A DNA stretch of 64,000 bases from Actinomycetota bacterium (GTDB lineage Bacteria; Actinomycetota; Acidimicrobiia; Acidimicrobiales; Ilumatobacteraceae): positions 62,001 to 126,000 of the forward strand of contig JACQZZ010000003.1 in the NCBI GenBank assembly GCA_016213625.1. Reading direction: 5' to 3'. Under the pieces are notes generated by a model, which searched no databases, was not told the DNA's origin, and worked only from the letters and a program-made list of their open reading frames with translations. Of this stretch, positions 1 to 64,000 are shown piece after piece; positions within the stretch are counted from its first letter, which is position 1; each line of letters opens with the position of its first letter. The translations under genes were made by a program, and so were the position numbers.

Positions 1-872
1 ACCTCAGGGGCGCTGTCGCCCACGACCGCTGCGATGGGCCGGCCGACGGCTGCGCACATGGCCTGCACGCCGCCGATGACCTTGCCCTCGAAGCTCTGCT
101 CGTCGAGGTAGCCCTCACCGGTGATGACGAAGTCGGCCTCGACGATGTGGTCGTGCAGGTCGATCTCGTCGGCCACCAGATCGAATCCGGGCATGAGCGC
201 GCCGCCCAACGCCACCAGCCCGCCCGCCAACCCTCCGGCGGCTCCGGTGCCCGGTATGTGCCGAACGTCGACGCCGTACTGCTCCTCGTACATCTGGGCC
301 AGCCGGTGCAGTCGCCCGCGGAGCATGTCGACCTGCGCCGGTGTAGCGCCCTTCTGTGGACCGAACACGGGCGCCGCATCGGCGAAAAGGGTCTGCACGT
401 CGCAGGCGACCAGCAGCTGCACCCCCTTCAATCGATTCGGTGCGGTGATGGCGCGCACGCAACCGAGTCCGCCGTCGGTGGTGGCGGATCCGCCCAGGCA
501 CACGATGATCTTCTTCGCGCCGAGGTCGAGCGCCTGATCGATCAGTTCGCCCGTGCCGGTGGTGGTGGCCGCCATGGCGTCGTTCGCCTCGGCGCCACCC
601 ACGAGCGTGAGCCCCGACGCACGAGCCATCTCGATGACCGCGGTGCCGCGGTGGAAACGCCACTCGGCGCGCACCGGATCGCCCAGGGGACCGGTGACCG
701 TGCTGGTGCGGTTCGGGCCTCCCAGCGCCTCCAGTGTGCCCTCGCCGCCGTCGGCGACGGGTTGCTCCACGCAGTCGTGCCCGAGCTCCCAGCAAGCATG
801 CCCGATGGCCGCGGCCACCTGCGCCGCGGTGGCGGTTCCCTTGAACTTGTCGACCGCGGCGAGCACTCGCAT
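1..872 (-). CDS. glxK: Glycerate kinase, C-terminus cut by window edge
   Basis: Glycerate kinase of the GarK/GlxK family, which phosphorylates D-glycerate with ATP and feeds it into lower glycolysis; cytoplasmic. I translated the minus strand from the ATG at 870-872; the frame stays open to base 1, giving about 290 residues of a family that is usually about 370. Visible family motifs are DKFKGTATA at the N-terminus, PVADGGEGT at about residue 40, GGSATTDGG at about 125, and TGEGYLDEQSFEGK near the edge. The next gene diverges 35 bp away on the plus strand. The C-terminal part lies outside the window, so completeness cannot be judged. Symbol is by family only. Confidence 0.85.
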   Translation of the reverse strand, partial: MRVLAAVDKFKGTATAAQVAAAIGHACWELGHDCVEQPVADGGEGTLEALGGPNRTSTVTGPLGDPVRAEWRFHRGTAVIEMARASGLTLVGGAEANDAMAATTTGTGELIDQALDLGAKKIIVCLGGSATTDGGLGCVRAITAPNRLKGVQLLVACDVQTLFADAAPVFGPQKGATPAQVDMLRGRLHRLAQMYEEQYGVDVRHIPGTGAAGGLAGGLVALGGALMPGFDLVADEIDLHDHIVEADFVITGEGYLDEQSFEGKVIGGVQAMCAAVGRPIAAVVGDSAPE

Positions 873-907
873 TCGGCACAGGTTAGGGCCGCGTAAGGTG
901 CTCGCCC

Positions 908-2350
908 ATGGGAACTCTCGATGACGTCCTCGCGCTCGATGCCACCGGCCAGGCCGACTTGCTGCGTGCCGGGCAGGTGACTCCGACGGAGCTGGTGGCC
1001 GCTGCCATCGCCGCCGCGGAGGTACGCAACCCGGCGCTGAATGCCATCATCCACCCGCGCTTCGACGCCGCGCTCGGCGAGGCATCGCAGGTGCCCGCCG
1101 AACACGCCGGTCCGTTCCCCGGTGTGCCGATGGTCATCAAGGACCTCGGTTGTCACCAGGCCGGCGAACCCGCTCACGGTGGCACGCGTGCGCTGAAGAA
1201 CATCGACTACCGCGCCCCTGTCGACTCGGCGCTGTACCGGCGTTTCCGCAAGGCGGGTTTCATCTCCATCGGTCGCACCAACACGCCGGAGTGGGGCAGC
1301 ACCATCACCACCGAGCCGCTGGCGTACGGCGCGTCACACAACCCGTGGAACCTCGATCACTCCACCGGCGGGTCGTCGGGTGGTTCGGCTGCTGCGGTCG
1401 CCGCCGGCATCGTGGCGGTGGGGCATGCCAACGACGGAGGTGGCTCCATCCGCGTGCCCGCGTCGGAGTGCGGCCTCGTCGGCCTGAAGCCCACGCGGGC
1501 TCGAGTGAGCCTGGCGCCCGATGTCGGTGAGGCGTGGGCCGGCTCCACCATCGACGGCGCCGTGGTGCGCAGCGTGCGCGATGCGGCCGCCGTGCTCGAC
1601 GCGATCGCCGGCTACGAGTCGGGCGACCCGTACACCGCACCTCCGTTCGCGCGTCCCCTGCGCGACGAGGTGGGCGTGACGCCCGGTCGCTTGCGCATCG
1701 GAGTGTTCAGCGGCGCCGAACTCGGGGGTGCGGTGCACCCCGAATGCATCGCCGGCGTGGAGCACACGGCGAAGTTGCTCGAGGCCGCGGGCCACCACGT
1801 GGAGGCCTCGGTGCCCGAGGCCATGTCGGATCAGGGGCTCGTCGAGCGCTTCGTCACCGTGCTCGCCGCGTGTACCGCCAACGACCTGCGCGCCCTGGAG
1901 GAGATCCTGGGCCGACCGGCCACCGAGGACGACCTCGAGCCCGACAACCTGATGTACGCGCACATGGGCCAGGCCGTGTCGGCGGTGGACTATCTGGCCT
2001 GTCTGGAAGCGCAACACGCGTGGTGCCGCCGGATGCTGTCGTGGTGGCACCCCGCCGACGGCAGTCATGGGTTCGACCTGTTGCTCACGCCGGTGCTCGC
2101 CGCGCCACCGCCGCCGCTGGGGTACCTGTCCGGTCCCGAGGGCGCGGGCCGCGTGGCCGAGTTGCTGTTGTTCACCGCGCAGTTCAACGTGACCGGCCAA
2201 CCGGCCATCAGCCTGCCCCTGCATCGCACGGCCGACGGACTGCCGGTCGGGTCGCAGTTGGTGGCGGCATACGGGCGTGAGGACGTGCTGGTGCGGGTGG
2301 GTGCGCAACTCGAGTCCGCCGCGCCGTGGCCCACCATCGCCCCGCGCTGA
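908..2350 (+). CDS. Amidase (amidase signature family)
   Basis: Amidase signature enzyme of 480 residues, hydrolysing carboxamides through a Ser-cisSer-Lys triad; cytoplasmic. The catalytic Lys is in VIKD (about residue 78), the Gly/Ser-rich core STGGSSGGSAAAVAAG is near residue 152, and GGSIR with the nucleophile region follows at about 178. Length is typical. It could be a free-standing amidase or a GatA-like paralogue; no gatB or gatC lies nearby, so a tRNA-amidotransferase role is unlikely. ATG start, divergent from the glycerate kinase with a 35-bp gap and no clear ribosome site, which suggests a short or absent leader. Confidence 0.9.
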   Translation: MGTLDDVLALDATGQADLLRAGQVTPTELVAAAIAAAEVRNPALNAIIHPRFDAALGEASQVPAEHAGPFPGVPMVIKDLGCHQAGEPAHGGTRALKNIDYRAPVDSALYRRFRKAGFISIGRTNTPEWGSTITTEPLAYGASHNPWNLDHSTGGSSGGSAAAVAAGIVAVGHANDGGGSIRVPASECGLVGLKPTRARVSLAPDVGEAWAGSTIDGAVVRSVRDAAAVLDAIAGYESGDPYTAPPFARPLRDEVGVTPGRLRIGVFSGAELGGAVHPECIAGVEHTAKLLEAAGHHVEASVPEAMSDQGLVERFVTVLAACTANDLRALEEILGRPATEDDLEPDNLMYAHMGQAVSAVDYLACLEAQHAWCRRMLSWWHPADGSHGFDLLLTPVLAAPPPPLGYLSGPEGAGRVAELLLFTAQFNVTGQPAISLPLHRTADGLPVGSQLVAAYGREDVLVRVGAQLESAAPWPTIAPR

Positions 2351-2380
2351 AATCCCGACCGACTTGGTAACGTTTGCCGC

Positions 2381-2656
2381 ATGGCTGTGACCGTTCGAAT
2401 CCCCACGACCCTGCGCCCCATGGCGGGCGGCAACTCCCAGGTGCAGGTGGAGGGCGCCACGCTGTCCGAGGTCATCGCGAACCTCGATGCCGCGCATCCC
2501 GGCTTCCGCGACCGCCTGCTCGACGAGTCCGGTGCGCTGCGCAAGTTCGTCAACATCTTCGTGTCGGACGACGACGTGCGCTACCTCGACGGCCTGAACA
2601 CGGCCGTTCCGGCCGGCGAGACCGTCAGCATCATCCCCGCCGTCGCCGGCGGCTGA
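2381..2656 (+). CDS. cysO: CysO-like sulfur carrier protein (MoaD/ThiS fold)
   Basis: A 91-residue ubiquitin-like sulfur carrier. It ends in PAVAGG, the diglycine tail that is converted to a thiocarboxylate and, in mycobacteria, donates sulfur to O-phosphoserine via CysM to make cysteine. The start VTVRIPTTLRP and the block FVNIFVSDDDVRYLDGL closely resemble mycobacterial CysO as I remember it, more than MoaD or ThiS. It lies 30 bp after the amidase. The usual partners cysM and mec are not adjacent, so the pathway assignment rests on sequence resemblance alone. Confidence 0.85.
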   Translation: MAVTVRIPTTLRPMAGGNSQVQVEGATLSEVIANLDAAHPGFRDRLLDESGALRKFVNIFVSDDDVRYLDGLNTAVPAGETVSIIPAVAGG

Positions 2657-2755
2657 CCGCGCAGCGTCGGCACCCGGCGCGAGTGCTTGAGGATCGCCTC
2701 AGAAAATCGGGGGATCCCTCGTCGAACGGTGACGGATGCGGCACACTGTGTGGCA

Positions 2756-3331
2756 GTGGACACTGCACCGACCCCCGATATCGACCTTGTCCGAACGCAA
2801 CTGCGCACCGTGTTGCGCGATGTGAACGACCTCGTGGACGTCATCGAGACCTCTGGCCTACCTGATGGCACCCACGCGCTCGCGACCGCGCTGCGGCAGC
2901 GACTCGACGATCTGGCGGGCGCGGTCGACAAGATCCTGCAGCCGGCCGGCTCGGCGATGCCGCGGCGTGCCACGTCCACCGACCCGTCGCCGGCCGTCGA
3001 CGAAGCGGTGCTCACGGCGTTGCTCGACGACCTGGGCGACGTCGGTCGCGTGGCCTACCTGGTGCAGTTGTTCCTCACCGAACTCCACGGGCGTCGGCTG
3101 GCGCTCACCAACGCGGTCGAACAGCAAGACCTGGCCGCGGCCAAGGCCGTCGCGCACACCCTGAGGTCCAGCGCGCTGCTGTTGGGCGCGGCCCAGCTCG
3201 GGTCGGCGTGCGATCACCTGCTGGACGCGGACCAAGTGTCGAACCTACGGCCGTTGGTCGACGACGTCATGCAGCAGGCCACGGGCTCGGCCCGCTGGTT
3301 CCAGATCTGGCTCGCCAACCAACCCAGCTGA
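2756..3331 (+). CDS. HPt-domain phosphotransfer protein
   Basis: About 191 residues with a C-terminal histidine-phosphotransfer (HPt) four-helix domain. The motif AHTLRSSALLLGA, about two thirds along, matches the HPt signature, with the His as the likely phosphorylated residue. The N-terminal 90 residues are helical and Ala/Asp-rich with no recognised domain. HPt proteins shuttle phosphate between a hybrid kinase and a response regulator. No hybrid kinase is in the window; an orphan OmpR-type regulator lies about 5 kb downstream. The start is uncertain: the frame is open from TTG 2687, with GTG codons at 2729, 2750 and 2756. I chose the GTG at 2756. Confidence 0.75.
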   Translation: MDTAPTPDIDLVRTQLRTVLRDVNDLVDVIETSGLPDGTHALATALRQRLDDLAGAVDKILQPAGSAMPRRATSTDPSPAVDEAVLTALLDDLGDVGRVAYLVQLFLTELHGRRLALTNAVEQQDLAAAKAVAHTLRSSALLLGAAQLGSACDHLLDADQVSNLRPLVDDVMQQATGSARWFQIWLANQPS

Positions 3332-3395
3332 CCCCCACGAGAACCGAAGTCCGTGCGCCGCGTCACCCGGGCGGAAGGGCGGTGGCGTCACATGG

Positions 3396-3869
3396 GTGAT
3401 GATGACGGTGGTGGACGACGACGTCGCGATCTATCGGCGGCATGCCGATGAGCTGATCCGCTACGCGACCGCGCTCGTCGGTCCGCACGATGCAGCCGAC
3501 GTGGTGATCGATGGCGTGCTCGCCGCGTTCGCCTCGCCCGGGTGGTCCACCGTGATGAACCCGCGGGCGTACCTGTACCGGGCCGTGTTCAACCGTGCCG
3601 CGTCGGTGCGCCGCAGCGATGCTCGCCGTCAGCGACGTGAGGCCGCGGTGGCACTGCCCGACCACGTGGAGCCGTCGCCTTCGTCGGTCGACGCACACCG
3701 CGCACTCGCGCAGTTGAGCCCGCAGCAACGTGCCGTCGTCTACTTCACGTATTGGGACGACCTACTGCCCTCGCAGATCGCCGAGTTGCTCGACGTCAGC
3801 GAGGGCACCGTTCGCAAGCAACTGGCGCGTGCGCGCGATCACCTGAGGAGGATCCTCGATGCCCACTGA
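3396..3869 (+). CDS. ECF-type sigma-70 family RNA polymerase sigma factor
   Basis: A 157-residue extracytoplasmic-function sigma factor. Region 2 spans about residues 8-75 (helices around HADELIRYATALVG and PRAYLYRAVFNRAASVRR), and region 4 spans about 105-155, where LLPSQIAELLDVSEGTVRKQ is the -35-binding helix-turn-helix. It resembles the actinobacterial SigE-like ECF class. Its 3' end overlaps the next gene by 11 bp, so the pair is probably translationally coupled and the downstream membrane protein is the natural candidate for its anti-sigma partner. GTG at 3396 is followed directly by ATG codons at 3399 and 3402, any of which could be the start. Confidence 0.88.
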   Translation: MMMTVVDDDVAIYRRHADELIRYATALVGPHDAADVVIDGVLAAFASPGWSTVMNPRAYLYRAVFNRAASVRRSDARRQRREAAVALPDHVEPSPSSVDAHRALAQLSPQQRAVVYFTYWDDLLPSQIAELLDVSEGTVRKQLARARDHLRRILDAH

Positions 3870-5835
3870 TCCGCTCGACGATCGCATCCGCTCGATGATG
3901 TCCGACGCGATGTCGTCGGCGCCGGCCGCGCCGTCGCTGTCGCTGCGTGCGCCCGTGCGTGCCACGCCGCCGCGGCGCGGACTGCTGTGGGCCGGCATCG
4001 GTATCGCTGCATCGATCACCGCTGTCGGCGCGCTGGTGTGGACCAGTGGCGACGACGACCACACCATCGTCAGCGCCAGCACCTCCACTCCGGTCACCGA
4101 GCCATCGCTACCGTGGCCCACGGGTGTCGCCGCGGTCGTCGCCAGTTCGCGTGGCATCGAGCGTGTGTCCAGCGAGAACGGTCAGGCCGTCGTGACCCGA
4201 GTGCTCGACGGAGTGGGAGTGGCGCGGGCGATCCAACTGGAGGACGGTGGGATCGTCTTCCAGGAGATGGGCGGCGACATCCGTTACATGGCGCCCGACG
4301 GAACGGTGTCCGACACGGCGTTGGTCACCGACGACGGCAACGGGAGCACCGTGCTCGAGGATGCTGATTCGCCGAACGGCGAACTGCGGCTCGTCTACCG
4401 CGTCCCCACCACCGACCCGGCCGCGGCCGGCGACCTCGGGGTGTGGCTCCAACCCCTGGAGCCCCGCTACGAGCTGCTGCCCGGCGGCTTCGGTGTCGGC
4501 TATCAGCGCTTCACCATCGTCGACGAGTTCTCGGTGGCGGCGGCCACCATCGACGACACGGGGCAGCGCGGCTCGTACAAGTCGACCTACCGAAATGGCG
4601 TCGCCGAGACCGCGGTCGACTCCTACGACGACCCGGTGGCCCTCGCCGGTGACGGTGCGGGTTCGGTGGGCTGGGTGACGGCCGACGGCGGATTCACGAC
4701 CACTGGTGTGCGCGATGGATCGCAGCCAGAGTTGACGGTCGGCCTCGACGTGACCGAGCTCGACTGGCGCGGTCAGTGGCTGATGGTCACGCAGCAGGGC
4801 GGCCTCGCGGCCACTCTCGTCGACCTGGTGACCGAGGCGCGGTACCAGGTGCCGGTGAGCGGTGGTGTGGTCACGTTGTCGCGGTACGCCGTGCCCTCCA
4901 CACAGCCGGTGCCCACCACCGTGCCGACGACCGTGTTGGAACCGACACCGTCGACGGCGCTGCCCGAGTCCTTGCCGTCGGTGGTGACTGCGGGGCCGAA
5001 CGGTGTGTGGGAGTACGGGCCGGACGGCGAGGTGCAGTGGACGGCGGAACCGATGGCGTTCGCGGTGAAGGCACCCGACGGCTCGATGCTGATGCAACGC
5101 CAGTCGGGTGGCTACCCCGGTGCCGGATGGACACAGGCCGACACGCTGCCGCTGCGCCAAGCGTCGCCCGGCGCACCGATTGAAGATCTGTTCGACGAGT
5201 TGTTCCCCGCCGCCGACGTGGTGGCGGGGTGGTACACGCTGCACGACGCGGCGATGGTGAATGGGCAGCCGTTGGTGATCCTCGACCGACAGTCCGATCT
5301 GGTGAACATCGAGTCGCCGGCGGGCGCGTTGCTGGTGCTCGACCTCGACGCTGCGTCGCTGGTGGAGATCGATCAGATCGGCGGCTGGGAATCGGCGAGC
5401 AGCCGCATGCACCTCGCCACGAATGGACTCATCGTCGGCGAGACGTACTCCGAAGCGGTGCGGTCGTTCTACTCAGTCCGAGTCGACGGCACCCCGGCGC
5501 TGTCTGCCGCCAATCTCGGACTCGAACCGAACTACTACGACTGCAACGACTGCCCGCGGCTGTACACGATCAGCCGCGACGGCTCGACGATCGCATGGCT
5601 CGACGGCACCACCTTGATCCGCTTCTCGCTGGGCGACCTCGAGATGCCACCAGTGGAGCTCGGCGATCTCACCGGCGGGCCGCTCGAGGCGACCGATCTG
5701 TCGATCAGCGCTGACGTGGCGGTGTACGACCGCAACTTCAGCGGCGCCCCGAGCACCCCCGTCATCGTGTACCTCGACAGCGCCGGCCGCCGAGCGGAAG
5801 AGCTCGCCCCCGCCGCTCGCACCGCCCTCCCCTGA
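3859..5835 (+). CDS. Single-pass membrane protein, probable anti-sigma partner
   Basis: A 658-residue protein with a cytoplasmic N-terminus of about 40 residues, one transmembrane helix at about 42-60 (LLWAGIGIAASITAVGALVW), then a long exported region. The exported part has repeated beta-rich segments of the propeller type, a Thr/Pro-rich linker at about residue 350 (TVPTTVLEPTPSTALPE) and a Cys pair in YYDCNDCPRLY. The overlap with the sigma gene and the short cytoplasmic tail suggest it sequesters the sigma factor and senses an extracellular signal. I see no classical zinc anti-sigma motif in the tail, so that role is inference. A hairpin follows the stop. Confidence 0.7.
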   Translation: MPTDPLDDRIRSMMSDAMSSAPAAPSLSLRAPVRATPPRRGLLWAGIGIAASITAVGALVWTSGDDDHTIVSASTSTPVTEPSLPWPTGVAAVVASSRGIERVSSENGQAVVTRVLDGVGVARAIQLEDGGIVFQEMGGDIRYMAPDGTVSDTALVTDDGNGSTVLEDADSPNGELRLVYRVPTTDPAAAGDLGVWLQPLEPRYELLPGGFGVGYQRFTIVDEFSVAAATIDDTGQRGSYKSTYRNGVAETAVDSYDDPVALAGDGAGSVGWVTADGGFTTTGVRDGSQPELTVGLDVTELDWRGQWLMVTQQGGLAATLVDLVTEARYQVPVSGGVVTLSRYAVPSTQPVPTTVPTTVLEPTPSTALPESLPSVVTAGPNGVWEYGPDGEVQWTAEPMAFAVKAPDGSMLMQRQSGGYPGAGWTQADTLPLRQASPGAPIEDLFDELFPAADVVAGWYTLHDAAMVNGQPLVILDRQSDLVNIESPAGALLVLDLDAASLVEIDQIGGWESASSRMHLATNGLIVGETYSEAVRSFYSVRVDGTPALSAANLGLEPNYYDCNDCPRLYTISRDGSTIAWLDGTTLIRFSLGDLEMPPVELGDLTGGPLEATDLSISADVAVYDRNFSGAPSTPVIVYLDSAGRRAEELAPAARTALP

Positions 5836-5869
5836 GCGGATGCGCGCTGCGGGCGCGGATCCGCTCAGG
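5831..5869 (+). terminator. Hairpin at the end of the sigma/anti-sigma unit
   Basis: Perfect 11-bp inverted repeat, CCTGAGCGGAT at 5831-5841 with ATCCGCTCAGG at 5859-5869. The left arm contains the stop codon of the preceding gene. No U-tract follows, so it may be a weak terminator or an mRNA 3'-end stabiliser. Confidence 0.6.
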
Positions 5870-5955
5870 GATGAGCGGCAGCGACCCCGTGGGTTCGAGT
5901 CCGCTCGACCGTGCACGGAATCGCGCCCGACCTGAAGGGGACCTGACAACGCAAA

Positions 5956-5981
5956 GGGCCCGGTGCCGAAGCACCGGGCCC
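5956..5981 (-). terminator. groEL transcription terminator
   Basis: Perfect 11-bp stem, GGGCCCGGTGC at 5956-5966 with GCACCGGGCCC at 5971-5981, around a four-base loop that reads TTCG on the minus strand. On that strand it is followed by TTTGCGTT. It lies 30 bp past the groEL stop, as expected for its terminator. Confidence 0.8.
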
Positions 5982-6011
5982 TCGCAGTTCGTCAGTGACG
6001 AGTGGAACGAC

Positions 6012-7703
<1,692 letters not shown>

Positions 7704-7730
7704 CTAGCACTCTAAACCCTGGACTGCTAA
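7704..7730 (-). promoter_or_regulatory. CIRCE operator of groEL (HrcA site)
   Basis: Inverted repeat CTAGCACTC at 7704-7712, a 9-base spacer, and GACTGCTAA at 7722-7730. It matches the CIRCE consensus TTAGCACTC-N9-GAGTGCTAA with one mismatch per arm. The left arm also belongs to a second, 14-bp perfect palindrome, GAGTGCTAGCACTC, at 7699-7712. It lies about 70 bp upstream of groEL, so HrcA heat-shock repression is expected. Confidence 0.9.
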
Positions 7731-7749
7731 TGCGGCAACACCGGAACCG

Positions 7750-8193
7750 TCAGCGAGCGCGTTCCAGCACCACGGTGGTCAGGGTCTCCTCTGCGCCGAA
7801 CTCGCGGGTGAAGCGGGTGAGCAACGCGTTCAGCCCGGCCGTGCCGGCACAACTGACGTGCAGCTGGTAGTCGGTGCGGCCCGTGACGTGGGCCAGCCAG
7901 GTGACCTCGGGGCAGGTGAGCGCGCCGCGGCGGAACTGGTCGATGTCGCGGGCACGCACGTCGATGACGGCCTCCAGGTCGCGGCCCAGCCGCGATTGGT
8001 CGATGTCGATGGTGAACCGGCGGATGACGCCGGTGCGCACCAGGCGGCGCACGCGGTCGGCGGCCGCGTTGGCCGACAGGTGCACGCGATCGCCGAGGGT
8101 CTGATAGGGAATCCGGGCGTCATCGCGCAGAATGGCGAGAATTTCGCTGTCAAGACGATCAAGTGGAGTGGAATCCGCAGCCATAGCGCCCAT
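7750..8193 (-). CDS. Lrp/AsnC family transcriptional regulator
   Basis: About 147 residues. The N-terminal winged helix-turn-helix (LDRLDSEILAILRDDARIPY to RRLVRTGVIRRF) is followed by an AsnC/RAM ligand-binding domain containing VTGRTDYQLHVSC. These regulators respond to amino acids and bind as octamers. The open frame runs on to 8253, but that would cover the start of the divergent gene at 8247; the ATGs at 8191-8193 and 8182-8184 fit better. The neighbouring divergent small gene is a likely target, though nothing shows which ligand is sensed. Confidence 0.88.
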   Translation of the reverse strand: MGAMAADSTPLDRLDSEILAILRDDARIPYQTLGDRVHLSANAAADRVRRLVRTGVIRRFTIDIDQSRLGRDLEAVIDVRARDIDQFRRGALTCPEVTWLAHVTGRTDYQLHVSCAGTAGLNALLTRFTREFGAEETLTTVVLERAR

Positions 8194-8246
8194 CTTGCCA
8201 TGGAATCCGGTGTTTTCGCAGCACCGATCGGTCCAGACTGAACGGC

Positions 8247-8591
8247 ATGACACACACCGAATTCATCTGCTCCCTCCTCCGCTCGGTGCGCGCGGTCGGC
8301 GCGGCTGCCACCCTTCGCCAGGTGCGTGCCTCCCGTCCGGCGTTCCACCGTGGTGAGTACCACGACACTCGCGCCGTGTTCTTCGTGTGGGCCGTCGACC
8401 GTCTGGTGGCCGGTGGCCTCAGCGACATCGGCGCCCTCTGGCACCCGCTCACCGACGACCGCAGCGTCACCGCCTGGTGGACCACTGCCACGCTCGACAG
8501 CATCGAGGCTCGCGCGGCCTTCGTGCCGGCCGAACTCGCTCGCGAGGGTGAACCGCAGCCCGTGGAAGCCACGCTGCTCGTCGCCGCCTGA
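8247..8591 (+). CDS. Conserved small protein of unknown function
   Basis: 114 residues, beginning MTHTEFICSLLRSVRAVG. It has no signal peptide and no transmembrane segment, and I do not recognise the family. It is helical and Arg/Ala-rich with several Trp residues (FFVWAVDRL, VTAWWTTATLD). It diverges from the Lrp regulator with about 53 bp between starts, which suggests the regulator controls it. The codon pattern is like its neighbours', so it is probably a real gene. Confidence 0.6.
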   Translation: MTHTEFICSLLRSVRAVGAAATLRQVRASRPAFHRGEYHDTRAVFFVWAVDRLVAGGLSDIGALWHPLTDDRSVTAWWTTATLDSIEARAAFVPAELAREGEPQPVEATLLVAA

Positions 8592-8601
8592 CCGCACCGC
8601 C

Positions 8602-8645
8602 GCACCGCGCCGCCGCACCGCGCCGCCGCACCGCGCCGCCGCACC
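8602..8645. repeat. 13-bp GC-rich tandem repeat
   Basis: Three full copies of GCACCGCGCCGCC at 8602-8614, 8615-8627 and 8628-8640, then a partial copy to 8645. The array fills the gap between the small gene ending at 8591 and the response regulator start at 8646. It could affect spacing of the regulator's translation signal. Confidence 0.85.
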
Positions 8646-9362
8646 ATGTCGATCACCGCCGAGTGTGGCACACTCACCACTGTGACGGACACTGACGTGC
8701 TGCTGGTGGAAGACGCGCCGGAGTACATCCGCCTGGAGACCGACGTGTTGTCCGACGCCGGGTACAACGTGCGCAGCGTCACCACGGTGGCCGATGCGCT
8801 CGTCGCGATGACCGCGGCGATGCCCGACGTGGTGGTGCTCGATCTGGGTCTCCCCGACGGGGACGGGCTGGATCTGTGTCGGTCCATCCGTGAGCACTCC
8901 AACGCATACGTCATCGTCGTGTCCGGTCGTGCCCGGGAGGTCGACAAGCTGCGCGGGTTCCGCCTCGGGGCCGACGACTTCCTGATGAAGCCGTTCTCCG
9001 GCCGCGAGCTCGTCGCCCGGGTCGAGGCGTTGCTGCGCCGGCCACGCACCGGCCAGGCCGAAGGTCTGCCGCGCGTGTTCGGTGAACTCGTCCTGGATCC
9101 GCACTCACGCGAGGTCACCGTCGCCGGCGCTCCCGTCGACCTCACTCGCATCGAGTTCGATCTGTTGGAGACGATGTCGGCCAACCCGCGTCGGGTGTTC
9201 ACCCGTCAGCAGTTGCTCGACAAGGTGTGGGGCCAGAACTGGTTCGGCGACGACCACGTCGTCGACGTGCACGTGGCCAACCTGCGCAAGAAGATCGACG
9301 CCGGCGCCGAGAAGAGCTGGGTGCGCACCGTGCGCGGCGTCGGCTACAGCATGGCGCTCTGA
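8646..9362 (+). CDS. OmpR/PhoB-family response regulator (orphan)
   Basis: 238 residues from ATG 8646, or fewer if the in-frame GTG of VTDTD (about 12 codons in) is used. The receiver domain has the phospho-acceptor Asp in VVVLDLGLPDG and the conserved Lys in LMKPFS. The C-terminal OmpR-type winged helix runs from about residue 145 (ELVLDPHSREVTV to RTVRGVGYSMAL). No histidine kinase is adjacent, so it is an orphan in this window; the HPt protein about 5 kb upstream is one possible phosphate source. The 13-bp repeat array abuts its start. Confidence 0.9.
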   Translation: MSITAECGTLTTVTDTDVLLVEDAPEYIRLETDVLSDAGYNVRSVTTVADALVAMTAAMPDVVVLDLGLPDGDGLDLCRSIREHSNAYVIVVSGRAREVDKLRGFRLGADDFLMKPFSGRELVARVEALLRRPRTGQAEGLPRVFGELVLDPHSREVTVAGAPVDLTRIEFDLLETMSANPRRVFTRQQLLDKVWGQNWFGDDHVVDVHVANLRKKIDAGAEKSWVRTVRGVGYSMAL

Positions 9363-9401
9363 TCCGGCGCGGCCCGCAGGTCGCACTCTATGGTCGCGGC
9401 C

Positions 9402-10856
9402 ATGCATGTCGTCGTGGTGGGTGGCGGAGTCGCCGGTCTTGGCTCTGCGTTGGTACTGGCTCGTCAGGGCCACGAGGTCACGGTCGTCGAGCGCGACGAC
9501 ACTCCCATGCCGTCCTCTGCCGACGACGCGTTCGAGTGGGACCGTCGCGGGGCACCGCAGGTGCGTCACAGCCACGCATTCCTCGCCCGTCTGGTGGGAC
9601 TGCTGCGCAGCGAACACCCCGACGTCTACGCCGACCTGCTGGAGGAAGGCGCCACCGAGATGCGGTTCGGCGACGACCTGCCGCCCACCATCGGCGATTT
9701 CACGCGCCAGGCCGACGACGACGAGCTGGTGATGCTGGCGTGTCGCCGCACCACCTTCGAGTGGGTGCTGCGTCGATGTGCACTCGCCGAGGGTCGCGTC
9801 ACGTTCCGCGTCGGCGTGGGTGTCGACGGCGTCACCACCGGCACCGAGCGCCTCGCCGGTGTGCCCCACGTCTCGGGTGTGCATCTCGCCGACGGTTCCA
9901 CCATCGACGCCGATCTCGTGGTGGTGGCCGCCGGCCGTCGCAGCGCACTCAGTGAATGGCTCGAGGCGGCGGGCACAGTGCCCGTGGTCGAAGAGGTCGA
10001 CGACACCGGCATCGTGTACTTCAGCCGCTTCTACCGTCTGCGGGAGGGCCAGGAGTACCCGCCTCGCACCGGCCCCATCGGTGGCGACCTGGGCTATCTG
10101 AAGTACGGCGTGTTCGTGGGCGACAACCGCAGCTTCAGCGTCACGCTCGCCACGCCCACCGACGACGACCAGTTGCGCAAGATACTGGCCGACTCGGTGG
10201 TGTTCGACGAATGCGCCCGCCAACTGGTGGCCACTGCGCCGTGGCTCGATGGTCGCGCCGAGCCCCTCACCGAAGACGTGCACGTGATGGCCGGTCTGCT
10301 GAACCGGTGGCGCGAGTACGTGGTCGACGGCACGCCCGTGGCCACCGGCGTCATCCCCGTGGGCGACGCCGTGCTGTGCACGAACCCGCTCTACGGCCGC
10401 GGTTGCAGCATCGCGTTCTGGGGTGCGCATCTCATGGCCGAAGCGGTGGCCGCGCACCCGAACGATCCGCTCGCCGCGGTGCTCGCGTACGACGCGGCGC
10501 TGCGCGACGAGATCATGCCGTGGTACCGGGCGGGTGTCGAACAGGATGCCGAGGCGCGCCGGGTCGCTGCCGCGTTGCTGGCGGGCGACGACCCCGATGG
10601 CGACACCACCGATCCGCGCACGTTCATGCGTTCGGTGTTCCGCGACGGTCTGTTGCCCGCCATCCGCAGCGACGCCGTCGTGCTGCGCGCGTTCTTCCGC
10701 AGCTTCAATCTGCTGTCCACGCCCGACGCGATGATGAAGGACGCCGATGTCGGTGCTCGCGTCCTCGCCGCGTGGCAGGACCGCGACAACCGCCCGCCGG
10801 AAGAGCCGCTCGGCCCGAAGCACCGCGCCGAGCTGCTGGAGCTGTTGCCCGTCTGA
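9402..10856 (+). CDS. FAD-dependent monooxygenase/oxidoreductase
   Basis: About 484 residues with an N-terminal Rossmann dinucleotide-binding motif (VVVVGGGVAGLGSALVLARQGHEV) and a second FAD contact, GVIPVGDAVLCTNPLYGRGCS, at about residue 320. That layout is typical of aromatic-ring hydroxylase and halogenase/geranylgeranyl-reductase relatives. The substrate is unknown. I use the ATG at 9402 because the Rossmann strand follows immediately; an upstream ATG at 9390 adds four residues. It converges on the aquaporin gene, with a shared terminator between them. Confidence 0.85.
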   Translation: MHVVVVGGGVAGLGSALVLARQGHEVTVVERDDTPMPSSADDAFEWDRRGAPQVRHSHAFLARLVGLLRSEHPDVYADLLEEGATEMRFGDDLPPTIGDFTRQADDDELVMLACRRTTFEWVLRRCALAEGRVTFRVGVGVDGVTTGTERLAGVPHVSGVHLADGSTIDADLVVVAAGRRSALSEWLEAAGTVPVVEEVDDTGIVYFSRFYRLREGQEYPPRTGPIGGDLGYLKYGVFVGDNRSFSVTLATPTDDDQLRKILADSVVFDECARQLVATAPWLDGRAEPLTEDVHVMAGLLNRWREYVVDGTPVATGVIPVGDAVLCTNPLYGRGCSIAFWGAHLMAEAVAAHPNDPLAAVLAYDAALRDEIMPWYRAGVEQDAEARRVAAALLAGDDPDGDTTDPRTFMRSVFRDGLLPAIRSDAVVLRAFFRSFNLLSTPDAMMKDADVGARVLAAWQDRDNRPPEEPLGPKHRAELLELLPV

Positions 10857-10884
10857 CCTGAAGACGACGAAGGCCGGAGAACGA

Positions 10885-10920
10885 CGAAGGCCGGCCACCC
10901 CGAAAGGTGGCCGGCCTTCG
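10885..10920. terminator. Bidirectional terminator
   Basis: Perfect 15-bp stem, CGAAGGCCGGCCACC at 10885-10899 with GGTGGCCGGCCTTCG at 10906-10920, and a 6-base loop. It lies between the convergent FAD oxidoreductase and aquaporin genes and can serve both. An imperfect copy of the left arm, GACGAAGGCCGG, also occurs just before it at 10865-10876. Confidence 0.85.
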
Positions 10921-10931
10921 TGCAGGACGTG

Positions 10932-11627
10932 TCAGGCGTCGTCGCCGTGCAGCACCTTGTGGATGATCGCACCGAGTGCACCACCGACGAGTGGGAAGAC
11001 GATGAACGCCCACAACTGCACGAGTGCGTCCGATGAGCCGTCGGCGAAGATGGCGGCGCCCAGGGAGCGGGCCGGGTTCACCGAGGTGTTGTCGACCGGG
11101 ATGGAGATGAAGTGGATGATGGCCAGCGTGAGGCCGGCGACCAGACCACCGAAGCCCGGGGCGAACTTCTTCGTCGTGGTGGCGAGCACCACGATGATGA
11201 GCAGCGCCGTGAGGACGATCTCGATGATGGCCGCCGCCCCGAGGCCCATCCAGCCCTGGTCCTTCTGGTAGCCGTTGGAGGCGAAGCCTCCACGGTCGGA
11301 GAACGTGCCGGCACTGGCGAGCACGATGGCGAGGATGCCACCGCCGAGGATGCCGCCGATGATCTGACCGATGACCGCCGCCGTGGCGTGCGCCTTGTCG
11401 ATCTTCTTGGCCATGTAGAGGCCGAGGGTGACGGCCGGGTTGACGTGACAACCGCTGATCGGTCCGATGACGTAGGCGAGCACCGCGAGGGTGAAACCGA
11501 ACCCGAGTGCCACACCGAGGATGCCTACTGCGTCGGCCGCCAAGATGGCCGTACCGGGTCCCCCGAGCATGAGCACACAGGTGCCGAACAATTCGGCGAT
11601 CAGGATTCTGTTCTTCTGAGTGTCCAT
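10932..11627 (-). CDS. aqpZ: Aquaporin Z-like water channel
   Basis: About 231 residues with six membrane helices and two pore half-helices bearing NPA boxes, CHVNPAVT and SVNPARS. The His in AIIHFISIPVDNTSVNP and the Arg of NPAR match the narrow selectivity filter of water-specific AqpZ rather than glycerol channels. The ATG at 11625-11627 is chosen over a GTG nine bases upstream. No ribosome site is evident, so the mRNA may be leaderless. It diverges from fdhD with about 70 bp between starts. Confidence 0.93.
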   Translation of the reverse strand: MDTQKNRILIAELFGTCVLMLGGPGTAILAADAVGILGVALGFGFTLAVLAYVIGPISGCHVNPAVTLGLYMAKKIDKAHATAAVIGQIIGGILGGGILAIVLASAGTFSDRGGFASNGYQKDQGWMGLGAAAIIEIVLTALLIIVVLATTTKKFAPGFGGLVAGLTLAIIHFISIPVDNTSVNPARSLGAAIFADGSSDALVQLWAFIVFPLVGGALGAIIHKVLHGDDA

Positions 11628-11697
11628 TCTGAACACAGTAGTGACGGGTCAGTTCTCAATCGCGCAATGTCGTCGGTGGCCGCTACCGTCTCGTGTC

Positions 11698-12504
11698 ATG
11701 GCACCGCGAGGTCGGAGCGAGACGTTGTTGGTCACCACGGTGACGGCCGGCGATCGCGCGCGTCGCCCCGACGAACTCATCGTCGAAGAGCCGATGACCG
11801 TGCAGCTCGACGGCACGGTGGTGAGCACCACGATGCGCACCCCGGGACACGACTACGAACTCGCTGTCGGGTTCTGTTTCACCGATGGGCTGTTGGCCGA
11901 CGCGCCGGTGCTCGGTGTGCGCTATTGCGCCAATGGGTCGGCGGTGGGCAGCGAGTTCAACGTGGTCACGGTGGAGACCGGTGGCCGCGCGCCCGCACCG
12001 CGGCCGCGTCTGGGCAACACCACCAGCAGCTGCGGGCTGTGTGGCAACGACGCCATCGACGAGCTGTGCGACCGTCTGCTGCCGCTGCCCGACACGGCAC
12101 CCATCCCGATGGAGGTGCTGCATGCGGTGCCGGATCACGTGGCCGCCGCGCAGGGTCTGTTCGACGCCACGGGCGCGGTGCACGCCGCCGCGGCGTTCAC
12201 GCCCACCGGCGAGGTGTTGCTCACCCGTGAAGACGTCGGCCGGCACAACGCGGTCGACAAGGTGGTGGGTCGACTGCTGCTCGACGGTGCGCTCCCCGCC
12301 ACTGGGCTCGGGCTCTTCGTCAGCGGCCGTGCCAGCTTCGAACTCGTGCAGAAGGCGTGGGCAGCCGGCTTCTCCACGCTGGTCGCCGTCAGCGCCCCCA
12401 CTGCGCTGGCCGTGCACACGGCTCGGCGGGCGGGCCTCGTGCTGGCGGGCTTCGTGAGGGCCGACCGGCTCAACGTCTATTCGCCCGAGCGCCTGGCACC
12501 GTGA
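11698..12504 (+). CDS. fdhD: Formate dehydrogenase accessory sulfurtransferase FdhD
   Basis: About 268 residues. FdhD passes sulfur from a cysteine desulfurase to the molybdenum or tungsten cofactor of formate dehydrogenase. The conserved persulfide-carrying pair is in SSCGLCGND (about residue 112), and the C-terminal half has the typical LLTREDVGRHNAVDKVVG and LFVSGRASFELVQKA blocks. The presence of fdhD implies a molybdenum formate dehydrogenase elsewhere; such enzymes often carry selenocysteine, which is relevant to the selenoprotein candidate at 17029-18114. ATG at 11698. Confidence 0.95.
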   Translation: MAPRGRSETLLVTTVTAGDRARRPDELIVEEPMTVQLDGTVVSTTMRTPGHDYELAVGFCFTDGLLADAPVLGVRYCANGSAVGSEFNVVTVETGGRAPAPRPRLGNTTSSCGLCGNDAIDELCDRLLPLPDTAPIPMEVLHAVPDHVAAAQGLFDATGAVHAAAAFTPTGEVLLTREDVGRHNAVDKVVGRLLLDGALPATGLGLFVSGRASFELVQKAWAAGFSTLVAVSAPTALAVHTARRAGLVLAGFVRADRLNVYSPERLAP

Positions 12505-12530
12505 CCCCTGCGCGGGCCTAGCCTGTGCAC

Positions 12531-13211
12531 ATGAGCGAAGCCATCACTCCTTCCGTCGGGCGGGGCGTGCTCCACCTGTTCTGCAAGCCCACTCCGCTGT
12601 TCGACGGCGAGGCCGTCGTGGCCGCGGTGAAGGCCGCCGAGGCCGCCGGGGTGCAGGTCGTCACCGTCTCGACGCTGGGTCACAAGTGCGATGCCGCCGT
12701 CATGGCGATGCACGAGGACTGGCGCGAGCTGCGGGCGTTGCAGACGGGTCTGCAACGCGCGGGCCTCGACGTGGTCGACAGCTACGTCAGCCTCACCGAG
12801 GTGTCCGAGTACGCCGCGGGCATGCCGCAGGAACACCTGCAGGCGCGCCTGTATCCGGACATCCCGCCCCGTGCGGTGCCGATGCCGGCGTGGTGCTTCT
12901 ACCCCATGTCGAAGAAGCGCGAGGGCAACGTCAACTGGTTCACCTTGCCGTTCGACCAGCGCAAGGACCTGATGCACGAGCACGGCACCAGCGGGCGCAA
13001 GTTCGCCGGGCGCGTGGTGCAGTACATCACCGGTTCCACCGGCGTCGACGACTTCGAGTGGGGTGTCACCCTCTTCGCCGTCACGCCCGACGTGTTGAAG
13101 GAGGTCGTGTACACGATGCGCTTCGATCAGGCGTCGGCGCTGTACGGCGACTTCGGTGCGTTCTACACCGGCTACGTGGTGCCGGTGGAGGAACTGGTCG
13201 CGTCGCTCTGA
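12531..13211 (+). CDS. chdC: Coproheme decarboxylase ChdC (HemQ)
   Basis: About 226 residues of the chlorite-dismutase superfamily, in the actinobacterial/firmicute haem biosynthesis branch: ChdC decarboxylates coproheme to haem b in the cytoplasm. The likely haem-ligand His is in LMHEHGTSGRKFAG, and TGVDDFEWGVTLFA and MRFDQASALYGDFGAFYTG are characteristic C-terminal blocks. The ATG at 12531 is preceded in frame by a GTG at 12525. It follows fdhD by 26 bp. Other haem genes are not adjacent. Confidence 0.92.
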   Translation: MSEAITPSVGRGVLHLFCKPTPLFDGEAVVAAVKAAEAAGVQVVTVSTLGHKCDAAVMAMHEDWRELRALQTGLQRAGLDVVDSYVSLTEVSEYAAGMPQEHLQARLYPDIPPRAVPMPAWCFYPMSKKREGNVNWFTLPFDQRKDLMHEHGTSGRKFAGRVVQYITGSTGVDDFEWGVTLFAVTPDVLKEVVYTMRFDQASALYGDFGAFYTGYVVPVEELVASL

Positions 13212-14483
13212 CTAGCTGGAGGTGATCTCCAGCACACCGAGGGTGACGTCGCGTCCACTCTCGTCGAAGCCGAAGTGGTCGAACAACGCGGCCACCACCT
13301 CGCCGTCGGTGTCGATGGTGAGCACACCGTCGGGCCCGTCGTAGTCGGGGTTGCGGTCATTGGCGAAGACCGAGTTGCACTGCGGGAAGCTGACACAACT
13401 GGAACCGCCGTTGCTCACTGCCGGGATGGCCGCAGCGATCGACGAGGAGAGCGTGGACCCGCTGGCTTGCGCGCCCAGCGCGATGAGGTTGACGCAGTCG
13501 TAGGCGTTGGGAGCGAACCACCCACCCGTGTCGGGGTCGACCGTGGCCAGCAGCTCGGTGAACGCAGCCGACCGGGTGACCGTGGCGGGGGACGCGCCCT
13601 CCACTCTGCTGGCGAGGAACGATTCGAAGGGAGCGACCGACGAGTCGAGCCGGCGGACCGCGTCGTTCACCACGTAGCTGGGCTTCGGCGACGGTGCCGC
13701 GTCGTCGATGGCCCCGACCACCGTGGCGCCCATCGCGCCATCGGCGATGACGACCACCATCTCCGGTTCGAGACCAGTGACCGACTCGACCGTGTCGCTG
13801 ATGGAGGCATCGGTGGCGGTGAACGCGAACGAGCCCGTCACACGCGTGCCGCGACCGGTGAGCGCCGCCTGCACCGTCTCGGCGAATGGGCGACCGTACG
13901 CGTCGTCGAGGTACACCACCACCGCGGTGCTGCTACCGGAGTCGTCGACTAGCCCGGCGAGGGCCTCGGCCTGGAGCGAGTCGCTGGGCACGGTGCGCAC
14001 GAACAACCCGTTGTCGGGGAAGTCGTCGAGCGAGAGCGCCGACGCCGTGGGCGAGCAGGAGAGCACGCCTGCGTCGACCACCGTGCCCAGCGTGTGCAAG
14101 ACGTTGATCGACGACGTCGGGCCGATGATGGCGTCGACCCCGATCTGCAACAGGTCTTGCACCGCGAGCAGCGAGGTGTTCGTGTCGTCGCCCTCCTCGC
14201 GGACCACGACGCTGATCTGCTCGCCGAGCACGCCGCCGGCGGCATTGATCTCGTCGACCGCCAGCTGTACCGCGGCGCGCATCGAGCCCCCGAGGTCGGG
14301 GGCGGTACCCCCGCGCGGGAGGACGGCGCCGATGCGCAGTGCACCGTCGTCGACCGGGCCGGCGGTGGTGGGCGCTGCGGTGGAGGTGGCGGCGGTGTTG
14401 CCCTGGTCGCTACCGCTGCACGCTGCGCCGACGGTGACGAGTGTGCTGGTCAACAGCAGGGCAGCTCGACGCGTCAACAGCAC
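13212..14483 (-). CDS. Branched-chain amino acid-type ABC substrate-binding lipoprotein
   Basis: 423 residues, GTG start. The signal sequence MLLTRRAALLLTSTLVTVGAAC ends in a lipobox (VGAAC), followed by a Ser/Thr/Ala linker and a periplasmic-binding fold of the Leu/Ile/Val or amide type (LRIGAVLPRGGTAPDLGG, IIGPTSSINVLHTLGTVVDAG). It should be anchored outside the membrane and bind an amino acid or similar ligand. No permease or ATPase is adjacent, so it is either an orphan receptor or works with components elsewhere. It converges with chdC; the 3' end contains a 7-bp hairpin at 13215-13233 that may terminate transcription. Confidence 0.87.
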   Translation of the reverse strand: MLLTRRAALLLTSTLVTVGAACSGSDQGNTAATSTAAPTTAGPVDDGALRIGAVLPRGGTAPDLGGSMRAAVQLAVDEINAAGGVLGEQISVVVREEGDDTNTSLLAVQDLLQIGVDAIIGPTSSINVLHTLGTVVDAGVLSCSPTASALSLDDFPDNGLFVRTVPSDSLQAEALAGLVDDSGSSTAVVVYLDDAYGRPFAETVQAALTGRGTRVTGSFAFTATDASISDTVESVTGLEPEMVVVIADGAMGATVVGAIDDAAPSPKPSYVVNDAVRRLDSSVAPFESFLASRVEGASPATVTRSAAFTELLATVDPDTGGWFAPNAYDCVNLIALGAQASGSTLSSSIAAAIPAVSNGGSSCVSFPQCNSVFANDRNPDYDGPDGVLTIDTDGEVVAALFDHFGFDESGRDVTLGVLEITSS

Positions 14484-14710
14484 GAGCAGAGTGTAGGAGA
14501 GGAAAGGGGCGAGCTAGGGGCCGACGGGAGAGGCCCCCAGCTCGCCAACCAGACGGCACCGGCTGGTACCCGCGCAGCGCCCTGGTGGAATCAGTGTATG
14601 ACATGTCGATCTGTGGGCCACGACAGCTGATATCCAAGATTTGGCCCTGTTTTCCGCGCCCTCGGTGGCGTGTCGACCGCACGGAACGTGGTGGCCTAGG
14701 GTCGATTCCC

Positions 14711-15412
14711 GTGAGCGACGCCGACCCGACCGACTTCACCCGCGATCTGGCGCGATGGAGCGAGACCCTCGCCGCCATCGCGCGCACGGGGCTCGGCTTC
14801 ACCGAGAACCTGTACGAGCGCGAGCGGTTCGAGGAGGTCTTGCACGTCGCCGCCGACATCAAGGCCGCCGCCGACGAGGCGCTGGAAGTGCGCCGCGAGA
14901 GCGACCACTTCGTGCAGGAATGGCTCGAGTCGGTGGGCGAGGGCATCCCGGGGTACGTCACCCCCAAGGTGGCCGTCGGCGCGGTGGTGGGCAACGAGGC
15001 CGGCGAGATCCTGCTGGTGCAGCGAGGCGACAGCGGGGTGTGGCTGTATCCCACCGGCTGGGCCGACGTGGGGTACAGCCTCAGTGAGGTCGTGGTGAAA
15101 GAGGTGCTGGAGGAGACGGGCATCGAGTGCGAGCCCGTACAACTGATCGCGGTCATCGACGGTCAGCGGATGGGCTTCACCCGCTTCGCGATGCACCTGA
15201 TGTTGTTCCACTGCCGAGCCACCGGTGGCAGCCTGGTGCCGCACCCGCTGGAGACGTCGGATGTGGGCTGGTACGGGCGCGATGCGCTGCCATGGCCGAC
15301 GGTGGGTGCCGAGTGGTGGGGTCCCATGGCGTTCGCTGCGATCGACGGCGCCGAGCTGGCTGCGACGTTCGACCCGCCCCGAGCCCCCGTCTGGCGCACC
15401 ACCCCCGACTGA
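14711..15412 (+). CDS. NUDIX hydrolase with N-terminal helical domain
   Basis: About 233 residues from GTG 14711. An N-terminal helical segment of about 70 residues is typical of NUDIX enzymes carrying the NUDIX_N domain, and the catalytic domain follows from VAVGAVVGNEAGEILLVQRG. The NUDIX box is present as GWADVGYSLSEVVVKEVLEE followed by TGI; the catalytic REUXEE core is kept as KEVLEE, but the first Glu of the consensus is Tyr. The substrate is probably a nucleoside diphosphate derivative, unknown. The frame is open back to 14441, but that stretch does not look coding. Confidence 0.85.
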   Translation: MSDADPTDFTRDLARWSETLAAIARTGLGFTENLYERERFEEVLHVAADIKAAADEALEVRRESDHFVQEWLESVGEGIPGYVTPKVAVGAVVGNEAGEILLVQRGDSGVWLYPTGWADVGYSLSEVVVKEVLEETGIECEPVQLIAVIDGQRMGFTRFAMHLMLFHCRATGGSLVPHPLETSDVGWYGRDALPWPTVGAEWWGPMAFAAIDGAELAATFDPPRAPVWRTTPD

Positions 15413-15415
15413 GGG

Positions 15416-16342
15416 TCAGGTGTCGTCGGAGCCCTGGTCGCGCAGGAAGCGCTCGACTTCGGCCATGAGCTCGTCGCTGTCGAGCTCGGCATCCACATCG
15501 GGGCCGAGTTCGCCGCCGACCACGTCGTCGTCGTCATCGTCGTCGTCGAAGAACTCGTCGTCGTCGAGCGAGCCGTCGTCGGACATGCTCTCCAGACGGG
15601 CGACGTAGCCGATGAGGTCGGTGTCGTCGGCCACGAACGCGGTGACGCGGGTGTCGTAGTCGTCGGCCTCCTGCTGCAGCCGGGCCACCGGGCCGGGCGT
15701 GCCGAGGATCTCGCACGCACGTTCCACGAGCGCGAGCGCGGCCTTGGGCGACGGCACCTGCGACGCGTACGCGGGCACCGCGGCCCAGAGCGAGGCGGAC
15801 GCCAGGTCGGCTCGCGCGCAGGCATCGTGCAGCACGCCGACGATGCCGGTGGGGCCCTCGTACCGTGAGCGCTGCAGGTCGAAGCGGTCGATGATGTCCT
15901 GGTCGGTGGCGGTGCCGATGAGTTGCACCGGACGCGAGTGCGGCACGTCGGCCAGCAGCGCACCCAACGTGAGCACCAGCGATGCGTCGAACCGCTGCGC
16001 GACGCCGACGAGTTGTTCGGTGAACAGGCGCCACCGAAGTGCGGGTTCCGGGCCGAGCATCAAGATGACGTCGCCGCCGGGTGTGCTCGCGCTCCACAGG
16101 CCCACGGTGGGCCACACGATGTGGCGGCTGCGATCGGGGTTCAACCGGACGTGCGGTCGCACGGTGGCGAAGTCGGTGAACTCCTCGGGATCGATCTCGG
16201 CCAGAGGTTGTGCCTGCCACGCCTCGACCAGGTGCCGAACGCTGTTGCTGGCGGCGTCGCCGGCGTCGTTCCAGCCGGTGAAGGCAGCGATGAGCATCGG
16301 GCGCCGCAACGTGGGTTCGGCCAGCCACCTGACGTGTTCCAT
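15416..16342 (-). CDS. PAC2 family protein with acidic tail
   Basis: About 308 residues of the PAC2 (proteasome assembly chaperone 2-like) family common in actinobacteria. The core begins RPMLIAAFTGWNDAGDAASNSV and includes LTLGALLADVPHSRPV. The C-terminus is strongly acidic, including a run of eight Asp residues, and encodes a GAC/GTC-rich DNA stretch at about 15490-15580. Bacterial PAC2 proteins have no settled function; a proteasome link is by homology only. The ATG at 16340-16342 is used; a GTG lies three codons upstream. Confidence 0.87.
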   Translation of the reverse strand: MEHVRWLAEPTLRRPMLIAAFTGWNDAGDAASNSVRHLVEAWQAQPLAEIDPEEFTDFATVRPHVRLNPDRSRHIVWPTVGLWSASTPGGDVILMLGPEPALRWRLFTEQLVGVAQRFDASLVLTLGALLADVPHSRPVQLIGTATDQDIIDRFDLQRSRYEGPTGIVGVLHDACARADLASASLWAAVPAYASQVPSPKAALALVERACEILGTPGPVARLQQEADDYDTRVTAFVADDTDLIGYVARLESMSDDGSLDDDEFFDDDDDDDDVVGGELGPDVDAELDSDELMAEVERFLRDQGSDDT

Positions 16343-16459
16343 CACGGCCACAAGCTATCGCTCGTTGATGCGGGCCGAATGCGGCTGACGACGATGGGCA
16401 CCCTCTCAGGGGGACATTGGTCCCTGACCATTCCAGGGCGAGCGGTGCACGATTGATCT

Positions 16460-17002
16460 ATGAAGGTTGCGTCCGCCCACACCTATTCGGCTCCGTCCGA
16501 CGCGGTGTTCGAGGTGATGACGTCACCTGATGTCATGGTTGCGAAGTACCAGGCGTTGGGCCACCACGACGTGAAAGTCGTGGAGCACCGTGTGGAGTCG
16601 GGCATCATCTCCATCCGCACTCGACGGGGAGTGCCGATGGACGTGCCCGGCTTCGCCAAGCGGTTCTTCTCGTCGGTCAACGTGGTCGAGCAACATGACG
16701 AATGGGACCCGGTACTCCCCGATGGCAGCCGTTGCGGGATCTGGCAGGTCACTGCCAGAGGCGTGCCGGTCACCGTGGGGGGACAGCTCCGGTTGTCGCC
16801 CACACCCGAGGGTCAGACCATCGTCGAAGTCACTGGCGATGTGATGTGCCCGATGCCCTTGGTGGGTTCCAAGATCGCTGCCTTCGTGGGCGACGACGTC
16901 GAGAGAACGATGCACGCGGAGGAGGCCTTCATCGACGGCTACCTCTGTGAGCGCGCGCAGGGAGACAGCGCGCCGCGGTCGCATCACCGCAAGGCCAGCT
17001 GA
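16460..17002 (+). CDS. DUF2505 family START-like protein
   Basis: 180 residues, beginning MKVASAHTYSAPSDAVFEVM, with the beta-rich SRPBCC/START-like fold of DUF2505, a family found mainly in actinobacteria. Such folds bind hydrophobic ligands, but the function of DUF2505 is unknown. It diverges from the PAC2 gene with a gap of about 117 bp. The Arg/His-rich tail (SHHRKAS) overlaps the first arm of the downstream terminator. Confidence 0.82.
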   Translation: MKVASAHTYSAPSDAVFEVMTSPDVMVAKYQALGHHDVKVVEHRVESGIISIRTRRGVPMDVPGFAKRFFSSVNVVEQHDEWDPVLPDGSRCGIWQVTARGVPVTVGGQLRLSPTPEGQTIVEVTGDVMCPMPLVGSKIAAFVGDDVERTMHAEEAFIDGYLCERAQGDSAPRSHHRKAS

Positions 17003-17020
17003 CGGGAGCTGGCCTTTGCG
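16988..17020. terminator. Convergent-gene terminator
   Basis: Stem of CGCAAGGCCAGCT at 16988-17000 with AGCTGGCCTTTGCG at 17007-17020, with one bulged base. It overlaps the DUF2505 stop codon and lies just before the end of the selenoprotein candidate on the other strand, so it can serve both. Confidence 0.75.
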
Positions 17021-17028
17021 GCCGACGA

Positions 17029-18114
17029 TCAGAGTTCGGGCACCACGGTGTACGCCTGACCGCCGCCGCTGGCGATGACGTCGTCGAGCCAGTTGCCCTC
17101 GTACACGTCGTTGGGGCCTTGCATCAGGTCGTTCTCGGTGGCGCCGTCCGGCGTGGTCACCAGGGTCCACGCCTGACGCTTGTAGGTCCAGTTGGCCGGG
17201 TACAGGCGGTGTGCTTCGCGCCACCATGACACGGCCGCGTCGGGGCCGACCGTGCGACGGAGATGCTCGCCGAGTTCGAAGCACGCGGCCGCGCGAGCTT
17301 CCTCGTCGCCGCGGGGCTGCGACCTCGCGATCACCTCGTCGGCGGAGAGCACGAATCGCGACTCACTGCCGTGGTGGGCCCAGTCGACGATGGCGGCGCG
17401 GTAGTCGTCGCTCACGTCGGGGATGGCCTTCACCTCGCGGAACATGCGGTCCATGCGCTCGGGGAGTCCTTCGGGGATCTCCATGTCGCGCAGCGGGCTG
17501 CGCTCGATGGAGGCACCTTCCGCCGGACGCACGATGGTGCCGGTCTCGTCGATCCACACGGCCATCGGGATGTTGACGAAGCCGAACAGGTCGTCGGTGA
17601 CGTGATGTGTGTCGATCAGGCTGGGATGCGTGGGGTTGGCCGCGTCGATCCACTGGTACGTGTGCCGCGGCTCCACGTCGAGGGCGACGGTGACCACGGT
17701 GAGGCCGAGCGATTCGAGTTCTTCATGGAGCGCCTGCCACCCGGGCAGGCTGGTGCGGCAGCCTCAATAACTGGACCAGGCGACCAGCAGCACCTTTCGG
17801 CCGTGCAGGCTGCTGAGCCTGAACGGGTTGCCGTCGCGGGTGACGAGTTGCGAGTCGGCCGCGCTGGCCGTGGCGAGCGCCTTGCCGCCGAGCGTCGACG
17901 ACCCGAGTGCCCACAGGCGATGCGACTCGTCGTGCACCACCGGCATGCCGAGACGCTGAGCGGCGGCCTCGACGTCGACCGTGCCGTCGGCGCGCAGCGC
18001 GCCCGGTGCGGGCACACACAACTCGCCGCGACACAGCCCTTCGGGCTTGGGCGCCCAGCCGGTGCCCTCGGCGAAGTCGGCCGCCGACACCTGGTCGAGT
18101 GTGGAGAGGATCAT
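17029..18114 (-). CDS. Candidate selenoprotein, ResA-like redox protein with in-frame TGA (Sec117)
   Basis: One continuous minus-strand reading frame of 361 residues if the TGA at 17764-17766 is read as selenocysteine. The N-terminal 90 residues (LCRGELCVPAPGAL with a Cys pair) precede a thioredoxin/ResA-like domain: FRLSSLHGRKVLLVAWSSY, then TGA, then GCRTSLPGWQALHEEL and HPSLIDTHHVTDDLFGFVN. The TGA falls where the redox Cys would be, giving W-S-S-Y-U-G-C-R. From memory, a ResA-like family with a WAxxUGC motif is known to contain selenocysteine. A SECIS-like hairpin begins 13 bases after the TGA, and homology continues unbroken on both sides. Without Sec machinery this would be two broken genes (17764-18114 and 17029-17697). 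It follows the SCO6745-family gene by 19 bp. Confidence 0.82.
17732..17750 (-). promoter_or_regulatory. SECIS-like stem-loop after the Sec TGA
   Basis: On the minus strand the mRNA forms GCCUGCC (17750-17744), loop CGGGU (17743-17739), GGCAGGC (17738-17732): a perfect 7-bp stem with a 5-base loop. It starts 13 bases after the UGA, so 20 bases separate UGA and loop. Bacterial SECIS elements need a hairpin close behind the UGA with G near the start of a small loop, and this one fits. A stem of this size can also arise by chance in GC-rich DNA. Confidence 0.7.
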
Positions 18115-18133
18115 CGGACGACGGTAGCCCGGA

Positions 18134-19015
18134 TCAGCGCGCGGCCAGATCGGCCAGGTCGTGCGGGCCGCTCGCGGGGTAGCCCTTCGCCTCGCGAATG
18201 GCGGCGCCCCACGGCAGGAGGATGTCGACCAGCTCCTGCAGGTCGTCGCCGAGGGCGGCGACCATCGGATCCATCTGACGATCGGTGGCCACTTCCACGT
18301 CTTCGCGGAGCGTGCGGCCGGCGGTCGTGAAGCCCACGTCGTCGACGAGACCGCGCGACTTGAGCCGATCGTGCGCCGCGTCGAACTGGGCGTCGGTCCA
18401 GGCGCGGGTGCGGCTGTAGCTACGCATGGGCAAGCCCCAGTAGAGCTCGCTCAGCAGGCCGATCTCGGTGGCGTCGAGGCCTGCGCTGATCCAGGCCGCG
18501 GTGTGACTGTCGCCGCGGAACTCGCGCAGCATGTCGCCCAGTCGCCACGCCGCGCCGAGGTGGGTGCTGGGCATGGGCTGGGAGAGCACGCCGGCGAACA
18601 GCGGGCGGCCCTCGGGGCGCAGCGGTGCGGCCGCACGGGCGAGCAGTTCGTGGGCGCGGGCGGCGCCGTCGGGCTCCGCGCCGAGGATGCGCTCGAGCTG
18701 GGCGATGGCGCCGTCGTCGCGGGCCTCGACGATGGTGCGGGCATCGGTGATGGACCAACCGAAGTCCACCGACGGCACCACGGCTTCGGGGTTGAACACG
18801 GCGAAGGCGGCGGCCACGAGCTCGCCGGGCACGTGCCCCATGAGCGAACCGCGGCTGGTGAAGTACGCGGGGCCGTCGGGCAGGGCGACACCGTTGGTCT
18901 GGCCGCGGCTGTCGGCGAAGCCGAGCGAGACGTAGTTCGCATGGCATTCGGGGGAGAAGTACACCTGGCCCACGACGGGTTCGAGGGCAGCGGCGAGGGA
19001 TCGGGATGGCTGCAT
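18134..19015 (-). CDS. SCO6745 family protein (SalK-like)
   Basis: 293 residues, beginning MQPSRSLAAALEPVVGQVYFSPECH. It matches the actinobacterial SCO6745/SalK-type family as I know it: an N-terminal all-alpha part (FADSRGQTNGVALPDGPAYFTSRGSLMG) and a C-terminal winged-helix-like part around WTDAQFDAAHDRLKSRGLVD and TAGRTLREDVE. The function is unknown. It lies 19 bp upstream of the selenoprotein candidate on the same strand, so the two are probably one transcript, and it diverges from the GNAT gene at 19069. Confidence 0.82.
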   Translation of the reverse strand: MQPSRSLAAALEPVVGQVYFSPECHANYVSLGFADSRGQTNGVALPDGPAYFTSRGSLMGHVPGELVAAAFAVFNPEAVVPSVDFGWSITDARTIVEARDDGAIAQLERILGAEPDGAARAHELLARAAAPLRPEGRPLFAGVLSQPMPSTHLGAAWRLGDMLREFRGDSHTAAWISAGLDATEIGLLSELYWGLPMRSYSRTRAWTDAQFDAAHDRLKSRGLVDDVGFTTAGRTLREDVEVATDRQMDPMVAALGDDLQELVDILLPWGAAIREAKGYPASGPHDLADLAAR

Positions 19016-19068
19016 GGGCGCACCCTAGGTCTGTGGTCGCTCGGGCATCGTGCCGTAGCGTGGGCGCC

Positions 19069-19506
19069 GTGAGTGTTGTCATCGAGATCGCCACCGACGT
19101 GAACGACGAGCTGGTGCAGGCGTTCGCCCGGCTCATTCCTCAGCTGTCGAAGAGCTCCCCGCCGCCCGGTGCGGCCGAGCTGTCGGAGATGGTGTCCAGC
19201 GGCGCCAGCGACGTGTTGCTCGCTCGTCTGGACGGCGTCATCGTCGGCACGTTGACGCTGGTGACCTTCCGCATTCCCACCGGCGTGCGTGCGTGGATCG
19301 AGGACGTGGTGGTCGACGACGCTGCACGCGGTCACGGCGTGGGCGATCAGCTGAATCGCTTCGCGCTCGACCTCGCCGCCGAGAAGGGCGCGAAGACCGT
19401 CGACCTCACGTCGCGCCCGTCGCGCGAGGCGGCCAATCGTCTGTACCAACGCATCGGTTTCGAACCCCGCGAGACCAACGTCTACCGCTACTCCCTCGAA
19501 ACCTGA
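19069..19506 (+). CDS. GNAT family N-acetyltransferase
   Basis: About 145 residues from GTG 19069. It is a single GNAT fold with the acetyl-CoA motif VVVDDAARGHGVGDQLNRFA (Q/RxxGxG/A type) at about residue 84 and the C-terminal ANRLYQRIGFEPRETNVYRY block typical of small-molecule or amino-acid acetyltransferases. The substrate is unknown. The frame is open upstream to 19006, but the GTG fits the expected N-terminal strand. Confidence 0.88.
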   Translation: MSVVIEIATDVNDELVQAFARLIPQLSKSSPPPGAAELSEMVSSGASDVLLARLDGVIVGTLTLVTFRIPTGVRAWIEDVVVDDAARGHGVGDQLNRFALDLAAEKGAKTVDLTSRPSREAANRLYQRIGFEPRETNVYRYSLET

Positions 19507-19638
19507 GGCTCCCCCACGGTGATGGTGCACACGGTTCCACGCGGCGCAATCAGGCCGTACAGATCATCGTCCAGGTGTGAGACCCACGCCGAACAGGTCC
19601 GCCGCCCAGCGATGGCTGGTCAACCTGTCGCGGCCTGA

Positions 19639-19926
19639 TCACGAAGGAATGTGACCACGGCGTGACGTGTCCGCGTCGACGGTTTGCATCGCGACCGCCA
19701 CAGGGCCACCCGTGGGAGCGCACGAGTTGGTTCGGCGGTGACGTCGCACCACGATCAGCAGAGCGGCGGCACCTACTGCGATCGCTGTGACCCCGAAGAG
19801 CGCGACTCCGGCAGCGGTGCCGAGACCGATGACGGCGAGGAAGGCGAGGATCGGTCCGGCGCAGCAGGCCGCGCAGGCGGCCACCCCGATGCCGGCGATG
19901 GCCATGTTCTCCTTCTTGCGGCTCAT
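19639..19926 (-). CDS. Small MerF/MerT-like membrane protein with vicinal cysteines
   Basis: 95 residues, beginning MSRKKENMAIAGIGVAACAACCAGPI. Two hydrophobic helices (about 8-32 and 35-58) carry a Cys cluster, CAACCAGP, in the first helix, like the Hg(II)-passing pairs of MerT and MerF; the Arg-rich tail is cytoplasmic. Its ATG (19924-19926) overlaps the merR stop as ATGA, so it is translationally coupled to the regulator. The likely role is metal (mercury or similar soft metal) transfer across the membrane. No merA reductase is adjacent, so mercury specificity is not proven. Confidence 0.7.
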   Translation of the reverse strand: MSRKKENMAIAGIGVAACAACCAGPILAFLAVIGLGTAAGVALFGVTAIAVGAAALLIVVRRHRRTNSCAPTGGPVAVAMQTVDADTSRRGHIPS

Positions 19927-20681
19927 GCGGGTTGACCGAACAGTGAGTGGAGTACCGGGAGTGCGTCGTGGGGTGCACGAACTTCCAAGGCGGTGCCTCG
20001 GCTGTCGATCGTGATCGCGAAGGTGAAGAACTGGCAGCAGTCCTGCTCGGCTGCTGCGAGACGCATCAACTCCCCGAGCGGGGTCGCGGGCCCGAGCGTG
20101 GCCCGCAGTCCGCCATCGATCGGCTCCCTGCGCTCGACGTGCGCGAGAAGGTGTCGCCAGTCGTCGAGGCGGCGGTCGATCGACTCGGGCCTGAGTGTGC
20201 ATGCGATCGGGGCAGCAGCCTGGTCGGGCTTTCCGCCGAGTGACACGGGTTGTGGCACGGCAGCGTCAGAAGCGTCGGTCACGCAACCGCAGTTTTCGTC
20301 GCAAGGGCCGTCGGGGCGGTGGGTCTGGAGCATCGCTGCCGCCCGTTGCAGATCGGTGGTCAGGGCCGTCAGCCCGACGATCTGCTGGCGGGCGGAGGCG
20401 AGTTTGTCGGCGACCAGCGTACGAAGTCGGTCCTGGACCGGGCCGCAATGACCGCCGTCCCAGGCGACGGTCAGTTCGGAGATCTCGTCGAGGCTGCAGC
20501 CGAGCTGCTTGGCACGCGAGATGAACGCGAGCCGGTCGAGCGTGCGATCGTCGTACAGCCGGTAACCGGCCGGCGTTCTGCTCGCTTCGGGGAGGAGCCC
20601 GATCTCCTCGTAGTAGCGCAACGTCGCGGCCGTGAATCCGCTGCGATCGGCGACGTCCTTGATCTTGTAGCTGGTGCTCAC
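19923..20681 (-). CDS. MerR family metal-responsive regulator with Cys-rich linker
   Basis: 252 residues from GTG 20679-20681. The N-terminal MerR helix-turn-helix (YKIKDVADRSGFTAATLRYY, EEIGLLPEA) and dimerisation helix are followed by CDENCGC at about residue 128, a plausible soft-metal site, then a C-terminal domain (about 160-252) containing AAEQDCCQFF. The extra domain makes it longer than classic MerR (about 140). It acts on a 19-bp-spaced promoter directly upstream and is coupled to the MerF-like gene. Confidence 0.87.
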   Translation of the reverse strand: MSTSYKIKDVADRSGFTAATLRYYEEIGLLPEASRTPAGYRLYDDRTLDRLAFISRAKQLGCSLDEISELTVAWDGGHCGPVQDRLRTLVADKLASARQQIVGLTALTTDLQRAAAMLQTHRPDGPCDENCGCVTDASDAAVPQPVSLGGKPDQAAAPIACTLRPESIDRRLDDWRHLLAHVERREPIDGGLRATLGPATPLGELMRLAAAEQDCCQFFTFAITIDSRGTALEVRAPHDALPVLHSLFGQPA

Positions 20682-20688
20682 CGTGGCA

Positions 20689-20719
20689 GCGTAAACCTTC
20701 AGGCCGACTTGAAGGTCAA
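20689..20719 (-). promoter_or_regulatory. MerR-type promoter, leaderless
   Basis: Reading the minus strand: -35 TTGACC (20719-20714), a 19-base spacer holding the dyad ACCTTCA/TTGAAGGT (20695-20716), then -10 TTACGC (20694-20689). The long 19-base spacer is the hallmark of MerR-activated promoters. The GTG start of merR lies only seven bases after the -10, so the transcript should begin at or next to the start codon. The site overlaps the end of the DUF3703 frame. Confidence 0.78.
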
Positions 20720-21102
20720 GGGGTTTCGTGAACCGCCTCCCGATCCGCCGTCGCAGACGCAGAACTCGCAGCCAGCATCGTCAGCATCTCGCTGGCAGGC
20801 GTGGTGGCGGGCACCCGGGCACGGCCGGTGTTGCCGACCGGGTAGCGGCGAGCCGCGGAGCCGGGGCCGGCGACGACCAGCCGGAGAATCTGGCCGCGCA
20901 CCTCGACGTTGTCCCGGTCCCGCCAGGCCTGGGCGAGCATCGCGGCGTGGACGGCGACGTGGTCGAACGCCCACGGTTGGGACAGGATGTGAGCACGTTC
21001 GAGGTGTTCTCAGCCGTTCTCACCGGCACGGGAGGCACGTCGCGCGGTGGCGCGTTCGTCGTTGATCGTGTGACGTATCGGTTCGGGCGAGCGAAGGTTC
21101 AT
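20716..21102 (-). pseudogene. DUF3703 family protein interrupted by an in-frame TGA
   Basis: From the ATG at 21100-21102 the frame runs for 30 codons (MNLRSPEPIRHTINDERAT), hits TGA at 21010-21012, then continues for 97 codons with unbroken DUF3703 homology: EHLERAHILSQPWAFDHVAV, GQILRLVVAGPGSAARRYPV and GNTG. The TGA replaces a position that is usually aromatic (Trp or Phe) before HLERAHIL, so TGG-to-TGA mutation is the simplest reading. The start overlaps the CDF gene stop as ATGA. DUF3703 is often linked to metal genes; function unknown. Readthrough or a sequence error cannot be excluded. I see no convincing SECIS hairpin after this TGA. Confidence 0.72.
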
Positions 21103-21794
21103 CGCGGTGCGCAGCATGCGTCGCCGCGCCATGCCTCGCGCCCTTCCTTGAGTGCGACGGCGGCGATGACGAGGCCTGCCACTGGGTCGGCCCACGACCA
21201 TCCGAACCAGGCGTTGAGCAGTAGCCCGAACAACAACACGCCCGAGAGATAGGTGCACAACAGCGTCTGCTTCGAGTCGGCCACGGCACTGGCCGAGGCA
21301 AGTTCACGACCGGCGCGTCGTTGGGCGTAGGACAGGAACGGCATCACGGCCAGCGACACGGCAGCGAGCACGATGCCGACGGTCGACTCGTCCGCTTCGC
21401 CGGCGCCCAGCAACGCCCGAGTCGACTGCACGGCGACGTACGCGGCGAGGGCGAAGAACGACCACGCGATTACCCTCAGTGCGACACGCTCTCGTCGCTC
21501 GGGGTCGCTCGCCGAGAACTGCCACGCCACCACGGCGGCGGACGACACCTCGATCACGGAGTCCAGCCCGAACCCGACCAGTGCTGTCGACCCGGCGACG
21601 GTGCCGGCGGTGATGGCGATGATGCCTTCGACGATGTTGTAGGTGATCGTGGCGGCCACCAGCATCCGGACTCGCCGGTGCAACTGCTCGCGCCGCGCCG
21701 TCGACAACGCGCTCGGCGTCGGCGCCGGAGCGCAGCACTCGTCGGGGCAGCCGTCAGCGACGGTGGGCACGGCTTCCCTTGGCTGGATCTCCAT
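21099..21794 (-). CDS. CDF-type cation transporter with terminal cysteine motifs
   Basis: About 231 residues, beginning MEIQPREAVPTVADGCPDEC. Six predicted membrane helices of the cation diffusion facilitator type (GFGLDSVIEV in TM2, SAVADSKQTLLCTYLSG in TM5, each with a metal-site Asp). Unusually it has Cys pairs at both ends, DECCAP near residue 19 and DACCAP at the C-terminus, suggesting a soft metal such as Cd, Pb or Zn. The ATG at 21792-21794 overlaps the cmtR stop (TGATG), and its own stop overlaps the DUF3703 start (ATGA). Expected role: efflux of the metal sensed by CmtR. Confidence 0.85.
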   Translation of the reverse strand: MEIQPREAVPTVADGCPDECCAPAPTPSALSTARREQLHRRVRMLVAATITYNIVEGIIAITAGTVAGSTALVGFGLDSVIEVSSAAVVAWQFSASDPERRERVALRVIAWSFFALAAYVAVQSTRALLGAGEADESTVGIVLAAVSLAVMPFLSYAQRRAGRELASASAVADSKQTLLCTYLSGVLLFGLLLNAWFGWSWADPVAGLVIAAVALKEGREAWRGDACCAPR

Positions 21795-22123
21795 CAGCAG
21801 CAACCCTCCGCACTGGTCGGGCACAGCGAAGGGTCAGGGGCAACCACGATGGTCGACAGATCGCGCAGCATGGAACCCAGACGGGTGTCGGCGATCTCGT
21901 ACCGGACCCGCCGGCCCTCCTGCTCGGCGACCACCAGACCGCAGCCGCGCAGGCAGGCGAGATGGTTGGACACGTTCGCTCTCGTCATGCCCAGCGCGTG
22001 CGCGAGTTCCGCCGGGTATCCCGGCGCGTCGATCAACGCGACCAGCAACCGACGACGCGAGTCATCGGCCAACGCCAGGCCGATGCGGGCCAGCACATCG
22101 AGATCGACCAGTTGCATCGACAT
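21794..22123 (-). CDS. cmtR: CmtR-like ArsR family Cd/Pb-sensing repressor
   Basis: 109 residues. The winged helix TRANVSNHLACLRGCGLVVA carries two Cys spaced by four residues, and a third Cys lies in the tail (DPSLCPTSAEGCC). This matches the Cys57/Cys61/Cys102 arrangement described for mycobacterial CmtR, a Cd/Pb repressor. It heads the operon with the CDF transporter; a 28-bp inverted repeat lies six bases before its start and should be its own operator. Start at ATG 22121-22123 or, in frame, 22115-22117. Confidence 0.9.
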   Translation of the reverse strand: MSMQLVDLDVLARIGLALADDSRRRLLVALIDAPGYPAELAHALGMTRANVSNHLACLRGCGLVVAEQEGRRVRYEIADTRLGSMLRDLSTIVVAPDPSLCPTSAEGCC

Positions 22124-22128
22124 GATCG

Positions 22129-22156
22129 GAATAGTACAGCTACGGCTGAACTATTC
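22129..22156. promoter_or_regulatory. Operator of the cmtR-CDF operon
   Basis: Near-perfect dyad GAATAGTACAGC (22129-22140), TACG spacer, GCTGAACTATTC (22145-22156), with one mismatched base pair in 12. It is AT-rich compared with its surroundings and sits six bases upstream of the cmtR start, in the expected place for autoregulation. Confidence 0.8.
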
Positions 22157-22203
22157 GCCACCTCGATCGCCGACCGTCATCCACCGTGGCACGCGACGGG
22201 GAG

Positions 22204-22782
22204 TCAGGGAGCGTCGGTCGTGCCGGGGTAGGACTCGCCGGGGTGGTGCTGCTGCCACATCTCCGGGGTCATGTCGTGGCCGGGCATCCCCGACATCGCG
22301 TCGGTCCCGTGGTCGGAGAGCTGGGCGTCGAACCAGTCGTGCAGCGCCGTGACCAGTTGGTCGTCGTCGGTGCGGTAGGTGATCTCGCCCCCGCCGTCGA
22401 CGTCGGCGTAGGTGATCTCGAGCCGTGCAGCTCCTTCGGACAACGCGTTCACGCCCGGCATGTCGGCGCCATGGATGGCCGTCGGGTCGTCGAAACGGCC
22501 GGCGGAGAACTCCGTCTGGATCTCCTGCAGGTGCTCGCGCACCAGTCGAACCTGTTCGGCATCGGAGGGGTCGAGCGCGACCACGGTCTGGACGCCGCCT
22601 GTGTCGTTCTTGTCGAAGTAGTGCTTGGTCTGGTCGAGGTCGAACGGCATGACGGTGGCGCCGGCGTCTCGCACCGCGGCCTGCCTCGATGCGTCGTCTT
22701 TACCGCTCGATCCGCACGCAGCGGCGGCAGGCGCCAAGACGACGATCGAGATCAGAGCAAGGACACGTCGCCGCACGGCCAC
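22204..22782 (-). CDS. Predicted lipoprotein with His/Met-rich tail
   Basis: 192 residues. The signal peptide MAVRRRVLALISIVVLAPAA ends in a lipobox (AAAC), so it should be anchored outside the membrane. The body (MPFDLDQTKHYFDKNDTGG, DDPTAIHGADMPGVNALSEG, HDWFDAQLSDHG) belongs to a conserved actinobacterial lipoprotein type I recognise only as hypothetical. The C-terminus is His/Met-rich (MSGMPGHDMTPEMWQQHHPG), which would suit metal binding next to a metal-resistance block, but that is inference. Confidence 0.78.
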   Translation of the reverse strand: MAVRRRVLALISIVVLAPAAAACGSSGKDDASRQAAVRDAGATVMPFDLDQTKHYFDKNDTGGVQTVVALDPSDAEQVRLVREHLQEIQTEFSAGRFDDPTAIHGADMPGVNALSEGAARLEITYADVDGGGEITYRTDDDQLVTALHDWFDAQLSDHGTDAMSGMPGHDMTPEMWQQHHPGESYPGTTDAP

Positions 22783-22942
22783 CAGCGTACGGTCAGCGGT
22801 CGGATCGCACGCCTCACCCTCACCTCGCGAGTGCCGGTGGACCGTTTGCGCAAGAAATGCTGAGCCACGAGATGGCCCGAACCACCTTGCGCCAGGGCCT
22901 CCGAGGCTCTCTTACAACAGGAAGTTCAACCCGAGTCGGGTG

Positions 22943-23734
22943 CTACTGGCGGGTCCAGCGGAAGGTTCGGGTGCAGATCCAGAATCCGGCGACGCACCAG
23001 GCGATGAGGACGAGGGCACCGATGCCCAGGTTCCAGGCGCCGCCGGTCTCGACCGTCTTGAACGAGTCGGGGAGGAACGCGGCCCGCATGCCTCGGCAGA
23101 TCCAGTGCAGCGGGAACACCTGCGACACCATCTGCAGCCACTTCGGCAACAGAGTGACCGAGATCCACACGCCGGAGATGAACTGCAGTGCGACGAACGG
23201 CAGGTTCACCACGGCGGGGGCCGACCGCGAGTCGGAGATCATGCTGCCGACGGCGATGCCGAGCAGCGTCGACGCCGTGACGCCCAGGAGGAACACCCAC
23301 GCGAACGTGAGCCACGCGCTCGTCGACTGCGGTAGTTCCATCTGGAAGAACACCACGCCGAGAGCGATGAGCAACGCGGTCTGCAGCGCAACGGTGGCCA
23401 GCACCATGCCGACCTTGCCCAGGAAGTACGCGGTGGTCGACATGGGCGTGCCCGCGAGACGCTTCACCATGCCCGACTCGCGCTCGATCGCCATGCCGAT
23501 GGCGAGACTGACGAACCCGGTGGACATCAGGGTCGACCCCATGATGCCAGCGACGTAGACCTGGCTCATCTGCACGGTGGTGCCGTCGACGGTGCCGGAG
23601 AAGATCGAGGCGAACAGCACCAGCATCATCACCGGGAACAGGATCGTGAACCCGAAGGCCTGGCGATTGCGCCACAGGTTCCGCAGCTCCACCGAGGTGC
23701 GGTTTCGCCCGAGCTCCAGCGTCCGGCCGTTCAC
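22943..23734 (-). CDS. ABC-2 type transporter permease
   Basis: 263 residues with six predicted membrane helices, of the ABC-2 exporter class (DrrB-like): N-terminal RNLWRNRQAFGFTILFPVMM and the helix block GFVSLAIGMAIERESGMVKR followed by LAGTPMS. It is the membrane partner of the ATPase immediately upstream, whose stop it overlaps by four bases (ATGA at 23731-23734). The cargo may be a drug, lipid or thiol conjugate; nothing in the sequence decides. Confidence 0.88.
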   Translation of the reverse strand: MNGRTLELGRNRTSVELRNLWRNRQAFGFTILFPVMMLVLFASIFSGTVDGTTVQMSQVYVAGIMGSTLMSTGFVSLAIGMAIERESGMVKRLAGTPMSTTAYFLGKVGMVLATVALQTALLIALGVVFFQMELPQSTSAWLTFAWVFLLGVTASTLLGIAVGSMISDSRSAPAVVNLPFVALQFISGVWISVTLLPKWLQMVSQVFPLHWICRGMRAAFLPDSFKTVETGGAWNLGIGALVLIAWCVAGFWICTRTFRWTRQ

Positions 23735-24573
23735 GACGTCGCTCCGATGAGCTGCAGGTACACGTCTTCGAGCGTTGGTCGGCTGACCGTGAGCTCCGAG
23801 GCCTCGCCGCCGAGACGTGCCGAGAGTTCAGCCACGACCTGCGTGGGCGTGTCGGTGCGCACCTCGTGTGCACCCTCGTGGTCCACCCATCGGACGATGG
23901 CCGACGCATGGTCGCGTCCGCCCAACGTGGCGGGCGTGGAATCGGCGACGATGCGACCGCGCACGATCACGGCGACGCGATCGGCGAGTGCTTCCGCCTC
24001 CTCCAGGTAGTGCGTGGTGAGCAGGATGGTGGTGCCGTCCTCGCGGAACCGGCGAATGAGGTCCCAGAAGTGGCGACGCGCCTCGGGGTCGAAGCCGGTG
24101 GTCGGCTCGTCGAGGAACAGCAACTCCGGACGACCGACCACACCGATGGCGACATCGAGTCGGCGTTGCTGACCGCCCGACAGCTTCCGGGCGCGGACGC
24201 CGGCCTGCTCGGTGAGGCCCACCGCGTCGAGCAAGCCGTCGATTTCGCGCGGTCGCTCGTACAGCGAGGCGAAGTGGGCGACGGTCTCCCGAACGGTGAG
24301 TTCCTCGGTGAAGCCCGAGGTCTGCAGCACGACGCCCACGTGCTCCCTCCACTCCCGATCGGCGGTCGCCGGGTCCACCCCGAGCACCCGCACGTCGCCG
24401 GCATCGCGCGTTCGGTAGCCCTCGCAGATCTCCACCGTGGTGGTCTTGCCGGCACCGTTCGGACCCAGCAGGGCGAGGATCTCGCCCGTCTCGACCTCGA
24501 GGTCGACCCTGTCGACGGCAGCGAATGCGCCGTACTGCTTGCGCAGGCCTCGAACGCTGATCGCCGGGCTCAT
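23731..24573 (-). CDS. ABC transporter ATP-binding protein (DrrA/CcmA type)
   Basis: 280 residues with Walker A GPNGAGKTTT at about 37, signature LSGGQQRRLDVA at about 136, Walker B ELLFLDEPTTGFD at about 155, and the switch His in LLTTHYLEEAEALADR. The C-terminal extension (SELTVSRPTLEDVYLQLIG) is usual for drug or lipid exporters. It pairs with the overlapping permease and follows the mycoredoxin-like gene by 28 bp, so it may belong to the operon headed by the sigma/anti-sigma fusion. Confidence 0.92.
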   Translation of the reverse strand: MSPAISVRGLRKQYGAFAAVDRVDLEVETGEILALLGPNGAGKTTTVEICEGYRTRDAGDVRVLGVDPATADREWREHVGVVLQTSGFTEELTVRETVAHFASLYERPREIDGLLDAVGLTEQAGVRARKLSGGQQRRLDVAIGVVGRPELLFLDEPTTGFDPEARRHFWDLIRRFREDGTTILLTTHYLEEAEALADRVAVIVRGRIVADSTPATLGGRDHASAIVRWVDHEGAHEVRTDTPTQVVAELSARLGGEASELTVSRPTLEDVYLQLIGATS

Positions 24574-24601
24574 GTGATCATTCTGCCGCGGGCACGGCTC
24601 G

Positions 24602-24862
24602 TCATGCAGTCCGCTGGGACAGCTCGCGCACCCGGCGGGCCGACGGATTGACCAGGCTGACCTCCCCGATGGTGACGGTGGGGACGGTCTCGTTGCCGTT
24701 GGCCACGGATCGGACGAACGCTGCCGCCGACGGGTCGTTCCAGATGTTGACCTCGTGGAACTCCACCCGCGCTCGCCGCAACCCGAATCGCAGCTTCATG
24801 CAATAGGGACAACCGGGTCGTGTGTACACGGTGACCGGAGTGGCGTCGTCTACGGCGTCCAC
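24602..24862 (-). CDS. Mycoredoxin/glutaredoxin-like protein
   Basis: 86 residues from GTG 24860-24862. Glutaredoxin fold with the dithiol active site YTRPGCPYCMKLR at the N-terminus and the substrate-binding block NETVPTVTIGEVSLVNPSA. Actinobacterial relatives (mycoredoxins) reduce mixed disulfides with mycothiol. Here the motif is CPYC rather than the CGYC of characterised mycoredoxin-1. The start overlaps the end of the preceding gene by 13 bases, suggesting coupling. Confidence 0.88.
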   Translation of the reverse strand: MDAVDDATPVTVYTRPGCPYCMKLRFGLRRARVEFHEVNIWNDPSAAAFVRSVANGNETVPTVTIGEVSLVNPSARRVRELSQRTA

Positions 24863-25257
24863 GTCAGGCCTTTCGCGGCGGCGGCCGTCTCCACCGCGTG
24901 CATCAGCGCATCGACCGACCCGCCGCACGCCTCGAGCTCGTCGGGGCCGAGCAGCACCACGTGTCCCTCGGCGGTTTCGGCCACCACGACGGGATAGCGG
25001 CCGGCCGCGGCCAGTCGCACTTCGGCGGGTTGGTCGTCGAGGTGGAACGTGTCGAAGCGGGCTGGGAGTCCGTCGCGGCACGCGGTCCACTCCGCGCGGA
25101 CGCGGACGAGTCCGTGGGTGATCTCGCACAGCGAGCAGTGACGCCGCCCTAGGCGAGCGCCGATCCAGTAGGCGAGTTCGCCGCGCAACGTGCCTTCGGC
25201 GTCGTACACGCCGACGAGTCGGGTGATGTGCGTGGTCGGCGGGCCAGGGTCGGTCAT
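24850..25257 (-). CDS. Conserved protein with CxxC motif, unknown function
   Basis: 135 residues, beginning MTDPGPPTTHITRLVGVYDA. The core ELAYWIGARLGRRHCSLCEI followed by THG resembles a small actinobacterial family sometimes labelled GTPase, but I see no G-box motifs and would not use that name. The CSLC pair could bind metal or be redox-active. It lies between DinB and the mycoredoxin, overlapping the latter. The frame is open upstream to 25797, but only the part from ATG 25257 looks like a gene. Confidence 0.7.
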   Translation of the reverse strand: MTDPGPPTTHITRLVGVYDAEGTLRGELAYWIGARLGRRHCSLCEITHGLVRVRAEWTACRDGLPARFDTFHLDDQPAEVRLAAAGRYPVVVAETAEGHVVLLGPDELEACGGSVDALMHAVETAAAAKGLTWTP

Positions 25258-25267
25258 GGTGCTCGTG

Positions 25268-25837
25268 TCAGTCGAAGGGACGTGGCCACGGCATGTCGCC
25301 GGGCGGGTCTTCACCGGTGACGCCGTCGATCGCTTCCCGAAGGAGATCGGCGTGGCCGGTGTGGCGACCGTACTCCTCGACCAGGTCGAACAGCAGTCGG
25401 CGCAACGAGACGTGGTCGCCGTTCCAACCGAGATGCGACACGTGGTCGAGACCGCCGTCGGTGAGTGCTCGTTGCACGCTGGCTCGTGACCGAGCCACGG
25501 TGTCGGTCCACAGCGCGTACAGATCCTCGGGGGAGTCGTGCGCGGCCGTCGTGAAGTCCCACTCGGGTTCGGTGTCCCACGGCGCGGATCGCCATGGCTC
25601 CGAGGGCGCCTCACCCCAGAGCTTCCAGGTGAACATCTCGTCCTCGGCCCGCGAGAGGTGCTTGAGCAATCCACCCAACGACAGCGAGGACGACGGAAGG
25701 CGGAAGGACAGCCCTTCGGCATCGAGGCCGCTTGCCTTCCATGCGAACGTGGCGCGCAGTCGGTCGAGGGATGCCAGGAGGTGATCCACCTCGCCACCGG
25801 CCATCGGTGGTTCCCAGGCGGCCGGTACGTACGTCAT
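25268..25837 (-). CDS. DinB/DUF664 family protein
   Basis: 189 residues, four-helix DinB fold of the DUF664 type. The metal-site histidines are visible in GGLLKHLSRAEDEMF and YGRHTGHADLLREAIDG, the latter being the DUF664 signature. Relatives include mycothiol- and bacillithiol-dependent S-transferases. It starts nine bases after the stop of the sigma/anti-sigma fusion and is probably cotranscribed, which fits a thiol-stress operon. Confidence 0.85.
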   Translation of the reverse strand: MTYVPAAWEPPMAGGEVDHLLASLDRLRATFAWKASGLDAEGLSFRLPSSSLSLGGLLKHLSRAEDEMFTWKLWGEAPSEPWRSAPWDTEPEWDFTTAAHDSPEDLYALWTDTVARSRASVQRALTDGGLDHVSHLGWNGDHVSLRRLLFDLVEEYGRHTGHADLLREAIDGVTGEDPPGDMPWPRPFD

Positions 25838-25846
25838 GCGACGAGG

Positions 25847-26638
25847 CTAGTGGTCGCTCGGCGGGCGCTCGCCGGGAAGTGCGGCGTTGACCTGCGCGAC
25901 GAGGCGCTCGGCGACGGCCGGGGAAATCACCGCGTCGCCGTCCCGCAGCACGCCGACCGCCTCGTGCACGCCGACGAGCGCCGCGTAGAGCGGTGGGCAC
26001 GTCGGGCATTGCTCGAGGTGTGACTCCACCGTGCGTGCGGTGGTGGCATCGAGTGTCCCGTCGAGATAGTCGGACACGTGCTGTCGGGCATCCCAACATC
26101 GCATGGGTACTCCTTGGAGGGCGAGGCGTCGTTCGGCGCCGGTGGCGAGGGCGGACACCAGCGCCATACGTCCTCGCCGGAGTCGTTGCTTCGCTGCCGG
26201 GAGTCCGAGATCCTCGAGGTCGGCGATCTGCTGCACGGTCCATCCCTCGACGTCGTGCAGCACCACGGTGCTGCGGTAGATGAACGGAAGGCGGGCGAGC
26301 GCATCCTCCATCTCCTCGCGGGTGGCGGCACGTTCGGTGACCTCAGCCGGGTCGACGGTGTAGTCGTCGTCGTGCCACTTCGCCTCCACGTCGTCGACGA
26401 TCACTTCGCGTGCCGAACGGCGTGCCCGGTCGGTGGCGAGGTTGCGCAGGATGCGCTTCAGCCACGCGCCGAGCGGCGCGTCGCCCCGGTACTGTTCGCT
26501 CCGTTCGATCGCCCTGGCGAGGGTGTCCTGCGTGAGGTCGGCGGCGAGATGTTCGTCACGTACGAGCGCTCGCGCGAAGCGATACAGACCTGGGATCTCG
26601 TCGACGAGGTCGTTCGGGTTCATCGTGCCCATCGCCAC
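25847..26638 (-). CDS. ECF sigma factor fused to a zinc-type anti-sigma domain
   Basis: 263 residues in one frame. Residues about 5-170 are an ECF sigma factor: region 2 with DLTQDTLARAIERSEQYRGD and LKRILRNLATDRARR; region 4 with WTVQQIADLEDLGLPAAKQR. Residues about 180-263 look like an anti-sigma zinc finger: CWDARQHVSDYLDGTL then VESHLEQCPTCPPLYAAL, with the H-x3-C-x2-C motif. Normally these are two proteins; here sigma and inhibitor are joined. If the Zn-thiol site is redox-sensitive, as in RsrA/RshA-type factors, oxidation could release the sigma part. Downstream genes (DinB, mycoredoxin) suit that idea. Confidence 0.85.
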   Translation of the reverse strand: MAMGTMNPNDLVDEIPGLYRFARALVRDEHLAADLTQDTLARAIERSEQYRGDAPLGAWLKRILRNLATDRARRSAREVIVDDVEAKWHDDDYTVDPAEVTERAATREEMEDALARLPFIYRSTVVLHDVEGWTVQQIADLEDLGLPAAKQRLRRGRMALVSALATGAERRLALQGVPMRCWDARQHVSDYLDGTLDATTARTVESHLEQCPTCPPLYAALVGVHEAVGVLRDGDAVISPAVAERLVAQVNAALPGERPPSDH

Positions 26639-26678
26639 ATGGTGACAGCTGTCGTCACGTGCTCGACCTGCGGAACGC

Positions 26679-26900
26679 TCAGCGAGCGGCCGCCGCGCTC
26701 TTGGCGCCCTTGCCGCGGGTGGAGAGGCCGAGGAGCCGGTACAGCGGGCACCAGCCGACGAGACCGGTGAGCAGCGGCACGAAGCCGAGGAACTTGAAGA
26801 TCGTGCCCAGTGTGCCGGTGACGATCTCGCCCCAGCCGAGCACCAACAGGGCGACTCCGGCGACGATGCGGACGATCCGGTCTGCGGTTCCTTCGTTCAT
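26679..26900 (-). CDS. DUF2892 (YgaP-like) small membrane protein
   Basis: 73 residues with two membrane helices (about 8-25 and 32-52) and a Cys-Pro in GLVGWCPLYRLLG, the usual DUF2892 pattern; a basic tail follows. A good ribosome site (GAGGAG) precedes the ATG. DUF2892 domains are found alone or fused to rhodanese and are linked to sulfur and heavy-metal genes; the precise function is unknown. The CsoR-type operator at 26997 lies about 97 bp upstream, between this gene and the divergent Cys-rich gene, and may control both. Confidence 0.82.
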   Translation of the reverse strand: MNEGTADRIVRIVAGVALLVLGWGEIVTGTLGTIFKFLGFVPLLTGLVGWCPLYRLLGLSTRGKGAKSAAAAR

Positions 26901-26996
26901 GACTGACTCCTCGTTCTCGGGTTGACGTTCGATGTGCGAACACCACTGAGACGAACGAGGGTCGGGAATGGATACCGACTTTCGAAAGAATTCCTG

Positions 26997-27012
26997 ATAC
27001 CCTAGGGGGTAT
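26997..27012. promoter_or_regulatory. CsoR-family-type operator overlapping a start codon
   Basis: Palindrome ATACCCTAGGGGGTAT: six-base perfect arms ATACCC/GGGTAT around TAGG. The pattern is that of CsoR/RcnR-family repressor sites (copper, or persulfide for CstR relatives). Two almost identical sites precede the MMPL gene at 31813 and 31837. The last two bases form part of the ATG of the Cys-rich gene at 27011. Confidence 0.75.
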
Positions 27013-27160
27013 GTGTATGGAAGTCACCTGCCACTCTTGTCAACGTCCAGGTTGGGTCGGCTGCGGCGCCCACGTCGAGCAAGTGCTCGGCCACGTCCCG
27101 CCGTCCGAGCGCTGTCGCTGTGAGGAACTCGCCGACTCGTCGTCGGGTCGTCAGCGTTGA
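27011..27160 (+). CDS. Small Cys-rich protein (49 residues)
   Basis: ATG 27011 to TGA 27160, beginning MCMEVTCHSCQRPGWVGCGA followed by HVEQVLGHVPPSERCRC. The pattern C-x2-C, then W-x-G-C-G-x-H-V, matches a short actinobacterial family I know by sights such as MCRPVTCKTCGK; function unknown, probably zinc- or copper-binding. The second residue Cys supports the first ATG over the one at 27017. The CsoR-type operator overlaps this ATG, so the transcript must begin at or very close to it. The stop overlaps the next start (TTGA). Confidence 0.78.
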   Translation: MCMEVTCHSCQRPGWVGCGAHVEQVLGHVPPSERCRCEELADSSSGRQR

Positions 27161-27774
27161 CCGACCTCCCCTCGGCGCGTTCGATGTGGGAGCAGCGCTA
27201 CGGCGCCGACACCTACATCTACGGCACGGAACCGAACGACTTCCTCCGCGACCAGATCCACTCGCTCCCTGACGGGCCGGTGCTCTGCCTCGCCGAGGGT
27301 GAGGGTCGCAATGCCGTGTTCGTCGCCGCCACCGGCCGCGAAGTGCACAGCGTCGACCTCACCGAGTCAGGCGTGGCGAAGACTCGACGCCTGGCGCAGG
27401 AACGGGGCGTCTCGGTCAACGCCGTGATGGCGGATCTGGCCACGCACGACATCGGCGACGAACGATGGGGCGCAGTCGTGTCCATCTTCGCCCACATGCC
27501 GCCGCACGTGCGGCGCGACCTCCACGCCCGCGTGGTCGCGGCGCTGCGCCCGGGTGGCGTGCTGCTGCTCGAGGCGTACACGCCCGACCAGATCGGCCGC
27601 GGCACGGGTGGCCCAGCGGTGGCCGAGATGACCATGAGCCTCGACCTGCTTCGTGAGGAGCTCGAGGGGCTGGAGTTCCTGCACGCGCTCGAGACCGAAC
27701 GCGTGGTGGTCGAGGGCGCCGGCCACACCGGTGTGGGCGCGGTCGTGCAGGTCATCGCCCGCAAGCCTGGCTGA
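27157..27774 (+). CDS. Class I SAM-dependent methyltransferase
   Basis: 205 residues from TTG 27157, whose start overlaps the Cys-rich gene's stop by four bases (TTGA). The N-terminal signature MWEQRYGADTYIYGTEPNDF marks a TehB/thiol-type methyltransferase group; the SAM site is LCLAEGEGRNAVFVA, with VHSVDLTESGVAK as the acidic loop. Possible substrates are tellurite, selenite or thiols. Coupling to a gene under a CsoR-type operator suggests a metal or sulfur stress role. An ATG at 27184 is an alternative start. Confidence 0.85.
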   Translation: MTDLPSARSMWEQRYGADTYIYGTEPNDFLRDQIHSLPDGPVLCLAEGEGRNAVFVAATGREVHSVDLTESGVAKTRRLAQERGVSVNAVMADLATHDIGDERWGAVVSIFAHMPPHVRRDLHARVVAALRPGGVLLLEAYTPDQIGRGTGGPAVAEMTMSLDLLREELEGLEFLHALETERVVVEGAGHTGVGAVVQVIARKPG

Positions 27775-27832
27775 CCGGCAAAGGGTCCTTCGGCCCTGCT
27801 CGCCGCCACCTGAGCTGACGCACACTGAGGCT

Positions 27833-28108
27833 GTGGATGATTCAAGGATCGTTGAACAGTTCCGGGCGCTCGGCGACCCGATCCGTTGGGCGATCGTCCG
27901 CGATCTCCAGTCGGGTACCCGGTGCGCGTGTGTGCTGGCCGACGCGGCCGACGTCTCGGCACCATTGCTGTCGCACCACCTGAAGGTGCTGCGGTCCGCG
28001 GGACTGATCACCGGAGCGAAGCGTGGCCGGTGGATCGACTACTCACTCTCGCCCGAGGCGTTCGACCTCCTCTCGGAGCGCCTGTCCCCTTTGGTGGCGG
28101 TGGTGTGA
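27833..28108 (+). CDS. ArsR family transcriptional repressor
   Basis: 91 residues from GTG 27833. Winged helix with recognition helix SAPLLSHHLKVLRSAGLITG. The sequence TRCACVLADA puts a Cys-x-Cys pair at the start of the DNA-binding helix region, like the arsenite site of classical ArsR. The stop shares one base with the start of the permease gene (TGATG), so regulator and transporter are coupled. The likely inducer is As(III) or an organoarsenical. Confidence 0.88.
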   Translation: MDDSRIVEQFRALGDPIRWAIVRDLQSGTRCACVLADAADVSAPLLSHHLKVLRSAGLITGAKRGRWIDYSLSPEAFDLLSERLSPLVAVV

Positions 28109-29160
28109 TGCGCCACGCGGCGACCCTCGACGCGCGCTCGGCCGGCCATGGGCTGCGCCGATGGACGTACGTTGGTGCCGCGGCGTTGTGCTGGGTCACG
28201 CTCTATCAACTCAACCTCGGCTTCTGGAACTGGGTCGTGTTCGACGTGCTCGGCCTGGACCCCGAGTCGCGGCTGGGTGGATCGGTGCACTTCTTCTTCT
28301 ACGACATCACCAAGATCACGCTGCTGTTGGTGGGGGTGATCTTCATCGTCACCGTCCTTCGCAGCTTCATGTCGGTCGAGCGCACCCGCGCGCTCCTCGG
28401 TGGGCGGCGCGAGGGTGTCGGCAACGTCGCTGCGGCGGGACTGGGTGTGATCACCCCGTTCTGTTCGTGCTCGGCGGTCCCGGTGTTCATCGGGTTCGTG
28501 GCCGCGGGAGTCCCCCTGGGCGTGACGCTCTCGTTCCTCATCGCCAGCCCGCTTGTCAACGAGGTGGCGATCGTGCTGCTGTTCGGCCTGTTCGGCTGGC
28601 AGACCACCGCGATGTACATCGCCGGTGGCATGGTCATCGCGATCGTCGCCGGCACAGTGCTCGGGAGGCTCCATCTGGAGCGGTGGGTCGAGCCGTTCGT
28701 TTTCCAGACCACGTTGCGCGGCAAGCCGGTCGACTCGTCAGCGGGCCTCTCGTGGGACGACCGGCTGACCATGGCTCGCGAGGAGGTCGCCTCCATCCTG
28801 CGCAAGGTGTGGCCGTATCTGCTCGTCGGTATCGGTGTGGGCGCCGTCATCCACGGCTGGTTGCCGGCGGACTGGTTCGCCGCCCATGCCACCGGATGGT
28901 GGGGCGTTCCGCTCGCGGTCCTGATCGGCGTTCCCCTCTACTCGAATGCGGCCGGAGTGCTGCCGCTGGTCGAGGCGCTCCACGACAAGGGCCTACCGAT
29001 GGGCACGGTGCTGGCCTTCATGATGAGCGTGGTCGCCCTGTCGTTGCCCGAGATGATCCTGCTCCGTCGGGTGCTGAAGCCCCGGCTGATCGCCACCTAC
29101 TTCGGCGTCGTGGCGTCCTCCATCCTCGTCATCGGTCTGCTCTTCAACCTCATGCTCTGA
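28108..29160 (+). CDS. arsP: DUF318/ArsP-type permease
   Basis: 350 residues with about eight membrane helices. The signature TPFCSCSAVPVFIGFVAAGV and SFLIASPLVNEVAIVLL, with a Cys-x-Cys in the first, belongs to the PF03773 permease family that includes the trivalent organoarsenical exporter ArsP. It has no ATPase partner. It is coupled to the upstream ArsR gene and followed 11 bp later by a small thioredoxin-like protein, a grouping seen repeatedly in bacteria. The symbol is by family; substrate not proven. Confidence 0.85.
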   Translation: MRHAATLDARSAGHGLRRWTYVGAAALCWVTLYQLNLGFWNWVVFDVLGLDPESRLGGSVHFFFYDITKITLLLVGVIFIVTVLRSFMSVERTRALLGGRREGVGNVAAAGLGVITPFCSCSAVPVFIGFVAAGVPLGVTLSFLIASPLVNEVAIVLLFGLFGWQTTAMYIAGGMVIAIVAGTVLGRLHLERWVEPFVFQTTLRGKPVDSSAGLSWDDRLTMAREEVASILRKVWPYLLVGIGVGAVIHGWLPADWFAAHATGWWGVPLAVLIGVPLYSNAAGVLPLVEALHDKGLPMGTVLAFMMSVVALSLPEMILLRRVLKPRLIATYFGVVASSILVIGLLFNLML

Positions 29161-29171
29161 AAGGCGTCACC

Positions 29172-29405
29172 ATGGACATCAAGATCCTCGGTTCCGGCTG
29201 TGCGAACTGTCAGCGGCTCGAAGCGGCGACCCACGAGGCGGTGGACCAGCTCGGCCTCGACGCGAGTTTCGAGAAAGTCACTGATGTCGCGGAGATCGCG
29301 TCGTGGGGTGTGATGCACACGCCGGCGCTCGTCATCGACGACGAAGTGGTGATGTCCGGTCGCGTGCCCACCACCGAACAGCTGAAGGAGTTGCTCGCTC
29401 GTTGA
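29172..29405 (+). CDS. Small thioredoxin-like redox-active disulfide protein
   Basis: 77 residues, thioredoxin_3 type: MDIKILGSGCANCQRLEAAT with the CxxC near the N-terminus and the cis-Pro loop VMHTPALVIDDEVVMSGRVP. Such proteins usually follow DUF318 permease genes and are thought to supply thiols to substrate or transporter. ATG start, 11 bp after the permease. It converges on the histidine kinase gene 12 bp away. Confidence 0.9.
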   Translation: MDIKILGSGCANCQRLEAATHEAVDQLGLDASFEKVTDVAEIASWGVMHTPALVIDDEVVMSGRVPTTEQLKELLAR

Positions 29406-29417
29406 CCGACCCACCGC

Positions 29418-30533
29418 TCAGACGAGGGGGAGCGTGACCGTGAAGGTGGCACCGCGCCCTGGACCGGCGGAGGCCGCGACCAGCTCACCGCCGTGGGCAC
29501 GGGCGATGGCGCGGCTGATGGTGAGGCCGATGCCGGTGCCGCCGCTGTGGTCGTTGCGTTCCGCTCGGTAGAACCGCTCGAAGACGTGCTCGAGTTCGCC
29601 GGCGTGCAGCCCCCTGCCGTTGTCGGCGACCGAGATCGAGGCGGTCGAGCCCGAGGCGGCCGCCCGCACCGTGACGATGCCGGGCGGTGTGGAGTACGCG
29701 AGCGCATTGGTGAGCAGGTTGGTGAGCACCTGCACCATGCGATCGCGGTCGAAGTCGGCCAGCAGTGGACCTGACACGTCGACGGTGAGCTGCACGTCGG
29801 CCTGGTCGAATCGCGGCCGCAGTCGGGCAGTGGTGTCGGTGACCAGCTCCGCGAGGTCGCCTCGCTGTCGATCGAGGTGGAGTTGCCCCTCTTCGGCCCG
29901 GGACACCGCCGCCAAGTCGCCCGCCAGGCGGTGCAGGCGACCGACCTCGGTGCGTACCGTGTCGGTGAGCTCGGCTTGCGTGAACAGGCCGTCGTCGAAG
30001 CCCTCGAGCGTGCCGCTGATGGTGGTGAGCGGCGTGCGCATCTCGTGGGCGACGTCGCCGACGAGCGCGGCCCGTCGTTGCTCGGTGTCGGCCAGCGTGG
30101 TGGCGAGGTGGTTGATGTCGTCGGCGAGCCCGCCGAGCTCGGCTTCGTTCGGCCGCGACACTCGGGTGGCGTAGTTGCCGGATGCGAGTTGGGCAGCGCC
30201 GAGGCGCAGGTCGTTCACACTGCGCAGTGTTCGCCTGCTCATCACGACGGCGATCAGGGTGGAGCACACGAGTGTGGCCACGAGTGCGATGAGCATCGCC
30301 GAGTTCACCGCCGAGACGAGTGCATCGTGCTGCCCGGCGGACGCTGCGTTGCCGGCAGCCGCGCCGTTGCCGGCGGTCGCCCCGTTGCCCTGGCCCATGC
30401 CGCCGTTGCCCATCCGTTGGTCGAAAAGGGTTGGCACCGCGAATCTGGCGGCGATGTAGAACGTGAGGGCGCCGGTGCCCGCGACCATGGCGAACGACAC
30501 GAACAATCGCGTGCGCATCGACATGTGCCTCAT
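29418..30533 (-). CDS. Sensor histidine kinase with a short Gly/Asn-rich sensor loop
   Basis: 371 residues. TM1 is about 7-26 and TM2 about 79-98; between them is a roughly 50-residue extracytoplasmic loop with a low-complexity segment (MGNGGMGQGNGATAGNGAAA). A HAMP domain follows (SRRTLRSVNDLRLGAAQLAS), then the HisKA H-box LVGDVAHEMRTPLTTISG, N-box LTNLLTNALAYS, and G-boxes DNGRGLHAGEL and GGTGIGLTIS. Its ATG overlaps the regulator's stop (ATGA at 30530-30533). The sensor loop resembles the composition of the secreted protein encoded just upstream. Confidence 0.92.
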   Translation of the reverse strand: MRHMSMRTRLFVSFAMVAGTGALTFYIAARFAVPTLFDQRMGNGGMGQGNGATAGNGAAAGNAASAGQHDALVSAVNSAMLIALVATLVCSTLIAVVMSRRTLRSVNDLRLGAAQLASGNYATRVSRPNEAELGGLADDINHLATTLADTEQRRAALVGDVAHEMRTPLTTISGTLEGFDDGLFTQAELTDTVRTEVGRLHRLAGDLAAVSRAEEGQLHLDRQRGDLAELVTDTTARLRPRFDQADVQLTVDVSGPLLADFDRDRMVQVLTNLLTNALAYSTPPGIVTVRAAASGSTASISVADNGRGLHAGELEHVFERFYRAERNDHSGGTGIGLTISRAIARAHGGELVAASAGPGRGATFTVTLPLV

Positions 30534-31225
30534 GACGTGGCATCCAGGAACTTGTAGCCAACGCCGCGAACGGTGGCGATCCACGTGGGTGCGTCGGCGT
30601 CGTCGCCGAGCGCGCGGCGGAGGTTGCGAATGTGCACGTCGACCACACGCTCGTCGCCGAAGTAGTCGAAGCCCCACACCCGCTCGAGCAGTTGCCGCCG
30701 GCTGAGCACCTGACCGGGCTTGGCGCTCAACGCGGCGAGCAGGTCGAACTCGAGCGCGCTGAGGGCGACCAGCGTCCCGTCGACCAGTACTTCCCGACGC
30801 GTGTCGTCGAGTGACAGGCGTCCGAACTCCTGCCGGGTCGGTGCACTGTCGGCCATGTGGGGACGCCGGAGGAGTGCCTTCACGCGGGCAGTGAGCTCGC
30901 GTGCGCTGAACGGCTTCGTCACGTAGTCGTCGGCACCGACGGAGAGGCCGATGATGCGGTCGGTCTCCTCGGTTCTCGCGGTGAGCATCAGCACATAGGC
31001 GTCGGACGTGGCGCGGATGCGTCGGAGCACCTCGATGCCGTCGAACCCGGGCAGCATCACGTCGAGCACCACCACGTCGGGGTGGTGCGTGGTGAACCGC
31101 TCGACGGCGCTCGGACCATCGTCGGCCTCGACCACGTCGATGCCCTCCGCCTGCAGATATCGACGGACGATCTCGCGAATCGGCCCTTCGTCGTCGACGA
31201 CCAGGACCAACGGAGCGCGCGCCAT
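30530..31225 (-). CDS. OmpR-family response regulator of the two-component pair
   Basis: 231 residues from ATG 31223-31225. Receiver with acidic pair VVDDEG, phospho-Asp in VVVLDVMLPGFDG, Thr in MLTARTEE and Lys in YVTKPFS; OmpR winged helix from about 135 (LSLDDTRREVLVDGTLV to ATVRGVGYKFLDA). It is the partner of the overlapping kinase gene. I propose that it binds the CTTCACG direct repeats upstream of the genes at 31317-31709 and 36174-36818. A strong hairpin lies only 20 bp upstream of its start. Confidence 0.93.
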   Translation of the reverse strand: MARAPLVLVVDDEGPIREIVRRYLQAEGIDVVEADDGPSAVERFTTHHPDVVVLDVMLPGFDGIEVLRRIRATSDAYVLMLTARTEETDRIIGLSVGADDYVTKPFSARELTARVKALLRRPHMADSAPTRQEFGRLSLDDTRREVLVDGTLVALSALEFDLLAALSAKPGQVLSRRQLLERVWGFDYFGDERVVDVHIRNLRRALGDDADAPTWIATVRGVGYKFLDATS

Positions 31226-31245
31226 GGGGTCATTCTGACGCGCAA

Positions 31246-31272
31246 GAGCGCCGTCCCCATGGGACGGCGCTC
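31246..31272 (-). terminator. Hairpin between the secreted-protein gene and the response regulator
   Basis: Perfect 12-bp stem, GAGCGCCGTCCC at 31246-31257 with GGGACGGCGCTC at 31261-31272, and a three-base loop. On the minus strand it follows the Gly/Asn-rich protein gene and precedes the regulator start by 20 bp, so it is either a terminator with partial readthrough or an attenuator setting the ratio of the two. Confidence 0.75.
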
Positions 31273-31316
31273 CTGGACGGCCTCGGGACGGATGATCCAT
31301 TGGCTCGTGCTGTCGC

Positions 31317-31709
31317 TCAGTTGTCCACCGTGGTGGTGGTTGCCGAGATCTCGTCGTGGCGGGCGCCACTGCCATCGCGGGCCCTGGCCTGGTCGCCCGA
31401 GCCAGTCGCCTGCGAACCGTTGCGACCCTGCTGGCCGGTCCCGTTCTGCATGCCGTTGCCGTTCTGCTGGCCGGTCCCGTTCTGCATGCCGCTGCCGCTG
31501 CCGTCGCGTGCCCGCGTCCGGTCTTGCGTCTGGGTCTGGTCCTGGGTCTGGTCCTGGATGCAGTCACGCACCATCGAGCCGTTGCCTCGTCCCTGACCGT
31601 TGCCGTTGCCGTTCCCGTTGCCCATCTGGTCGGCGGCCACCAGTCCTGCGGGGACCAACACTGCCAGCGTTGTGCCACCGATGATCAAGCCCTTGTGCCA
31701 GGTCTTCAT
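31317..31709 (-). CDS. Secreted Gly/Asn/Gln-rich low-complexity protein
   Basis: 130 residues from ATG 31707-31709, preceded by a good AAGGAG site; the open frame runs 14 codons further up. An N-terminal signal segment (MKTWHKGLIIGGTTLAVLVP) is followed by low-complexity sequence: MGNGNGNGNGQGRGNG, then DQTQDQTQTQDRTRARDGSG, then two copies of a MQNGTGQQ-type repeat. It has a single Cys (VRDCIQDQ). No family recognised. It lies upstream of the two-component genes on the same strand and carries the CTTCACG promoter repeats, so it is probably a target of that system. Confidence 0.75.
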   Translation of the reverse strand: MKTWHKGLIIGGTTLAVLVPAGLVAADQMGNGNGNGNGQGRGNGSMVRDCIQDQTQDQTQTQDRTRARDGSGSGMQNGTGQQNGNGMQNGTGQQGRNGSQATGSGDQARARDGSGARHDEISATTTTVDN

Positions 31710-31741
31710 GATCCTCAACTCCTTCGATCTCGTACTTGCTT

Positions 31742-31805
31742 CTGAGTGCATTCAACGGCACCACCGTGAAGCCCTCGGGTGTGCTCACGTGAAGCTTCCG
31801 TGAAG
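31742..31805 (-). promoter_or_regulatory. Response-regulator-type promoter repeats (copy 1)
   Basis: Three CGTGAAG words on the plus strand at 31765-31771, 31788-31794 and 31799-31805. On the minus strand, towards the secreted-protein gene, they read CTTCACG-N4-CTTCACG-N16-CTTCACG, then N18 and CTCAG (31746-31742). An 11-base period is what tandem OmpR-family binding needs. The same layout recurs at 36840-36903. Confidence 0.78.
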
Positions 31806-31812
31806 GCGTCCG

Positions 31813-31852
31813 ATACCCCGGGGGGTTTGCAATCGGATACCCCGGGGGGTAT
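31813..31852. promoter_or_regulatory. Two CsoR-family-type operators upstream of mmpL
   Basis: ATACCCCGGGGGGTTT at 31813-31828 and ATACCCCGGGGGGTAT at 31837-31852, 24 bp apart (about two helix turns). Both match the site at 26997. They lie 40-79 bp upstream of the MMPL start and between it and the divergent secreted-protein gene, so a CsoR-type repressor probably controls the MMPL transporter. No csoR gene is in the window. Confidence 0.78.
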
Positions 31853-31891
31853 AGTCGTCACTCGTACTTCCCCGCTAGAGGAGCCGACACT

Positions 31892-34066
31892 GTGAGCATC
31901 ACCATCGAACCGACGTTGCCCGTCGAACACGAGCCGTCACACGACCCAGACGAACGGGCGCTGTTCTCACGCCTGGCCGCGTCCATGGCCCGGCACCGGC
32001 GTGCCGTGATCCTGGTGTGGGCGATCGTCACCCTGGCCGGGGCACCGTTGGCCCTCACGCTCACCAGCGCGCTGTCCGGCGCCGGCTGGGATGCGAAGGG
32101 CTCGGATGCCGAGCAGGTGCGCATGGAACTGCGCAACGACTTCCCGGCACTCGGTGCGGAGAACCCGATCGTGGTCTTCCGTCAGGAGACGCCCATCACC
32201 GACGATCCGTCGGCGCTGCAAGCGCTCCAGGCCGAGCTGGCCGACGGACCGCGCGTGCTGTCCGTGGTCGACCCCTTGGCGATGCCGCCCGAGGCGGGGA
32301 TGATCTCGCAGGACGGCCTGACCGCGTTGGTGCCCGTCGAGCAGGAGATCGGTGCCGACAAGGACCGTCCCGAAGCCGCCGGTGAGCTCGGAGCGTTCGT
32401 CGGTGGCATCGCGCTGCCCGACGGTGCGACCGCCGAGGTGACCGGCGAGTGGCCCGTGTGGAGCGACTTCAACACGATGAACGAGGAAGCGCTGCACAAG
32501 GCCGAGCTGCTGTCCGGTCTGCCGACGCTGATCATGCTGTTCATCGCCTTCGGGGCGATGATCGCTGCGGGCATCCCGCTCATCCTCGCCATCGCCGGCA
32601 TCGCCACGGGCTTCGCCTCGCTGCACATGCTGAGCTGGATCTCGCCGATCTCGGTGTGGTCGATGAACTTCTCGATGATGATCGGTCTCGCCGTCGGCAT
32701 CGACTACAGCCTGTTCATCGTCTCCCGCTATCGAGAGGAACGCGTCGAGGGCAAAGACGCCATCAAGGCCATCGAGAACGCCATGTCCACCTCCGGTAAG
32801 GCCGTCTTCTTGTCGGCGCTCACCGTCGTGCTGTCGCTCGCTGCCGTCTTCCTGGTCCCCGTCATGGTCTTCCAGACGATGGCGCTCGGCATGATCATCT
32901 CGGTCATCGCGGTTGCGCTGGCCGCACTCACCCTGCTGCCGGCCGTGCTCGTCGCCATGGGCGACAAGGTGCTCGTCGCTCGCGGCAAGAAGGACCCCGA
33001 CATCGTCGCCGAGGGCCGGTGGGCCAAGTGGACCAGCAACGCGCTGCGTCACCCGGGACGCACGCTGGCCGTCGGTCTCATCGTGCTCGGCGCACTCATC
33101 GTGCCGTCGTTCGGCATGAAGCTGGGCATGCCCGGTGCCCGAGTGGTCGACGAAGGACTCACCAGTCGCGACGGCTACGACATGGTCGTCGAGTCGTTCG
33201 GTCCCGGCGCCGCCGGCCCCGCCTACGTCACGGTCGATGCGGCCGACGCGCAACAGGTCATCGACATCGCTGCCGGCACCGAGAACGTGGTCGACGCTCG
33301 CATCGTCACGCCGCCGGCCTCCACCGGTCGCGTGGTCGTGCGGGTCACCCCCGGCACGCAGATCGACGAGGCGGCCACCTCCGACATGGTGAGCGCGCTG
33401 CGTTCACAGCTGGACGAAGCGGTCCCGAGCGCTGTCGTCGGCGGGCCTGCTGGGCAGAACCACGACCTCACGGAAGTGCTCGTCGATCGCGCCCCGTACG
33501 CCATCGGCATCATCCTCATCGTCGCCTTCTTGCTGCTGCTGGTCGTGTTCCGCAGCGTCGTGATCGCCGCGTTCTCGGTCGTGATGAACCTCATCACCGT
33601 CGGTGCGGCGTTCGGCTTCGCCACGTTGGTCTTCCAGCACGGCTACGGGGCGAGTCTGATCGGTATCGAGCATCAGGGCTTCGTGGATGCCTGGGCGCCG
33701 CTGTTCTTCTTCGCACTCCTGTTCGGATTGTCGATGGACTACCAGCTGTTCCTGCTGGCCGCCATCAAGGAGCGCTACCAGGCGACCGGCGACACCCGCC
33801 GGGCCATCGGCGAGGGCATCGCCCGCACCGGCCGCCCCATCACCAACGCAGCCATCATCATGATCATCGTCTTCATCGCCTTCGGTGTGACCGGGCCCAT
33901 CCCGCCCACCGAACTCGGGCTGACCCTGGCGATGGCCGTGTTGCTCGACGCCACCGTCGTCCGCGTGATGCTGGTCCCGGCCACGATGGCCCTGCTCGGC
34001 GAGAAGAACTGGTACGCCCCCAAGTGGCTGCAGAAGATCCTGCCCCACGTGAACTTCAGCCACTGA
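31892..34066 (+). CDS. MMPL family RND transporter
   Basis: 724 residues from GTG 31892, with GAGGAG eight bases upstream. Two repeats of a membrane helix plus large extracytoplasmic loop plus five-helix bundle; the proton-relay motifs are GIDYSLFIVSRYREE in the first half (about residue 270) and SMDYQLFLLAAIKERY in the second (about 615). MMPL proteins export lipids, siderophores or toxic compounds. Control by two CsoR-type operators suggests a metal- or sulfur-stress role rather than lipid export. It is followed by a hairpin and a small membrane protein that is probably cotranscribed. Confidence 0.93.
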   Translation: MSITIEPTLPVEHEPSHDPDERALFSRLAASMARHRRAVILVWAIVTLAGAPLALTLTSALSGAGWDAKGSDAEQVRMELRNDFPALGAENPIVVFRQETPITDDPSALQALQAELADGPRVLSVVDPLAMPPEAGMISQDGLTALVPVEQEIGADKDRPEAAGELGAFVGGIALPDGATAEVTGEWPVWSDFNTMNEEALHKAELLSGLPTLIMLFIAFGAMIAAGIPLILAIAGIATGFASLHMLSWISPISVWSMNFSMMIGLAVGIDYSLFIVSRYREERVEGKDAIKAIENAMSTSGKAVFLSALTVVLSLAAVFLVPVMVFQTMALGMIISVIAVALAALTLLPAVLVAMGDKVLVARGKKDPDIVAEGRWAKWTSNALRHPGRTLAVGLIVLGALIVPSFGMKLGMPGARVVDEGLTSRDGYDMVVESFGPGAAGPAYVTVDAADAQQVIDIAAGTENVVDARIVTPPASTGRVVVRVTPGTQIDEAATSDMVSALRSQLDEAVPSAVVGGPAGQNHDLTEVLVDRAPYAIGIILIVAFLLLLVVFRSVVIAAFSVVMNLITVGAAFGFATLVFQHGYGASLIGIEHQGFVDAWAPLFFFALLFGLSMDYQLFLLAAIKERYQATGDTRRAIGEGIARTGRPITNAAIIMIIVFIAFGVTGPIPPTELGLTLAMAVLLDATVVRVMLVPATMALLGEKNWYAPKWLQKILPHVNFSH

Positions 34067-34078
34067 TCCCCATCTGGA

Positions 34079-34106
34079 ACCCGGGCACCCCACGGGGTGC
34101 CCGGGT
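34079..34106 (+). terminator. Hairpin after mmpL
   Basis: ACCCGGGCACCC at 34079-34090 pairs with GGGTGCCCGGGT at 34095-34106 around a four-base loop. No U-run follows, only CCCTCCC. It lies between mmpL and a small membrane-protein gene with its own ribosome site, so it may reduce rather than stop transcription. Confidence 0.65.
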
Positions 34107-34130
34107 CCCTCCCTTCGCGAAGGAACTCCC

Positions 34131-34385
34131 ATGAACTCCATCACTCCCATCCGCCCGTCCACCACCACCGCGCCCGCCCGTCGTTGGCCGCTCGAGCGCG
34201 TGCTGTTCGCCATGGCCGGCACGATGACCGTGGTGAGCGCAGTGCTCGCCGCCTTCGTCAGCCCCTGGTTCCTGATCCTCACCGCGTTCGTCGGGCTCAA
34301 TCAGTGGATGTACGTCGCGTTCCGCGGCTGCCCGGCGTCGGTCGCGCTCAAGCACTTCGGCGTCCCAGCTCAGTGCAAGTGGTGA
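34131..34385 (+). CDS. Small DUF2892-like membrane protein
   Basis: 84 residues with two membrane helices (about 25-42 and 46-64), then FRGCPASVALKHFGVPAQCK with a Cys-Pro and a C-terminal Cys, like DUF2892/YgaP-type membrane domains. A GAAGGA ribosome site precedes the ATG. It sits 64 bp after mmpL. A related small protein is at 26679-26900, next to the other CsoR-type operator, which supports a shared regulon. Confidence 0.78.
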   Translation: MNSITPIRPSTTTAPARRWPLERVLFAMAGTMTVVSAVLAAFVSPWFLILTAFVGLNQWMYVAFRGCPASVALKHFGVPAQCKW

Positions 34386-34493
34386 TCCCCGTTTCGCCCT
34401 GAGTCCGGGCCACGAACGACGTAGCCTGACCGTGGTGATCCACACCGACCTCGAGTCCGATCGGCGGCTCGGTGCAGGTGGATCGGAAGGGTG

Positions 34494-36146
34494 ATGACGG
34501 TGCTCACCGGACGGAACCTGTTGTCGAACCGCTATCACAACAAGGGCACGGCCTTCAGTGCGGAAGAGCGCGAACAGCTCGGTCTGCACGGCTTGCTGCC
34601 GCCGGTGGTGGAGGACCTGTCCACACAGCTCCTGCGCGCTCGCAACGAGTACGCAGCGGCGCATGGCGACCTCGCTCGGCACATCTTCCTCCGTGCACTG
34701 CAGGAGTCGAACTCGGTGCTGTTCTACCGACTGCTCGCCGAGGACATCGAGGAACTGTTGCCCATCGTCTACACGCCCACGGTGGGGCGGGCCTGCCAGG
34801 AGTGGTCGCGCACCTATCGGCGCGAACACGGGCTGTACGTGTCGTGGGCCGATCGCGGCCGCATCCCCGAGTTGCTCGACAACGTGCTCGGCGAGCAGAC
34901 GGTCGACATCGTCGTCGTCACCGACGGCGAACGCATCCTCGGGCTCGGCGACCTCGGGGTGGGTGGCATGGGCATCCCCATCGGCAAGCTCGCGCTCTAC
35001 ACGGCGGTCGGCGGTCTCGACCCCGAGCGCACGCTGCCGGTGTTCATCGACGTCGGCACCGAGAACGAGAGCCTGCTGTCCGACCCGTTGTATCTCGGGT
35101 GGCGGCACCGTCGGCTCCGCGACGAGAAGTACGACCAGTTGGTCGACGCGTTCGTGGCCGCGCTCCGCGATCGCTGCCCCGGGGTGCTGCTGCAGTGGGA
35201 GGACTTCGCGCAACGCAACGCGAACCGGTTGCTCGAACGTCATCGTGAAGCAATCTGTTCGTTCAACGACGACATCCAGGGCACCGCCGCCGTGGCCGTC
35301 GCCTCCATCGTCGGCGGGATGCGGATCAGCGAGACACCGTTCGCCGACCTGCGTGTGGTGATCGCCGGCGCGGGGTCGGCCGGTATCGGCATCGCTCGTC
35401 ACGTGACGAGTGCGCTGGTGGCCGCCGGGCTGCACCCGGAGGAGGCCCGTCGCCGCTGCTGGCTGGTGGATCGCGACGGGTTGTTGCACGATCGCCTCGA
35501 CGGGTTGCAGCCGTTCCAGATGGCCTACGTGCGTCCGTGGTCGGAGGTGGCCGACATGGCCGACGACGACGGGTGCGTGTCGTTGCTGCAGGTGGTGTGC
35601 GACGTGGAGCCGCATGCGCTGCTCGGTGTGACCGGTCAGCCGGGACTGTTCACCGAGTCGGTCATCAGGGCACAGGCGGCCACGATTCGGACGCCGCTGG
35701 TGATGCCGATGTCGAACCCCACCCTGCGGGCCGAGGCCGTGCCCGCCGATGTGCTGGCCTGGACCGACGGCAGGGCGCTCGTCGGCACCGGCAGCCCGTT
35801 CCCCGCCGTGCAGGTCGGGCTGACCACCCACCACATCACGCAGGTGAACAACCTGTACCTGTTCCCGGGGCTCGGTCGCGGGGTCATCGCCGTCGGCGCC
35901 ACTCGGGTGAGCGATGCGATGCTCGTCGCCGCTGCCGTCGCGATCGGTTCGGCGGTGGTCGACGACTCGGCAACACGCACACGGCTGTTGCCGCCGTTGT
36001 CGCGAGTGGCGGCCGTCGCCGATCTGGTGGCGCTGGCCGTGGCGCGACAAGCGGTCTCCGAGGGGTCTGCCCCACCCCTCGAAGACCACGAGATCGTTGC
36101 CGCAGTGAATGAGCGGAAGTGGACGCCGAACTACCGCATCGACTGA
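34494..36146 (+). CDS. maeA: NAD-dependent malic enzyme
   Basis: About 550 residues. Oxidative decarboxylation of malate to pyruvate. Family blocks: LLPIVYTPTVGRACQEW (malate site), GLGDLGVGGMGIPIGKLALY, the catalytic region ICSFNDDIQGTAAVAVASIV, the Rossmann motif VVIAGAGSAGIGIARHVTSA and VMPMSNPTLRAEAVPADVLA. Length is that of the large SfcA/MaeA class. GTG 34491 and ATG 34494 are adjacent possible starts after a GGAAGG site. It stands alone between the MMPL unit and the convergent DUF2202 gene. Confidence 0.95.
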   Translation: MTVLTGRNLLSNRYHNKGTAFSAEEREQLGLHGLLPPVVEDLSTQLLRARNEYAAAHGDLARHIFLRALQESNSVLFYRLLAEDIEELLPIVYTPTVGRACQEWSRTYRREHGLYVSWADRGRIPELLDNVLGEQTVDIVVVTDGERILGLGDLGVGGMGIPIGKLALYTAVGGLDPERTLPVFIDVGTENESLLSDPLYLGWRHRRLRDEKYDQLVDAFVAALRDRCPGVLLQWEDFAQRNANRLLERHREAICSFNDDIQGTAAVAVASIVGGMRISETPFADLRVVIAGAGSAGIGIARHVTSALVAAGLHPEEARRRCWLVDRDGLLHDRLDGLQPFQMAYVRPWSEVADMADDDGCVSLLQVVCDVEPHALLGVTGQPGLFTESVIRAQAATIRTPLVMPMSNPTLRAEAVPADVLAWTDGRALVGTGSPFPAVQVGLTTHHITQVNNLYLFPGLGRGVIAVGATRVSDAMLVAAAVAIGSAVVDDSATRTRLLPPLSRVAAVADLVALAVARQAVSEGSAPPLEDHEIVAAVNERKWTPNYRID

Positions 36147-36173
36147 TCGCTCGCCGGCCCCGTCGTCATCACA

Positions 36174-36818
36174 TCAGTTCGCCAGCATCCGGTTGAACGC
36201 CGCCAGGTGCTTCTCCGAGCCGGCGAGCAGCCGTTCGAACACCTGAGCCACATCGGTCGGGGTGCCTTCCTCGAGCCGGTCGTTCAGATCGGCGATGTCG
36301 AGTTCCTCGATGATCACGCCCACTTGGAACGCCGCGTCGTCGGACTCGCTGCCCTGCTCGACCAGTTGGTCGTAGAGCGCCGTGAAGGCGGGGTCGGTGA
36401 ACTCGCCGACGCCGTTGCCGTCGGTCGGGTCGGCGATGTCGTACTGGTCGAGCAGTGTCTGCACCGCGGACTCGTGCCGGATTTCCGAGCCACTGATGCG
36501 ATCGAACATGGTGAGGCCGGTCACGTCGCCGAGGGTGACGTACACGTCGTGAGCGAGCTTCTCCTCCTCCACCATGTGCAGCAGTGCGTCCTCGGTGGTC
36601 TGGTCGAGCGATGCGGCCGGCGTGGTCGACGCGGTCGGGGCGTCGGTCGTGACCGTCGTGTTGCGAGTGGTGTCTCGCCCGCCGCCACCGTTGCCGCCAC
36701 CGCCGTTGCCGCGGCCACCGTGGTCGGTGCCGCCGGCGTAGCTGACGGCTGCGATGGCGAGCAGGCCGGCGGCGGCCACCGAGCCTGCGGCGATGAGGAG
36801 TGCGTTGGTGTGCTGCAT
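36174..36818 (-). CDS. Secreted DUF2202 ferritin-like protein
   Basis: 214 residues. N-terminal membrane or signal segment (NALLIAAGSVAAAGLLAIAA), a Gly/Asn/Thr linker (HGGRGNGGGGNGGGGRD), then the DUF2202 four-helix domain from about residue 70: EDALLHMVEEEKLAHDVYVT, SGSEIRHESAVQTLLDQYDI and SEKHLAAFNRMLAN. The Glu/His pattern is ferritin-like and could bind a metal pair; the function is unknown. A GAGGTG ribosome site precedes the ATG. Upstream it has the same CTTCACG promoter layout as the secreted protein at 31317, implying common control. Confidence 0.85.
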   Translation of the reverse strand: MQHTNALLIAAGSVAAAGLLAIAAVSYAGGTDHGGRGNGGGGNGGGGRDTTRNTTVTTDAPTASTTPAASLDQTTEDALLHMVEEEKLAHDVYVTLGDVTGLTMFDRISGSEIRHESAVQTLLDQYDIADPTDGNGVGEFTDPAFTALYDQLVEQGSESDDAAFQVGVIIEELDIADLNDRLEEGTPTDVAQVFERLLAGSEKHLAAFNRMLAN

Positions 36819-36839
36819 GGTTCACCTCGTGGTTTCGAA

Positions 36840-36903
36840 CTGAGGTGATCCTCCGTCGGGCACGTGAAGGACGCGTTCGCGACTGCGTGAAGGTTTCGTG
36901 AAG
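36840..36903 (-). promoter_or_regulatory. Response-regulator-type promoter repeats (copy 2)
   Basis: CGTGAAG words at 36863-36869, 36886-36892 and 36897-36903. On the minus strand they read CTTCACG-N4-CTTCACG-N16-CTTCACG-N18-CTCAG (36844-36840), with exactly the spacings seen at 31742-31805. It lies 45 bp upstream of the DUF2202 start. Confidence 0.78.
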
Positions 36904-37050
36904 CGCGAGGGTGGTCGAAGCCCAGACGCGAACGAGCCGACCGGGCTCCTCGTGGTGGTGTCCATGAAGTGAGGAGCCGCGGTCGGCACGTTGCAGGGAG
37001 GGGCGACACTGACCGGTCAGGATCTGCCGCACCTCGTGTACGAAAAGTAA

Positions 37051-37091
37051 GTCGTTCGAACCGGCCGGGAAGTTCCCGAGTTCGGAACGAC
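37051..37091. promoter_or_regulatory. Nested inverted repeat upstream of the AttH-like gene
   Basis: Outer arms GTCGTTCGAAC (37051-37061) and GTTCGGAACGAC (37080-37091), differing by one extra G; inner arms CGGGAA/TTCCCG (37066-37071, 37073-37078). It is 42 bp upstream of the gene at 37133. It may be a repressor site or a terminator. The rest of the 36819-37132 gap holds the CTTCACG promoter and nothing else I can identify. Confidence 0.45.
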
Positions 37092-37132
37092 CGACTGAAA
37101 TTTCCGGAACGGGGCCCTGTCAGACTCTCGCG

Positions 37133-38134
37133 ATGACCGCGCTGACCGACCTCGACGAACTGCTCGCCCATCAGATTCCCGAGCCGATGGCGAACGTGCA
37201 GACGTTCCACCCGTTCTGGCGGGAGAGCTACTTCTTCATCGCCCATCGACCCGACTCGCTGGGCGACGTGGTCATCCTCACCATGGCCACGTTCCCGCAG
37301 CGACAGATCATGGACAGCCTGCAGATGGGCCGCGTGGGCGGCACCCGCATCCTCGGGCATCAACAGCGACCGTTCGACGGCGACCCGCACACGCCCGACG
37401 TCGGCGCGGCTCGGGTGGAGATCGTGAAGCCGTTCGAGGAGATCCGGTTGTGGGCCGACCCCGACCAGTGCGAGATGGGTATGGACCTCACGTTCCGGGC
37501 GCGCACGAAGGCCTACGGGTTGCGCCGAGGCAGCATGAAGGCGGGTCACGAACTGGTGTGGGACCAGAGCCACATGTTGCAGAGCGGCGTGTACAACGGC
37601 ACCTACACCGTGGGCGGAGTGACCCACGAGGTGCGCGACTGGTGGGGCCAGCGCGACCACTCGTGGGGCATCCGCGATCACGGTCGCTGCCCGCTGTGGC
37701 TGTGGTTCCAGATCCAGCTGCCCGACGGCTTCTTCGGCGTGTGGCACTGGGAGTACGAGAACGGCGCGCGGGTCTACACCGACGGGTGCTGGGTGGGTGC
37801 CGATGGCAGCGACCCCGTGCCGCTGATCGACTTCCAGCACGAGATGGAATGGGTCGACGCGCATGGCGCGCCCGCCGTCTACGGCGAACACGGCGAGACG
37901 GTGGAGGGACTGCGCGGCCGGAGCGTGCTCACGCTGCAGGGTGGTCGCCGCATCGTGATCGACGCCGAGGGGTCGTGGGATCGCCCGTACGAACCATTCC
38001 AGCGCGGCGGACTCAACCAGATGCGCGTGCGCACCGACGACGGCCGCGAGGGCACCGCCATCTACGAGGTGACGGGCGCTCGCCACCACCGCTACTTCCC
38101 CGATGCGACGCCGAGCGGCACGCTGCCCAACTGA
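37133..38134 (+). CDS. Conserved protein, possible AttH/CrtC-like lipocalin fold
   Basis: 333 residues, no signal peptide or membrane helix. It is rich in Trp, Asp and His, with VTHEVRDWWGQRDHSWGIRD, PLWLWFQIQLPDGFFGVWHW and a second beta-rich half. The RDHSWG-type motif and barrel-like pattern recall the AttH/CrtC (hydroxyneurosporene synthase-like) superfamily and related actinobacterial hypotheticals. The substrate is unknown. ATG 37133, stand-alone, convergent with the Ddn-like gene. Confidence 0.65.
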   Translation: MTALTDLDELLAHQIPEPMANVQTFHPFWRESYFFIAHRPDSLGDVVILTMATFPQRQIMDSLQMGRVGGTRILGHQQRPFDGDPHTPDVGAARVEIVKPFEEIRLWADPDQCEMGMDLTFRARTKAYGLRRGSMKAGHELVWDQSHMLQSGVYNGTYTVGGVTHEVRDWWGQRDHSWGIRDHGRCPLWLWFQIQLPDGFFGVWHWEYENGARVYTDGCWVGADGSDPVPLIDFQHEMEWVDAHGAPAVYGEHGETVEGLRGRSVLTLQGGRRIVIDAEGSWDRPYEPFQRGGLNQMRVRTDDGREGTAIYEVTGARHHRYFPDATPSGTLPN

Positions 38135-38155
38135 TGCGCAGCGGAACGTAAGTTC

Positions 38156-38584
38156 TCAGGCGGGGGTGAGCAGGACCAGCGGGATCTCGCGCGAGGTCTT
38201 CTGCTGGTAGACGCCGTAGTTCTTGTACTTCTCCACGATGGTGGGCCACATCTCGGCGCGCTCTGAGTCGGTGGCCACGCGTGCCACGTAGGCGCACTTC
38301 GGGGCGCCGCCCAGCGACACCTCCACGTCGGGGTTCGCCTTGAGGTTGAGGAACCAGGCGGGGTGGTGATCATCGCCACCGCGTGAGGCGACGATGACGA
38401 GCGCGTCGCCCTTCTGCAGCGGCGACGTGAGCATGCACGAGCGCGATTCGCCGCTCTTGCGGCCGACCGTGGTGAGCTCGAGCACGGGCATGCCGCCGGC
38501 GCTCCAGCCGAGCTTGCCGAAGCTGAGCGTGAGCGTGGCCCGGTGCACGAAGTTCATGGTCTTCAGGACGAGGTCGCTCGGCAT
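38156..38584 (-). CDS. Deazaflavin (F420)-dependent nitroreductase family protein
   Basis: About 142 residues of the Ddn family: MPVLELTTVGRKSGESRSCM, LVIVASRGGDDHHPAWFLNL and the C-terminal MWPTIVEKYKNYGVYQQKTS block. The split-barrel fold binds F420H2 and reduces quinones or nitro compounds; the true substrate is unknown. The ATG at 38582-38584 is used, with a GTG three codons upstream. Confidence 0.9.
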   Translation of the reverse strand: MPSDLVLKTMNFVHRATLTLSFGKLGWSAGGMPVLELTTVGRKSGESRSCMLTSPLQKGDALVIVASRGGDDHHPAWFLNLKANPDVEVSLGGAPKCAYVARVATDSERAEMWPTIVEKYKNYGVYQQKTSREIPLVLLTPA

Positions 38585-38696
38585 GTCGAGCACCCTACGG
38601 CACCGGTGAAGGGGCTGATTCCCGACGAGTCACGCGGTTCTCCTGGACGTCGGAGCGCCGACAGACGCGTCGGTGCGTGCGGCGCATGGTGACGAG

Positions 38697-39299
38697 ATGA
38701 CTCCCGTCGTCGAATCCTCAGCAGTGCGCCTCGCGGTGCATCGCGGCTGGGCGATTCGCCGTGCGCGGACGAGTGCTGTCGTGATGATCGTGGTGATGTC
38801 CGCCGCGCTGGTGTCGTGCGGCAGCGGCGAGCGTGATGTGGCGGCGACCACCATCCCTGCCGAGACCGCATTGGACGCGCAGATCTCGTCGGCCATGCAG
38901 GGCGCGCAGCTCGACGTGTGGGGCGGCGGCACGCCGTCGCCGGGTGGCAGCACCTCGATGTTCTTCCACCGCGGTCACCGCGCCGCCGAGGTGTACTGGA
39001 CCACGGACGGCTGGTGTGTGGCGCGACTGTTCACTTGGTCGGTCGAACGTGCGACGAGCGTCACTCGTTTCGAGGTCCGCTACGTGACGGACCGGATGTT
39101 CGACGACTGCGTGGCCGCCGGCGAGGACGAGCTCGTGCTCGAGGTGCACGACGCGGCGCGGGCGAGCGGTGGGCAGACCCTGTTCGGCTCGTATCCCGAC
39201 GTGAATGGCACCTGGACCATCCGCACCGCGTGCCCGACCACCGGCGCGGCGCCGTGTGCATTCCCGGGGGCGGCTGCCGCGGCAGCGCCCTGGATCTGA
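38697..39299 (+). CDS. Predicted lipoprotein, unknown function
   Basis: About 200 residues from ATG 38697. An extended N-region precedes the hydrophobic segment TSAVVMIVVMSAALVSC, whose LVSC is a lipobox, so the mature protein should be membrane-anchored outside. The mature part has four or more Cys (WCVARL, FDDCVAAG, RTACPTTGAAPC), probably disulfide-bonded, and no recognised domain. An in-frame start lies at 38673. A short hairpin follows. Confidence 0.65.
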   Translation: MTPVVESSAVRLAVHRGWAIRRARTSAVVMIVVMSAALVSCGSGERDVAATTIPAETALDAQISSAMQGAQLDVWGGGTPSPGGSTSMFFHRGHRAAEVYWTTDGWCVARLFTWSVERATSVTRFEVRYVTDRMFDDCVAAGEDELVLEVHDAARASGGQTLFGSYPDVNGTWTIRTACPTTGAAPCAFPGAAAAAAPWI

Positions 39300-39311
39300 T
39301 CGCAAGGTCTC

Positions 39312-39330
39312 GGCCAGGACCGTCCTGGCC
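39312..39330 (+). terminator. Short hairpin after the lipoprotein gene
   Basis: GGCCAGGA at 39312-39319 pairs with TCCTGGCC at 39323-39330 around a three-base loop. It lies between the lipoprotein stop and the next gene's ribosome site, so it is a possible terminator or attenuator. Confidence 0.5.
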
Positions 39331-39348
39331 CCGATGAAAGGAAACCCC

Positions 39349-39981
39349 ATGAACCTGTTCAGCAGAACCGTGACGATGTCCGGACCCGTGAGCGCTGTGT
39401 CGGCACACGCCCTCGGCCTGCGCGAGTACGTGAGCACGAAGACCGGCACCGAGGTGGCGCTGTGGAGCGTCGCCTTCGGCGCCCCCGTGGGCACGATGGT
39501 CTACACCGCCCGTGTCGACGGCCACGCCGGGCTCGCGGCCATGACTGCGTCCCTCGCCGGCGACGCCACCTACGAGGCGATGATCGCCAAGGGCGCCGAC
39601 CTCGTGGCCGGGCCACCGTCCGACATGATGCGTGAGTCGCTCGACGGCTCAGATCCTGGAGGCTCGCCGCCGGTCGGCTCCGTGGCCGTCATCACCACCG
39701 CCATCATCGCCAACGGCAAGTACGCCGAGGCGATCGGGTGGGGACTCGACGTCGCTGCCCATGCCACGAAGGTGGGCGGAGTGCCGGTGGCCTTCTACAT
39801 GGACATGTACGGGCCGTTCGGTCAGGTCACGTGGATCGGTGTCGGTGCCGACATGGCAGCGGCCGACGCATCCAACGCGAAGCTCAACACCGACGCCGAC
39901 TACATCAACAAGCTGTCGGCCGCAGGCGACCTGTTCGTACCCGGCATGGCGAACCGGTCGATGGCGTTGCGCATCGGCTGA
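39349..39981 (+). CDS. Two-repeat protein of unknown function
   Basis: 210 residues from ATG 39349, with an AAAGGAA ribosome site. No signal peptide. Two halves of similar pattern (about 1-95 and 105-210), each an alpha-beta unit, suggest a duplicated ferredoxin-like (dimeric alpha/beta barrel, NIPSNAP-like) fold. Cys-free, Ala/Gly/Met-rich, with VAFYMDMYGPFGQVTWIGVG in the second half. I do not recognise a named family. Confidence 0.6.
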   Translation: MNLFSRTVTMSGPVSAVSAHALGLREYVSTKTGTEVALWSVAFGAPVGTMVYTARVDGHAGLAAMTASLAGDATYEAMIAKGADLVAGPPSDMMRESLDGSDPGGSPPVGSVAVITTAIIANGKYAEAIGWGLDVAAHATKVGGVPVAFYMDMYGPFGQVTWIGVGADMAAADASNAKLNTDADYINKLSAAGDLFVPGMANRSMALRIG

Positions 39982-40057
39982 CACTCCTGGGCAGTGGTCG
40001 GGCCCTCCCGCGGCCCGACCACTGACCGAGCGTCCACATCGGCGGTACTGTCCGGGC

Positions 40058-40474
40058 GTGGTCTGGATCTGCCCTCGATGCGACCGTCAGTTCGTCCGCA
40101 GCGGCCAAGGCCACGAGTGCGCACCGGCGATGAGCCTGGAGGAGTACTTCTCGACCGGCCCGCCGTTCGAGCGGCCGGTGTTCGAAGCCGTGATGGCGGT
40201 GATCGACGACCTGGGTGACGCGTTCCTCGAGCCGGTCTCGGTGGGCATCTTCGTCAAGCGTGACGGGGTGATGGTGCTGGAGCTCCGTCCGATGACGAAG
40301 TGGGTGGCCCTGTCGTTCTTCCTTCCCGATCAGCTCCGGCACTCCCGGCTCTCCAGGAAGCCGGTGCGCTCCGGTCGGCGGGTGTGGCACACCGTCAACG
40401 TGCGTGACCCTGCGGAGGTTGACGATCTGATCGTGTCGTGGATCACCGAGGCCTGGCACGCCGCCGCGGGCTAG
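40058..40474 (+). CDS. DUF5655 protein with N-terminal zinc-ribbon-like motif
   Basis: 138 residues from GTG 40058. The start VVWICPRCDRQFVRSGQGHE followed by C gives a CxxC...HxC pattern likely to bind zinc. The body (FEAVMAVIDDLGDAFLEPVS, VALSFFLPDQLRHSRLSRKP, WITEAWHAA) matches DUF5655, a domain of unknown function. The frame is open far upstream but is only the shadow of the preceding gene there. Confidence 0.75.
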   Translation: MVWICPRCDRQFVRSGQGHECAPAMSLEEYFSTGPPFERPVFEAVMAVIDDLGDAFLEPVSVGIFVKRDGVMVLELRPMTKWVALSFFLPDQLRHSRLSRKPVRSGRRVWHTVNVRDPAEVDDLIVSWITEAWHAAAG

Positions 40475-40482
40475 TGCGGTCC

Positions 40483-40677
40483 TCAGCGGCCGAGCGGCAA
40501 AGGGAACTCTTCGAGGTACAGCGCCGTGGCCTCGGCCAGGTTGCGCAGCGCATCCGCCTGGGTCTCGCCCTCCGACGTCGTGCCCGTCTCCGGGTTCAAC
40601 GCGCTGAACCCTCCCTCGGGCGCGGCCCACAGGACGGCGGTCAGTTCGACGGCGTCACCGGGGGCAGGCATGGGCAC
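40483..40677 (-). CDS. HicB-like antitoxin-type small protein
   Basis: 64 residues. The pattern LWAAPEGGFSALNPETGTTS, GETQADALRNLAEATALYLE resembles the partial RNase-H fold of HicB antitoxins. No HicA toxin is found on either side: DUF5655 converges downstream and the MFS gene lies upstream on the same strand. It may therefore be a solitary HicB-like protein with another role. Confidence 0.68.
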   Translation of the reverse strand: MPMPAPGDAVELTAVLWAAPEGGFSALNPETGTTSEGETQADALRNLAEATALYLEEFPLPLGR

Positions 40678-40731
40678 ATCTAATCGGTCGGCTTCACGAT
40701 TCGCAAGGCACGCCGCAGCGCGGGACGGCGA

Positions 40732-41955
40732 CTACTGCTCCTCGGGCGGCTTGAGGTCGCGGAACTGGAACAGCAGGAGGATGTCGTAGAGCGCCTTCAG
40801 GCTGCCGCCGATGACCAGCGGCCACCCGAAGGTGGACTGTCCGAGCATCCACCCGGCGGCGATGGGTGGCAGCGCCGAGGCCAGGCTGCGTGGCACGTTG
40901 GTGACGCTGGCTGCCGCGGGTCGCTCTTCCGGGGTGACGACCGCCATCACGTACGAGGTGCGTGCGGGTACGTCCATCTGCGACAGCGCCGATCGGCAGA
41001 GCAGACAGGTGACCGCCAACCATGCGTTGGGCATGAACGCGGTGAGGATCAGCAGGCCGTTGGCGGGCAGGTGCGTGTAGACCATCGTGCGCACCAGACC
41101 GATGCGCGCCGCGATGCGCACCGCCACCAGCGCGCTGAAGGCCGACAGCACCCCGGCCCAGAAGAACACCGCGCCGCTGATCGCGAGCGAGAGGTCGAAG
41201 CGGCGCTGCAGCCACAGCACGAGCAGCGCGGTGATGACGAACCCGCCGCCGAGCGCGTCCAGGCTGAACAGCGCGGCCAGCCGGTAGACGGTGCGCTTCG
41301 ACTCGCCGAGCGCGCGTGACGGGGCCTCACCGGTGCGCTCGACGGCGGGGGTGAGGTGGCGGTACCTGGTGAGCACCACCACACCGAGCAGGGCGTAGCC
41401 GACGAAGGTGAACCGCAGCGTGGTGGTCGCGTCGAGCGACCACTGCCGAGCGATCCATTCCGGGATGCCGGCCAGCGACGCACCGAGTGCGGCCACGAGC
41501 GCGCCGATCAGGCTGTAGCGGGCGAAGAGCGCGGTTCGCTGCGAGTCGGGCGCGGTGGCCGGCAGGAGAGCCTGTTCGGTGGGGAGGAACACGCTCACGT
41601 CGCCACCGCTGGGGTTCAACGTGCCGATCAGCCCGACGAACGCAAGCGGCCAGAAGCCGGTGAACAGGGCGAACCCCACGCCGGTGGCGATCATCAACAC
41701 CGACACCATCTGCAGCAGTCGTCGCCGCGGGTAGGCGTGCGCGCGCAAACCCACCGTCAACGTGAGCGCGGCCGACCCCAGCAGCGTCATCGTGACGACC
41801 ACGCCGATGCGCACCTCGCTCAGCCCGACCGCCGTGAGGTACGCGGCGAGCACCACGCTGACCATGCCGTCGCCGAGCGCGCGGATGCCGCGTGTCTCCA
41901 GCAGCACGGACGCGTCGCTGGACGCGCCGTCAGGCAGCAGGCGCAGTCGTGTCAC
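40732..41955 (-). CDS. Major facilitator superfamily transporter
   Basis: 407 residues from GTG 41953-41955, about 12 membrane helices. Loop 2-3 has LTVGLRAHAYPRRRLLQMVS (GxxxDxxGRR/K-type motif, degenerate), and the central loop carries RYRHLTPAVERTGEAPSRAL. It resembles drug or sugar exporters of actinobacteria, but the substrate is not evident. A predicted gap of 54 bp separates it from the HicB-like gene. Confidence 0.88.
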   Translation of the reverse strand: MTRLRLLPDGASSDASVLLETRGIRALGDGMVSVVLAAYLTAVGLSEVRIGVVVTMTLLGSAALTLTVGLRAHAYPRRRLLQMVSVLMIATGVGFALFTGFWPLAFVGLIGTLNPSGGDVSVFLPTEQALLPATAPDSQRTALFARYSLIGALVAALGASLAGIPEWIARQWSLDATTTLRFTFVGYALLGVVVLTRYRHLTPAVERTGEAPSRALGESKRTVYRLAALFSLDALGGGFVITALLVLWLQRRFDLSLAISGAVFFWAGVLSAFSALVAVRIAARIGLVRTMVYTHLPANGLLILTAFMPNAWLAVTCLLCRSALSQMDVPARTSYVMAVVTPEERPAAASVTNVPRSLASALPPIAAGWMLGQSTFGWPLVIGGSLKALYDILLLFQFRDLKPPEEQ

Positions 41956-42015
41956 CCTTGGCCGCGCCCGAGTCGCATGGCACGACCATACGACTCGGGG
42001 TCGAGCCGGGCGGCG

Positions 42016-44319
42016 CTACGGGAAGGGCAGCGGACCGCCGCCCTCGCCGCCGGCGTCCATCTCCTGATCGAACTCCATCGCGCCGGGGCCGGCGAGCGTC
42101 GGGTCGTCGAACGACATGCCGCCCTGCTCGCCGAAGCTGACCGGGGTGAAGCCCATGTCGTTCCCCCCGTACTGCATCTCACCCACGGGTGCCTGGAACG
42201 CGAACCCGCCGTCGTCGCCGGGTGCTCCGAAGCTCTCCTCGCCACCCATGGCCACGTCGTCGGAGCCCTGCGGGGGCAGGTTCGACGGGTCGAGGGTGGG
42301 CATGCGCTCCACCAGGTCGGGGCGCACCGTGGTGATGCCGAAGCCGGGGATGCGTTCGAGCTGCACCTCCAGCACGTCGACGTCCATCGTGTCGCCCTGC
42401 GGTGTCTCGTCGCCGGGGCTGGAGGTGTCGGGCGGGGTCGACAGGTCGGGCATGTTCGGCCCGTCGCCGCGACCGGTGTTGGTGAAACGGCCGTCGAACA
42501 CTCCGCCGACGGTGATCTCGGCAGCGCTCAGCCGACCGCCGATGAGGATGGACCCGGTGTCGGCGTCGGGGTCGCGCATGCCCTCGTCGCCGGCATCGGG
42601 GTCGTCGCTCGTGTCATCGCTCGTGTCATCGCTCGTGTCATCCTTCTCGGCGTCGGCCTTCTCGGCGTCGGCCTTCTGCTGCGCCTCTTCGCGCTCGCGC
42701 TCCTCGGCCAGCTGCTCCATCGACTTCTCGGTCAGCTTCACGTTGCCCTGCTCGGTGTGGTTGACCGCGGTGGAACCCTGCCCCTGCGTCGACGTGATCG
42801 ACGTGCCGCCGAACTCGATGCCGTCGCCACCTCCACCATCGTCCCCGGGCGTGGAGGGCGAGACGGGGTCGTTGTTGCCGATGCCTTCGTTCTTGGTGCC
42901 GAGCGGACCGATGCTGAGACCGGCCCCCGCGGAGGGTTCGCTGCCGCGGGATCCCTGTGCTCCCACGCCGTCGGCCTCGGGTGCCGACCCGCTGCCCAGG
43001 TTGCCGAGGGCCGAGTCGATGTCGGCACCGAGGCCGCTGTTGGATCCGCCTGCCGGAGGGGGCGCCTGACCGCCGGTGCCGCCCGGCTCGGTCTGCCGGC
43101 CGCCGGTGGCCCCGGTGTTCGAACCGCCCGAACCCGCGCCCGGGCTGGGCTCGTGCATCGGTCGGTCGCCGGGGTCCATCCCGCCGGCGCCCTTGCCGGC
43201 ACCCGAACCCGCTCCCTCGCCGGCACCGGTCCCGGCACCGGTCCCGCCGCCGGTGCCGGTCCCGCCGCCGCCCATCTCGCGCATCGTGCCGCCCTGGCCC
43301 CTGCCGGGTTGCTGGCCGGGCAACGAACCGAGTCCGGTCGAGCCCGGCACCCTGATGCCGTCGGGCATGGGAACCGAATTGCCGGGCACCGTCAGGTCGG
43401 GTGCGCCGCCCGTGTTGCCGGTGCCGTTGGGGTCCAGCCCGAACTGCTTGCCCACGCTGTCCAGCAGGTCCTTGCCCGCGTCGGTGGTGGGGCCATCGGG
43501 GTGCAACGCGTCGACGAACGCGTCGGCGTCGGCCTGGCTGATGTCGGGCATCTCCGGCGGGCGAGGTGCGTTCGGGCCGGCCACCGGCACGGTGCCACCC
43601 TTGCCCGGTTCCTCGCGGATGACGGTGCTGCCCACGGACTTGCCGTCGTTCAGCTGCTCCTCCACGATCGAGATGCCGTCGCCGGAGAGGCTCTCGCGCA
43701 CCGTCGTGGTGCGCTTGCCGTCGCCGTCCTCGTCGACGTAGGTCGCCACGGTCTCCAGGCGCCCGTCGGGCCGTGCCGTCTTCACGATCGTCGCGTGGAT
43801 GTCACCGATGTCCGCCTCGATGGTGGTGGAGTAGCCCTCGGTCTCGAGCTTCTCGCGGGTGAGACCGTTCCTGATCAGCTCCTGTGTCTCCTGCATGATC
43901 CTCGCCTCGGAGGCGGCCAGCGGGGAGCTCCACTCCGGCGGCTTCGGGACCCTCTCCACCACGTGTTCACCGGTGAACGGATCGTCGTACTCGTTGGTGA
44001 TGGTGTTGGCCTCGGCCTCCTTCTCCGCCCGTTCCTTCTCGGCCGCTTCCTTCGCCGCGGCCGCCGCTGCAGCGCGTTCACGCGCCTCGGCCTTCATCGT
44101 CTCCTGGAACCTCAGGCCGCCGAGCATCTCGTCGACCTTCGGGTCGCTGGGGTCCACGCCCAATGCGCCGGCGAGTTCTTCGCGCGACGGCAGGTTGCTG
44201 TCGGTGGACGACCCACCCGCTCCGCCGCCGCCTTCGGTGCCGCCGCCTTCGTCGGTGGGCGGCGTCTCGTCGACGGGCTCCACTTCCTTCTTCGGGTCGC
44301 TGTCCTGAGGAGTTGCCAT
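42016..44319 (-). CDS. Large acidic low-complexity protein of unknown function
   Basis: 767 residues, ATG start, no signal peptide, no membrane helix. Order: Gly/Thr/Glu-rich N-terminus; a charged coiled-coil stretch (about 75-108, ERAAAAAAAKEAAEKERAEK); a more ordered region about 125-280 (DGDGKRTTTVRESLSGDG); a very Gly-rich centre with GTGTGGGTGAGTGAGEGAGS; a helix with DTSDDTSDDTSDD, encoded by a perfect DNA repeat near 42601-42645; and an acidic tail ending GGGPLPFP. Almost Cys-free. I recognise no family. Possibilities are an envelope or division scaffold or a non-classical secreted protein. GC skew and codon use look native. Confidence 0.65.
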   Translation of the reverse strand: MATPQDSDPKKEVEPVDETPPTDEGGGTEGGGGAGGSSTDSNLPSREELAGALGVDPSDPKVDEMLGGLRFQETMKAEARERAAAAAAAKEAAEKERAEKEAEANTITNEYDDPFTGEHVVERVPKPPEWSSPLAASEARIMQETQELIRNGLTREKLETEGYSTTIEADIGDIHATIVKTARPDGRLETVATYVDEDGDGKRTTTVRESLSGDGISIVEEQLNDGKSVGSTVIREEPGKGGTVPVAGPNAPRPPEMPDISQADADAFVDALHPDGPTTDAGKDLLDSVGKQFGLDPNGTGNTGGAPDLTVPGNSVPMPDGIRVPGSTGLGSLPGQQPGRGQGGTMREMGGGGTGTGGGTGAGTGAGEGAGSGAGKGAGGMDPGDRPMHEPSPGAGSGGSNTGATGGRQTEPGGTGGQAPPPAGGSNSGLGADIDSALGNLGSGSAPEADGVGAQGSRGSEPSAGAGLSIGPLGTKNEGIGNNDPVSPSTPGDDGGGGDGIEFGGTSITSTQGQGSTAVNHTEQGNVKLTEKSMEQLAEEREREEAQQKADAEKADAEKDDTSDDTSDDTSDDPDAGDEGMRDPDADTGSILIGGRLSAAEITVGGVFDGRFTNTGRGDGPNMPDLSTPPDTSSPGDETPQGDTMDVDVLEVQLERIPGFGITTVRPDLVERMPTLDPSNLPPQGSDDVAMGGEESFGAPGDDGGFAFQAPVGEMQYGGNDMGFTPVSFGEQGGMSFDDPTLAGPGAMEFDQEMDAGGEGGGPLPFP

Positions 44320-44352
44320 GCGGAGAAGTTCGCGCGATCGACGGCCGCTGTC

Positions 44353-44370
44353 ACCGGGAACCTTCCCGGT
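44353..44370 (-). terminator. Hairpin after the sulfatase gene
   Basis: ACCGGGAA at 44353-44360 and TTCCCGGT at 44363-44370 form a perfect palindrome with a two-base centre (in practice a shorter stem with a larger loop). It lies between the end of the sulfatase gene and the start of the low-complexity protein gene on the same strand. Confidence 0.45.
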
Positions 44371-44410
44371 TCGCGAAATCTTGAAGGTCGCGGGCTGGCC
44401 GCCCCGCGGT

Positions 44411-46783
44411 CTACTGGTCGGCCATCAGCCGGCGCATCTCGGCCTCGTCGTGCTGCAGCAGGTCGCCCGAGAGGTCGACCACCAGCTGCTCGATCGTGCC
44501 GGTGAAGCGGAACGGTGCCGCGAACCGCGCGGGGTCGCACGAGTCGAACGCCGCGTAGCCGCAGCTGAACCCGACGGGGCCGAACCGGTTCGGTGTGGAG
44601 TAGGGCAGCGCGGCCGCACCGACGAGCGCGCCGTCGACGTAGAGCAGACTGTTGCCGGGAGGCCCCCACCCCTTGCCGAAGTTCGGCTGACCCGTGGGCT
44701 CGAACTCGTAGCGCACGGTGTGTCGGCCGGGTGCGAGCGGTGCCGACGAGCTCACCCTGAAGCGCGCTTTGTTCACGTAGTTGAGGACGTGGTGCAGATG
44801 GCCGTCCTGCACGAAGAACGCGTAGCCGCCGTGGCGGTTGCCGTGATGGGCGAGGATGCCCTCGGCGCCATCGTCGGGGATCTCGATGTCGGCCGTGAGG
44901 CTCCACGGCCGGTTGTACGGGCGCGGCGAGGCGCCGAAGTACACGGGCGCGGTGTCGGGGTACCACACCTGTCGATCGGCGTGAGTGCCCACCGACGGGC
45001 GACGTTCGCGCAGGCGACTGGCGCCAGCCGCGGCCAGCGGGAACACACCGTACGTCTCGGCCTCGTGGTACCAGCGCAACACCATCTCGGCGAGCTGCTC
45101 GGGGTGCTCGGCGGCGAGGTTGCGGGTCTCGGTGGGGTCGGTGCGCAGGTCGTACAGCTCCCACCCGGTGGCGTCGAGGTCGTCGAGGGTGGCCTCGTCG
45201 AGTGACATCCCGAAGAAGCGGCCCTTCTCGGCCGCCTCGGCGAAGCTCGGGCCGGGGAACGGACAGTTCGCCTTCCACCCCTCGTGGTAGATCGAGCGGC
45301 TGCCGAACATCTCGAAGTACTGGGTGGTGTGGTGGCTCGGCGCCGCGGGGTCGTCGAAGGTGTGGGTGAAGCTCACGCCGTGCACGTCGCTCTGCGGCAC
45401 ACCGCGCAGCACGGTCGGGCGCGCCACGCCGACGGCGTCGAGGATGGTGGGCATCAGGTCGGTCACGTGTGCCCACTGGTGGCGCACCTCGCCGCTCGCG
45501 TCGATGCCCTTCGGCCAGTGGACGATGCACGGGTCGGTCACGCCACCGCGGTAGGTCTCGCGCTTCCAGCGACGGAATGGCGTGTTGCCCGCCGAGGTCC
45601 AGCCCCACGAGTAGTGCGCGTACGTGTCGGGGTTGCCCCACGCGTCGAAGTGCTCGAGGTTGTCCTCCAGCGTCTCGTGCACGCCGTTGAAGAACAGCAC
45701 CTCGTTGAACGTGCCGTGCAGTCCGCCCTCGGCGCTGGCCCCGTTGTCGGAGATGACGACCACGATGGTGTTGTCCAGCTCGCCGAGCCCGTCGATGAAG
45801 TCGATCACCCGGCCGAGGTGGTGGTCGGTCTGTTCGATGAAGCCGGCGTACACCTCCATCTGTCGGGCGTACATGCGCTGGGCGTCGTCGGAGAGCGAGT
45901 CCCACGCCGGCACGTCGGGGTCGCGCTCGGCGGGTTGGCAGTGTTGGGGCAACAGGCCCAGCGCCTGTTGACGGGCGAACACCTGCTCGCGGTACGCGTC
46001 CCATCCGGCGTCGAAGCGGCCGCGGTAGCGGTCGATCCACTCCTGTTCCACCTGGTGCGGCGAGTGGCCGGCGCCGGGTGCGTAGTAGAGGAAGAACGGC
46101 TTGTCGGGCGCGTGGACGTGGGCGTCCTTGATGAACTGGATGGCGCGGTCGGCGAGGTCGATGTTGAGGTGGTAGCCCTCCTCCGGCGTGCTGGGCGGGC
46201 GCACGGAATGGTTGTCGTAGGTGAGGTCGGGGAACCACTGGTCGGTCGAGCCGCCCATGAACCCGTAGAAGCGTTCGAACCCGCGACCGAGCGGCCAACG
46301 GTGGAAGGGCCCGGCGGTGGTGCTCTCCGTGGGCGGGGTGAGGTGCCACTTGCCGACGGCGAACGTGTTGTACCCGGCGGCCAGCAGTGCCTCGGAGAGG
46401 GACCCGTGCTCGAAGCCGATGAAGCAGTGGTGGGCGGGGTAGCCGAGCGAGGTCTCGGTGATGGCCGACACGCCGATGCTGTGGTGGTTGCGGCCGGTGA
46501 GCAGGCAGCCGCGGGTGGGTGTGCACAGCGCCGTGGTGTGGAAGTTTGCGTAGCGCAGGCCGCGGTCGGCGAGCCGGTCGAGGGTGGGGGTCTCGCACAG
46601 GCCGCCGTACGCGGAGAACTGGCCGAAGCCGACGTCGTCCCACACCACGACGACCACGTTGGGCGAGCCGGGCGCGGTGCGCAGCGGCGCGGGCCATGCC
46701 GCGGTCGACGTCTCGAGCGTGCGCCCGATCGTGCCCGGGAACTCGTCGCCCGGCGCGTACTCCACCCACGGTGTGTTGCTCAT
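44411..46783 (-). CDS. Type I arylsulfatase
   Basis: 790 residues. Hydrolyses sulfate esters using a formylglycine made from Cys in the motif LCTPTRGCLLTGRNHHSIGV (C-T-P-T-R fits CxPxR) at about residue 87. Metal ligands are suggested in VVVWDDVGFGQFSAYGG and VVISDNGAS. The C-terminal 200 residues form an extra beta-sandwich region (VNKARFRVSSSAPLAPGRHT). No signal peptide is visible. It diverges from an alkyl-sulfatase-like gene with 70 bp between starts, suggesting a shared sulfate-ester scavenging role. Confidence 0.93.
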   Translation of the reverse strand: MSNTPWVEYAPGDEFPGTIGRTLETSTAAWPAPLRTAPGSPNVVVVVWDDVGFGQFSAYGGLCETPTLDRLADRGLRYANFHTTALCTPTRGCLLTGRNHHSIGVSAITETSLGYPAHHCFIGFEHGSLSEALLAAGYNTFAVGKWHLTPPTESTTAGPFHRWPLGRGFERFYGFMGGSTDQWFPDLTYDNHSVRPPSTPEEGYHLNIDLADRAIQFIKDAHVHAPDKPFFLYYAPGAGHSPHQVEQEWIDRYRGRFDAGWDAYREQVFARQQALGLLPQHCQPAERDPDVPAWDSLSDDAQRMYARQMEVYAGFIEQTDHHLGRVIDFIDGLGELDNTIVVVISDNGASAEGGLHGTFNEVLFFNGVHETLEDNLEHFDAWGNPDTYAHYSWGWTSAGNTPFRRWKRETYRGGVTDPCIVHWPKGIDASGEVRHQWAHVTDLMPTILDAVGVARPTVLRGVPQSDVHGVSFTHTFDDPAAPSHHTTQYFEMFGSRSIYHEGWKANCPFPGPSFAEAAEKGRFFGMSLDEATLDDLDATGWELYDLRTDPTETRNLAAEHPEQLAEMVLRWYHEAETYGVFPLAAAGASRLRERRPSVGTHADRQVWYPDTAPVYFGASPRPYNRPWSLTADIEIPDDGAEGILAHHGNRHGGYAFFVQDGHLHHVLNYVNKARFRVSSSAPLAPGRHTVRYEFEPTGQPNFGKGWGPPGNSLLYVDGALVGAAALPYSTPNRFGPVGFSCGYAAFDSCDPARFAAPFRFTGTIEQLVVDLSGDLLQHDEAEMRRLMADQ

Positions 46784-46853
46784 CTGACCCCCCGGTCCGT
46801 CGCTGGGGCATCAACGTAGATCCCGCCGCACCCCTGTCCGTTACCGTCGCGCC

Positions 46854-48569
46854 ATGCCCGACGCTCGTCCGTCCCGTTCCTTCGAGCCCGACGGTGCACA
46901 CACCGTCACCGCGCCCGGCGGCCAGATCGCCCATGCCGCGCACGTGGCGCAGAGCGAGCGGTTGGCGCGCCGGCTCTACGAGGTGATGCCCGGTGTGTGG
47001 ACGTTGGTGGGCAACGGCCTGTCAAACCAGACGTTCGTCGACGCGCCCGAGGGCATCATCGCCATCGACACCGGCGAGTCGGTGGAGGAGATGGCGTCGG
47101 CGTTGGGCGAACTGCGGGCGGTCACCGACCGTCCGATCGTGGCGGTGCTGTACACGCACTTCCACTACGTGAACGGCACGGCCGCGGTGCTGGCCGAGCG
47201 GCCGGGCGTGGAGGTGCCCATCCACGGCCACGAGCGCATCGCCGGCAACCTTCGTCGAGCGGGCGGCGAGGTGGCGCCCACCTACGGGCGTGGGTTGGTG
47301 GAGCAGTTCGCGGTGGCCATGCCCACCTCGGGTCCCGATGGCACGGTGAACGTGGGGCTCGGCAACTTCTATCGCGACCCGGCGCACGCGCCGTTCACTG
47401 GTGGACACGTGCCGGTGACCCATCCGTTCGATGGGGCGACGGTGCTGCAGGTGGCCGGGTTGGAGGTGCACGTGCAGCCCGCGCCGAGCGACGCCGACGA
47501 CTCGGTGACGTTCTGGTTCCCGGCGTTGGGCGTGGCGGTGCACAACCTGGTGTGGCCGGTGCTGTTCAACGTGTTCGCCATCCGTGGCGAGGAGTACCGC
47601 GACCCGCGGGTGATGCTCACCGGACTCGACCATCTGCTGTCGCTGGGTGCCGACCACCTGGTGGCCACGCACGGCCCGCCGATGAGCGGGCGCGATGAGA
47701 TCGCGCGGCGGGTCACCCGCTATCGCGACTCCATCCAGTTCCTGTGGGACCAGACGGTGCGCCACACGAACCGGGGGCTGAGTTCGGTGGAGGTGGGGCA
47801 CGCGGTGCGCCTGCCCGACCAGTGCGACGACGATTTCATCACGAGCGAGCTGTACGGGGTGACCGAGCACCACGCCCGCCAGATCCGCTCCGGATTGTTC
47901 GGGTTCTTCGACGGCGACCCCGCCAACCTGTTCCCGCTGCCGCCGGCCGAGCGCGCACGGCGAACGATCGCCGGGTTCGGCGGTCGCGAGGTGGTGCGTG
48001 CGCAGGTGACCGAGGCGCTCAACGCGGGCGACGCGCGGTGGGCCGTCGAGTTGGCATCGATGCTGGTGCGCGACGACGGCGACGAGACCGACCGGCATCT
48101 GCTGGCGTCGGCGTTGCGGATGGTGGCGCAGCGCACGTCGGCCGCCAACATCCGCAACTGGTGCATCACCCGCGCGCGCGAACTCGACGGCTCGCTCGAC
48201 CTCGAGCGTCTGCGCCAGCACCGGTTCTCGACCCGTCAGGTGCTGGCGGGCGGTGCGGTGCGGTCGGTGCCGGTGTTGCGAGTGCTGCTGGATCCGGAAG
48301 CGGCCGTGGGCGTGGACACCCACGTGCGCTGGGAGTTCGACGACGGCACGTCGGCCGGCCTGCACGTGCGCAACTGCGTGGCGGTGCCCACCGAAGGCGA
48401 GGGTGCCGACGTGACGGTGCGGTGCTCGCCCCAGGTGTGGGCGGAGCTGCTGGGTGGGCAGCGCACGTTGTCGGCGGCGCTGGCTGACGGGTCGATGCAG
48501 GTGGTCGACGACGTTCGTCGCCTTCAGGCCGCGCTGCGGGTGTTCGACGTGGAGGGCCTGCGCAGCTGA
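46854..48569 (+). CDS. Alkyl-sulfatase-like metallo-beta-lactamase fold protein
   Basis: 571 residues with an N-terminal metallo-beta-lactamase domain, a helical dimerisation region (about 300-430: ELYGVTEHHARQIRSGLFGF) and a C-terminal SCP2-like domain, the order seen in SdsA1/BDS1 alkyl sulfatases. The first metal motif reads VLYTHFHYVNGTAAV: it keeps H-x-H but lacks the following D-H of H-x-H-x-D-H. Other sites include VHGHERI-type and ATHGPPMSG. Activity therefore needs proof. It diverges from the arylsulfatase. Confidence 0.85.
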   Translation: MPDARPSRSFEPDGAHTVTAPGGQIAHAAHVAQSERLARRLYEVMPGVWTLVGNGLSNQTFVDAPEGIIAIDTGESVEEMASALGELRAVTDRPIVAVLYTHFHYVNGTAAVLAERPGVEVPIHGHERIAGNLRRAGGEVAPTYGRGLVEQFAVAMPTSGPDGTVNVGLGNFYRDPAHAPFTGGHVPVTHPFDGATVLQVAGLEVHVQPAPSDADDSVTFWFPALGVAVHNLVWPVLFNVFAIRGEEYRDPRVMLTGLDHLLSLGADHLVATHGPPMSGRDEIARRVTRYRDSIQFLWDQTVRHTNRGLSSVEVGHAVRLPDQCDDDFITSELYGVTEHHARQIRSGLFGFFDGDPANLFPLPPAERARRTIAGFGGREVVRAQVTEALNAGDARWAVELASMLVRDDGDETDRHLLASALRMVAQRTSAANIRNWCITRARELDGSLDLERLRQHRFSTRQVLAGGAVRSVPVLRVLLDPEAAVGVDTHVRWEFDDGTSAGLHVRNCVAVPTEGEGADVTVRCSPQVWAELLGGQRTLSAALADGSMQVVDDVRRLQAALRVFDVEGLRS

Positions 48570-48582
48570 GGCAGGCGGGCGG

Positions 48583-49458
48583 TCATGCCAGCCGGCGGAA
48601 CCGCCAGGCAGCGCCGGCGCGTTCGACTCGACCGAGCGGTGCCATCGCGAAGTGCGTACCGGCGACCACCGTGCCGTTCGAGCAGCAGTCGTCGAGGAAC
48701 GCAGCGCGAGTGCGCGACGCCAACGCCGCGTCGCAGTCGCCCACCTCGGCGATCGACGTGTCGCCGCACTGCAGCTGGTGGTGCATCAGGTCGCCGGAGA
48801 TCACCAGGGGTTCGCCGCCCGTGTCGATGGCCAACGACACGTGCCCCGGCGTGTGGCCGGGAGTCGAGATGAGGCGGAGGCCGTCGCCCAGCTCGGCATC
48901 GGCCGCCACCACATCGGCCAGCCCGGCGCGCAGGATGGGTTCGATGGAGTCGCCGAACGGGTCCTGCCCGGTGCGCCGTTCCTCCGTGGCGGCCCAGTCG
49001 AGCTCGTTGCCGACGTACAGGTGACGGGCGTTGGCGAACGTCGGCGTCCACTCGCCGTCGATGCGCTGCGTGTCCCACCCGAGGTGGTCGTCGTGGAGGT
49101 GGGTGTGGACCACCGTGTCGATGTCGCCGACCGAGAACCCGGCCTCATGGAATCGATCCAACCAGGGTGTGCTGAGGTCGTTCCAGAACGGCAGGCTGCG
49201 CTGCTTGCCGTTGCCCACGCAGGGGTCGACGAGCACGGTCCGCGTGCCGATCTGCACCACGAACGCCTGCACCCGCATCGCGATGGCGCCGCCCGGATCG
49301 GCGATGCCGTCCTCGTCGGCGAGCCAGTCCATCGAACGCACGTCGTCGGCCGTGATCGACGGGAAGAAGAACTGCGGTGGCACCCGCGCGGTCTCGGATT
49401 CCACGAGTGCGGTGATGGTCGCCGAGCCGATCTGCCAGCGTTGCGTCGCGTCCGTCAT
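48583..49458 (-). CDS. Metallo-beta-lactamase fold hydrolase
   Basis: About 291 residues from ATG 49456-49458, although the open frame continues upstream. A full metal motif VVHTHLHDDHLGWDTQR is present, along with RLISTPGHTPGHVSLAI and the last His in GTHFAMAPLG. It resembles lactonase/AHL-acylase-like or quorum-quenching MBL proteins (FWNDLSTPWLDRFHEAGFSV). The substrate is unknown. Converges with the alkyl-sulfatase-like gene. Confidence 0.88.
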   Translation of the reverse strand: MTDATQRWQIGSATITALVESETARVPPQFFFPSITADDVRSMDWLADEDGIADPGGAIAMRVQAFVVQIGTRTVLVDPCVGNGKQRSLPFWNDLSTPWLDRFHEAGFSVGDIDTVVHTHLHDDHLGWDTQRIDGEWTPTFANARHLYVGNELDWAATEERRTGQDPFGDSIEPILRAGLADVVAADAELGDGLRLISTPGHTPGHVSLAIDTGGEPLVISGDLMHHQLQCGDTSIAEVGDCDAALASRTRAAFLDDCCSNGTVVAGTHFAMAPLGRVERAGAAWRFRRLA

Positions 49459-49547
49459 GCACGAAGAGTAGACGGGGAGCGCGACCCCGATGACCCCGCT
49501 GCGGGCGAGGCGTACCATGAGATCGGACGTTCGTGAAGGGAGGCACC

Positions 49548-50033
49548 ATGTCGTGCTGTTCGAAGTCGTTCGTCGGTCGGTTGGTGGTGGTGAAGCTGGT
49601 GGTGCTGGGTGCCCTGGCGGCCGTGTGGTTCCTGGGGATGCGCAACAAGTGGGCACCCGTGCTCGACTTCCAGCGGAAGGTGAACCGGCGCGTCGTCAAT
49701 CCGCGCCAGATGCGCGATGCCGGCACGCCCGGTGCGTATGCGGCGGTGATCCGCCACACCGGTCGCATCTCGGGCGCGGCGTACGAGACCCCGGTGGTGC
49801 CATTCCCGCATGGCGACCGGTACGTGATCGCCCTGCCCTACGGCACGCGGCCCGACTGGGTGAAGAACGTGTTGGGCGCGGGCACCGCGGAACTGGTGCA
49901 CGAGGGTGAGACGTTCACCGTCACGTCCCCGGTCGTGCGGTCGCTGGCGCCCGACGACGTGCCGGCCAATGAACAGCGGGCGCTGCGCGTGTTCGGCAAC
50001 ACCGAGTGCCTCGAGGTGCGCCGGGTCGCCTGA
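49548..50033 (+). CDS. Membrane-anchored F420-type nitroreductase family protein
   Basis: 161 residues from ATG 49548, with GGGAGG immediately upstream. The N-terminal segment RLVVVKLVVLGALAAVWFLG is a membrane anchor; the Ddn-like split barrel follows (RHTGRISGAAYETPVVPFPH, RPDWVKNVLGAGTAELVHEG). Probably uses F420H2. MSCCSKS gives a Cys pair near the N-terminus. A second member of the family is at 38156. Confidence 0.85.
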   Translation: MSCCSKSFVGRLVVVKLVVLGALAAVWFLGMRNKWAPVLDFQRKVNRRVVNPRQMRDAGTPGAYAAVIRHTGRISGAAYETPVVPFPHGDRYVIALPYGTRPDWVKNVLGAGTAELVHEGETFTVTSPVVRSLAPDDVPANEQRALRVFGNTECLEVRRVA

Positions 50034-50057
50034 CGCGGCTGTGTCAGCCTGTCGGTC

Positions 50058-51461
50058 ATGAATGCACGACTGTTGGAGATCGAGCGCCCGTCGTTCGGGC
50101 CGGTGTCGCCACCGGCGGCGTTGGGGGCCGACGTGTACCGGGGCCACCTGGCCGCGTTGCGGGCCGCGGCGGCCGAGCGCGGCCTCACCCACGTGCTCGT
50201 CTACGGCGATCGTGAGCACGTCGGCAACATCCTGTGGGCCACCGGCTTCGACCCTCGATTCGAGGAGGCGCTGCTGGTGGTCGGGCCCAACGACCCGCCG
50301 CTGGTGCTGGCCGGCAACGAGTGCCTGTCGTACGTGGCGGCCTCGCCGTTGCACGTGACGGGCGAGTTGCGACGCGAGCTGTACCAGCCGTTCTCGCTGC
50401 CGTCGCAGCCGCGCGATTCGTCGCGGCGCCTGGCGGACATCCTGCGCGACGAGGGCGTGGGGTCCGGCTCGCGGGTGGGCATCGTCGGCTGGAAGTACCT
50501 CACCACGCTCGAGCACGACGACCCCGAGCACGCGGTCGACGTGCCGACACATCTGGCCGACACGGTGCGCTCGCTCGTTGGATGGGACGCGGTGGTGAAC
50601 GCGACCGATCTGCTCATCCACCCCCGGTACGGGTTGCGGGCGTGCGCAGGTGCCGACGAGATCGCGATGTGGGAGTACGCCAATGCCGAGGCGTCGCGGG
50701 CGACGTGGGCGCTGGTCGACACGCTCCCGTCTGCCGTGCGCGAGGGCTGGACCGATCTCGACGTGGTGCGCGAGGCCAGGGTGGGTGGTCTGCCGCTGGG
50801 TTGCCACCTCACGTTCGCGGTGGGCGGCTCACCCGGGCTCGGTGGGCCGACCGGGCGTGTGATCAGGCGTGGCGACTCGCTCGGCTTCAACCTGTGTCAT
50901 TGGGGCGCCAACATCTGCCGCGCGGGGTGGATCGCCGAGGGGCCCGACGATGTGGCGCCCGAGGTGCGTGACTACGTGGAGGCGTACGTGGGGCCGTACG
51001 TCTCGGCCATCTCGGAGTGGCTGGCGATGATGGTGCCCGGCACTCGTGGCGGCGACGTGTACGACCTGATCCATCGGCGGTTACCCGACGACGTGTACGG
51101 CATCGACCTCAACCCCGGCCATCTCATCGCCTACGAGGAGTGGATGTCGTCGCCCATCGCCGCCGGCTCCGACGATCCGCTGCGGTCGGGGATGGTGCTG
51201 CAGATCGACATCATCCCGACGCACCCGGTGTACTTCTCCACGCGGATGGAGGAGGGCATCGTGATCGCCGATGAATCGCTGCAGGCCGAACTGGACGCGC
51301 GTCACCCCGAAGTGATCGGTCGTTGCCGCGCTCGACGAGCATTCATGCGCGACACGCTGGGGTTCGACGTGCCCGACACCGTCCTGCCGTTGTCCGACGT
51401 GGCCGGCATGGTGACGCCGTGGTTCCTGCGTCCCGATCTGGTGGTCGCGCTCGCCCGCTGA
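50058..51461 (+). CDS. M24 (creatinase/aminopeptidase P-like) family protein
   Basis: 467 residues with an N-terminal creatinase-type domain (about 25-190) and a C-terminal pita-bread domain (about 205-430). Expected metal ligands are only partly visible: Asp in RRGDSLGFNL, His in DLNPGHLIAYEEW and Glu in RMEEGIVIADE; the second Asp of the canonical DxD-type pair seems replaced (CHWGANICRAGW). It may be a non-peptidase member, such as a creatinase or lyase-like enzyme. Starts 24 bp after the F420-type gene. Confidence 0.8.
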   Translation: MNARLLEIERPSFGPVSPPAALGADVYRGHLAALRAAAAERGLTHVLVYGDREHVGNILWATGFDPRFEEALLVVGPNDPPLVLAGNECLSYVAASPLHVTGELRRELYQPFSLPSQPRDSSRRLADILRDEGVGSGSRVGIVGWKYLTTLEHDDPEHAVDVPTHLADTVRSLVGWDAVVNATDLLIHPRYGLRACAGADEIAMWEYANAEASRATWALVDTLPSAVREGWTDLDVVREARVGGLPLGCHLTFAVGGSPGLGGPTGRVIRRGDSLGFNLCHWGANICRAGWIAEGPDDVAPEVRDYVEAYVGPYVSAISEWLAMMVPGTRGGDVYDLIHRRLPDDVYGIDLNPGHLIAYEEWMSSPIAAGSDDPLRSGMVLQIDIIPTHPVYFSTRMEEGIVIADESLQAELDARHPEVIGRCRARRAFMRDTLGFDVPDTVLPLSDVAGMVTPWFLRPDLVVALAR

Positions 51462-51486
51462 GCGCTCGACCCGGAGTGCCTGCCGA

Positions 51487-51687
51487 TCAGTGGGCCTTGG
51501 CGAGGTGGATGGCGCGACTGCTGGTCGCCGGGTAGAACATCGAGACATGGCCGTCGTCCCAGCGGACGCTGTAATGCTCGGTGTCGCCCTCGCCGAGGAC
51601 GTCGAGGATCTCTCCCTTGCGAGGCGGTTGACCCAGGTGCATCTGGTCGACCACGATCTCGTCGCCGATGACGGCATGGATGTTCAT
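51487..51687 (-). CDS. DUF1918 domain protein
   Basis: 66 residues, beginning MNIHAVIGDEIVVDQMHLGQ, an SH3-like small beta domain (KGEILDVLGEG, EHYSVRWDDGHVSMFYPA). DUF1918 is common in actinobacteria; function unknown. A strong AGGAGG ribosome site precedes the ATG. Confidence 0.85.
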   Translation of the reverse strand: MNIHAVIGDEIVVDQMHLGQPPRKGEILDVLGEGDTEHYSVRWDDGHVSMFYPATSSRAIHLAKAH

Positions 51688-51781
51688 GGGTGCCTCCTGG
51701 GGTGAGTCGGTGATTCAGTTCTCGCGCAGAATCGGCGCCGATGCCAGAGGCGAAGTGTCATGCCATCGATCCGGGTGGGGA

Positions 51782-52498
51782 TCAGCGGGTGACCTCGGCC
51801 GGCGGGTCGACCTCGGTGAACGTGTACTCGCCGCCGGCGAGGGCGGTGCTCCAGGAGTTGATCCGGTACGCCAGCGGGGGCACGAGCGAGTCGCGGGGCC
51901 GCAGGTACAGCTCGGCGAAGTCGTCGGGGGCGATCATGATGTGCCAGGCGACGGTGATCTCGTAGGTGTCGGTGAACCAGGCATAGTGCGACACCACCAG
52001 CAGCCCCGCCACAGGGGTGCCGCCGGCGAGGCCGATCGCCGACTCGGGCAAGCCGGCGACGTCGTCACCGATCCGCTCGAGGAACACGCCGAGCACCTGC
52101 TCGGCGGTACCGGCCAGGTCGTCCGTGCCCGGCACCAGGGTCGCGGCGAAGGTGGCGACGGAGGTTCGGTCGGGGTCTTGCACCTCCACCTGGAACGGCA
52201 GCTCCTCCGATGCCTCGGGGAGGTCCACCCACACCTCGGCAACTCCTCCCGCTGCCACGTCCGCGGGCTCGAAGGACACGGTGACGCCCTCGATCGATGC
52301 CGTCCCCTCCAGGTGGAACTCGCCGCTGTTGCCACCCACGCTGACGAGCCCGAGCGGGCGGTGCCCGGGGATGAGCCGGTTCACGTACTGCGGGCTGGCG
52401 CTCAGGTCGACCGTTGTCGTCGGCTCGTCGGCGGACTTCGTGCAGCCCGCCAGCAGCACGGCGACAGCGACCAGTGCGGTCGTCGCATGTCGTCGCAT
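51782..52498 (-). CDS. Predicted lipoprotein, unknown function
   Basis: 238 residues from ATG 52496-52498, preceded by GAGGAGGG. Signal peptide with lipobox LLAGC (MRRHATTALVAVAVLLAGC). The mature part is beta-rich and Cys-free, with no family I recognise (VSFEPADVAAGGVAEVWVDL, AWHIMIAPDDFAELYLRP). Exported and membrane-anchored. It lies between DUF1918 and the initiator tRNA gene. Confidence 0.7.
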   Translation of the reverse strand: MRRHATTALVAVAVLLAGCTKSADEPTTTVDLSASPQYVNRLIPGHRPLGLVSVGGNSGEFHLEGTASIEGVTVSFEPADVAAGGVAEVWVDLPEASEELPFQVEVQDPDRTSVATFAATLVPGTDDLAGTAEQVLGVFLERIGDDVAGLPESAIGLAGGTPVAGLLVVSHYAWFTDTYEITVAWHIMIAPDDFAELYLRPRDSLVPPLAYRINSWSTALAGGEYTFTEVDPPAEVTR

Positions 52499-52669
52499 GA
52501 TCCCTCCTCGAACAGGTGGGTCCTCCTTCATTGTCCGCTCAGCGGTTCGGTGGGGCAACTGAGGAACGGCACGGGACGCCGCCGGTGCAGCGGCCACGCA
52601 TCACGGGGATCGCGGACATGCCAGTTGCGATCGGCCGCGAGCATGGGTACCGTCTGTGTCCTACTCCGA

Positions 52670-52744
<75 letters not shown>

Positions 52745-52749
52745 TATAC

Positions 52750-52784
52750 AGAAGGCCCGGAAACATTGAGTTTCCGGGCCTTCT
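52750..52784 (+). terminator. Terminator after tRNA-fMet (element side)
   Basis: Perfect 15-bp stem, AGAAGGCCCGGAAAC at 52750-52764 with GTTTCCGGGCCTTCT at 52770-52784, followed by GAATTC. It lies inside the element, six bases after the tRNA, and replaces the chromosomal terminator displaced to 59133-59162. Confidence 0.85.
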
Positions 52785-52897
52785 GAATTCTCCGGCCGAG
52801 GCGGTGTCTACCGGGTGCGTCTACCGGCTCGTCTGCGAGCGAGGCTGTGACCTGGTGGTTCGTGTTCGTGGTCCGGTAGACGTCTACCGGCTGTCCG

Positions 52898-54067
52898 TCA
52901 TCGGTGGACTCCGGCCTGGTCGCTGTGGTCGTGACGGTGGGTGGTGATGAGGTTGGCGAAGTCGGTGGCGGCGGTGGCGCTCATGCCGGGGACGAGGTGT
53001 TGGTAGGTGGCCATGGTGAAGCCGGGGTGGGCGTGGCCAAGTCGTTCGGAGACGACCTTGATCGGTGTGCCTGCGGCGACGAGGAGGCTGGCGTGGGTGT
53101 GGCGTAGGTCGTGGAAGCGGATGCGTGGGATGTCGGCGCGGGCGAGGTGGCGGTCGAACAGTTGGCTGATCGATTCGGCGTGGACCGGGTCGCCGTGGCG
53201 GTTCGTGAAGATCGGGTCGCCGAGGTCGACGGGGTGACGGTCACGACGTTGGGCACGATGCCATCGTTCGAGGACGTGTTCGGTGCCGGGGTCGAGGTCG
53301 ACGCAGCGGCGACTGGTGCGCGTCTTGACCGGCATCTCGATGGAGCGGCCGCCGACGACTTGTCGGCTGCGGGCGATCGAGATGCGATGTGTCGCGCGTT
53401 GCCAGTCGCCCCATCGGAGTCCGGCGAGCTCACCGCGGCGCATGCCAGTGTAGGCGGCGAGGTGCAGCGCCGGGTAGAGCCGGAGGTGTGCTGCGCCGGT
53501 GAGGAATTGGCTGAGTTGTGATGCGGTCCAGGTCTCGGGCCCTTGCCGCGCTCTGGGGGTGGAGCGTGGCGCGTGCGCTGCGAGCGCGACGTTGGTGTCG
53601 ACTAGGTGGCGGCGGACGGCGTCGGCGAGCGCGGATCTGATGATGACGTGGACGTCGTAGACGGTCTTCGTCGCGAGCGGGCCGCCGTCACGGCTGCCGG
53701 TGGTGAGGAGCGCGTGGTAGAGGCCGTCGAGGTGCTCGACGCGCAGCGACCGCAAGGGGATGTTGCCGATGCGCGGGTTGATGTAGTTGTCGATCATCCA
53801 CGCGTAGCGGTGCGCGGTCGTCTGTCCGAGTTGGGTGCGACGGCGCGGCATCCACTGCTCGGCCAGGAAGGCTCCGAGCGTCGCCGGGGCGCCGAAGACC
53901 GGCACAACCCGAGCCGCTGACCGTTCGAGTGTCGCGGCGATCGCTTCGGCATCGATGCGGCTTCGGCCGGCGGGATGCCAGCGTCGGCGTTCGCGGCCGG
54001 TGAGGGGGTCGATGCCGTCGTAGGCGACGACGTAGAAGCGGTGGTTGCGTTCAATGATGTAGGCCAT
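52898..54067 (-). CDS. Tyrosine-type site-specific integrase
   Basis: 389 residues from ATG 54065-54067. An N-terminal AP2-like/arm-binding part (AYIIERNHRFYVVAYDGIDP), a core-binding domain (about 65-165), then the catalytic domain with R in AYTGMRRGELAGLRW, H-x-x-R in RFHDLRHTHASLLVAAG, H in LGHAHPGFTM and the nucleophile Tyr in ATYQHL. It belongs to the actinobacterial phage and ICE integrase group and sits next to attL, pointing at the tRNA. The open frame continues to 54463, but that part is antisense to the divergent gene. Confidence 0.94.
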   Translation of the reverse strand: MAYIIERNHRFYVVAYDGIDPLTGRERRRWHPAGRSRIDAEAIAATLERSAARVVPVFGAPATLGAFLAEQWMPRRRTQLGQTTAHRYAWMIDNYINPRIGNIPLRSLRVEHLDGLYHALLTTGSRDGGPLATKTVYDVHVIIRSALADAVRRHLVDTNVALAAHAPRSTPRARQGPETWTASQLSQFLTGAAHLRLYPALHLAAYTGMRRGELAGLRWGDWQRATHRISIARSRQVVGGRSIEMPVKTRTSRRCVDLDPGTEHVLERWHRAQRRDRHPVDLGDPIFTNRHGDPVHAESISQLFDRHLARADIPRIRFHDLRHTHASLLVAAGTPIKVVSERLGHAHPGFTMATYQHLVPGMSATAATDFANLITTHRHDHSDQAGVHR

Positions 54068-54197
54068 ACCGGAGAGATCGACAGTTGACCCGTTCGGGAC
54101 CAACCCGAAGATCAGCAGTCGTTCGAGTTGGCGTGACCTGGGCAGGATCGGACGTTGTGCGGGGTCGATGGTCCGACGCCGGTGGCGATCTACGGTG

Positions 54198-54530
54198 ATG
54201 GCTGTGCCGGGGACGTGGCCTGCTGGTGAGCTGGACGAGTTGATCGAGGAGGTGCTCGTCGACGCGTACGGCGACAGTGAGCAGCTCGGCGCGTTCGAGT
54301 GCGTGTTCTCCCAGACGGGTCTGCCAGTGGCGGCCGTCGCGGTCGGGATGGCGTGCAGCCTGGACGAGGTCGAGTTCGATGGTGATGAACGACGGGGGCT
54401 GGTCGCTGTGATCACGCTCGATGGTCGGCGGCAGCGGTTGAGCCTGTTGGACGTCGCTGTCACTGACGAGTCACACGAGGCGGCGCGGCTGTTGGCGGCG
54501 TTCCGACGATGGTGGGTACCGCCGAGGTGA
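54198..54530 (+). CDS. Small element-borne protein of unknown function
   Basis: 110 residues from ATG 54198 (an in-frame ATG at 54168 adds ten). Acidic, with a single beta-rich domain: ELDELIEEVLVDAYGDSEQL, VAVGMACSLDEVEFDGDERR, AVITLDGRRQRLSLLDVAV. No known motif; it could be an antitoxin-like or immunity-type partner. Its 3' end overlaps the primase-helicase start by 22 bases, so the two are coupled and probably function together. It diverges from the integrase. Confidence 0.68.
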   Translation: MAVPGTWPAGELDELIEEVLVDAYGDSEQLGAFECVFSQTGLPVAAVAVGMACSLDEVEFDGDERRGLVAVITLDGRRQRLSLLDVAVTDESHEAARLLAAFRRWWVPPR

Positions 54531-56863
54531 CCGGTTCGTCGAAACCGGACGAGCTGGCCGTGGCATTGGCGGAGATCGAGTCGCTGCGTGCCGAGAACGA
54601 GCGGTTGCGTGGTCTGCTCGGGCTCACCGATGACCGGGAGGCCGAGCCGCCCGTGGCGTGGGAGCCGACGTTGTTCGCTCCTGCCGTGTTGGCGCGTCCT
54701 GCGGTGGATCAGCGGTCGTCACCGTCGGACAAGATCCAGCTGTTCCGCTCGCTGTTCGCGGGTCGTGACGACGTGTACGCCCTGCGGTGGCAGAACGATC
54801 GGACGCAGAAGTCGGGGTGGTCACCGGCGGTGGTTGGAGGGTGGGCGAACTCGAAGCGCCCAGACCGGGAGTACGAGCCGCTCACCGATGCGGTGATCGA
54901 ACGTCATCTGGCAGGCGACATCTCCGCCGGGCTGTACCCGTTGCTGCGTAACGACTGCTGCCGGCTGTTGGCGTGTGACTTCGATGGTGGCTCGTGGGCG
55001 CTCGACGCGCTCGCCTACCTCGACGCGTGCCGGCAGGCGGGGTTGCCGGCGGTGTTGGAACGCTCACGGTCCGGTGATGGTGGGCATGTGTGGGTGTTCT
55101 TCTCCGGTCCGGTTCCGGCTGCCGATGCGCGCAAGGTGGGCGCGGCGATGCTGCGCCGGGCGATGGCGTCTCGGGTCGAGATCGACCTGTCGAGCTACGA
55201 CCGGTTGTTCCCGTCACAGGATGTGATGCCGAAGGGTTCGTTCGGGAACCTGATCGCACTTCCCCTGCAAGGCGGCTGTCGCAAGCGTGGCACCACAGTG
55301 TTCCTCGATCCGACCGGCCTCGAACCGTACGACGACCAGTGGGCCTTCCTCTCCGCGGTGCCGTTGGCGAGCCCGGAAGCGCTCACTGCGATTGCCGACT
55401 CGGTACGTCCGCTGGCCGTCGGGACCGAAGCGGTCGACTGGGAACAGGCCCGCGAGCAGCACCCAGCCCCACCGGTGGTGCACGCGACGCTGGCGGGGAT
55501 GCTGTCGATCGAACGGATCGGATTGCCGGCGTGGCTGATCGCCCAGCTGAAGCACCTGGCATCGCTGCACAACCCGAAGTTCTACGAGAACGAACGCCTT
55601 CGCCTGTCCAACCATGCGACCCCACGACTGATCCGCTGTTACGTCGAGGAGCTCGACCGGCTCGGTCTGCCCCGGGGGCTGCTCGACGCCGCCCGGCACG
55701 TGATCGACTCGGCCGGCAGCAGATTCCAGCTCGACGACCAACGCAACGCCCCGTCGGCGATCGTGGTTTCGCCGACGATCACCTTGTCATCGCACCAGCA
55801 GGTTGCTGTCGACAGCTTGATCGGCCACGACCATGCGGTGCTCGTCGCGCCGACCGGTGCGGGCAAGACGGTCATGGCCTGTGCCGTGATCGCCGCGCAT
55901 CGGGTGCCGACGCTGATCCTCGTTGATCGCACCCCACTGGTGGAGCAGTGGAAGTCGCGGCTGATGGAGCATCTTGGTCTCGGCCGGCGTCAGATCGGTC
56001 GTGTGGCCGCAACGGCGAAGCCGTCGGGGATCATCGACATCGCAACACTGCAAGCGGTCGCGCGTCGCCCCGACGCATCGGCGGTGCTCGACGGGTACGG
56101 CCTGGTGATCGTCGACGAATGCCACCACCTCCCCGCCCGGTCGTTCGAGATCGCCGTGCGCGATGCCCGCTGCCGCCGATGGCTCGGGCTGACCGCCACC
56201 CCGTACCGGCGTGACGGGCTCGAGGCGATCATCGCCATGCAGTGCGGCCCGGTCCGCCACGAGATCGCGCTCGCCGACACAGCAGCCGCCACGCTCACCC
56301 GCCGCCTCTTCGTCCACGACACCCAGAGCACTGCCGGGACCGGCGAGATCGCCGCGATCCAGGACGTGTTCCGAGCGCTCGTCGAAGATCAGGCCCGTAC
56401 CCGTCAGATCGCCGCCGACGTCACCGCCGCCGTTCGGGACGGCCGCAACGTGCTGGTGCTCACCCAGTGGACCGAACACCTCGACGCCCTCGCCACGGAG
56501 CTGCAACAACGCGGTGTCGAACCGCTCGTGTTGAAGGGCGGGCTCGGCAAGAAGGCACGGGCAGCGGTGATCGACCAGCTCAACGCCGACCTGGCGCCGA
56601 CCGGGCAACTCCTCCTCGCGACCGGCTCGTACCTCGGCGAAGGGTTCGACAGCCCCAGCCTCGACACTCTGTTCCTCGCGTTCCCGCTCGCCTTCAAGGG
56701 TCGGGTCGTGCAGTACATCGGACGGATCCTTCGCACCAACGACATCAAGACCGACGTCGAGGTCCACGACTACCTCGACCCCGGCCCCGTGTTCCGCAAG
56801 ATGCACAGCAAACGCCTCACCACCTACACCACCCTCGGCTTCGACGTCCCCGCTCGCCGCTGA
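54509..56863 (+). CDS. TOTE-like primase-helicase fusion (conflict system)
   Basis: 784 residues. Residues about 12-38 form a short coiled coil (ALAEIESLRAENERLRGLLG). About 72-290 resemble an archaeo-eukaryotic primase of the TOTE type: DKIQLFRSLFAGRDDVYALR, catalytic DFD at 157-159 in LLACDFDGGSW, SGDGGHVWVFFSGP and LIALPLQGG. From about 425 an SF2 helicase: Walker A APTGAGKT (Lys 453), DECHH (Asp 536), GLTATPYRRDG, and motifs V/VI GEGFDSPSLDTLF and VVQYIGRILR. I see no separate nuclease domain. TOTE systems are proposed anti-invader modules; role here is inferred. Coupled to the small upstream gene. Confidence 0.85.
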   Translation: MVGTAEVTGSSKPDELAVALAEIESLRAENERLRGLLGLTDDREAEPPVAWEPTLFAPAVLARPAVDQRSSPSDKIQLFRSLFAGRDDVYALRWQNDRTQKSGWSPAVVGGWANSKRPDREYEPLTDAVIERHLAGDISAGLYPLLRNDCCRLLACDFDGGSWALDALAYLDACRQAGLPAVLERSRSGDGGHVWVFFSGPVPAADARKVGAAMLRRAMASRVEIDLSSYDRLFPSQDVMPKGSFGNLIALPLQGGCRKRGTTVFLDPTGLEPYDDQWAFLSAVPLASPEALTAIADSVRPLAVGTEAVDWEQAREQHPAPPVVHATLAGMLSIERIGLPAWLIAQLKHLASLHNPKFYENERLRLSNHATPRLIRCYVEELDRLGLPRGLLDAARHVIDSAGSRFQLDDQRNAPSAIVVSPTITLSSHQQVAVDSLIGHDHAVLVAPTGAGKTVMACAVIAAHRVPTLILVDRTPLVEQWKSRLMEHLGLGRRQIGRVAATAKPSGIIDIATLQAVARRPDASAVLDGYGLVIVDECHHLPARSFEIAVRDARCRRWLGLTATPYRRDGLEAIIAMQCGPVRHEIALADTAAATLTRRLFVHDTQSTAGTGEIAAIQDVFRALVEDQARTRQIAADVTAAVRDGRNVLVLTQWTEHLDALATELQQRGVEPLVLKGGLGKKARAAVIDQLNADLAPTGQLLLATGSYLGEGFDSPSLDTLFLAFPLAFKGRVVQYIGRILRTNDIKTDVEVHDYLDPGPVFRKMHSKRLTTYTTLGFDVPARR

Positions 56864-57017
56864 CGAGGGGTGGATTGCTTCGCGTCATCGGGGTCGGCCG
56901 ACTGGTGGCCGATCGCGGGGTTGCGGGTCACGTTCGAGTACCTCGCCTTCCAGCGCGCAGCAGCAGGTGACGGCACTTCTCGAGCAGCAATCTCCCGATA
57001 TAGATCAATACTCTGCT

Positions 57018-57042
57018 ATACATCAACGTCACACTGATGTAT
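57018..57042. promoter_or_regulatory. Operator upstream of the AbiE-like pair
   Basis: Perfect inverted repeat ATACATCA (57018-57025), nine bases, TGATGTAT (57035-57042), in an AT-rich stretch (56985-57060) that stands out from its surroundings. It lies 21 bp before the antitoxin start. AbiEi-type antitoxins repress their own operon through such repeats. Confidence 0.78.
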
Positions 57043-57063
57043 CCTCTCCTCTGAGGTATACAG

Positions 57064-58068
57064 ATGGGATCCATGGAACGCGGAGGCACTCGAGCGGAGC
57101 AGGCGCTGCTAGCCGTCCTGCCGCGCTCGGTCGACGTGCGTGCTGGCGCGGCTGAAGACGGGGTCGAGGTGATCCTCAACGGTCGAAACCTGCAGGTCAA
57201 GTGGGCGGGCGAGGGACAGCTCAGCGACGTTCGTCGAGTGCTTGCCCAGCATTCCCGGCGACCGGACATCGTGGTCGCCCGCCTGCTCTCCCCGGGAGCA
57301 CGAGCAGAACTCGCCGATGCCGGCGTCGGCTGGGTCGACGAGACCGGCGCCGCTGAGATCTCACTCGGCACGATCATCGTGGCTCGGTCAGGGAAGCCGG
57401 CAAAGCGTGATGCACCGAAGCGGTGGACACGATCGGCGTTGGCGATCGCCGAAGCAGCGCTGTCCGGGGTGAGGGCCACAGCGTCTGCCATGCACGACGC
57501 GACCGGCCTGTCGACGGGGAGCTGCGTGAACGCCCTCCGGATCCTCACCGATCTCGAACTGCTCGAAGCTTCAGCGGATCGCGGCCGAAGCTCCGCGCGT
57601 CGCATCGTCGATCGGGAACGGTTGCTGAGGGCCTACGCGTCCGCAGCGACCGCGATGGCGCCCGAGCTGCGAATGGAGGTCGGTGTGACGTGGCGTGACC
57701 TTGCTGACGGGCTTCGGAAGGCTGCCGACCGCTGGCAGGCGGAACAGGTGGACTTCGCCGTGACCGGCGCGCTCGCCGCAGAGCAACTGGCGCCGTACCT
57801 GACCACGGTCACTGCCGCAGAGGTGTACGTGTCGGTCGAGACGGTGGTCGGTTTGGAAGCAGTGGCAGCGTCGGCTGGCCTCAAGCCGGTCGATGGCGGC
57901 CGACTGATCCTGCGCCCGTTCCCCACCGTGTCCGCGAACATGCTCGCCACACAGGTCGACGGGTTGCGGGTCGCCCCGTGGCCGCGGGTGTACGTCGATC
58001 TGCTCCACGCCGGTGTCCGTGGCGAGGACGCGGCCGAACATCTCAAGGAGGTCGTCGGTGAGCGATGA
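57064..58068 (+). CDS. AbiEi-like antitoxin with winged helix domain
   Basis: 334 residues from ATG 57064 (a second ATG at 57073). The N-terminal part (VEVILNGRNLQVKWAG, PDIVVARLLSPGARAELADA, GVGWVDETGAAEIS) resembles the nuclease-like leader of actinobacterial AbiEi relatives; a helix-turn-helix follows at about 128-175 (SAMHDATGLSTGSCVNALRI), then a C-terminal domain (FAVTGALAAEQLAPYLTTVT). It probably represses the operon and neutralises the downstream nucleotidyltransferase. Overlaps that gene by 11 bases. Confidence 0.78.
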   Translation: MGSMERGGTRAEQALLAVLPRSVDVRAGAAEDGVEVILNGRNLQVKWAGEGQLSDVRRVLAQHSRRPDIVVARLLSPGARAELADAGVGWVDETGAAEISLGTIIVARSGKPAKRDAPKRWTRSALAIAEAALSGVRATASAMHDATGLSTGSCVNALRILTDLELLEASADRGRSSARRIVDRERLLRAYASAATAMAPELRMEVGVTWRDLADGLRKAADRWQAEQVDFAVTGALAAEQLAPYLTTVTAAEVYVSVETVVGLEAVAASAGLKPVDGGRLILRPFPTVSANMLATQVDGLRVAPWPRVYVDLLHAGVRGEDAAEHLKEVVGER

Positions 58069-58888
58069 GCCGCCGCGCTCCCGGGCGGCCCGAGCGGCAG
58101 CCGAACGAGCACTGATCCGAGTCGTGCACCACTACGGCGAACGCCCCGAGTTCGTGCTCCTCGGCGGTCTCGTGCCCGACCTCCTGTGCGCCACCTCGGG
58201 GATGATCCACTCGGGAACGACCGATGTCGACGTCCAGGTCAACCTGGAGATCGCCGCCGGCACCGTCAACGCGCGGCGACTCGAGCGCGCCTTGCTGAAC
58301 GCAGAGTTCGAACCGGACGCCGAGCGCGTGTGGCGATGGCGCAGCGGCGATGGCGACGGCGTTGCGATGATCGAGTTCGAGCTGCTCGCCGACCTCGACG
58401 ATCAGCCCGCGGGCGCGACGGTGGTGCTCGACGGCTGCAACGACCTCGGTGCCGCCAACCTGCGCGGTACCGGCTTCGCAGTGAGGGACATCGAAGTGCG
58501 GCAGCTGCGGGCGCGGGTCGGTGGTGTCGAGCAGTTCGCCGAGATCAATGTGACCGGCCTCGGCGGGTTCTTGATGGCCAAGTGCGCCGCTGCGTACTCG
58601 CGGCGCAAACCGAAGGACTGGTACGACATCGCCTACGTCCTGCTGCATAACGACGCCGGCGGCGTCGAGGCCGCTGCGGACATCGTGCTCACTCGGTTCG
58701 GATCTGAGCTCTCGTCGGTGCGCACAGCGCTCGATGATCTTCGCGACAACTTCTCCGACGTCGCCGCCCAGGGAGCCGTCGCGTACGCCGACGAAATGCT
58801 CGGCAACCACCCAGACCTCGAGCGCCGGGCGCTCCTCGCCGATGGCGTCACGGCGGTCCGCGAGTTCTACGGGATCCTGAGCAGCTGA
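58058..58888 (+). CDS. AbiEii-like nucleotidyltransferase toxin
   Basis: 276 residues from GTG 58058, with AAGGAGG eight bases upstream and an 11-base overlap with the antitoxin gene. Nucleotidyltransferase fold: FVLLGGLVPDLLCATSGMIH then STTDVDVQV-type metal site (GTTDVDVQVNLE), and later KCAAAYSRRKPKDWYDIAYV, characteristic of AbiEii/DUF1814-type toxins. Such toxins add nucleotides to RNA targets such as tRNA ends. Type IV-style pairing with the preceding gene fits phage defence or element maintenance. Confidence 0.82.
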   Translation: MSDEPPRSRAARAAAERALIRVVHHYGERPEFVLLGGLVPDLLCATSGMIHSGTTDVDVQVNLEIAAGTVNARRLERALLNAEFEPDAERVWRWRSGDGDGVAMIEFELLADLDDQPAGATVVLDGCNDLGAANLRGTGFAVRDIEVRQLRARVGGVEQFAEINVTGLGGFLMAKCAAAYSRRKPKDWYDIAYVLLHNDAGGVEAAADIVLTRFGSELSSVRTALDDLRDNFSDVAAQGAVAYADEMLGNHPDLERRALLADGVTAVREFYGILSS

Positions 58889-59053
58889 CACATGCCACTG
58901 GCCGTGGTCGGCGGCAGAGGGCCCCGCATGTACCAACCATATACCAGCACAGCGGTAAACAATGGGGAGTAGCGGGGACTCACGGGGAACACGAATCGCC
59001 CGCTGAGCTGCGAAGACTCCCGCTGACCAGGTAGGGCGCATCTGACCTGGAAT

Positions 59054-59099
59054 GGGCTCATAACCCGAAGGTCGCAGGTTCAAATCCTGCCCCCGCCAC
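59054..59099 (+). repeat. attR, right copy of the 46-bp direct repeat
   Basis: Identical to 52699-52744. It contains only the 3' half of the tRNA (no 5' acceptor or D-arm), so it is not a functional tRNA. It marks the right end of the integrated element. Confidence 0.9.
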
Positions 59100-59128
59100 A
59101 CTGCCCCCGCCACACTGCCCCCGCCACT
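59087..59128 (+). repeat. Three tandem 14-bp copies of the tRNA 3' end
   Basis: CTGCCCCCGCCACA at 59087-59100 and 59101-59114, then CTGCCCCCGCCACT at 59115-59128. The first copy is the end of attR; the last joins chromosomal sequence. Likely causes are slippage or leftovers of earlier integration and excision at the tRNA end. Confidence 0.85.
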
Positions 59129-59132
59129 AAAG

Positions 59133-59162
59133 GAAGGTCCGGACCAGCAGGTCCGGGCCTTC
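59133..59162 (+). terminator. Displaced chromosomal tRNA terminator
   Basis: GAAGGTCCGGACC at 59133-59145 pairs with GGTCCGGGCCTTC at 59150-59162 (13 bp, one G-U), followed by TCTCGTTCTC. It is presumably the original terminator of the tRNA-fMet gene before integration. Confidence 0.8.
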
Positions 59163-59236
59163 TCTCGTTCTCGGGTGACCTTCGTTCGAAAAGGTGGTCT
59201 GATCAGGCCAACAACCCGATGACTGGACCTCGGCGC

Positions 59237-59371
59237 TCAGGCGTTGTCGGCGGAGCGTGCTCGACGCGGAACACGACGGGTCGGCGCTGCCATCGCGGTG
59301 TTGCCGGTCGGACTCGCGAGGGCTCGTTCGAGGCCGGCGAACAGGTCGACGACGTCGGTTGCTTCGAAGAA
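59237..59371 (-). pseudogene. Possible gene-tail remnant (Ku-like C-terminus)
   Basis: Forty-four open codons directly after the TetR stop, in the same frame, ending at TGA 59237-59239: FFEATDVVDLFAGLERALAS, then a basic tail (RRVPRRARSADNA). The DVVDLFAGLERALA stretch resembles the C-terminal tail of bacterial Ku. No start codon and no body of the gene remain. It could be chance. The rest of the 58889-59371 gap holds attR, the 14-bp repeats and the terminator, and otherwise nothing I recognise. Confidence 0.25.
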
Positions 59372-59980
59372 TCAGGCGGCGTCGGTTGTGGCGGGGGCGT
59401 CTCCGAGGAGTTGAGTAATGCTGAGTTCGAGTAGCCGTCTCAGGTGTTGCGGGCGTGCGGAGGCGGGGTGCATGATCGCCTGCACTCCGAGGCCGTCGGC
59501 CAGCGCTGCGAGACTCTCGGCGACATTGGCGGCTCGCTTTGCCGGGATGTGTGGAGCTGCAGTGCGGACGAGCCTGGTGAGCAGTTGGTGCCAGGCGTCG
59601 TATCGACGTTGATGTTCGGCTTGCAGGGCCCCGTTCGTCATCGCTTGCCCCCAGAAGGTGAGCCAGACGCGATACTCGCCGCGTCGCGTGTCGTCCACTG
59701 GTAGTGCCTCGAGGAGAACGGCCAGGAGCGCATCGCGGCCGGTGTGTTGCTCTGCGGCTCTCGTCATCCGCGCTGCGGTGTTGCGGTAGGCGTGTTGAAG
59801 CGCTGCAATCAGGAGGTCGTCCTGGCTGCGGAAGTAGTGGTTCAGCCGGCCAGTAGTGCAGCCGGCGCGTTCCGCGATGGCCCGCATGGTGACACCATCG
59901 GCGCCGCACTCGTCGATGGCGCGCCATGTCGCTTCTGCGATCTCTCGTCGTCGCTGCTCGTGATCCACCAACTTCGGCAC
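59372..59980 (-). CDS. TetR family transcriptional regulator
   Basis: About 202 residues from GTG 59978-59980 (the frame also allows an ATG at 60008-60010). N-terminal helix-turn-helix MRAIAERAGCTTGRLNHYF, then the helical ligand domain with a BetI-like pattern (LLAVLLEALPVDDTRRGEYR, SLAALADGLGVQAIMHPASA). It diverges from the P450 gene over a compound palindromic operator, so it should repress both. Confidence 0.9.
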   Translation of the reverse strand: MPKLVDHEQRRREIAEATWRAIDECGADGVTMRAIAERAGCTTGRLNHYFRSQDDLLIAALQHAYRNTAARMTRAAEQHTGRDALLAVLLEALPVDDTRRGEYRVWLTFWGQAMTNGALQAEHQRRYDAWHQLLTRLVRTAAPHIPAKRAANVAESLAALADGLGVQAIMHPASARPQHLRRLLELSITQLLGDAPATTDAA

Positions 59981-60016
59981 GAGTGCACCATAGCCAAGGA
60001 GACAGATCATCTGTTG

Positions 60017-60037
60017 CGTATCAATTGATACGTATCA
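60017..60037. promoter_or_regulatory. Compound TetR operator
   Basis: Two overlapping perfect palindromes: CGTATCAATTGATACG at 60017-60032 and TGATACGTATCA at 60026-60037, made of three GTATCA half-sites. The stretch is AT-rich and lies between the divergent TetR and P450 starts. Confidence 0.82.
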
Positions 60038-60072
60038 TAGGGTGACCTCGGCATCGAGGTCGAGGAGGGGTC

Positions 60073-61311
60073 GTGAAGATTTCGGAGTTGCCTGACGTGG
60101 CAGACGTGGTCGGTGCGGACTGGGCGAGACGTCTCCTCCCTTCCGCACAGGAACTGATGGCGCGCGACGCTCGAGGTCTCCATCGAATCGCCGACAACAT
60201 CGCACTGGCGTTTCGCCACGAAGACGTCCGCACATTGGCAGCTGATCCCAACGTGGGCAACACTCCCGCAGAGGTGTTGACCGCGAAGCGCGGACTCGCA
60301 GATCCTGCGACCTCGGGCTTCGGGCCGATCCTCGTGAACCAGATGTTCGTGTACAACCCTCCGCTGCACACCGAGATCAGGCGAATCGCCACTCGGCAGA
60401 TGACGCCCGGAAACATCGGCCGCTTCTCGGCGGTCGCCACGGCGGTCGTACGAGAGCTGCTCGACGGACTCGCCGCTCGGGACGATTTCGACGTGGTGAT
60501 CGAGTACGCGGAGCCTGTGGCGACGCGCTTCTGGGGGCGCCTGTTCGGCCTCACGCCTGACGAGATCCTGGAGATGCAGCGGCTGAACACGGTCTTGTCA
60601 AAGGTCTTCCTGGCGGAGGTCTCCGACGGACAGTACGCAGCGATCGAAGATGCGGTGGCCGGCTACATGCAGATCATCACCACGGCGATCTCCGGTGCGA
60701 TGGACGGCAGTCGAACGTGTGCCGAGCCCGGACGGGAGTTGCTGGCGGACATCGCGGCGGATCTCGAGCACGTGACCTCGACGGGAGGGCCGCGAGATCT
60801 CGCCCACTTCGTCGCCGGCAACTTCTTCGACGGCTTCCACCCGATCGGGGTGGGTTTGGGGACGGCAATCGCCGAGCTGTTGATGAACGAGACTGAGCGT
60901 GCTCGTGTCGTCGCCGACGCTGAGTTGTCGACGAGAGCGTACGACGAAGGCACCAGGCTCGCTCCGCCGTTGATCCTCACTCATCGCACGACGCTGTGTG
61001 ATGTGGACTATCACGGCGTCCACCTGCCCCAAGGGACGATGATCGCCATGCATTGGGGTGCCGCCAACATCGACCCTGATGCCTTCGAGGATCCGCTGCG
61101 ATACGACCTCGACCGCCGACACCGGGGCCTGTTGACCTTCGGTGCCGGGCCGCATCTCTGCCCGGGACGCAATGCCGCACGCCTCGTCGGCGATCTCGCG
61201 TTGCGCGAGTTCGTCAGGACCTTTCCGGAGATCGTGCTCGACGGCCCGCCGGAGTGGGTCGACGCCTCGAGTTCGGCGCAGTTGGTGGCTTGTCGCGTGC
61301 GGTGCGCGTAG
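60073..61311 (+). CDS. Cytochrome P450 with atypical I-helix
   Basis: 412 residues from GTG 60073. The haem-binding loop TFGAGPHLCPGRNAARL and the E-x-x-R in YDEGTRLAPPL are present. The I-helix reads DLAHFVAGNFFDGFHPIGVG, lacking the usual acid-alcohol pair (D/E-T) that helps oxygen activation, so chemistry may differ from a standard monooxygenase. No ferredoxin is adjacent. Under probable TetR control. Confidence 0.92.
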   Translation: MKISELPDVADVVGADWARRLLPSAQELMARDARGLHRIADNIALAFRHEDVRTLAADPNVGNTPAEVLTAKRGLADPATSGFGPILVNQMFVYNPPLHTEIRRIATRQMTPGNIGRFSAVATAVVRELLDGLAARDDFDVVIEYAEPVATRFWGRLFGLTPDEILEMQRLNTVLSKVFLAEVSDGQYAAIEDAVAGYMQIITTAISGAMDGSRTCAEPGRELLADIAADLEHVTSTGGPRDLAHFVAGNFFDGFHPIGVGLGTAIAELLMNETERARVVADAELSTRAYDEGTRLAPPLILTHRTTLCDVDYHGVHLPQGTMIAMHWGAANIDPDAFEDPLRYDLDRRHRGLLTFGAGPHLCPGRNAARLVGDLALREFVRTFPEIVLDGPPEWVDASSSAQLVACRVRCA

Positions 61312-61385
61312 CGTTTGCGGCTGCGCGGAGCGAGACGTTCAACGTCGAACTCACCGACCCCACCGCGTGCTCCGGGTGGAGCTGG

Positions 61386-62219
61386 TCACGATGTGACAGC
61401 TCGGGCGTGATGGTCCAGCTGGCGGCGTACGTCGTCGAGGGTGCCGGCGACTGCGATGACGACTTCGGCTGCGCCGGCGGCCCGGTGAGCGTCGAGCGCT
61501 GTCGGGTCGCCGGACGAACCGTAGACGTGAAGGCTGAGCTCGTCGGGGTTCCGCCCGTGGTCGGTGGCGAGCTGACAGAGTCGCCGCCATCGTTGGTGAA
61601 TCGGCTCGGTACCCTCGATGGGCATCCACCCGTCGGCGTGCCGGACGATGTCGAGCAGGGTGCGGTCTGTCCCGGTGGCACCAACCAGCACGGGCGGCGG
61701 GGTCTGGACGGGTTTCGGGTAGGACCAACACGGTCCGAAGCTGATCCGGTCACCGCTGTGGCTCGACTCGTCGTCGTGCCACAGCGTGCGAACCGCAGCG
61801 AGCGACTCGCGCAGCGCCGGTCGCCGTTGGTCCCAGGCGATCCCGTGGTCGGCGAGCTCGTCGGCCTCCCAGCCGTAGCCGACACCGAGCACGAGCCGAC
61901 CACCGGACAGTCGGTCGAGTGACGCGAGCTGCTTGGCGGTGGCGAGCGGCTCTCGCTGAGCGAGCACCAGCACACCCGTGCCGAGCCGGATACGGGTCGT
62001 GACCGCGGCAGCGACGGCGAGCGCGACGATCGGGTCGTGGAGCCGCTTGTACTCCTCGGGCATGGGCTGGCCGCCCCACCAGCGGATGAACGGCCGCACC
62101 GGGATATGGGTGTGCTCGGTGAGGAACAGGCTGGAGAATCCGCGTTGCTCGGCCTCGACCGCGAGACGTGCCGGATCGATCGACAGGTCGGTGGCGTGGG
62201 TCATCACTCCGATCCTCAC
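61386..62219 (-). CDS. LLM-class F420-dependent oxidoreductase
   Basis: 277 residues from GTG 62217-62219, whose start overlaps the preceding gene's stop (GTGA). Luciferase-like TIM barrel: SLFLTEHTHIPV, RIRLGTGVLVLAQREPLATA, LDRLSGGRLVLGVGYGWEAD and HADGWMPIEGT. This is the TIGR03619-like F420 subgroup by eye. The substrate is unknown. Last gene of a three-gene overlapping operon. Confidence 0.92.
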   Translation of the reverse strand: MRIGVMTHATDLSIDPARLAVEAEQRGFSSLFLTEHTHIPVRPFIRWWGGQPMPEEYKRLHDPIVALAVAAAVTTRIRLGTGVLVLAQREPLATAKQLASLDRLSGGRLVLGVGYGWEADELADHGIAWDQRRPALRESLAAVRTLWHDDESSHSGDRISFGPCWSYPKPVQTPPPVLVGATGTDRTLLDIVRHADGWMPIEGTEPIHQRWRRLCQLATDHGRNPDELSLHVYGSSGDPTALDAHRAAGAAEVVIAVAGTLDDVRRQLDHHARAVTS

Positions 62220-63103
62220 GATCGACCTCCTGCTCCACCGGTCGTCGCGACCTGGCTGGTGGTGTGGCGCGCCCAACCGCGCGTGATCGGTCGCAGCAGA
62301 CGGCGGCCGAGTACCGGCAGGACCAACGAGGTGACCAGTCCCTTGAACGACGCGCGGGTGACGTACGTGAAGACGATGTCGATGCGGCTGCCGTTCGGAT
62401 CGTCGTGGACGCCGATCGTGGCGGCGAGCTCATCGAGGGGCATGGGGTGCCCGGTGACGTCGACGTCGATCTGTTGGACGTGTCGCTCGTGGTCGAGGTG
62501 CATCGCCTCGGTCCAGGTGTTGCCTCGTGTGTCGTTGCAAGCGCGCGAGCACTCGTCGTCGGCGACGTTGATGTGCGTGAGGTTGGGTGCGAGCTGAGCA
62601 TAGAGATGGGCGTCGAGTACCAGCTGCCAGGCGTCGGAGGGTGGAGCGTCGACGGTGACGCTGCCGAACAGGATCTCGGTTCGGTCGTGCCCGATGTGCG
62701 CTCGGGCATGCCGACCGAGGAGCAACCCGGCGACGGCGAACACCGTCACCACCGCGGCTGCAGCGGCCACGAGGAACGTCCCGACCGCTGTCGGATCCAT
62801 CTTGGTGATCAGCGCCGCGGATCCGATCACCCAGATCGCATCACCGGCAGCGACCAGCGCGCTGAACGGGTTCAGCCACCGTGACGGTTGCACGGCCAGC
62901 ACGACCAGCAGCACCGACCACCCGACGAGCCCCACACCGAGCACGGCGACGACCGGCGGCGGAAGGTCGACCTGGCGGCTCAGCCAACTGCTCGTCGCTG
63001 CCATCACGATGCCGGTCGACGCCGAGAAGGCTGCATTGATGCGCTGCAGATCGCGCAATGGCTGCACTTCGCGCAGCGCCAATGTGTTGGGACCGAGGCT
63101 CAT
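62216..63103 (-). CDS. Membrane protein with C-terminal SRPBCC domain
   Basis: 295 residues from ATG 63101-63103, which overlaps the SnoaL-like stop (ATGA). About three or four membrane helices (roughly 30-110: VVAVLGVGLVGWSVLLVVLA, VGTFLVAAAAAVVTVFAVAG) precede a START/SRPBCC-type domain (EILFGSVTVDAPPSDAWQLV, ASFKGLVTSLVLPVLGRRLL). Unusual combination; it may hold a hydrophobic substrate at the membrane for the oxidoreductase encoded next. Confidence 0.75.
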   Translation of the reverse strand: MSLGPNTLALREVQPLRDLQRINAAFSASTGIVMAATSSWLSRQVDLPPPVVAVLGVGLVGWSVLLVVLAVQPSRWLNPFSALVAAGDAIWVIGSAALITKMDPTAVGTFLVAAAAAVVTVFAVAGLLLGRHARAHIGHDRTEILFGSVTVDAPPSDAWQLVLDAHLYAQLAPNLTHINVADDECSRACNDTRGNTWTEAMHLDHERHVQQIDVDVTGHPMPLDELAATIGVHDDPNGSRIDIVFTYVTRASFKGLVTSLVLPVLGRRLLRPITRGWARHTTSQVATTGGAGGRS

Positions 63104-63471
63104 GCGTCGAAGAACCCGTACAGCGACACGATCCGGCCGTCGCGCACGACGGCGGTGTCGATCCCGGTGAGCACCTCGGCGCCGTCGGCCGCGCACATCG
63201 CCCACCCCCAGTGGACGACGTCGTGATGGGTGTGCACTGCGCCACGCTGCTCGAACCGGTGGTCAGGCATCTGAGCCTGAACGCCGGCCATCATCTCGGC
63301 GATCGCCGCGTGACCCGCGACGTCGGCGAGCGGATCGACGGAGCGGGCATCGTCGTGCCACGCCTCGCCCAGCGTCTGCGCTCGTGACTCGTGGTCCGGA
63401 GCGTTCCAGGTCGCGAAGTAGGCGTCGACGATGCGTTGGGCGGTTTCGAGGTGGAGGGTGTCGGTGTGCAT
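63100..63471 (-). CDS. SnoaL/NTF2-like protein
   Basis: 123 residues from ATG 63469-63471 (an ATG three codons upstream is also in frame). Cone-shaped NTF2 fold: TAQRIVDAYFATWNAPDHES, VAGHAAIAEMMAGVQAQMPD, VVRDGRIVSLYGFFD. May be an isomerase, hydrolase or binding protein for a small hydrophobic compound. First gene of the overlapping operon; the XRE regulator diverges 88 bp away. Confidence 0.87.
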   Translation of the reverse strand: MHTDTLHLETAQRIVDAYFATWNAPDHESRAQTLGEAWHDDARSVDPLADVAGHAAIAEMMAGVQAQMPDHRFEQRGAVHTHHDVVHWGWAMCAADGAEVLTGIDTAVVRDGRIVSLYGFFDA

Positions 63472-63559
63472 GCCCGCCATCGTCGGCCCGCACTGGCTGT
63501 GAGTCGATCACCTGTGAGGTGATGGTGGCGCACCTGTTCGTTCCGTAGCGTGTGTGCCG

Positions 63560-64000
63560 ATGGGACGTCGAGAAGCCGCCGGGGTGATGTTGCGCGACTG
63601 GCGAACCAGACGTCGGTTCAGTCAACTCGACCTCGCACTGGCCTCGGGAGTGTCGGCCAAGCACCTCAGCTACGTCGAGACCGGACGAAGCCGTCCGAGC
63701 CCCGAAATGGTCCTCCACCTGTGTGAGCACCTCGACGTTCCGTTGCGCGACCGCAACTCGATCCTGCTCGCCGCCGGGCACGCACCGACCTATTCGCAGT
63801 CGTCGTACGACGCGCCAGCCGGTGAGGTTCGTGAACTGGTCGACCTCGTCGTCAACGCACACCCGTATCCAGCGGTCGTCGTCGACGGCCGATGGGACCT
63901 CGTCGCAGCGAACGCCGCAGCGTCACTGTTCCTGGCCGGCGTCGCCGACCACCTCCTCGTGCCGACCACGAACGTGATCCGTCTCAGCCTCCACGCCGAC
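63560..64000 (+). CDS. XRE family regulator with MmyB-like domain, cut by window edge
   Basis: 147 codons visible from ATG 63560, open to the last base. N-terminal XRE helix-turn-helix (RFSQLDLALASGVSAKHLSY, VETGRSRPSPEMV), then the start of a MmyB-like ligand domain (AHPYPAVVVDGRWDLVAANA). Family members are usually 260-290 residues. It diverges from the SnoaL/SRPBCC/LLM operon and probably regulates it. Confidence 0.88.
   Translation, partial: MGRREAAGVMLRDWRTRRRFSQLDLALASGVSAKHLSYVETGRSRPSPEMVLHLCEHLDVPLRDRNSILLAAGHAPTYSQSSYDAPAGEVRELVDLVVNAHPYPAVVVDGRWDLVAANAAASLFLAGVADHLLVPTTNVIRLSLHAD

What the first reader, a model, noticed from the sequence alone, without database searches (positions are those of the whole stretch)
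17029..18114. Probable selenoprotein: ResA-like redox protein with UGA at the catalytic position
The frame runs 116 codons, meets TGA, and continues 244 codons with unbroken thioredoxin/ResA-like homology. The TGA falls in W-S-S-Y-*-G-C-R, where the redox Cys belongs. A gene caller would split this into two truncated proteins. From memory, a ResA-like family with a WAxxUGC motif containing selenocysteine is known; this looks like a member.
Basis: partly seen in the sequence, partly recalled or inferred. Interest (0 to 1): 0.88.

Follow-up and report, generated by a model that had tools for sequence, protein, structure and literature searches.

The report
Known-type selenoprotein with ResA-like fold
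This actinobacterial gene has an in-frame UGA that is very probably read as the rare amino acid selenocysteine in the active site of a thioredoxin-like redox protein; it is a real but already catalogued kind of selenoprotein.

The parts
17029..18114 (-). selenoprotein gene, 361 aa with U117; NCBIfam NF041054 WAxxUGC_long
17764..17766 (-). in-frame UGA, Sec codon 117, in motif W-S-S-Y-U-G-C-R
17733..17749 (-). bacterial SECIS-type hairpin: six base pairs around the 5-nt loop CGGGU (17743-17739); the stem starts 14 nt and the loop 20 nt after the UGA
17758..17760 (-). codon of Cys119, likely resolving Cys of the U-x-C active site (present in the 126 rows read, but the motif used to read them requires it)
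18016..18033 (-). CxxxxC (Cys28-Cys33) in the N-terminal domain, found in 42 of 44 UGA forms and 81 of 82 Cys forms by pattern
17359..17883 (-). thioredoxin-like (AhpC/TSA, TlpA/ResA-like) region, about residues 78-252 of the model
17140..17310 (-). C-terminal helical region, about residues 269-325; weak TPR matches (below the curated cut-offs) in three relatives scanned

Best explanation
The gene encodes a selenoprotein. tRNA-Sec, charged through SelA and SelD, is delivered by SelB to UGA117, guided by a hairpin just downstream, so translation continues to the UGA stop at codon 362. Sec117 is most likely the attacking residue of a U-x-C centre at the start of the first long helix of a thioredoxin-like domain. 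It would form a selenenylsulfide with Cys119 while reducing a disulfide or a peroxide-like substrate. The protein shows no obvious signal peptide, so it probably acts in the cytosol. Shown by computation: homology through the UGA, U/C exchange among relatives, Sec genes, hairpin with covariation, ResA-like fold in a predicted model. Inferred: actual Sec insertion, the chemistry, the location. Unknown: substrate and electron donor.
Confidence: 0.93

Rival explanations
1. Pseudogene or sequencing error: a Cys codon mutated or misread to UGA, giving a dead or truncated gene.
For: A single-base change from TGC or TGT to TGA would look the same in one genome.
Against: 43 other relatives read have TGA at the same codon; the hairpin is nearly always formed where TGA is present and in only 20 of 82 Cys forms; GC3 is equal on both sides.
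Confidence: 0.02
2. Two separate genes or a regulated truncation: UGA is a true stop and the downstream part starts by itself at an internal start.
For: A mechanical caller gives ORFs of 116 aa and 222 aa.
Against: The stop would cut the thioredoxin-like domain between residues 116 and 118; the long Cys-form relatives translated are unbroken, Frankia among them.
Confidence: 0.02
3. UGA is read as Trp or another residue by a changed code or a suppressor tRNA.
For: None found.
Against: This gene itself ends in UGA; a tRNA-Sec with anticodon TCA and selA and selB are present; the non-UGA relatives read have Cys, not Trp, there (which looked for U or C).
Confidence: 0.01
4. It is a selenoprotein but works as a peroxidase (peroxiredoxin-like) and not as a thiol-disulfide reductase.
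Confidence: 0.3

Closest known systems
NCBIfam NF041054 (WAxxUGC_long), ResA-like WAxxUGC motif-containing protein
   Same: Nearly whole length, 500.8 bits over a cut-off of 300, UGA at the named position.
   Different: Motif reads WSSYUGC, Ser where the family name has Ala. Cys-containing proteins such as L050 and Frankia L054 also pass the cut-off.
UGC-containing Prx-like / TlpA disulfide reductase family selenoprotein (PMC2398784, PMC9312934, PMC13188914)
   Same: Same U-G-C motif and the same kind of domain (pfam00578 or cd02966) in the tables and passages I saw.
   Different: Those entries are domain-level; I did not compare with their representative sequences, so identity of the subfamily is not shown.
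ResA (Bacillus) and TlpA/DsbE/CcmG
   Different: U-x-C instead of CxxC, extra N-terminal part with CxxxxC, extra C-terminal helical part, no obvious membrane anchor or signal (that ResA is anchored and exported is recalled).
Bacterial SECIS model (PMC13188914, passages of section 5 and Fig 2 legend seen)
   Same: Loop of 5 nt, stem of 6 pairs, G in the first two loop positions, pairing loop ends, 20 nt from UGA to loop (model: 3-9 nt, 4-16 pairs, 16-37 nt).
   Different: The window loop has GG where most relatives have GU; the model allows both. Its energy rule was not checked.

Membership tests
Selenoprotein (Sec decoded at UGA) | in-frame UGA with homology on both sides | tested here: met
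Selenoprotein (Sec decoded at UGA) | Cys-containing homologues with Cys at the UGA position | tested here: met
   82 Cys forms read, (80 of them were found with a pattern that demands Cys; L034 and L040 were not)
Selenoprotein (Sec decoded at UGA) | SECIS hairpin downstream of UGA | tested here: met
   by comparison; not by single-sequence stability
Selenoprotein (Sec decoded at UGA) | selA, selB, selC, selD in the genome | tested here: met
Selenoprotein (Sec decoded at UGA) | selenium present in the protein | not testable with these tools
   needs 75Se labelling or mass spectrometry
NCBIfam NF041054 WAxxUGC_long | score over the curated cut-off of 300 bits | tested here: met
   500.8 bits
NCBIfam NF041054 WAxxUGC_long | UGC of the family's name | tested here: met
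   the preceding WA is WS here, as in other members over the cut-off such as L026 and L144
ResA / TlpA thiol-disulfide oxidoreductase | thioredoxin-like fold | tested here: met
   predicted model; sequence match
ResA / TlpA thiol-disulfide oxidoreductase | CxxC active site | tested here: not met
   U-x-C, one residue shorter; so it may work like one but is not filed as ResA proper
ResA / TlpA thiol-disulfide oxidoreductase | ResA model cut-off (NF002854, 170 bits) | tested here: not met
   42.2 bits
ResA / TlpA thiol-disulfide oxidoreductase | disulfide reductase activity | not testable with these tools
   needs an assay

The most novel reading that the evidence does not exclude
The protein is a two-centre cytosolic redox relay: Sec117-Cys119 passes electrons to or from the nearly always present Cys28-Cys33 pair in an N-terminal part that Pfam does not name in the proteins scanned. 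In this genome it may be the main or only reason the Sec machinery is kept, since formate dehydrogenase alpha reads Cys and SelD has no in-frame UGA. Neither part was shown.
Probability: 0.25. Interest if true: 0.55.

Novelty: new member of a known kind. Interest (0 to 1): 0.33.

Why it matters
A gene caller would split or truncate such genes, so the protein is easily missed. The family gives a natural comparison of Sec and Cys in one protein. On a quick tree the 50-row clade of the long form holds 39 UGA and 11 Cys forms, and over all 126 rows the U/C label needs at least 10 changes, 4 of them forced by well supported branches. The UGA form goes with SelA within one order. The covarying hairpin inside a conserved coding stretch shows how RNA and protein constraints coexist.

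Full report
Observation. On the minus strand 18114..17029 the frame starts with ATG, meets UGA at codon 117 and ends with UGA at codon 362; there is no other in-frame stop. Long frames are common here by base composition, so openness alone is weak evidence. GC at third positions is the same before and after the UGA (0.888, 0.893).

Sec machinery. The 4.5-Mb assembly (92% complete) holds SelA and SelB side by side on one contig, SelD, and a tRNA-Sec with anticodon TCA, each over its cut-off. Of the 14 control genomes 2 pass the cut-off for SelA, 2 for SelB, 2 for SelD and 5 for tRNA-Sec.

Relatives. In a phylum sample 13 of 396 genomes pass the NF041054 cut-off, in an order sample 68 of 397; the own genome is in both. 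The listed over-cut-off matches each hold exactly one TGA. In one search those without one are pieces that do not span the site. I read the site in 126 rows including the window's gene: TGA in 44, Cys codons in 82. 80 of the 82 came from a scan whose pattern required Cys, so this ratio says nothing about frequency; L034 and L040 were found without that bias. Full-length Cys forms occur in Frankia and Patulibacter.

Hairpin. The 45 nt from the UGA align without gaps in the 44 UGA forms. Six pairs enclose a 5-nt loop. All six form in 43 of 44 UGA forms and in 20 of 82 Cys forms; the pair between loop bases 1 and 4 forms in 43 of 44 against 30 of 82; the second loop base is G in 44 of 44 against 69 of 82. 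Synonymous codons differ between UGA and Cys forms at Leu123, Pro124, Gly125 and Val125; Gln127 shows no clear difference (p 0.15). Over 42 distinct rows, four of seven pairs, counting the inner loop pair, show changes on both sides, one varies on one side and two never vary. 0 of 500 shuffles reach any observed measure, and the slid structures pair 31-68% of cells, although the slide of -1 has 3 pairs with changes on both sides. RNAalifold without a given structure returns the same six pairs, three of them with changes on both sides. In L037 the stem is rewritten on both sides and still pairs. Related rows are not independent, so these numbers overstate certainty. The geometry fits the published bacterial SECIS model, seen in passages.

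Co-occurrence. Of 18 genomes of the phylum sample with the UGA form, SelA is found in 17 (not G036) and tRNA-Sec over the cut-off in 16 (not G354 and G064, 77% and 62% complete); each has at least one of the two. Two Cys-form genomes, G374 and G166, have neither over the cut-off. In the order sample I tested 27 UGA-form genomes (those newly fetched as loci) and 14 of the 15 listed genomes whose match spans the site without a stop (the fifteenth, G374, was): SelA in 27 of 27 and 2 of 14. In those 14 the site residue was not read, and the list was capped. In a wider named Cys set, the genomes of 41 of the 80 loci, SelA passes the cut-off in 19, 15 of them at E below 1e-50, as can be expected since a genome may keep Sec for other proteins.

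Evolution and architecture. On a quick tree of 126 rows (205 columns, site masked) U and C need at least 10 changes, 4 forced by starred branches, against about 36 for shuffles. 48 of 123 inner branches are open and L041, L035, L037, L038 are long. The N-terminal domain carries CxxxxC in 42 of 44 UGA forms (L027 is cut by its contig end, L041 lacks the pattern) and 81 of 82 Cys forms by my pattern; the one miss, L092, has CRGEVC with another next residue. The C-terminal part is helical in the model, with weak TPR matches in the three relatives scanned.

Mechanism. Sec insertion at 117 is strongly supported by comparison. That Sec117 attacks and Cys119 resolves is inferred from thioredoxin-fold chemistry in general. 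A cytosolic place is inferred from the lack of an obvious signal sequence; no predictor was run. Whether the substrate is a disulfide or a peroxide is open. The neighbours (HTH_67 gene ending 19 nt upstream, DUF2505, PAC2) were seen again only in the closest relative, and only HTH_67, among the 10 of 38 neighbour ORFs scanned.

What is known. 'Prx-like (UGC-containing)' stands in a table of the 2008 ocean metagenome paper (PMC2398784, passages seen), in a 2022 review (PMC9312934, passages) and as 'UGC-containing TlpA disulfide reductase family protein' in a 2026 review (PMC13188914, passages and part 1 of 3 of section 7). NF041054 is not named in that review's main text. The finding is therefore real and correctly read, and a new member of a known kind.

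Noticed in passing
L167 (own genome C43:6714-8741) and L010: Formate dehydrogenase alpha (882.7 bits) reads Cys at its motif and SelD has no in-frame stop in its match, so these common users of Sec do not explain why the machinery is kept.
   Followed up: partly
L041:1483-2172: A more distant redoxin with FSSWUTC, UGA and a similar hairpin but without the N-terminal CxxxxC pattern; perhaps a separate selenoprotein subfamily.
   Followed up: no
L037 (genome G036): UGA-form gene and a strong tRNA-Sec (77.9 bits) but no SelA match in a 94% complete genome.
   Followed up: no
L032 (genome G237): The family gene is spread over different frames (pieces 2-101, 96-136 with TGA, 147-354), a frameshift or assembly error; described only.
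   Followed up: no
L118, L126, L129: Records titled Bifidobacterium breve carry genes that group with Acidimicrobiia rows on the tree; the MAG labels look wrong.
   Followed up: no
genomes G398, G425, G515, G709: Three UGA-form matches over the family cut-off are listed in each of these genomes.
   Followed up: no
59030-59098: Borderline Rfam tRNA match (29.8 bits, gathering 29) that ARAGORN does not report.
   Followed up: no
19923-20681 and 21099-21824: MerR-family regulator and a cation efflux family ORF near the locus.
   Followed up: no
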